Source: a virus. Taken from it: a DNA stretch of 22,904 nt. This document shows positions 1 through 22,904 of the stretch, in pieces (the stretch's first letter is position 1; every line of letters begins with the position of its first letter). The notes beneath the pieces are model-generated. The model saw nothing but the letters and a program-made list of their open reading frames with translations, was not told the origin of the DNA and did not search any database. The stretch spans positions 1 to 22,904 of the IMG/VR virus record IMGVR_UViG_3300009034_000216. One strand, given 5' to 3'. A program made the translations under genes and the position numbers.

Positions 1-25
1 TGAAAAACGGGAAGAAATAGGCAAA

Positions 26-196
26 ATGGCTGATTGTGAGCATAAGAATTGGACAGTAAGTCCTGATTGTCAAATAGGATGCGGAAAATGTGAGGATTGT
101 GGGGAAAATTTCTATTTGAGTACGCTATTTGAGAGCTTACGCAAAAGAATGCTGAAAGTGGTCGAAAATTATGAGGCAAGGGTGGGTAATGGCTAA
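26..196 (+). CDS. small CxxC (zinc-binding-like) protein, 56 aa or 5'-partial
   Basis: The reading frame gives a short protein beginning MADCEHKNW and containing a Cys cluster, GCGKCEDCG, preceded by two further cysteines (C4, C15), which looks like a small zinc ribbon. The frame stays open to the left edge of the window (codons before the ATG read EKREEIGK), so the ATG at 26 may be internal and the gene may begin outside. No good ribosome binding site precedes this ATG. Its stop TAA lies inside the ATGGCTAA that also starts the terminase small subunit, so the two are translationally coupled. Function unknown; such small Cys-rich proteins are common in phage genomes. Confidence 0.55.
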   Translation: MADCEHKNWTVSPDCQIGCGKCEDCGENFYLSTLFESLRKRMLKVVENYEARVGNG

Positions 197-617
197 AGTA
201 GGCAGGCCGAGAAAATACGAGAGCCCAGAAGAGATGCAAAAGGCGATAAATGCCTACTTTGAGGCTTGTATTGGGACTAAAGTACCGACAACCGTATGTG
301 GCTTAGCCTTAGCGTTAGGATTCGCCCAACGCAAGTCCTTGCTCGATTACGAAGGATACGGCGAGGAGTTTTGTAACACTGTAAAAAGGGCGGTGACCAC
401 CATAGAAGCAAACTATGAGTCGATGTTATCGCGTGCTGCGCAGGTTGCCGGCCCGATATTTGCGCTCAAGAATATGGGCTGGAAGGATGTGTACGAAGAA
501 AAAAAGGTTGTTACAGAGCTCCCCGCCACAGAACAAGAGCTTGAACAGCTTCTCAAAGAGCGTCGAGAGCTGCGTTTAAGGGCCGAAAAGGCCGGAAATG
601 GGATTTGTGATGGCTAA
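189..617 (+). CDS. terS: terminase small subunit (DNA-packaging, gp3-like)
   Basis: Predicted 142-aa protein starting MAKVGRPRKY. The start at 189 is preferred over an upstream in-frame ATG at 171 because it gives the usual GRPRKY opening of this family and has AGGGTGGG just upstream. The body carries an N-terminal helix-turn-helix-like part (TVCGLALALGF) and the family pattern FALKNMGWKD near residues 90-100, followed by a charged helical C-terminal tail rich in Glu, Lys and Arg. In known phages this protein recognises the genome packaging site and recruits the large subunit. The large terminase lies about 0.9 kb downstream with two small genes between. Family assignment is from motif pattern and position; the packaging site itself is not identified. 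Confidence 0.8.
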   Translation: MAKVGRPRKYESPEEMQKAINAYFEACIGTKVPTTVCGLALALGFAQRKSLLDYEGYGEEFCNTVKRAVTTIEANYESMLSRAAQVAGPIFALKNMGWKDVYEEKKVVTELPATEQELEQLLKERRELRLRAEKAGNGICDG

Positions 618-1032
618 ATGCTTGAATTGCGGGGTACAGTTTGAGGCTAAGCGGGTGGATGCGCGGTGCTGTAGCGCCAAGTGCCGTGTTACACTTAATC
701 GTAAACGTAACATTGTTACGGATAATCCTGATATTGTTACAGATAAACCTGAGGACGTTGTTACGGATAATAAGAGCGCTGACCCCTTGTGCGTGGAGTG
801 GCGGGCGGAGCTTGATGCCTTACCTGTTGGTGTTGTGCGGCCAGAGTGTAAGCAAGTGCCGATGGAGACTGATGTGAATAACCCACAAGAGGACAAGGAC
901 TGGGATGGACGCTGGCAGTCATCAGTAGGGTATATGGAGACTGTATGGCGCTTGATACACTTCACAGCGGCCGAACTCGAGGAGATAGGCCAGTGGATAC
1001 CAGCGTGGAAGCATTTGAGGGAGGCTGTATGA
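610..1032 (+). CDS. phage zinc-finger protein with repeated VTD segment
   Basis: Predicted 140-aa protein starting MAKCLNCGVQF. The first about 35 residues have CxxC and a later CCSAKC, followed by basic RKR, a zinc-finger and nucleic-acid-binding look. Residues about 35-54 carry three near-repeats of the type IVTDN, IVTDK, VVTDN. The C-terminal part is acidic and Trp-rich (WDGRWQ, GQWIPAWKHL). Small phage proteins with this combination of a zinc finger and VTD-type repeats are familiar, but I know no proven function. An alternative start at 598 would add MGFV; 610 is chosen for the family-like MAKC opening and the ATGGCTAA coupling to the terminase stop. Confidence 0.7.
   Translation: MAKCLNCGVQFEAKRVDARCCSAKCRVTLNRKRNIVTDNPDIVTDKPEDVVTDNKSADPLCVEWRAELDALPVGVVRPECKQVPMETDVNNPQEDKDWDGRWQSSVGYMETVWRLIHFTAAELEEIGQWIPAWKHLREAV
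712..771 (+). repeat. three in-frame direct repeats, about 15 nt each
   Basis: Three copies of a unit resembling ATTGTTACGGATAAT lie at 712-726, 733-747 and 757-771, differing at only a few bases, with spacers of 6 and 9 bases. They encode the repeated IVTDN/K peptide. Third codon positions are also largely kept (GTT, GAT), which suggests recent duplication or selection at DNA level. They sit just after the terminase small subunit gene. Confidence 0.7.
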
Positions 1033-1304
1033 GACGCAGAAGCGTATTGAAGGCATTGTTGGCCAGTCCATTAGGGTTCTTGTTGAAACCCAAGAAAGCG
1101 GCTGTTGAGCCAATATCAACAAAGACGGACAGTCTGCCGCAGCAGTCAGTAGAGGGTGTATATTCCCTTACTATATCGGGCGGCATGTTAGACGAGAACC
1201 GCGTCTATAGGTGTTCATATAACCCTGAAGGGTGTAAGAAACATCAAATTGTGGAGTGTTGGTGGTTTGACGATAAAAAAGGATCCTGGAGGCCTGTTAC
1301 CTAA
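1029..1304 (+). CDS. small protein with signal-like N-terminus
   Basis: Predicted 91-aa protein that starts in an ATGA overlap with the preceding gene. The N-terminus MRRRSVLKALLASPLGFLL has a basic start, an RRxxLK-like pattern and a hydrophobic run, so it resembles a twin-arginine or general secretion signal. The rest is short with two Cys (about residues 65 and 71) and Trp-rich, ending GSWRPVT. If exported it would act at or outside the cell envelope. The hydrophobic stretch is short, so a membrane anchor is possible. I do not recognise a family; function unknown. Confidence 0.6.
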   Translation: MRRRSVLKALLASPLGFLLKPKKAAVEPISTKTDSLPQQSVEGVYSLTISGGMLDENRVYRCSYNPEGCKKHQIVECWWFDDKKGSWRPVT

Positions 1305-1306
1305 AG

Positions 1307-1315
1307 TTATCCACA
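1307..1315 (+). promoter_or_regulatory. DnaA-box motif TTATCCACA (copy 1)
   Basis: A perfect TTATCCACA lies three bases after the stop codon of the preceding gene, inside the 13-base sequence AGTTATCCACAAT (1305-1317) that recurs 68 bases downstream. TTATCCACA is the high-affinity form of the bacterial DnaA binding site. Function as a binding site is inferred. Confidence 0.5.
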
Positions 1316-1374
1316 ATCTAACAATTGACGTAAAGTCGGTTCATATACAGGAGTTATGACATTACAGATAGCAG

Positions 1375-1383
1375 TTATCCACA
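1375..1383 (+). promoter_or_regulatory. DnaA-box motif TTATCCACA (copy 2)
   Basis: Second perfect TTATCCACA, within an identical 13-base AGTTATCCACAAT (1373-1385), same orientation as copy 1. The 55 bases between the two 13-mers are fairly AT-rich. Two exact copies in a non-coding gap make chance less likely, but an origin needs independent support. Confidence 0.5.
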
Positions 1384-1393
1384 ATAGGAACAA

Positions 1394-1507
1394 GAGGCGA
1401 GCGCGGGCTGCGCACGTGCCGTGAAGGTGCAATCGAGTCGCCAAGGGCTGTACGGTAGCCGTACCAGAGGTTGCGCCTTATCGCCTCCATAATACCCCGT
1501 AGCGGGG
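1394..1507 (+). other. hairpin-rich structured intergenic tract before large terminase
   Basis: A 7-base arm GAGGCGA (1394-1400) is complementary to TCGCCTC (1481-1487), and GCGC at 1401-1404 can extend it with GCGC at 1473-1476. Inside lie a CACG/CGTG hairpin (1413-1423) and a perfect hairpin GTACGG-TAG-CCGTAC (1450-1464). A further perfect hairpin CCCCG-TAG-CGGGG follows at 1495-1507. GGCGA at 1396-1400 could instead pair with TCGCC at 1438-1442, so two exclusive folds are possible. The tract is GC-rich compared with its flanks and has no U-run, so it is not a standard terminator. It may be a leader element of the large terminase mRNA, a small RNA, or part of a replication or packaging site. 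No known RNA family is recognised. Confidence 0.45.
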
Positions 1508-1531
1508 CAATGAAAAAGTAAAGTACAACAA

Positions 1532-3232
1532 ATGGGGGTTACATACACAGACCGGCTGGCCTGGATAAAAGAGAATCTCAAGATTATCGACAAGGACGGC
1601 CAGCTCGTTCCGCTCAAGGCGAACGAAGGGCAGCTCATTCTATTCAACACTATGAACGAGCAGCGTGGTCGTGGTCTGCCTGTACGGATAGCATTGCTCA
1701 AGCCCCGTCAGGTCGGCTGGACTACCTGGACGGAGGCGGAGGGTTTCTATGACGTCTATCACCGTAAGAACTGGAACGCTATGGCCGTTTCGATGGACAC
1801 GGACTCCACAGACGTTGTGTTCGGTATGACGAAGCTATTTCACCAGGAAATGCCTAATCAGAGAGCTACAGACAACACAAACCGCAAGGAAATCGTCTTT
1901 AGCAAGCCTCACAGATCGCGTTTCGTGGCCCAGACGGCTGGCAAGGTTGGCGTGGGGAGGTCGTTTAGGAGCCAATATCTTCACTGTTCCGAGGTCGCTT
2001 TCTGGCAGAACGCTAAGGAGCAGCTTGCCGGTCTATACCAAATAGTGCCTGAAAGACCAGAAACGGCTATTATCCTTGAGACTACCGCTAACGGGGTAGG
2101 TGGTGCGTTCTATGACACGTTCTGGGAGGCCGTGGAGCGCCATCAGGCCCACCCGGACAGCTATAGAGGGTTTCTACCCGTCTTTTTCCCTTGGTATCGG
2201 TTCTCTGAGTACGCTATAGAGCCGACCTCGGAGTTTTGGATAACCGACGAAGAGCATCAGATAGCTCAGGAATTCGGGCTGACTAAGGCCCAGATGTACT
2301 GGCGCAAACTCAAGATAGAGGAAGTCAATGGAGATGTGGCGTTATTCAAGCAGGAATATCCCGCAACGGCCTTAGAAGCCTTCCAGGCGTCTGGGAACCC
2401 AGTTTTTACTCAGACTATGATTAGGACTGCGGAGGCCAGGGCGTCTAAGCAGCCTCGATACTGTATTTTTGCCCGTTCTGACGGTATTGAGAACGTGGAT
2501 AGGCGCTTTAACTGCTGGCAAGTTCGGGAGTTAGTGCGTCCGAACGACCAGTATTGCATAGGCATTGATACAATGGAAGGCCGTTTATCTGACGTTCAAA
2601 ACCCTAAGAGTAACCTTGACTGTGACGGAATTGTGGTTTTGGACCGGACGAGGGGCGAAATAGTCGCTGCCTATCACGGTCGGGGTACTCAGGTCGATTT
2701 AGCGAATCAGGTTCTTTACGCGTGTCGGCATTATAACGATGCTTGGGTAGCCCCTGAGATTCCGAATTCTATGGTAGTCCTAAACCTTTTGAAAGAGAAG
2801 GGTTACGAGAATATCTACAACCGTCAGATTCACGACGAGCGGGTGGATGCAGTAGATTCGGAGAATTTGGGCTGGCGAACTAACCTTATTACCCGGAAGT
2901 GGTTGGTTGACGACTTTATTAAGGCTTTGAGGGAAGATGCGATAATTGTCGGTTTACAAGCCATTATTGATGAAATGAAGACCTTTATCCGCGACAAGTC
3001 GGGCAAGCCTATCCACATGCCCGGCAAGCACGATGACGTCTTATTCGCGGCGATGATAGCCTTACAAGTCCACCAGAGATGTCCTTTAAGCGCCACGCCT
3101 TATCCTTACGCCTATACAGGAAACGCCGAGCCAAAGACCGAGCCAGTCCATTCGGCGGCGTATTCCGGTGGCGTGGACGACTGGATGCCGGAAGATGATG
3201 AAGATGACTATTTTGAGAGCCACACATATTGA
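1532..3232 (+). CDS. terL: terminase large subunit (ATPase-nuclease)
   Basis: Predicted 566-aa packaging motor protein that pumps DNA into the procapsid and cuts it. ATPase part: Walker A-like KPRQVGWT (residues 57-64), acidic Walker B segment HCSEVAFW (151-158) and the coupling motif TTANG (184-188). The RNaseH-like nuclease part shows GIDTMEG (Asp345), APEIPNS (Glu409) and HDD (500-502), the three acidic clusters expected of terminases. The C-terminus is very acidic (EDDEDDY). Length is within the usual 450-600 aa range. No strong ribosome binding site precedes the ATG; the upstream structured tract may influence expression. Both halves look intact, so the protein should be active. Confidence 0.93.
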   Translation: MGVTYTDRLAWIKENLKIIDKDGQLVPLKANEGQLILFNTMNEQRGRGLPVRIALLKPRQVGWTTWTEAEGFYDVYHRKNWNAMAVSMDTDSTDVVFGMTKLFHQEMPNQRATDNTNRKEIVFSKPHRSRFVAQTAGKVGVGRSFRSQYLHCSEVAFWQNAKEQLAGLYQIVPERPETAIILETTANGVGGAFYDTFWEAVERHQAHPDSYRGFLPVFFPWYRFSEYAIEPTSEFWITDEEHQIAQEFGLTKAQMYWRKLKIEEVNGDVALFKQEYPATALEAFQASGNPVFTQTMIRTAEARASKQPRYCIFARSDGIENVDRRFNCWQVRELVRPNDQYCIGIDTMEGRLSDVQNPKSNLDCDGIVVLDRTRGEIVAAYHGRGTQVDLANQVLYACRHYNDAWVAPEIPNSMVVLNLLKEKGYENIYNRQIHDERVDAVDSENLGWRTNLITRKWLVDDFIKALREDAIIVGLQAIIDEMKTFIRDKSGKPIHMPGKHDDVLFAAMIALQVHQRCPLSATPYPYAYTGNAEPKTEPVHSAAYSGGVDDWMPEDDEDDYFESHTY

Positions 3233-3241
3233 GGTCATAGT

Positions 3242-3556
3242 ATGCAGGTACGATTACAGGATTTAGCAGTTTCGTCGGTGAGGCCGGGGGTTAAGAAGTT
3301 TACTGTAATGCTGAGGTTGTGGGCTGATGGCGACAATCCCGACGTAGACCCTAAGGAGGTTGAGCAGGAATTTTCCGCCGAGTTCAAGGCTCACGTAGAA
3401 GGCAAGACCTTAGCGGAGCTTCTGGCAAGGGCAAAACCCCAGGCCACCGCTGATATGCAGACTTTCATAGACGGCTATAAGGAAAACAAGGCCTTAGAGA
3501 CCAATTCTACTATGACTGGTGCGATAACCAATTTGGAAGGCAGTTTGGTGGGCTAA
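3242..3556 (+). CDS. hypothetical phage protein, 104 aa
   Basis: Starts at ATG 3242 with GAGGT about 8 bases upstream, 9 bases after the large terminase stop, so probably co-transcribed and co-translated. The N-terminal half has alternating hydrophobic residues (KKFTVMLRLWADG), the middle is helical and acidic, and the end is small and polar. No cysteines, signal or membrane segment. I do not recognise the family. Position suggests a virion or assembly role, but this is inference only. Confidence 0.7.
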   Translation: MQVRLQDLAVSSVRPGVKKFTVMLRLWADGDNPDVDPKEVEQEFSAEFKAHVEGKTLAELLARAKPQATADMQTFIDGYKENKALETNSTMTGAITNLEGSLVG

Positions 3557-3557
3557 T

Positions 3558-4223
3558 ATGGCAGCGACAATAGAAAAAGAACGGACTCCTACTCAGTTAA
3601 TGGACTGGGCGACTCTTGACGACAACGCATCGGGCACTCCCTGGTTAGAGACTTCTCAGGTCGATATTAGCTCTGAGATTCACTGCACCCTTCACATCGA
3701 CTTGGCCCACGATAATACCACTACGATAGCATCGGGTAGTGAGGCCCAGATAAACGTCTTGGGCAAATCCGGTTCTACTGATGAGGACTGGCATTTGATA
3801 GTCCCCTTGAGCGGGGGTACTTACTGCCCGAATTTAATGGAGATGTCTGCTGGTGCGGATAGTGGGGACGTCTCTTTTGCGGGCGATTGCACTGGCCTGG
3901 CTAATGGCTCGAGAGGTACGAACATCTTCATTCGTCACGCGACCTTAGCTAATTCGTGGATAACTACTTTAGTTGACTACACAACTAACCCGGCAAACGG
4001 GTTTTTCGTGGTGGATGCCGCCCCGCGAGATGTTACCGATACCGCTTCGGACGATAAGTATTACTGCGCTACAAAGGCTGGGGAGAACGGGTGTTATCAG
4101 TGGAACATAGAAGTCCCCGAAGATTTTTGGGCTGCTAAGGTGACGTTTCACAATCTCGATGACGACCACGTATATCTTGGGCGGGTTCGATATTCGATGA
4201 CGGAGGACTTTACCAGTGTATAG
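3558..4223 (+). CDS. putative virion structural protein, beta-rich, 221 aa
   Basis: Begins one base after the previous stop. The sequence is rich in Thr, Ser, Asp, Gly and aromatic residues with many short beta-type stretches, and has six cysteines spread through it. Composition is that of a phage structural or appendage protein: no membrane segment, no catalytic motif seen. The last part (VTFHNLDDDHVYLGRVRYSM) reads like a beta-sandwich edge. It overlaps the start of the lectin-like gene by 8 bases. Family not recognised. Confidence 0.65.
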   Translation: MAATIEKERTPTQLMDWATLDDNASGTPWLETSQVDISSEIHCTLHIDLAHDNTTTIASGSEAQINVLGKSGSTDEDWHLIVPLSGGTYCPNLMEMSAGADSGDVSFAGDCTGLANGSRGTNIFIRHATLANSWITTLVDYTTNPANGFFVVDAAPRDVTDTASDDKYYCATKAGENGCYQWNIEVPEDFWAAKVTFHNLDDDHVYLGRVRYSMTEDFTSV

Positions 4224-4977
4224 CCAAAAACCGCCTTTAGGGCGTTTCATAAATTACGCAGCATTCCCAGCGGTGAAGAATCTTGTGGTATATTGGCCGA
4301 TGAATGAAGGCACTGGTGGTCGCCTACGAGACCATAGCGCTAACGGATATAATGCGATAGTTACAAATTCGGATTATGTTTGGTCTAAGAAATTCGGGCC
4401 AATGATTGATTTCGGCTCGACTACGCAGACATATTTCAGCTTTACCGATATTACGAGTTTGGGATATACCAATCCGTGCACTTTTATTTGGAGAAGTAGG
4501 GGAGGTCAGCACGGTTTATTTGGCAGCAACCTTGGAGCGGATACTTCTGATTACGTCACAATGAATGAAGGCGTTTCTCTTGTGTGGCGCTCAGGGGCAG
4601 TAACGAAAACATACGGAAATGTCATTTCATTTACCGACTGGCATACATTTGCCTTGACTTCTGATGGTGGTGGTATTGGGGGTGCAAATACGCAATGTTT
4701 TGTCGATGGCCTTCTAAAACAAACAATATCTTCAACTACGGGCGGTTTCGGGCATTTTGATAGAATCAATGGTGCTTACGGCGTGACAGTTTGTCCTTTT
4801 GATGTTGCTTGGTTGATGGCCTTTAATCGTGTTCTAAATCGCTCTGAAATCAACCTATTATATCATGAACCCTTTATCATGTTTAAGAGGCGAAGGCGGG
4901 TTGTTTTCCCGACCCCGGCCGTTGGGGTAACGATGGCCGGATATTACTATAAGCATTTCTTGGGTGGGGCGGCCTGA
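4216..4977 (+). CDS. LamG / concanavalin A-like lectin domain protein
   Basis: Predicted 253-aa protein with a GTG start at 4216, supported by GGAGG at 4202-4206. The first two thirds resemble laminin-G / ConA-like jelly-roll domains: LVVYWPMNEGTGG, then DHSANGYNA, then strand-rich segments, ending in WLMAFNRVLNRSEINLLY, a characteristic last strand pattern of these domains. The C-terminal tail has a strongly basic FKRRRRVVF followed by a Gly-rich end, perhaps an anchor or oligomerisation segment. Such domains bind glycans and in phages occur in appendages that touch the host surface. The neighbouring structural genes fit a virion role. The specific ligand cannot be told. Confidence 0.75.
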   Translation: MYSQKPPLGRFINYAAFPAVKNLVVYWPMNEGTGGRLRDHSANGYNAIVTNSDYVWSKKFGPMIDFGSTTQTYFSFTDITSLGYTNPCTFIWRSRGGQHGLFGSNLGADTSDYVTMNEGVSLVWRSGAVTKTYGNVISFTDWHTFALTSDGGGIGGANTQCFVDGLLKQTISSTTGGFGHFDRINGAYGVTVCPFDVAWLMAFNRVLNRSEINLLYHEPFIMFKRRRRVVFPTPAVGVTMAGYYYKHFLGGAA

Positions 4978-5828
4978 TGCAGAAGAATGTGGCTGGACAA
5001 AAATGGGTAGTCTTTGCTTTTGACGAGACCGACAACACTGCCAAGGCCGGGGATGCTGCGAATATAACAGCGAATTTAAGAATAGATGGCGGGGCGGCGA
5101 ATGCCGTTGATGATGCAAACCCAACAGAGTTAGAAGATGGCTATTACATATTCGATATTACTCAGGCGGAGTCAAATGGTGATTATATTCTCATGTGTCC
5201 CGCCAGTACAACTGCCAACATTCAAGTAATCGGTGTTCCTGGTGCTCTTTGGACTACCCCAGCAAATTACAATGCGCACTCTATTGATGCCAACGGGAGA
5301 ATTGATATTGGTAAATGGCTCGGTCAGGCCGTCACGGTTTCTGCGGGCAATCTGCCTGACGTGAACGTTGCAGAAATTTCAGATGATTCGGCGGCGGCTG
5401 ACAACTGCGAAGCTGAGTACGATGGCACAGGTTATATCCACGTAAAGCGCGGGACAAATGTTGCCCTTGATACAACTTTGGCCGTTAGAACGAGTGATAC
5501 CGTTTTTACGATAAATGCCGGTTCTGCCGTCAATGACGCTTACAACAATATGGTCTTGGCGCTTTATGATGTTTCTGGAAGTCTGTGGGAAACGCGCAGA
5601 GTAAGTGATTACGTCGGCGCTACTAAGACGGTTACGGTCGATACGGCCTTTAAGTTTGTCGTTGCCGCTAACGATATAGTGCGGATTTTCCAAAACGCCT
5701 ACGCTCCTACTGTTGCTGCCGGCGGCGGAGCTACGGCCGCAGAGGTCTGGCAATACGATGTTAGTGCTATGAACACAAGCGGCCAGGCAGGTGTTTATCA
5801 AAGAAGGATTAGTCACTTACACAGGTGA
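4977..5828 (+). CDS. putative phage appendage / structural protein, 283 aa
   Basis: Starts in a TGATG overlap with the lectin gene, so translation is coupled. The N-terminal about 100 residues have the pattern DETDNTAKAGDAANITANL, then PTELEDGYYIFDITQAE, then IQVIGVPG, a beta-sandwich-like module I associate with tail or baseplate-type proteins in environmental phages. The middle holds another strand-rich stretch (residues about 150-240), then a Gly/Ala-rich linker AAGGGATAAEVW. No enzyme motif. The exact position in the virion is unknown. Confidence 0.65.
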   Translation: MQKNVAGQKWVVFAFDETDNTAKAGDAANITANLRIDGGAANAVDDANPTELEDGYYIFDITQAESNGDYILMCPASTTANIQVIGVPGALWTTPANYNAHSIDANGRIDIGKWLGQAVTVSAGNLPDVNVAEISDDSAAADNCEAEYDGTGYIHVKRGTNVALDTTLAVRTSDTVFTINAGSAVNDAYNNMVLALYDVSGSLWETRRVSDYVGATKTVTVDTAFKFVVAANDIVRIFQNAYAPTVAAGGGATAAEVWQYDVSAMNTSGQAGVYQRRISHLHR

Positions 5829-5832
5829 GAGC

Positions 5833-6078
5833 ATGAATAAAAAATGGCTTGAATGGTGTATGAATTGTGCTCACGGCTTTTACGTTGAGATTCCTGATGC
5901 AACTCGAAGGAAAGTTCGTAAAGTCAAGCGCACCATAGTCGATAAGGTTCTCCGCAAGCCGGCCAAGACTGAGGAATACATCGAACCGAAACCCAGCAAG
6001 TGCCCCGTATGTGGCAAATCAACGAATGTCGATGTAATCAAACTCGTTAATGCAGATGGCAGTGAGGTCAAGCAATGA
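5833..6078 (+). CDS. small zinc-ribbon-like protein, 81 aa
   Basis: The start at 5833 (MNKKWLEW) follows GGTGAG and lies 5 bases after the previous stop. Two CxxC pairs, CMNC near residue 9 and CPVC near residue 57, flank a very basic middle (RRKVRKVKR). This is the layout of a split zinc ribbon. A nucleic-acid-binding or scaffold role is possible but unproven. The stop overlaps the next start (ATGA). Confidence 0.65.
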   Translation: MNKKWLEWCMNCAHGFYVEIPDATRRKVRKVKRTIVDKVLRKPAKTEEYIEPKPSKCPVCGKSTNVDVIKLVNADGSEVKQ

Positions 6079-6266
6079 TTTTGCAGGAAGTGGGAATATT
6101 CGTGTTAGGTGTTGTAACGGGCGCTGGTTTGATTCGCTACGGTATTCGTTTAGGTACGAACATAATGGACAAGGCCAAGCGAGATGAGCCTTTGTGGCGC
6201 AAAGATGAATCGGTTGAGCCGATGGATTCTCACACAGACGGTCGGACTATGACAGAGGAAGAATAA
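6075..6266 (+). CDS. small single-pass membrane protein, 63 aa
   Basis: ATGA overlap with the preceding gene, GAGGT upstream. Residues about 4-22 (QEVGIFVLGVVTGAGLIRYG) form one hydrophobic segment with small residues; the remainder is charged and presumably cytoplasmic. Short phage membrane proteins of this kind include holins and spanin parts, but nothing here proves a lysis role, and no endolysin gene is visible next to it. Confidence 0.6.
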   Translation: MILQEVGIFVLGVVTGAGLIRYGIRLGTNIMDKAKRDEPLWRKDESVEPMDSHTDGRTMTEEE

Positions 6267-6541
6267 TGAGAGAACGATATACGAAAGACTATTATCAGGG
6301 TTCGGCAACGTGGGACCCGGCTGATTTGGCAACCGCAGACTGCACAAGCACGACCGTAACCGTTCCTGGCGCAAGAGTTGGCGACTTTGCCTTAGCGAGC
6401 CTTAGTGTCGATATTGTTGACTTGATGTTGGATGCGCAGGTAACGGCAGCAAATACTGTAACAGTCCTGTTAGAAAATCATACGGGCGGAAATCTAAATA
6501 TAGGAAGTTGCACGTGTCGCGTGCGGGTTTGGAGTTTTTAA
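6266..6541 (+). CDS. small beta-rich phage structural protein, 91 aa
   Basis: TAATG overlap with the membrane-protein gene. The pattern ATWDPADLA, then TTVTVPGARVGDFALASLS, then NTVTVLLENHTGG and a final strand RVRVWSF is typical of a short beta-sandwich protein family frequent in phage structural regions, perhaps capsid decoration. A similarly built 95-aa protein is encoded just after the coat and decoration-like genes. Confidence 0.65.
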   Translation: MRERYTKDYYQGSATWDPADLATADCTSTTVTVPGARVGDFALASLSVDIVDLMLDAQVTAANTVTVLLENHTGGNLNIGSCTCRVRVWSF

Positions 6542-6552
6542 GGAGACAATAA

Positions 6553-7047
6553 ATGTTACACACATTTCAAGGCAGTTACGAGCCGATGCGTTCAGCGGAC
6601 ATTACCGAGGGCAACGAAGATACCCAGCTTGACGGGGCGACAGCGGGTTATACCTATCACTGGAGCGACCGGCCAGCCCTTAAGGAGGTCTATCGCTTAG
6701 GCGAAGAGGCGAACGGCGCGGTCATAATAGCCACCAGTCCGGTCGAATCTACTGCCGATGCGTTGGGCTGCTTTAAATTATATGGCTATCCCGAAGGGGG
6801 GCCTGCTGAGTTTATGTGCGATATATCCTGCGCTGCCGGAACGGCGCGAATCAATGATGATGCAGAAGCTCTTTATGTTGACACAATGAACATAGGTTCG
6901 CAGGGTCACATTAAAAATCTTTCTGTTGATGACAGCGGCAATAACCGGGTGGCAAAACTCTCATTTGATACTACCGGTCTCCGATACCTCTATATGGAAT
7001 GGTACGATATTTCAATGAGCGTAAGGGCGCATATACGAGTATTTTAA
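6553..7047 (+). CDS. putative structural protein, 164 aa
   Basis: A good AAGGAG site lies 7 bases before the ATG. The protein is acidic and strand-rich, without a membrane segment or catalytic motif. Its C-terminal third (LRYLYMEWYDISMSVRAHIRVF) is amphipathic. It ends in a TAATG overlap with the portal gene, which makes it a likely head or connector-associated protein; this is a positional inference. No family recognised. Confidence 0.6.
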   Translation: MLHTFQGSYEPMRSADITEGNEDTQLDGATAGYTYHWSDRPALKEVYRLGEEANGAVIIATSPVESTADALGCFKLYGYPEGGPAEFMCDISCAAGTARINDDAEALYVDTMNIGSQGHIKNLSVDDSGNNRVAKLSFDTTGLRYLYMEWYDISMSVRAHIRVF

Positions 7048-9113
7048 TGGCCGATGACAAGGACAAAACTCCAGGTCTTTCAGCTAACGACAAGTTAGTA
7101 ACACTTTGCAAGGACAAAGAAGAAGAAGGTATGGCCACAACTAAGAATTGGATTAGTATGTGGCAGGAGAACCTTAACTACTTCTTTAGTAACCAGCTTG
7201 CCGGCAAGAGACTTCACGAAGATTGGGACTGGGTGATTTTGAACTATATATGGCCTTCGGCTATGCAGGAGATGGGCAAGCTCAGTAAGAACTACCCGAA
7301 GGTTCTCGTCAATCCCTGGGAGGACAAAGACACGCAATCCGCCGAAGCCTGGCAGTCTATGTTGCAATGGCTTTGGGAAAAGTCTCTCGACCGTCACGGG
7401 ATGAGGATTGCTCAGATTCGGGCCATTTTGGATGGCAAGTTATTCGGCTATCGCATATCAAAACTTTTTTGGGAAGGCAAAATTCGTTGGGATGATGAGG
7501 CCAAGGAATGGGTAGGAGATGTTAGGCATCGTTTGTGGCATCCTGCCGAGTTTTGGGCCAGCGAAAGTGAGTATATTCAAGAGGGCGATTGCGGGACGAC
7601 CCGCTTTGTGACTTTAGATTACGCCATTCACCGCTGGCCGAAGTTTGAGAAACAACTAAAAGACAAAGCAACCAAGTTCAAGGAAGGATTCGGCGGGGGC
7701 GAACATATTCGAGGCCAATTAGCCAGCGCGGGAACGTATCCAGGGACGGGACTTGGCGGTAAGGATATGGGCGTTGGCAGGTCTTTGGTCACAAGACTCT
7801 TGAACCTTATCTTTAGTTCAGACCGGATGAGCGGGCAATCTTCGGCAAAGGCAAAGGAGCGCGAATATGTCCAACTGAGCGAAATATACTTCAAGGACTA
7901 CAAGACAACCGATGAAGAACTCAGTGAGGACATACCACAAGAGGAACTTGTTGCCAATGGAATGATAGTCGAAAACGGTTCACGCTACCTTGATACCGCG
8001 ACTGGCCAGCCGATTATGATAGAGAATTGGCCTAAGCGGACGGTCAAGAAATGGAAACAACCCGCTTTTCCGACTGGTCGATACATTATCCGTTGCGATG
8101 ATATTATATTAAATCCTGACAAACAAGACCAAGTATATCCACATTCCCGATGGCCGTTTATCGTGACGCCTCACTATCTTCTACCCCATATGTGGCAGGG
8201 TACTGATGCGGTTCAGATGTATAAGACAAATCAGGATATGATAAACGTCACCGTCAGCCACTTAGTCAACAATATGAAAATGTTCGGGAATCCGCGTGTG
8301 GCTGTTGAAACAGGCGCGATAGCAACACCGCCAGGCCGTCACAAAAAGAGGTTTAAGATTTTCTCGGGCGCAGGGGCGATTATACGCCTCAAAAGAGGGG
8401 CGATAAAGAAATATAAGATAGAGCAGCCGGTTTCACCTTCTCAATCGGCGATGCAACTCTACGCCCTTTTTGCCCAGGAGTACAAGAACCTCACCGGACT
8501 TCAGGATATAGGTCAGGGCAAAAAGACCGAAGGCCAAATGACAGCCACCGAGAGTCAGTTCCTGGCAATTTCGGCCAACGACCGGATACATCTACAAAGC
8601 GTTTTCGAGGATGAGTGGGTAAAGCAAGTAGCATCTTTGACCGCCGAGATTTGTCAGAAGAACTATTCGATAGGCCGAATGGTTAGGATAGTCGGCGAAG
8701 ATAAGTTAGTTGGCGCTACCGAGATAACTCAACAGCTAAAGACAGTAAAGTTTGATGTTGATATTGAACCCGGCCAGACCCTTCCTTTTGACGAGGAAAA
8801 GCGAATCGCCAAGTACGAAAAGGCGTTTGCTATCGTCCAACAGCCAGTTGCCAATCCGATGACTCCTGAGATGCTCAGGGTCTTGGAGATACCGGGTTGG
8901 CAGAAGATTTTGGAGAAGTACGAAGCGTGGCAGTTGTACTTCCAGTTTTATCAGTTGTACGAGCAGGTCAAGGCAGGTCAGGTCTTGCCGCAGGATGCTG
9001 TAAATATGTTGGTTCAGAAGGCTACGGAGATTTATATGGCCGAGCAGCGAGAGACAGTCCCCGCCGCTCCACAGGAGAACGAGCAAAATGCCCAAAGGAA
9101 CAAGAGTGCATAG
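7047..9113 (+). CDS. portal protein
   Basis: Predicted 688-aa protein. The start at 7047 (MADDKDK) lies in a TAATG overlap with the previous stop; an upstream in-frame start at 6999 would intrude deeper into that gene. The size, the mixed alpha/beta N-terminal half (WPSAMQEMGKLSKNYPKV), the central segments WPFIVTPHYLLPHMWQGT and YKTNQDMINVTVSHLV, the phage-typical EGQMTATESQFLA, and the long helical C-terminus with Gln-rich (QLYFQFYQLYEQ) content fit large portal proteins of the P22-like type. The portal forms the dodecameric ring at one capsid vertex through which DNA passes and on which the tail is built. Its position with scaffold and coat downstream agrees. The call rests on pattern and context, not a search. 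Confidence 0.85.
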   Translation: MADDKDKTPGLSANDKLVTLCKDKEEEGMATTKNWISMWQENLNYFFSNQLAGKRLHEDWDWVILNYIWPSAMQEMGKLSKNYPKVLVNPWEDKDTQSAEAWQSMLQWLWEKSLDRHGMRIAQIRAILDGKLFGYRISKLFWEGKIRWDDEAKEWVGDVRHRLWHPAEFWASESEYIQEGDCGTTRFVTLDYAIHRWPKFEKQLKDKATKFKEGFGGGEHIRGQLASAGTYPGTGLGGKDMGVGRSLVTRLLNLIFSSDRMSGQSSAKAKEREYVQLSEIYFKDYKTTDEELSEDIPQEELVANGMIVENGSRYLDTATGQPIMIENWPKRTVKKWKQPAFPTGRYIIRCDDIILNPDKQDQVYPHSRWPFIVTPHYLLPHMWQGTDAVQMYKTNQDMINVTVSHLVNNMKMFGNPRVAVETGAIATPPGRHKKRFKIFSGAGAIIRLKRGAIKKYKIEQPVSPSQSAMQLYALFAQEYKNLTGLQDIGQGKKTEGQMTATESQFLAISANDRIHLQSVFEDEWVKQVASLTAEICQKNYSIGRMVRIVGEDKLVGATEITQQLKTVKFDVDIEPGQTLPFDEEKRIAKYEKAFAIVQQPVANPMTPEMLRVLEIPGWQKILEKYEAWQLYFQFYQLYEQVKAGQVLPQDAVNMLVQKATEIYMAEQRETVPAAPQENEQNAQRNKSA

Positions 9114-9249
9114 TTGCGTACAGAAATTAGTCGCTAAAGGCCATAGCAAAGCGAGCGCGATACGTATATGCCAGAAATCAACAGGACAGGCTTACGCTAC
9201 TGGCAAACCGCCTAAACATAAGAAATCCTCTTGGACGGACAATTTATAA
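9088..9249 (+). CDS. short conserved portal-side phage protein, 53 aa
   Basis: Overlaps the end of the portal gene; AGGAG lies about 11 bases upstream of the ATG. The peptide reads MPKGTRVHSCVQKLVAKG, then KASAIRICQKSTGQAY and a basic tail. Short phage proteins with the combination VHxCVxKL and AIxICQxSTG are familiar to me next to portal genes, which supports this as a real gene despite its size. Function unknown; the basic, helical character suggests nucleic-acid or portal contact. Confidence 0.7.
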   Translation: MPKGTRVHSCVQKLVAKGHSKASAIRICQKSTGQAYATGKPPKHKKSSWTDNL

Positions 9250-9260
9250 AGGACAACCAA

Positions 9261-9527
9261 ATGGCTAAGAAAAAAGTAGCAAAGAAGAAAGTCGTTAAGA
9301 AGAAATCCGTTAAGAAAAAAGTGGCCAAGAAAAAGGCCATAGACAAACCCGTACCCATAATCGTTACGGAAGTCATCGTTGATAATAAGGCTGAACAACT
9401 TGCGGCCGCTAAAGCAAATCTCGCAAAGGCCGAGGAAGCTTTCGCAACTGTCGTTTCGCGGCACGGCAAGATAAGGGCAAAGCAGCAGATAACTCAATTC
9501 CGCAAAGCCATAGCAGAATTGGAATAA
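9261..9527 (+). CDS. histone H1-like lysine-repeat protein, 88 aa
   Basis: Starts at 9261 with AAAGGA upstream. Residues 3-27 are five tandem pentads of the type KKKVA, giving an almost pure Lys/Val/Ala tail, followed by a short hydrophobic stretch and a helical domain with AKANLAKAEEAFATVV. The tail resembles H1/HU-extension proteins (Lys-rich repeats) of bacteria and would bind DNA without sequence preference. In the packaging and head region it could condense DNA or neutralise charge, or act in virion assembly. The assignment is by composition. Confidence 0.65.
   Translation: MAKKKVAKKKVVKKKSVKKKVAKKKAIDKPVPIIVTEVIVDNKAEQLAAAKANLAKAEEAFATVVSRHGKIRAKQQITQFRKAIAELE
9267..9341 (+). repeat. 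tandem 15-nt repeat (lysine pentads)
   Basis: Five 15-base units, each beginning AAG AA(A/G) AA(A/G), encode KKKVA, KKKVV, KKKSV, KKKVA and KKKAI. The variation between units is mostly in the last two codons. Low-complexity DNA like this can change copy number by slippage. Confidence 0.75.
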
Positions 9528-9528
9528 T

Positions 9529-9714
9529 ATGGGCAAGGCAAAGAAAGAGCGAACCAGTCAACTTATAGAAACTGTGCATTTGCAGCGAGCAGCAGAGACG
9601 ATATTCGGAGCAATTGAGGACTGTAATTTTCACAGGCTAATACAAAAAGGCGTAATTGTGCGCCAAAGGCAGCATAAGGGACAAGAGCCAAACTGCCAGC
9701 CGAAGGCGATTTAA
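9529..9714 (+). CDS. small hypothetical protein, 61 aa
   Basis: The ATG follows the previous stop by one base. The sequence is basic with an amphipathic middle (VHLQRAAETIFGAIEDCNF) and no clear ribosome binding site. The tight spacing to the lysine-repeat gene supports it, but the length and lack of a recognisable family keep confidence moderate. It is followed by a 54-base gap before the scaffold gene. Confidence 0.45.
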   Translation: MGKAKKERTSQLIETVHLQRAAETIFGAIEDCNFHRLIQKGVIVRQRQHKGQEPNCQPKAI

Positions 9715-9768
9715 GACTTTTTCAATGAAAACAGACAGGTGCTGAAAACCGATTTGAAGGAGATAAAA

Positions 9769-10506
9769 ATGTCGGACACAGATGTTGCAACAACACCAAC
9801 CAAAGACGAAACAGATGCGCAAACCAAAACGGAACCGGATAAATCTCAACAAGACAAAGAGCAATGGGACAAAGACCGTCAGCGTATAGACCAGGCCGAG
9901 GCGGATGCCCGCCGCGCCCGTGAAGATGCTGACACAGCCATTGAGACTCTTGCAGAGACGCGAACCGAATTGGCTGAGGTAAAAGCGGAACTGGCAAAGG
10001 GCAAACAAGTTGTTCAAGCGGAAAAGGACAAACTTGAGAATATGGACCCTGATGTGGTTCCACAGAGCGTTATCAACAATCTCAAGCGACTTGAAGAGCG
10101 CAACACGGAATTGCAGAAGCGCAACGAGGCGCTTGAAACAAAAGCACAGGCTTATGAAGAAGCCCAGCGCACCAGTCTACAAGAAGCAGCGAAGAACACA
10201 ACGATTGAGCGAGTCCTAAAGGAGTGCGATGACGAATTTGGCGCTAAATTCCGAAACGATGCCTACAAGCTCGCAGATGAGCTTGTGGACAGCGGGAAGG
10301 AAAAGAAGCCCAAAGACGTTATAGAGGCAATGAGGCTGATGCGCAAGTGTTACAAGCAGGTATCAGAAACTAAGCCTGAGACAACAAATGATGTTCCGGC
10401 AGATAGCGGTGGCGGAAGCGCTCCGCCTGCACCTGAAACTCGAAAGTCAGGTTCGCGGACGGATGTGCTCGCCGATATGAAGAAAACGGGCGCGTGGAAA
10501 ACGTAG
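9769..10506 (+). CDS. scaffolding protein (putative)
   Basis: Predicted 245-aa protein starting MSDTDVATTP; an AAGGAG site lies 6 bases upstream, so this ATG is preferred to the GTG at 9739. The protein is very hydrophilic: an acidic Thr/Asp-rich start, a long coiled-coil region (residues about 35-145, with heptads such as LAETRTELAEVKAELA), then a Pro/Gly-rich linker (GGGSAPPAPE) and a short basic C-terminal end (MKKTGAWKT). This is the build of phage scaffolds, whose basic helical C-terminus contacts the coat protein. It lies directly before the coat gene. Function is inferred from composition and position. Confidence 0.75.
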   Translation: MSDTDVATTPTKDETDAQTKTEPDKSQQDKEQWDKDRQRIDQAEADARRAREDADTAIETLAETRTELAEVKAELAKGKQVVQAEKDKLENMDPDVVPQSVINNLKRLEERNTELQKRNEALETKAQAYEEAQRTSLQEAAKNTTIERVLKECDDEFGAKFRNDAYKLADELVDSGKEKKPKDVIEAMRLMRKCYKQVSETKPETTNDVPADSGGGSAPPAPETRKSGSRTDVLADMKKTGAWKT

Positions 10507-10559
10507 CCCCTATCTGTATATGGAGCAAAGCAACTTAAGAAGTTCTTTGAAATTTGAAT

Positions 10560-11588
10560 ATGAGTACACCTGATTTGACCAAAGCCACCAGGGAGCTTTT
10601 TGTGCGCTCTCTGGTGGATGAGGTCCACATGAGAACGCCCTTCGTTGAGGAACTTCAGCGAAGGAGACAAATCACCTACAAAGGTGGTAGGTACATAGAG
10701 CGTTTGACTGATACAGCCAGCAGCGAAGAGTTGTGGCAGGATTATATTGCTACGGATGCCTTGACCGACCAGAAAAAGACAACCCTGGACAAACCAAGGT
10801 TCACCTGGAAATACGGTCAGTATCCGATGCGCTACGATGTCGATGAGTACACCCAGAACATTATGGCCGGGAAAGAGGAGCAGCTTCTCGACCTTGCCGA
10901 CCATTTAGTTCGCAAGGGTCAGGACGATACGAAACTTTGGCTGTGTGCCAAAATCTTCAATAGCGGCAGCAATACCGCAGTTGCGGACGGCGCTACGGGC
11001 TTCCAAAGTCTTGTCTCTGCCTTATTGCACGACAACACGTATGGGACTCTGACTCGCAGCCTTTCTGGTGGTACGAACGACTGGTGGCAGGGCGCTGATC
11101 AGGCCAATCTTGTTGAAAACATCACGAGCAGCAGCCAGAACACGGCAACGAATCTGACGGTTTCTAATATGCGAAAATGGGTCAACGAGACCGATATTTC
11201 GCACTATATGAACTCTGAAGATGACTTGATGTTCTTGATGTGTCCGACCTTGTGGGACAAAGTCGCCGCAGAGATGGAATCCAAACTCCTATATAAGCCG
11301 GGCTTGAAGCAAAAGCAGGGCATTAGAAGTATGGTTTTCGATGGCCACGAAATCGTCAGCGTTCCGTATCTTCAGAAGTCAGCCACGATGAAGAAGTGGG
11401 TCTTCATTTTGAATCTGCGTTGGTGGGAGCTTAGAATTCATTCAGCGCGAAATTTCAAAATGCTCGATTTCAAGCATCAAGCAGACCAGTCAAACGGATA
11501 CGATTTCTGGTTAGCCAGGATTATGGTATCCGGCAATTTCGTCTGTTGGAAACCGAACAGCTCTATGTTCCTAAGAAATATAACGTAA
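10560..11588 (+). CDS. major capsid (coat) protein
   Basis: Predicted 342-aa protein starting MSTPDLTKATRELFV; an in-frame TTG at 10554 is a weaker start. It begins with a helical N-terminal arm (FVRSLVDEVHMRTPFVEEL), then GGRYIERLTDTA and FTWKYGQYPMRYDVDEY, a strand-plus-loop pattern of the E-loop region in HK97-fold coats, later helices and strand-rich WVFILNLRWWELRIHS, and ends KPNSSMFLRNIT. Size and position directly after the scaffold gene fit the major capsid protein. No strong ribosome binding site is visible in the short gap before it, which is odd for a highly made protein. Confidence 0.8.
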   Translation: MSTPDLTKATRELFVRSLVDEVHMRTPFVEELQRRRQITYKGGRYIERLTDTASSEELWQDYIATDALTDQKKTTLDKPRFTWKYGQYPMRYDVDEYTQNIMAGKEEQLLDLADHLVRKGQDDTKLWLCAKIFNSGSNTAVADGATGFQSLVSALLHDNTYGTLTRSLSGGTNDWWQGADQANLVENITSSSQNTATNLTVSNMRKWVNETDISHYMNSEDDLMFLMCPTLWDKVAAEMESKLLYKPGLKQKQGIRSMVFDGHEIVSVPYLQKSATMKKWVFILNLRWWELRIHSARNFKMLDFKHQADQSNGYDFWLARIMVSGNFVCWKPNSSMFLRNIT

Positions 11589-11605
11589 GTTGATGTATGT
11601 CAACT
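11588..11605 (+). other. small hairpin between coat and decoration-like genes
   Basis: AGTTGA (11588-11593) is the exact complement of TCAACT (11600-11605), with a 6-base loop; there is no U-run. It begins at the last base of the coat stop codon. It could protect the coat mRNA 3' end or do nothing. Confidence 0.35.
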
Positions 11606-11626
11606 GATGATAAAGGACAATAACAA

Positions 11627-12262
11627 ATGGCAAATGCGAAACTTAACAACATAATTCTCAACGATTTATGGCCTGGCGCTGTGAATCCAAACCAAGGCGT
11701 TCCTACGAACGGCTGGGACAGTACCGCCGCCGGAAATAGGTCAACAACAGCGATTTATCCGGTGGGTACAAAGATTATGGCCTACCAAGCCGCCGACCCG
11801 AAGGGGTATTACACTATGATATACCTGCGCTTCTTCGAGGGCACTGGTGCGTTGCCGACAACTAACGAAGTCTCGGATGGTTACAATTTCGTGACTATTG
11901 GCGATGCCACTTATGCACCTGATGGGACGAATGTTTGGTGGAACGTGACGAATCACGTCACGATTAGTTGTGGGACTCACGACTGGGCGCCCTTTGCTGT
12001 CGCTTGTACCTCGTTACAAGGTGATGGTACTCTTACCGCTACGGCTACCTCAAATGCCGAATATGGGTGGTTCTGGTGTGGTGGGGTTTGCCCTGACAGT
12101 CTTGTAGGGGCCTTTTCGGGGGATGCCGAATTTACAGGTGTTTGCACCGACAAATCCGGTATTTGCATTATCAACGATGGCTCGCAGGTTTCGATAGGTG
12201 GCTTTACGGCTGGGGACGGCACATGTAACTGCGTGGGCTTCGCAATGGAAACCGCCGCATAA
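11627..12262 (+). CDS. putative capsid decoration / structural protein, 211 aa
   Basis: A good AAAGGA site lies 9 bases before the ATG, and the gene follows the coat gene by 38 bases. The protein is beta-rich, with aromatic and small residues and eight cysteines, several in the C-terminal half (GWFWCGGVCPDS, CTDKSGICIIND, GTCNCVGF). The fold appears to be a beta-sandwich; Cys pairs might stabilise it. Position after the coat gene suggests capsid decoration or stabilisation. Family not recognised. Confidence 0.65.
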   Translation: MANAKLNNIILNDLWPGAVNPNQGVPTNGWDSTAAGNRSTTAIYPVGTKIMAYQAADPKGYYTMIYLRFFEGTGALPTTNEVSDGYNFVTIGDATYAPDGTNVWWNVTNHVTISCGTHDWAPFAVACTSLQGDGTLTATATSNAEYGWFWCGGVCPDSLVGAFSGDAEFTGVCTDKSGICIINDGSQVSIGGFTAGDGTCNCVGFAMETAA

Positions 12263-12294
12263 TTGAAACTTTAGCATAATGAAAGGAGTAAATT

Positions 12295-12582
12295 ATGGGA
12301 TTTGACATAGAAGCTCAACAGTCGTTTATCGTTCCTGGTGGTGGTCGTGGCGAAGCAGGTTACGCTGATTGTAGTTCTGGCAGCACAACAGTCGAGGTTC
12401 CTACTCGTTTGCTTTCGTGCTATTTCGGACTTGGCGTTGTCGATACCGATACAACGGACGGCAATAACACGCTAATCTTCACAACTGATTGCAGCGTATC
12501 CAGTAGTGCTATAACGTTCAAACGCGCTGGCCCGAATTTCAATGAAGATGTTCGGTTCCGCTACATTGTATTTGGATGGTAA
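12295..12582 (+). CDS. small beta-rich phage protein, 95 aa
   Basis: Strong AAAGGAG before the ATG. It resembles the 91-aa protein encoded before the portal in outline: a short N-terminus, then ADCSSGSTTVEVPTRLL, a strand-rich middle and a final strand RFRYIVFGW. Probably another structural protein of the small beta-sandwich type. The similarity is by eye only. No catalytic or membrane features. Confidence 0.6.
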   Translation: MGFDIEAQQSFIVPGGGRGEAGYADCSSGSTTVEVPTRLLSCYFGLGVVDTDTTDGNNTLIFTTDCSVSSSAITFKRAGPNFNEDVRFRYIVFGW

Positions 12583-12610
12583 ATGCGCCTTCATCACTAT
12601 AAAGCGGTGC

Positions 12611-12638
12611 GATACAAGGGGGTGCACACCCTCGTATC
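12611..12638 (+). other. 10-bp imperfect hairpin before adaptor gene
   Basis: GATACAAGGG (12611-12620) pairs with CCCTCGTATC (12629-12638) with a single A-C mismatch and an 8-base loop. It lies in the 74-base gap before the adaptor gene, 18 bases ahead of its ATG. There is no U-run, so a terminator is unlikely; it could tune translation or RNA processing between head and connector genes. Confidence 0.4.
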
Positions 12639-12656
12639 CACCTAAAGGGAAAGAAT

Positions 12657-13370
12657 ATGGCTCTTACGGGCGAAGAACTCGTTGACGAAGTAAGAGAACT
12701 TGTCGGTCGCCCTGGCGCTAATGTTGTTGGCGTTATGGATGATACACGCGCTACGCGCTGGCTCAATAAGGCACAGCGCGTAATTGCCGAACAGTGTCCC
12801 GGCCTTCACTCGCTGACCTTTAAGAATACAACGTCTATTGATACGACACAAAGCCTTCAATATGCGATTGCCGATATTACCGTTGGGGACATATCCGTCG
12901 AAGACCAGGTGTGTCATATATGGAATGTCGCTTATCTTGATGGCAATGAGTCAGTCGAACTGATTTTCGTTCACACCGATAGATTTGATGAGCTACATCC
13001 AGACCCGACCCACTCAGATTATTCACCTGACAAACCCACACATTGGACTCGCCGAGGAAATTACATAGAGATTTATCCTTTATGCGCGTGTGCGTATTGC
13101 GATAAAGACCTTCGCTTCGATGGGGGATATTACCCAGGCGACTTCACAACCAATGATGCTACTGCAAGCGATATAAGTCAAGCGGACGAAGGTTTGATAG
13201 CATACGGTGTTTGGAATGCGTGGAAAGCTATAGGAGCGGGCAAGCCAGCATTGCTTGGTAACATCTTAACGGCCAAGCAGGAGTTTCAGGATTGGCTTGA
13301 CGAGTTCCAGGACCACAACGATATTCTTCACGAGTGGGATGGCAACATTTATGGTGCGGTCATCGACTGA
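12657..13370 (+). CDS. head-tail adaptor / connector protein (putative)
   Basis: Predicted 237-aa protein with AAAGGGAAAG ahead of its ATG. It opens LTGEELVDEVRELVGR, then DDTRATRWLNKAQRVIAEQCP, the two-helix start shared by phage adaptor (head-completion) proteins. The middle is strand-rich, and the C-terminal part is helical with WNAWKAIG and KQEFQDWLDEFQD. These proteins bind under the portal. Its end overlaps the start of the sugar-synthase gene by 20 bases, which fuses the head module and the carbohydrate cassette into one run of genes. The call is by pattern and position. Confidence 0.65.
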   Translation: MALTGEELVDEVRELVGRPGANVVGVMDDTRATRWLNKAQRVIAEQCPGLHSLTFKNTTSIDTTQSLQYAIADITVGDISVEDQVCHIWNVAYLDGNESVELIFVHTDRFDELHPDPTHSDYSPDKPTHWTRRGNYIEIYPLCACAYCDKDLRFDGGYYPGDFTTNDATASDISQADEGLIAYGVWNAWKAIGAGKPALLGNILTAKQEFQDWLDEFQDHNDILHEWDGNIYGAVID

Positions 13371-14196
13371 GATAGTCGCTGAGATAGGTGCGAATCACCA
13401 TCAGTCGTATCAGCGGGCTGTGGCGCTTATTTACACGGCCAAAAGAGTCGGCGCTGATGCTGTTAAGATTCAGATGTTCACGCCGGATTCTTTAACGATA
13501 GAATCCGACAAGGATATGTTCAGGATTAAAACCGGTCAGTGGGCAGGTCGCCAACTGTACGAATTATATAAAGAAGCGTGCCTGCCCTACGACTGGGTTC
13601 CTGAATTGAAGAAAATCGCCGAATCGGAAGATTTGGGCTTTATAGTCTCGGTATATGACCTTGAAACAGTCGATATTTGCGAAGAAATCGGAGTTTCTCG
13701 GTACAAAATAGCCAGTTTTGAAATAAATTACGAAAACCTGATAAAAAAGATTGACAATCTCCAGAAACCACTTATAGTATCTACTGGTTCGGCCACCTTT
13801 AAGGATATAGAATCGGTCGTGAATATAGTGAGAAGGAACAATTTGACGTTACTCAAGTGCACTTCGGCGTATCCCGCCTCTTTGGATTCTATGAATCTTC
13901 GGACAATCCCCGCGATGGCACACAGATTCAAGGTTCCAGTAGGTCTCTCCGACCACAGCCTTGGTATTGTCTCTGCCGTTACGGCGATAGGTCTTGGCGC
14001 GGTGATGATTGAGAAGCACCTGACCTTAGATGGTAAAGGTCTTGATGCAAGTTTTTCGATTATGCCGGATGTGTTCCATAGAATGGTTACAACAATTCGA
14101 GCAACCGAGCAGGTATTGGGAGAGGTTGACTACGGTGGGTCTAAGACGTTTCATCGCAAGCAAGTCGGCGATAAATTTGTGAGGGTAGCGTGGTAG
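13351..14196 (+). CDS. pseI: PseI/NeuB-type nonulosonic acid synthase, lacking SAF domain
   Basis: Predicted 281-aa enzyme; this family condenses a 6-carbon sugar with phosphoenolpyruvate to make a 9-carbon sialic-acid-like sugar. Motifs: EIGANH (11-16), AKRVGADAVKIQ (30-41), KIASFE (119-124), STG (144-146), LLKCTSAYPAS (167-177), GLSDH (198-202) and EKH (221-223). His202 and His223 are spaced like the metal ligands of NeuB. The segment FRIKTGQWAGRQLYELYKEA matches the pseudaminic acid synthase (PseI) subtype better than NeuB. The family is normally about 340 aa with a C-terminal SAF domain; here the protein stops after the barrel. The start at 13351 lies within the adaptor gene with a weak ribosome site. 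Pse rather than Neu/Leg specificity is an inference. Confidence 0.85.
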   Translation: MVRSSTEIVAEIGANHHQSYQRAVALIYTAKRVGADAVKIQMFTPDSLTIESDKDMFRIKTGQWAGRQLYELYKEACLPYDWVPELKKIAESEDLGFIVSVYDLETVDICEEIGVSRYKIASFEINYENLIKKIDNLQKPLIVSTGSATFKDIESVVNIVRRNNLTLLKCTSAYPASLDSMNLRTIPAMAHRFKVPVGLSDHSLGIVSAVTAIGLGAVMIEKHLTLDGKGLDASFSIMPDVFHRMVTTIRATEQVLGEVDYGGSKTFHRKQVGDKFVRVAW

Positions 14197-14402
14197 AAGG
14201 TACTTATACTCTAAACGATATAAAGAATCCCATTATCCGTTTTCTTGCAAGACTCGGATGTGCTGTTTTTGTTCCAGTTGTGTTGGGGCGTGCCTATCTT
14301 CTTGTTGTATTTATTCTGGTTTTTGTTTTTCCTTTTTTTTGGTTATGGCGAAAAGTGTTTGGTAAATATCCATTTGGTTTAAGAATAAACGGGAAGCGAT
14401 AA
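14190..14402 (+). CDS. small membrane protein, 70 aa
   Basis: GTG start at 14190 overlapping the synthase stop, with GAGGG just upstream. The middle is a long hydrophobic run (about residues 22-53, interrupted by one Arg) suggesting one or two membrane passes, with a basic C-terminal tail (RKVFGKYPFGLRINGKR). It does not resemble the missing SAF domain in any frame. Family unknown; possibly a membrane anchor for cassette enzymes or an unrelated small phage membrane protein. Confidence 0.55.
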   Translation: MVEGTYTLNDIKNPIIRFLARLGCAVFVPVVLGRAYLLVVFILVFVFPFFWLWRKVFGKYPFGLRINGKR

Positions 14403-14417
14403 ATTCGTGAGGATAAT

Positions 14418-14618
14418 ATGGCAAATCCTCTTAAAGAAGCCTTTGATAAAATAGATATGCAGATTCGTTACTATAAAGAACCTACAATCGGTGCAGTATC
14501 CGATTTTGACAAGGGAGTTCATAGGGGAAGATTTGATGGGCTTCACATAGCTGCGGGAATTATGAAGACCGGCATTTTGGAATTATTACAACAGGTACGC
14601 AAATCGGATGTTGAATAA
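14418..14618 (+). CDS. small hypothetical protein, 66 aa
   Basis: Begins MANPLKEAFDKIDMQ with GAGGA upstream. Mostly helical and charged with no cysteines or membrane segment; includes DKGVHRGRFDGLHIAAGIM. Its end overlaps the dehydratase gene by 11 bases, so the two are coupled. Not recognised. Confidence 0.55.
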   Translation: MANPLKEAFDKIDMQIRYYKEPTIGAVSDFDKGVHRGRFDGLHIAAGIMKTGILELLQQVRKSDVE

Positions 14619-15450
14619 TAAATACATCCTAATCACTGGTGGAAGTGGCAGTTTGGGCCACGCTTTGGTCGAGCGGATATGCTCGGAGTACAAGCTGGCG
14701 AAAGTCATTATTTTCTCGCGGGACGAATACAAGCAGTCTTTGATGCAGAAACAATATGATTACGAATGTCTGCGATACTTTATAGGGGATGTTCGAGATT
14801 TGCAGCGGCTCAAGCAGGTATGCAGGAATATTGATGTTGTAATCCACGCGGCGGCGCTAAAGCAAATACCAACACTTGAGTACAACCCTACCGAAGCCGT
14901 GCGAACCAATGTTGACGGCACGAGAAATGTTATTGAGGCGTGTACGGAGAACAGCGTCCAAAAGGCCGTTTTGATTTCCACTGATAAAGCAGTCAATCCC
15001 ATAAATCTTTATGGTGCTACGAAACTGTGTGCTGAGAAAATGTTTCTCGCCGCGAACAACTTTAATAAGACGCAGTTTTCAGTAGTCAGGTATGGTAACG
15101 TTCTGAACTCTCGCGGTTCGGTAGTCGAGAAATTCCTGAAATTAAAGGAACAGGGAATTAGAGAGTTCCCGATTACTGATATGCGAATGACTCGTTTCTG
15201 GATTACTTTGGCCGATGCGGCGGACTTAGTCTTGGATGCAATAAACGGCAACGGAGAAATGTTAATACCGAAATTGCCGTCAATGAGGATTAGCGAAGTT
15301 GCCAGGGCGATAGAGCCTGATTGTGCATTCAAAGAGATTGGTATACGTCCTGGGGAGAAATTACACGAAGCCTTGGACGAGGGGTATACGAGCGATAAGA
15401 ATGATTTATGGCTTAGTGTTGAAGCGTTGAGAAGGAAAATAGGAATATGA
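14608..15450 (+). CDS. pseB: PseB-type UDP-GlcNAc 4,6-dehydratase
   Basis: Predicted 280-aa short-chain dehydrogenase/reductase of the FlaA1/PseB group, which converts UDP-GlcNAc to a 4-keto-6-deoxy sugar, the first step of pseudaminic acid synthesis. NAD(P) site GGSGSLG (11-17); IFSRDEYKQ (35-43); FIGDVRDLQRLK (58-69); HAAALKQIP (80-88); catalytic STDKAVNPINLYGATK (124-139) with Asp126, Lys127, Tyr135 and Lys139; then RYGNVLNSRGS and MRMTRFWIT; and GIRPGEKLHEAL near the end. Spacing of the catalytic residues matches the H. pylori enzyme with a constant offset. It is about 50 aa shorter than typical PseB (about 333 aa), the missing part being at the C-terminus. The polysaccharide-dehydratase subgroup is clear; the exact stereochemistry is inferred. 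Confidence 0.9.
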   Translation: MLNNKYILITGGSGSLGHALVERICSEYKLAKVIIFSRDEYKQSLMQKQYDYECLRYFIGDVRDLQRLKQVCRNIDVVIHAAALKQIPTLEYNPTEAVRTNVDGTRNVIEACTENSVQKAVLISTDKAVNPINLYGATKLCAEKMFLAANNFNKTQFSVVRYGNVLNSRGSVVEKFLKLKEQGIREFPITDMRMTRFWITLADAADLVLDAINGNGEMLIPKLPSMRISEVARAIEPDCAFKEIGIRPGEKLHEALDEGYTSDKNDLWLSVEALRRKIGI

Positions 15451-16118
15451 GTATATTTTCACGCCTTGCAATTGGGACAGCTAACTGGGGAAAACCTTAT
15501 GGCCTCTCCGGCAAGCAAGTCTCCGAAGATGACCAAAAGAGGATTCTCGATTACTGCCAGTCTGGCGGAATTGATATGATAGATACCGCAACGGCCTACG
15601 GCTGGGATTGGAGCGAAATTTCTACATATTTTAATGTAGTTACGAAGGGCAATGGTACTGATAAATTCTCCAGGCAAGCCTATGCGTATTTAGCACATAG
15701 CGGCGTTGTGTGGCAACCATTTTGGCTTAAAGTGGTGGCCTCGGAAGCCGGAAAGATCGGCTTGTCCATTTATGAACTAAAACAAATGCCAAAGCACGAT
15801 GAACATACACCGGAAATTATACAAGTACCATATTCAATTTATGATAGACGGTTTGAGTCGTATTTTCCGACATTCAAAGCGCAACATACTGAAATCCACG
15901 TCCGGTCTATCTTGTTGCAGGGCAAGCTTTTAGAGAAATTCTCGCCGCAGGATTGTATATCATTCTGCTTGATGAATCCTTATGTGGACAGAGTGATAAT
16001 CGGCGCTGATTCTTATGACCAATTCAAAGGCAACCTTAGATTTCTGCATCGAATGAACTCCGCACAAATTCACGATGAGAACATACTCGACCCAAGAAAA
16101 TGGAAACACAACAATTAA
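15447..16118 (+). CDS. compact aldo/keto reductase
   Basis: Predicted 223-aa protein in ATGA overlap with pseB. It starts LAIGTANWGKPYGLSG, the usual AKR opening, and carries DTATAYG (Asp46, Tyr51), VVTKG (Lys67) and YLAHSG (His83), a plausible full catalytic tetrad in a shortened arrangement. Later IIQVPYSIYDRR, HVRSILLQGKL and VDRVIIGADS match the family's C-terminal strands and cofactor-binding part. The normal family length is about 280-330 aa, so it is a compact member. AKRs of this subgroup occur in surface-sugar gene clusters, but the reaction is not fixed; reduction of a keto-sugar intermediate is a guess. Confidence 0.8.
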   Translation: MSIFSRLAIGTANWGKPYGLSGKQVSEDDQKRILDYCQSGGIDMIDTATAYGWDWSEISTYFNVVTKGNGTDKFSRQAYAYLAHSGVVWQPFWLKVVASEAGKIGLSIYELKQMPKHDEHTPEIIQVPYSIYDRRFESYFPTFKAQHTEIHVRSILLQGKLLEKFSPQDCISFCLMNPYVDRVIIGADSYDQFKGNLRFLHRMNSAQIHDENILDPRKWKHNN

Positions 16119-16270
16119 ATATACAACAAGATTTGGCTAAATGTTGGCAATGTGCGCGATTTGAGGGAAATATTGTTTCAGGCAATTACCAATATTCTAT
16201 TTATTGTGGTTTATACTCTCGCTCAAAAGCAACTTGTAAATTTGTAGAAGTTAAGCGAAATGAGGAATAA
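16100..16270 (+). CDS. small Cys-rich protein, 56 aa
   Basis: Overlaps the end of the reductase gene. It reads METQQLNIQQDLAKCWQC, then a hydrophobic-polar middle and two later cysteines (YCG and ATCKF), giving a CxxC-x-C-x-C arrangement. The same layout occurs in the 64-aa protein encoded before the aminotransferase, so these may be related metal-binding miniature proteins. Too short for secure family assignment. Confidence 0.5.
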   Translation: METQQLNIQQDLAKCWQCARFEGNIVSGNYQYSIYCGLYSRSKATCKFVEVKRNEE

Positions 16271-16274
16271 TGAA

Positions 16275-16346
16275 ATGACCCATATTATTGGGATATTGCT
16301 TATCATAACCTTTATACTTTCATTGTATTATCAGAACCAAAAATAG
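16275..16346 (+). CDS. possible 23-aa membrane peptide
   Basis: ATG at 16275 with GAGG 9 bases upstream. The peptide is a single hydrophobic helix (IIGILLIITFILSLYY) with a short polar tail. It fills the gap between two coupled genes. Its size makes chance possible. Confidence 0.4.
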   Translation: MTHIIGILLIITFILSLYYQNQK

Positions 16347-16355
16347 CCCAAGAAA

Positions 16356-16505
16356 ATGGCAGGGACATTGAAAATGGCTTATTGGAATCCATTCAAAGAA
16401 ATGTGGTGCAATCGAGAGCAAGATTGGCCTTGGATTGTTCTGTTTTTATTACTCTTTACAATGCTTGGCATTTCAATAGCACGGTTGGTGATATATATAA
16501 TATGA
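16356..16505 (+). CDS. small single-pass membrane protein, 49 aa
   Basis: Open frame starting MAGTLKMAYWNPFKEMW, then WIVLFLLLFTMLGISIARL, a clear membrane helix, ending at TGA inside the ATGA that starts the next gene. A second in-frame ATG at 16374 is possible. The start has no strong ribosome site. The tight overlap downstream supports it. It may be one of a set of tiny membrane proteins in this cassette; function unknown. Confidence 0.5.
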   Translation: MAGTLKMAYWNPFKEMWCNREQDWPWIVLFLLLFTMLGISIARLVIYII

Positions 16506-17098
16506 GAAAGAAAGTAGCAATCATCGGTAACGGCTTGACGCGAAAGCACGCTCCCTACGAGGACGATTCTTGGGATATATGGGGCCTGAACGAAATCGAG
16601 CAGCCTCGTGTGGATGTCTGGTTCGAGATGCACCCGATAGAAGTGCAAAGCGAGCGGGAATTGAAATGGCTAAAGAGGTGCAAGAAGCCGATTTATATGC
16701 TCGAAAAGTACGAAAGTATCCCCAAGAGCTACTCTTATCCGCTCGAAGAAGTCCTAAAGGTTCCGGGTGCAAGAGACTATTTTACTTGCACCTTTGCTTA
16801 TCAAATAGCCTTAGCGTTGCATCTTACCTATGAGGAAATCGGCCTTTGGGGGATGCAACTTGCCAACGGGACAGCACGTGAGCAGACGGTGGAAAGAATG
16901 TGTGTCGAATGGTGGCTTGGCTTGGCCATAGGAAAAGGCGTCAAGGTAACAACGGCAGATAAGTTTATGCGGCACAATTATCATTACGGTTACGATTACT
17001 ATGATGAGATGTACGATGTGATTACTATGCTGACGGCCTTGCAATATAGAGGTATGTGGGTACGAAAGGAAATGATAGGCACAGGAGATGTTGAATGA
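16502..17098 (+). CDS. Rossmann-like phage protein, 198 aa
   Basis: Starts MRKKVAIIGNGLTRKHAP, a nucleotide-binding-like beta strand and GNG loop, followed by WDIWGLNE, VDVWFEMHP and later YFTCTFAYQIALALHL and IGLWGMQLA. I recognise this pattern (GNG-x-R..AP, WGLNE, WFEMHP, a YFT-S/C-T-AY motif, then a conserved Gly-Met) as a recurrent tailed-phage family of unknown activity; it looks like a Rossmann-type fold that could bind a nucleotide or nucleotide sugar. The upstream longer reading frame from 16382 is not used because the ATGA coupling to the preceding membrane gene favours 16502. Confidence 0.7.
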   Translation: MRKKVAIIGNGLTRKHAPYEDDSWDIWGLNEIEQPRVDVWFEMHPIEVQSERELKWLKRCKKPIYMLEKYESIPKSYSYPLEEVLKVPGARDYFTCTFAYQIALALHLTYEEIGLWGMQLANGTAREQTVERMCVEWWLGLAIGKGVKVTTADKFMRHNYHYGYDYYDEMYDVITMLTALQYRGMWVRKEMIGTGDVE

Positions 17099-17289
17099 AT
17101 ATTTGGCGAAAATTTATTGCGTGGTTTCGCAATAGAAAGAAAGTGTGTGGTCGCTGTAAATTCTATCGCGGTTCAACTATTTATTCCTGTGCCAAACTTG
17201 CTGGCGTTGGGGAATGTGGTGAATCTGGTTGCACGGTAATGGCAGGAGCTAAGATAGCAAGAATTTGCCATAGTTATAAGGAAGAGTAA
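17095..17289 (+). CDS. small Cys-rich protein, 64 aa
   Basis: ATGA overlap with the preceding gene; GGAG upstream. A basic, amphipathic start (MNIWRKFIAWFRNRKKV) precedes seven further residues of interest: CGRC, YSC, GEC, SGC and ICH, six cysteines in about 40 residues. The arrangement suggests metal binding, zinc or an Fe-S site. The first 12 residues could peripherally bind membrane. It abuts the aminotransferase gene. Function unknown. Confidence 0.6.
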   Translation: MNIWRKFIAWFRNRKKVCGRCKFYRGSTIYSCAKLAGVGECGESGCTVMAGAKIARICHSYKEE

Positions 17290-18537
17290 ATGAATGACTG
17301 GAGTAAAACTTGCCAATTCGTACCCGATGGTGTCCAGACTCTCTCGAAGATGCCCTCGAAACACGTAGAAGGCGTCTATCCGAAGTACATCGAAAAAGGC
17401 GATGGTGCTTATGTTTGGGCCGATGATGGCAAGAAATATATCGACTTCCCCTGCGGGCTCGGAGCGGTACTCTTGGGATATAACCATCCTGTCATCAACG
17501 AGGCTATCCGAGACCAACTTGGAAAGGGGGTACTGTTTAGCTTGCCGAACTACTCGGAGACGGAACTTGCTGAAAAAATCTGCAATATTATCCCATCTGC
17601 GGAAATGATTCGATTCGTCAAGACGGGGAGCGAAGCGACTACGGCGGCGGTTAGGATTGCCAGGGCCTATACAGGCAAACCTACGATTATGTGTTGTGGG
17701 TATCACGGCTGGCACGACTGGTATAACTGGACGACTCCTAAACACAAAGGAGTCTTGAAACAGAATGTCGCTCAGTTTACCTACAATAACTATGTTCAAA
17801 TCGAGCAGGCATTTCACAGGCGTAATATCGCCGCTGTGATTATGGAGCCGTATATTTTAGAAGAACCGAAAGACGATTTTCTCCGTAAGGTGCGAAAATT
17901 ATGCAGCCAACACAAAGCAGTTCTCATTTTCGATGAGATTATCACGGGCTTTCGGACTCTTGAAAAATCGGCGCAGAAGTATTTTGGAATTGAGCCGGAC
18001 TTAACTTGTCTTGGCAAGGCTCTTGGCAACGGACTTCCTATCGGTGCGGTTTGCGGACAGGCGGATTTGATGAAAGAACTTGAAGGGGACTGTTTTGTCT
18101 CATCGACTTTCGGGGGAGAATTATTGTCTATTGCCGCCGCTTTGGCGACCCTTAAACTTATCGAGGAACAGGGCGTAATTCGCCATATATGGACACAGGG
18201 CGAACGACTTAAGAACGCCTTTAATTCTATGGTTCAGAGTATGAGACTCGGTGACGAGATAAAGTGCATAGGCTACCCGCCCCGCACTTTCTTTATCTTT
18301 CCAAACGAAGCGTTGAAGTCGTTATTCTGGCAGGAATGTTTGGGGATGGGAGTTCTTTTCGGCTATGCGCAGTTTATCAATTTCAGCCACCGCCACGCCG
18401 AAATAGACACGACAATAAGGGCTATGAGGCGCGGACTGGAGATGGTCAGGAAATACAAAGAACATCCGTTGGATGGGTTGAGAGGCAAGCCCGCAGAGGA
18501 GACTTTTAGGTTAGTAGCAGAGAAGGCAAGCGTCTAA
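17290..18537 (+). CDS. class-III PLP aminotransferase (glutamate-1-semialdehyde aminomutase-like)
   Basis: Predicted 415-aa PLP enzyme in the fold-type I, class III group. Phosphate-binding TGSEAT (112-117), YHGWHDWY (138-145), the PLP-nitrogen Asp in LIFDEIITGF (Asp215), the Schiff-base Lys in LGKALGNGLP (Lys243) and the loop STFGGE are all present, so it should be active. The family ranges from heme-precursor aminomutase to sugar and lipid aminotransferases. Its position among PseB, PseI, acetyltransferase and SpsF homologues suggests amination of a keto sugar, the role usually held by the DegT-type PseC; HemL-like enzymes also occur in nonulosonic acid and flagellin-glycan clusters. A classical heme role is unlikely here. 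The exact substrate is inferred. Confidence 0.85.
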   Translation: MNDWSKTCQFVPDGVQTLSKMPSKHVEGVYPKYIEKGDGAYVWADDGKKYIDFPCGLGAVLLGYNHPVINEAIRDQLGKGVLFSLPNYSETELAEKICNIIPSAEMIRFVKTGSEATTAAVRIARAYTGKPTIMCCGYHGWHDWYNWTTPKHKGVLKQNVAQFTYNNYVQIEQAFHRRNIAAVIMEPYILEEPKDDFLRKVRKLCSQHKAVLIFDEIITGFRTLEKSAQKYFGIEPDLTCLGKALGNGLPIGAVCGQADLMKELEGDCFVSSTFGGELLSIAAALATLKLIEEQGVIRHIWTQGERLKNAFNSMVQSMRLGDEIKCIGYPPRTFFIFPNEALKSLFWQECLGMGVLFGYAQFINFSHRHAEIDTTIRAMRRGLEMVRKYKEHPLDGLRGKPAEETFRLVAEKASV

Positions 18538-18719
18538 TGTTTGAATCGCTCCTACAAGCAATGACATTTGGCAAGGTCATTAAACAAAATGACAAAGAAT
18601 ATAGCGTACTACACAGCTTGCCCGATGGATGGTATTTGGTTATTGAATCGAAAGACAAGAGAGCCAAACTGCCCGCACCGGCATTGCTTATAAAAGAGGA
18701 AGAAACAGATGAGACTTGA
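18537..18719 (+). CDS. small hypothetical protein, 60 aa
   Basis: TAATG overlap with the aminotransferase gene. It reads MFESLLQAMTFGKVIKQNDKEYSV with a strand-rich middle (DGWYLVIESKD) and an acidic end, and its last 11 bases overlap the acetyltransferase gene. No cysteines or membrane segment. Not recognised. Confidence 0.55.
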   Translation: MFESLLQAMTFGKVIKQNDKEYSVLHSLPDGWYLVIESKDKRAKLPAPALLIKEEETDET

Positions 18720-19221
18720 GGCATTAAGCCAGGAGCAATGTGAAGTCGTTCGGCAGTGGCGAAACGAGGACATTTCTCACTTGCGCACGCCGTATTTGCT
18801 AACTGCCCCGATGCAGGAACAGTTTTTCTACGATGTTGTCTCACATCGCAAATCCATACATAGATATTGGGCAGTAATGGATAAAGTATTTTTAGCTATA
18901 GGCGGCATAACTAATATCCAATGGGAGAACCGAATAGGTGAAATTAGCTTACTCATTGCCCCTAAACTGCGGATGCAAGGATACGGGCCACAGATAGTTG
19001 ATTTGCTTCTTAGTGATGCCTTCAACCGCCTGAATCTCCAGACGGTTCACGGTGAATGTTATTGGAACAATGAGAAAGGTATTGTATTTTGGGGTAAAAT
19101 AGTAAACAAATACAATGGTTTTGAAATCCCCTTGCCCAAACGGAAATTTTGGAATGGTCAATATTATAATGGTCAGTATTTTTCGATAGATGCAAATGAC
19201 TTTAGAAAAGTAGGGAAATAG
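18709..19221 (+). CDS. GNAT acetyltransferase, PseH-like
   Basis: Predicted 170-aa GNAT-fold protein. It starts with an Rx-rich first helix (CEVVRQWRNEDISHLR), common to the RimJ/PseH group, then the strands GGITNIQWENRIGEISLLI and the acetyl-CoA phosphate loop RMQGYG (88-93), then LNLQTVHGECYWNN and KYNGFE. The length is typical of PseH (about 170-180 aa). In the Pse pathway this step acetylates the 4-amino sugar formed by dehydratase and aminotransferase, and both of these genes are close by. AGAGGA precedes the ATG. PseH function is an inference from context; other small-molecule substrates are possible. Confidence 0.75.
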   Translation: MRLEALSQEQCEVVRQWRNEDISHLRTPYLLTAPMQEQFFYDVVSHRKSIHRYWAVMDKVFLAIGGITNIQWENRIGEISLLIAPKLRMQGYGPQIVDLLLSDAFNRLNLQTVHGECYWNNEKGIVFWGKIVNKYNGFEIPLPKRKFWNGQYYNGQYFSIDANDFRKVGK

Positions 19222-19223
19222 TA

Positions 19224-19733
19224 ATGTCCAAACATATTTCTTTGACACAAGGTAAAGTCGCCATAGTTGATGATGACGATTATGAGTGGCTTAGTCAATG
19301 GAAATGGTATGCTTATAAAGGTGCTCTCTCTTGGTATGCTGCGCGCAATGTACAAAGAGAAAGGGGTACACAAAGACAAATACGAATCACAATGCACAGA
19401 CAAATATTAGGCTTAAAACAAGATGATGGTAAGGAAACAGACCATATCAACAATAAAGGGGTAGATAATAGACGAGCAAATATCCGAATATGCACACACC
19501 AACAGAATTCTTCCAATAAAAAGAAGAGAAGTTGGCATAAGGGGACATTGCCAACTTCGCAATATAAAGGAGTGTGTTGGTCAAAATCTAATCAGAAATG
19601 GCATTCGCAACTTGTCATTAACGGAAAGCACGCACATTTAGGTTTTTATAATGATGAGATTGAGGCAGCGAAAGCCTACAACGATGAGGCAATAAGGCGA
19701 TTTGATAACTTTGCGCAGATTAACGTTATATGA
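19224..19733 (+). CDS. free-standing HNH-AP2 homing endonuclease
   Basis: Predicted 169-aa protein with an HNH nuclease core: MHRQIL, then ETDHINNKGVDNRRANIR (71-88; His74), then HQQNSSNKK, and a C-terminal AP2 DNA-binding domain (SQYKGVCWSKSNQKWHSQL, then HLGFYNDEIEAAKAYNDEA, residues about 112-160). This pair of domains is the hallmark of selfish, free-standing phage homing endonucleases that cut relatives lacking the gene and spread by repair. It sits in frame between the acetyltransferase and FemAB-like genes and keeps tight spacing to both, so it is inserted without breaking the operon. It is probably not part of the sugar pathway. Confidence 0.9.
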   Translation: MSKHISLTQGKVAIVDDDDYEWLSQWKWYAYKGALSWYAARNVQRERGTQRQIRITMHRQILGLKQDDGKETDHINNKGVDNRRANIRICTHQQNSSNKKKRSWHKGTLPTSQYKGVCWSKSNQKWHSQLVINGKHAHLGFYNDEIEAAKAYNDEAIRRFDNFAQINVI

Positions 19734-20530
19734 ATTACAAACTTGAAGAACATACTGCTTTGTATTCGGAACTTGATTGGGAATACAATAATGTGATGTC
19801 GGGTCCGTATGAGAATCTCTCTGTCAGAAGTGATGAAGGAACGATAATTGCTGGCCTGAAAGATGGGATAATCTCTGGTGGATGGCGACCGATGGTCTGC
19901 GTGGGACCAGATAAATTTCAAAAACTTCATATTGAGGCGTTGTATGATATTTGTCGCAATTTTTACTACTTAGACTTTCTTATTGACGGCAAGTTGTCCG
20001 TAATCAGTCAATTTCTTTTGCGGCATGAACATACGGCCCGACCATATTATACGCAGATAATCGACCTGACGAAAACAGAGGAAGAGCTGCACGCAGATTT
20101 ACGTAAATCCTATAAGAGTTTGTGTAATAGTGATGATATAGATAGGCGTTCAACAGTTAATGACCTGAAACTGTTACACAAGAAAAGCAGGGGCGGAAAA
20201 ACACGACCTGATAAGACTTGGGAAATACAACGCGATATGGGCGCGTATGTTGTTATGAACAAGGCCAAAACTGCGGGCATAATGATATATCGTTGGCGAT
20301 ATTATTTATATTATGCCTGTGCAGCTTCAATTGGAGACGCAAAAATCCATCATTTGCTTTGGTATGCGATTTCGGGGACAAAAACTTCTTGGGTAACGAG
20401 TAAATGTACAGGTTTTGAGATGGGTGAACAAGTCTTTTCGGGAGACCAGAAGTTGGTGAATATCAGCAAATTCAAAAGGGGTTTTGGTGGCAGAACAGTA
20501 ACGCGACTTATTCTTGAGAAGAACACATAA
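19730..20530 (+). CDS. FemAB-like / GNAT-type transferase, 266 aa
   Basis: Starts in an ATGA overlap with the endonuclease gene. The middle contains PYYTQIIDLTKTEEELHADL followed by RKSYKSL, matching the FemAB pattern in which an acidic helix is followed by an Arg/Lys-rich helix; later HKKSRGGKTRPDKTWEIQRDM and NISKFKRGFGG. The fold is a double GNAT as in FemA/FemX and the BioF2-like transferases. FemAB enzymes attach amino acids to lipid II; related ones acylate or aminoacylate sugars in surface-glycan clusters. Here it may modify the amino sugar made by the cassette. The exact acyl donor is unknown. Confidence 0.65.
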   Translation: MNYKLEEHTALYSELDWEYNNVMSGPYENLSVRSDEGTIIAGLKDGIISGGWRPMVCVGPDKFQKLHIEALYDICRNFYYLDFLIDGKLSVISQFLLRHEHTARPYYTQIIDLTKTEEELHADLRKSYKSLCNSDDIDRRSTVNDLKLLHKKSRGGKTRPDKTWEIQRDMGAYVVMNKAKTAGIMIYRWRYYLYYACAASIGDAKIHHLLWYAISGTKTSWVTSKCTGFEMGEQVFSGDQKLVNISKFKRGFGGRTVTRLILEKNT

Positions 20531-20949
20531 TGTCAGTATCGAAACAAATGGATATGGATACGTTTATGTCATTTGCTCAGAAGATAGCAGTCAGGCCGCA
20601 GATTGACTGCGAAGGAAAGCATTGTAGCAGAATCAATTTTGATATTACACTGAGTAATTGCTGTACGAATTGTCGCAATACGCGGAAAGAATATATGAAA
20701 AACAATCCGAATCTTGCAGTGTGCTGGACGGATGCGTTTGGATTTATGGGAGCGGCAGGATGCTTGTTGCCGCAAGACCAAATGCCACCAGAATGTCAAG
20801 AGTATGATTGTAAGAATTACGCTCAATTCATTGTACTGGGATTTACGAATAATGAGTGGGCCATCGTCCACTTAAAGGAAATACATATAAGTCAACTATC
20901 GAAGTTGTGGGGACAATACTGCGATTTGTTAAAAATAAAGGGAAACTAA
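20530..20949 (+). CDS. Cys-rich protein, YkgJ-like pattern, 139 aa
   Basis: TAATG overlap on both sides, so coupled to its neighbours. Cysteines at C27 and C32, then CCTNC (44-48), then GCLLPQDQMPPECQEYDC in the C-terminal half. This arrangement resembles YkgJ-type metal-binding (zinc or iron) proteins in which CxxCC precedes GxCPxL..RPxxCR.F.C. A metal-binding or metal-dependent accessory role is possible. Proteins like this can sit next to FemAB-like genes in surface-sugar clusters, but I have no proof of a shared task. Confidence 0.55.
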   Translation: MSVSKQMDMDTFMSFAQKIAVRPQIDCEGKHCSRINFDITLSNCCTNCRNTRKEYMKNNPNLAVCWTDAFGFMGAAGCLLPQDQMPPECQEYDCKNYAQFIVLGFTNNEWAIVHLKEIHISQLSKLWGQYCDLLKIKGN

Positions 20950-22307
20950 TGCCAAAAAAGAAGGTTCTGATATTAACGGCATCTCCGCGTAGAGACAAAC
21001 CAATTGATGAAATGATTGCCAGAGAGCTACGCGGAATGGGAATGATAGTATGGGTGAAGCCGTGCGTCAGGCAAGGCCGGGCGGCTGTATTAAAATATAA
21101 GCCGAACGTTGTCGTCCTTCCGCCAATTCGGCAGGTATATAGTCGGGATTTCGTTGAGCAAATCAAGCGATTTGGCTGCGGCATTGTCTCTCGTCATACC
21201 GAGCCGAGTTGCGATTGGCAGGATTTCAAGGCTATTGATGCGGACCAAAAGAGCAAAATTCTTGGTCAAGTTCCGTATTATGTAGATGTCGAAATCGTGT
21301 GGAGTCAGGATGAGGCTGAAATTCTTAATCGCCGACCCACACAATTTAAGACCGTTCCCGTTGGTTGTTTGGCAGTAGATAAATACCTCGATGATAAAAT
21401 ACGCAAGAAGTACACGAATCGCAGGGGATTTAATCGCAAACACAAGTTTTCCTCAAAGAAAAGAACTATTCTGATTCAATCACCTTGGGGTTTTGCCGAT
21501 AGCGCCCCTGATTTGCGCATTGACGAAACCGAGGCAGCAAGAAAGGATATGGAAGGCCAGAAGCGTCATCTTCAAATGATACGACATTTGAAAGAAAACA
21601 TTGGGAATCATTTCAATATGATAGTGACAATCCACCCCGATTGTATGGAGTCGTTGTATGAAAAAGACCTTAAGGAGTTAGGATTGCCTCTGGACACTAC
21701 AAGCACATCTTTGGAGCTAATGGCGAATTGTGACGTTCTTATCCATTCGGGCTCGACTATGGCGGTTGGCGCTCATTTTCTCAATATGCCCGCCTTTCAA
21801 TTTGGGGACGTGAACCTCAAGGATGCTAAGAGTTGGTGGTCGCGTTCTGGGGAATGGCTCTCGAAGGTCTCGCCGAGGTACGAAAAGATGGACAATCTTA
21901 TGGAGGCGATGGAAGAATACAATCAAGTAAGTGTGCCGTTGAAGTCAAACGCAAACAAAGAGGCGATAGAATACTTAGAAAAAGGTCGCTTTGGCCGAAT
22001 GGACGGCAAGGCAACTGTTCGCACGGCGCAGATAATAGCTGGCGTTAACGGCAAATTTGGGTTGTTTTGGCCTGAATCTGGGCGAGATTACAGCCAGTTG
22101 ACGATTTTGAAAGACTTGTCGACGCTTGTAAACCAAGCGTTATGCCCGATATGCAAGAAGAAATTTTACATCATCAAGGATGAATGGGTCAGTATGTTAG
22201 CAAAGAGAATAGATGCCAAGGCTAAAATGCTGACTTTGAAACACGGTAGATGCTGCCCGAATTGCGGGACGCGATATTTTTCAGATACTTTTAAGCCTCT
22301 GGAATGA
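20949..22307 (+). CDS. surface carbohydrate biosynthesis protein (GT-B-like) with C-terminal zinc ribbon
   Basis: Predicted 452-aa protein whose start at 20949 lies in TAATG overlap; upstream in-frame starts would intrude into the preceding gene. The N-terminal part starts KKKVLILTASPRRD (a Rossmann-like strand) and has VVVLPPIRQVYS. Later IQSPWGFADSAP and the signature NCDVLIHSGSTMAVGAHFL (about 260-278) resemble capsule/surface carbohydrate proteins that look like GT-B glycosyltransferases or UDP-sugar epimerases. The end has two CxxC pairs, CPIC (399-402) and CPNC (436-439), an unusual fused zinc ribbon. Candidate role: using or handling the activated sugar. No PseG N-terminal motif is visible, so it is not clearly the missing hydrolase. 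Confidence 0.65.
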   Translation: MPKKKVLILTASPRRDKPIDEMIARELRGMGMIVWVKPCVRQGRAAVLKYKPNVVVLPPIRQVYSRDFVEQIKRFGCGIVSRHTEPSCDWQDFKAIDADQKSKILGQVPYYVDVEIVWSQDEAEILNRRPTQFKTVPVGCLAVDKYLDDKIRKKYTNRRGFNRKHKFSSKKRTILIQSPWGFADSAPDLRIDETEAARKDMEGQKRHLQMIRHLKENIGNHFNMIVTIHPDCMESLYEKDLKELGLPLDTTSTSLELMANCDVLIHSGSTMAVGAHFLNMPAFQFGDVNLKDAKSWWSRSGEWLSKVSPRYEKMDNLMEAMEEYNQVSVPLKSNANKEAIEYLEKGRFGRMDGKATVRTAQIIAGVNGKFGLFWPESGRDYSQLTILKDLSTLVNQALCPICKKKFYIIKDEWVSMLAKRIDAKAKMLTLKHGRCCPNCGTRYFSDTFKPLE

Positions 22308-22904
22308 CGAAATATCCAAGAGTAGTAGCGATAATCCAGGCCCGATTGGGCAGTAAGCGCTTGCCCAATAAGGTCTTATTGCAAATACCGCCCAAGAGCG
22401 GAGTAACGTGTTTGGGCAGGGTTATCGAGAGACTGAAGAACTGCACGAGTTTGGACCATATTGTTTTGACTACACCGGACAAGCAATTGGACGAAATAAT
22501 TTCACTCGAACAGCGCGTTTCTAAGCATCTTTGGTTTGGGGAGCGTGATGTATTAGCGGAATATATGTCGGCAGCCGACCATCCCCAAGTTGATATTATC
22601 GTACGCATTACCGCCGACTGCCCTCTTATTGACGCCGAAATTGTTGATAAAATGGTGGATGAATTCCTTGACAGTAACGTAGATATTGTATATAATACCC
22701 GCTGGCCTGATATGACCGGCGACGGTCTTGATGTCGAAGTGTTCAGCAAAGAGGCTCTTAAAACGGCATTTATGGCAGCGAAAGCTAAAGATGAGCGGGA
22801 ACACGTAACGCTTTATATGAGAAGGAATATGAAAGGTAAGTTCATACCGACGCCGGAAGGCTTTGAAGGTTGCAGCCTTGATACGTGGGACGATTATCAA
22901 AAGA
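22304..22904 (+). CDS. spsF: SpsF-type cytidylyltransferase (3' partial)
   Basis: ATGA overlap with the preceding gene; the frame runs off the window after 200 codons. Nucleotidyltransferase motif AIIQARLGSKRLPNKVLL (9-26), then RITADCPLIDAEIVDK (101-116), DGLDVEVFS (140-148) and EREHVT (164-169). This is the SpsF family, typically annotated as spore-coat polysaccharide cytidylyltransferase; in nonulosonic acid clusters homologues are taken to make the CMP-activated sugar. About 240-250 aa is usual, so the C-terminal fifth lies outside. It closes the pathway in this window. A PseF or legionaminic-type specificity cannot be told. Confidence 0.85.
   Translation, partial: MTKYPRVVAIIQARLGSKRLPNKVLLQIPPKSGVTCLGRVIERLKNCTSLDHIVLTTPDKQLDEIISLEQRVSKHLWFGERDVLAEYMSAADHPQVDIIVRITADCPLIDAEIVDKMVDEFLDSNVDIVYNTRWPDMTGDGLDVEVFSKEALKTAFMAAKAKDEREHVTLYMRRNMKGKFIPTPEGFEGCSLDTWDDYQK

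Follow-up and report, generated by a model that had tools for sequence, protein, structure and literature searches.

Nonulosonic acids are usually regarded as sugars of cellular life, and the locus described here raises the question of what a pathway for such a sugar would be doing in the late operon of a phage. The window, that is, the whole stretch of DNA analysed, is a 22.9-kb virus fragment of IMGVR_UViG_3300009034_000216, in which a cassette of open frames without internal stops runs on the + strand from 13351 to the contig end, the window terminating within it. The cassette encodes a PseI/NeuB-type synthase, a PseB-type dehydratase, a class-III aminotransferase (AT3), a PseH-like GNAT, a FemX-type aminoacyltransferase (FemAB), a BFO_1060-type GT-B protein (GT1060) and a cytidylyltransferase (Table 1). 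Profile searches and gene coordinates recovered every enzyme class named in a sequence-only reading of this DNA, on one strand, with tight overlaps and after virion genes. The enzymes fall in nonulosonic-acid-type families, as that reading had supposed, and no window enzyme scores as high as the curated NCBIfam threshold for the Pse protein after which it is named.

Table 1. Features of the cassette and the adjoining virion gene (positions in the window).
Feature	Position	Strand	Basis or remark
Head-tail adaptor gene	12657..13370	+	Nearest virion gene 5' of cassette; 3' end overlaps neuB
neuB/pseI-like nonulosonic acid synthase, SAF-less	13351..14196	+	Pfam NeuB 2.4e-73; PseI 305 bits (cut-off 340)
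Small ORF, hydrophobic stretch	14190..14402	+	No family matched
Small ORF	14418..14618	+	ORF call
pseB-like UDP-GlcNAc 4,6-dehydratase/5-epimerase, short C-terminus	14608..15450	+	PseB 383 bits (cut-off 408)
Shortened aldo/keto-reductase-like protein (AKR), accessory	15447..16118	+	PF00248 3.7e-10 across 51 residues
g16499, weakly GT42 sialyltransferase-like, accessory	16499..17098	+	Sole PDB matches: nine sialyltransferase sequences, E 0.07-0.17
Small cysteine-containing ORF	17095..17289	+	ORF call
Class-III (GSA-aminomutase-like) aminotransferase AT3, proposed PseC substitute	17290..18537	+	PF00202 (Aminotran_3) 1.9e-55
Small ORF	18537..18719	+	ORF call
GNAT acetyltransferase, PseH-like	18709..19221	+	PF13302 (Acetyltransf_3) 1e-7
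HNH/AP2 endonuclease (homing type), operon insertion	19224..19733	+	HNH_3 4e-4, AP2 5e-4
FemX-type (aminoacyl-tRNA-dependent) aminoacyltransferase, predicted	19730..20530	+	AlphaFold model pLDDT 92
g20530 cysteine-rich protein, recurs at cassette edges	20530..20949	+	Homologues in several contigs between adaptor and neuB
BFO_1060/surf_polysacc-type GT-B (GT1060), candidate CMP-nonulosonate transferase	20949..22307	+	NF046086 3e-23
SpsF/CTP_transf_3-type cytidylyltransferase, truncated by contig end	22304..22904	+	PF02348 2.2e-22

The cassette is preceded by TerS, TerL, portal, scaffold-like, MCP and adaptor genes, with a decoration-like protein encoded at 11627, and the adaptor homologue of contig L028 (12243-12944) matches SU10_adaptor (PF24175, 4.7e-10). 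From the adaptor onward there are 15 adjoining gene pairs, the majority of which overlap by 1-20 bases, the largest gap being 380 bases. Relatives were recovered by MCP and NeuB alignments, while terminase patterns searched across viral contigs recovered none. The same cassette gene order is found in 19 further contigs of this uncultivated lineage (20 with the window), 12 of which carry virion genes on both sides; the cytidylyltransferase is complete in relatives and is followed by the virion genes T1, which is fibre-like, and T2. A capsid-gene search that was blind to the cassette gave 12 contigs extending beyond the adaptor, with NeuB next in 12/12. The core cassette co-diverges with the portal (r 0.77-0.93; the adaptor itself, 0.86), and since the proteins of the cassette keep pace in their divergence with those of the capsid, the module is inherited together with the virion. 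PseB forms a single phage clade, and AT3 a single clade that includes the further phage-like contig L048. That contig is filed as a euryarchaeal genome, has weak virion-like matches and resembles a phage contig; it is not treated as cellular here. The lineage MCP has no match among 50,697 isolated-phage records and its NeuB only three weak ones, and thus no cultured relative was found. A homologue of the HNH/AP2 endonuclease stands at a different place in contig A45.

The end of the window inside the cassette might point to a chimeric assembly, host contamination or a one-off functionless gene island. The shared gene order, the two-sided virion genes and the portal co-divergence make this hardly credible: the related contigs refute chimerism and contamination and exclude an assembly accident, and virion genes do run directly into the proposed pseudaminic-acid-like sugar module and enclose it. 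On balance, the segment is probably a lineage-defining late-operon module of uncultivated tailed phages with a podovirus-type (SU10-like) adaptor, making and attaching a pseudaminic-acid-type sugar.

Among solved structures, the TIM barrel of the lineage NeuB profile most resembles PseI (8h2c, 301 bits), ahead of SpsE (205) and SiaC/NeuB (155). The window NeuB stops short of the SAF domain, which was also absent from four other lineage members and was detected in L019 and L163. The triad T-(x)9-Y-(x)3-K is present in 13/13 PseB proteins of the lineage, the motif of PseB-type dehydratases being T-(x)9-M/Y-(x)3-K (PMC7439481). The cytidylyltransferase belongs to CTP_transf_3 but to a different subfamily from PseF (23.7 bits, cut-off 205.7), and the PseH profile is matched by 10/11 lineage members, the window weakly (37 bits, cut-off 93). 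The FemAB model has the twin-GNAT Fem fold, with Z 19.2 and rmsd 3.6 over 256 residues to FemX (6snr) and also Z 19 to Sba18/Sbb17, and this Fem-type aminoacyltransferase is a core cassette gene. Only PseG had been thought to be missing, and it does remain without a match in the 12 phage records, several of them 37-52 kb, including downstream of the cassette (the control G010 matches at 1e-40). The canonical DegT-fold PseC, however, is likewise without a match in these 12 records (controls G009 and G010 match), a class-III aminotransferase standing in its place. The 80 nearest genome homologues of AT3 lie largely near NeuB (66/80) and near a cytidylyltransferase (69/80).

For the substrates, the order of steps, the product and the acceptor, we infer the following. 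The PseB-like enzyme would convert host UDP-GlcNAc into a 4-keto-6-deoxy-AltNAc nucleotide sugar, AT3 would aminate C4 in place of PseC, and either the GNAT or the FemX-like enzyme, or both, would acylate the new amine; the FemX-like enzyme would take an amino acid from aminoacyl-tRNA for this. A host activity or the GT-B protein may then remove UDP, after which the SAF-less PseI would condense PEP and the hexose. Activation to the CMP sugar would be the work of the SpsF-like enzyme, and transfer that of the GT-B protein or, in contigs that have it, of g16499. The best reading is of a phage-adapted pathway whose predicted product is a CMP-activated, probably aminoacylated pseudaminic-type sugar, transferred late in infection. 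The position of the genes, with the adaptor on one side and tail genes on the other, and their co-evolution with the capsid make a virion protein exposed at the surface the most likely acceptor; for the same reasons the virion is preferred among the purposes suggested earlier, which were a virion coat, a change of the host surface and a receptor. That the whole lineage produces an aminoacylated pseudaminic-type acid by a route of its own, with AT3 for PseC, a SAF-less synthase and no PseG, and coats its own particles with it, is put forward tentatively, its chances being somewhat less than even.

Parts of this scheme can be read differently. AT3 and the AKR-type oxidoreductase may add an amino group at another carbon, with PseC and PseG activity supplied by the host, which is possible, if rather doubtful. 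Cellular AT3 clusters contain a dehydrogenase (Gfo/Idh or SDR), at times beside PseC; AT3 and PseC matches occur together at 24 viral loci; and two cellular clusters, L051 and L168, contain AT3 together with a DegT-type PseC, so that AT3 may have another role there. Yet two lineage contigs (B37 and 22539_112) have no AKR match. The AKR, truncated and little conserved, is an accessory protein and does not co-diverge with the MCP (r -0.11). As for host supply, PseC is absent from 12/12 records, yet PseB, PseI and the cytidylyltransferase are retained although a Pse-making host would provide them. The same pathway could also place the sugar, late in infection, on host lipopolysaccharide, capsule or another surface glycan, blocking superinfection or the sticking of progeny to debris, and the resemblance of the GT to surface-carbohydrate proteins (TIGR04396) would fit such a target. 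This is unlikely, since the module lies inside the virion operon and its divergence follows that of the capsid proteins; moreover, Phage_integrase is absent from the 12 phage records, which makes lysogenic conversion less likely.

The GT-B protein itself could be the missing UDP-sugar hydrolase (PseG/NeuC-like), with transfer left to g16499 or the host. The GT1060 model (pLDDT 80) has a GT-B fold that, among the matches listed, fits UDP-GlcNAc 2-epimerases (Z 18-20 across about 310 residues; NeuC 18.6) as well as TagF-type transferases (TarL/TagF, about 18) and does not tell epimerase from transferase; PseG being otherwise not found adds to the case. In contrast, TagF is the lone PDB sequence match of the GT1060 profile, and the HP motif of bacterial sialyltransferases (PMC6388019) is invariant, though D/E-D/E-G occurs in only 1/10 members. 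A first GT1060 scan of genome contigs was empty because its patterns were drawn from four phage sequences; a later family search recovered true bacterial BFO_1060 proteins, which adjoin pse operons, directly beside pseB, and in L163, a complete pse operon that includes both pseC and a separate pseG, such a homologue stands next to the PseG. As for g16499, its profile matches only sialyltransferases in PDB, weakly, and a Pfam GT42 search of 296 genomes gave too few sequences for a comparison alignment. It is present in only 4/20 lineage contigs. Its homologues in L212 and L229 adjoin terminase genes, not NeuB, and the isolated Microcystis phage PP496355 has one without any further cassette match, which weakens g16499 as a dedicated cassette transferase. 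A hydrolase role for GT1060 is considered improbable, and it is retained as a candidate CMP-nonulosonate transferase.

No description of nonulosonic acid pathways in virion operons was found in a literature search that covered no preprints and few subscription papers and is therefore weak evidence of novelty. The matching of 130 NeuB-bearing viral stretches, part of them inspected singly, suggests that nonulosonic-acid cassettes are widespread among uncultivated phages. If a pathway of several genes is fixed in a phage lineage and passed on together with the capsid, a virus would be producing a sialic-acid-like sugar of its own and, if the reading is true, a virion coat of it, and nonulosonic-acid virion glycosylation would become directly testable. 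The enzyme set would also offer an alternative route that is short, with AT3 in the role of PseC and a PseI that lacks SAF, as well as new candidates for CMP-nonulosonate transferases and possibly a case of a nonulosonic acid aminoacylated by a Fem-type enzyme.

Among known systems, the canonical PseBCHGIF pathway (Campylobacter, Helicobacter and the Tannerella pse cluster) shares PseB- and PseI-like enzymes, a putative PseH-like one, a cytidylyltransferase and an adjoining transferase-like GT-B protein. The phage-borne cassette differs in having a class-III aminotransferase and neither PseC nor PseG, a SAF-less NeuB, an SpsF-type rather than PseF-type cytidylyltransferase and an additional FemX-like enzyme. 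In Tannerella forsythia, a pseudaminic acid derivative is transferred by the GT-B protein GtfS (PMC6388019, PMC6120980). GtfS and the BFO_1060 family (NF046086), to which it may belong, share with the phage proteins the GT-B type, a place beside pse genes, the HP motif and TagB/TagF likeness; 10/10 lineage members match NF046086, the window over its full length and under the cut-off (about 82 bits against 200). Many other uncultivated phages (among them L018, L019, L199 and L202) also carry nonulosonic-acid genes, as PseB-PseC-PseF-WbuX(amidotransferase)-NeuB cassettes, in L019 directly 5' of a terminase-small-subunit-like gene. These differ in retaining a short PseC and PseF and, in L019, SAF; the compared stretches have no GT1060 or FemAB match, and these phages apparently form a separate lineage. 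Mycobacteriophages also encode glycosylation enzymes, which, in work by Freeman and colleagues from 2023, are reportedly thought to decorate the particle; nonulosonic acids are not known to be involved there. In an Acinetobacter prophage, epaA-epaB likewise act on a nonulosonic acid (8-epi-pseudaminic acid), but they modify a capsule sugar made by the host, whereas here a near-complete pathway lies inside the virion operon.

The IMG/VR virus record behind the window is 22,905 bases long. Packaging and head genes occupy the left part of the window (TerS, TerL, portal, a scaffold-like protein and the major capsid protein, MCP), and a homologue of the protein encoded at 12657 matches the SU10 adaptor. 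The family matches reach E-values of 1e-90 and under, well outside chance, and they bear out the sequence-only reading of Pse-type enzymes on a single strand after virion genes. Nothing in the window's cassette looked like a flippase, a polymerase or a large membrane protein.

Coordinates of features in the window and in related contigs and loci (A45, L-numbers)
Feature	Position	Strand	Remark
Small proteins, Tat-signal-like N-termini (MRRRSVLKALLASPLGF; MKRRDFLKLIGIAPIAPSV)	window 945-1304; A45 contig 23643-23963 (L011:3643-3963)		odd for a phage
Decoration-like gene after MCP	11627-12262		relatives (L036, L027, L030) have as many as four divergent copies; candidate surface-exposed acceptor
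Cassette	from 13351	+	mostly overlapping genes: NeuB/PseI-like, PseB-like, aldo/keto-reductase-like (AKR), AT3, GNAT, FemAB-like, BFO_1060/surf_polysacc-type GT, cytidylyltransferase
g16499	16499-17098		'KKVAIIGNG.. / SAPSS.R.APY..'
AT3, class-III aminotransferase	17290-18537
HNH-type endonucleases	window 19224-19733; L044:12710-13333; L040:6141-6701		differing sites in or beside cassette; may drive its shuffling
FemAB, FemX-type aminoacyltransferase	19730-20530
g20530, cysteine-rich	20530-20949		between FemAB and GT in window, between adaptor and neuB in relatives (L023, L026, L029, L042)
GT1060, GT-B protein	20949-22307
CT, cytidylyltransferase	22304-22904		truncated by contig end

A NeuB search recovered three larger contigs sharing these head genes and the cassette order, and in all three more genes of the virion operon come after the cassette: the fibre-like T1, part of which consists of bactofilin-like repeats, and T2, with a match to a virion structural family. 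Scans with cassette genes (NeuB, its profile, AT3) select for the cassette; only the MCP search, run to avoid this selection, was blind to it, its query proteins nonetheless coming from cassette-bearing contigs. It gave 19 loci, 12 of which extend beyond the adaptor gene, and NeuB comes next in all 12 (once truncated after the first codons). After later scans the lineage comprises the window and 19 other contigs, fragmentary metagenomic sequences that include near-duplicates from related metagenomes, and virion genes flank the cassette on both sides in 12; its contiguity with phage genes is not one contig's oddity. NeuB, PseB, AT3, GNAT, FemAB, GT and CT are present in every sufficiently long contig, with AKR, a formyltransferase, a PIG-L deacetylase, g16499 and the HNH endonucleases variable.

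Pairwise identities of the core cassette proteins correlate with portal identities at Mantel r 0.77-0.93 (permutation p <=0.0035), on par with the adaptor (r 0.86), while AKR does not track virion genes (r 0.42 with portal, -0.11 with MCP). The lineage forms a single clade in the PseB tree (SH-aLRT 88) and one group, together with the phage-like contig L048, in the AT3 tree, where the long branch L029 is placed uncertainly. These sequence comparisons indicate that the core module is long resident in these phages and still under selection, to which the retained catalytic residues also point.

The nearest solved structure to NeuB is PseI (8h2c, 301 bits), ahead of SpsE (205) and SiaC/NeuB (155). 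The window's protein stops short of the SAF region, and no SAF domain was found in the lineage members tested, one bacterial and one other-phage NeuB having it. The dehydratase triad of PseB, T-(x)9-Y-(x)3-K (PMC7439481), is kept in 13/13 members, and PseH is matched by the GNAT of 10/11, the window's score falling under the cut-off.

PseG had been thought the only missing enzyme, but PseC is absent too: neither is matched in 12 phage records, six of them of 37-52 kb, with control genomes positive, and pseG does not reappear downstream. Since PseB, PseI and CT are kept and PseC and PseG are never present, replacement is more economical than dependence on a Pse-making host, and we infer AT3 to be the natural candidate for replacing PseC. 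Its nearest solved structures are glutamate-1-semialdehyde aminomutases, and its family is tied to nonulosonic-acid (NulO)-type clusters, as NeuB is nearby in 66/80 and a CT-type gene in 69/80 of its nearest GTDB-genome relatives; cellular clusters holding both PseC and AT3 nevertheless urge caution. For the UDP-removing step, the GT-B protein is one candidate and a host enzyme another. The AT3 of Bacteroidota and Ignavibacteriota (L054, most of L049-L127) belongs to a cluster with the order CT-transketolase-AT3-SDR-HAD phosphatase-NeuB, as read in L054, which possibly encodes an uncharacterised ulosonic acid pathway. L048 (LSSJ01000028, filed as Euryarchaeota archaeon SM23-78) carries Gfo/Idh, CT, PseB, AT3 and an epimerase-like gene, then virion-like genes, and is probably mis-binned phage-like DNA.

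Viral-contig scans gave 130 relatives with the NeuB profile and 71 with AT3. Many are other phages with PseB, short PseC, PseF, a WbuX-type amidotransferase and NeuB, so that NulO cassettes seem to be a trait that recurs among phages, in at least two versions of the enzyme set. Contigs beyond the window's lineage were classed by tblastn alone, and some are possibly mis-sorted cellular DNA. The second type (L018, L019, L198-L239), which also has a methyltransferase-like gene and a PseC of ~200-230 aa, is apparently independent; in phage contig L019 it lies directly 5' of a terminase-small-subunit-like gene. The g16499 family is frequent in NulO-bearing phage contigs (L199, L202, L212, L223, L229, L232, others), and homologues adjoin terminase genes in some phages; one isolated Microcystis phage has a homologue (annotated type 11 methyltransferase) without NulO genes. 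PDB matches of its profile are GT42 sialyltransferases only (E 0.07-0.17), and it is possibly an unrecognised phage glycosyltransferase family.

The predicted FemAB model (pLDDT 92) adopts the FemX fold at Z 19, the same score as for the aminoacyl-tRNA-dependent enzymes Sba18/Sbb17. Since the Sba18/Sbb17 entries contain bound streptothrisamine, a sugar antibiotic, an amino-sugar acceptor is plausible. The proposed pathway would be expressed late in infection, start from UDP-GlcNAc and yield a CMP-activated, N-acylated, probably N-aminoacylated pseudaminic-type sugar, which the GT-B protein would transfer onto a cytoplasm-accessible target. The main rival to a virion acceptor is a host-surface glycan; the virion protein is favoured because the cassette sits between adaptor and fibre-like gene, is strictly co-inherited, and is accompanied by no Phage_integrase in the same 12 records.

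The GT1060 model has a GT-B fold equally near UDP-GlcNAc 2-epimerases and TagF/TarL, TagF being its only sequence match in PDB. Bacterial proteins of BFO_1060 family NF046086 that score above the cut-off directly adjoin pseB in five genomes, that pseB being 56-57% identical to the window's, and one bacterial pse operon (L163) reads GT-PseB-PseC-PseG-PseH-PseI-CT. Tannerella GtfS, like the phage protein a GT-B protein, comes from such a pse-type cluster and transfers a pseudaminic acid derivative, and transferases of its type are similar to SpsB/TagB (PMC6388019, PMC6120980, PMC7439481).
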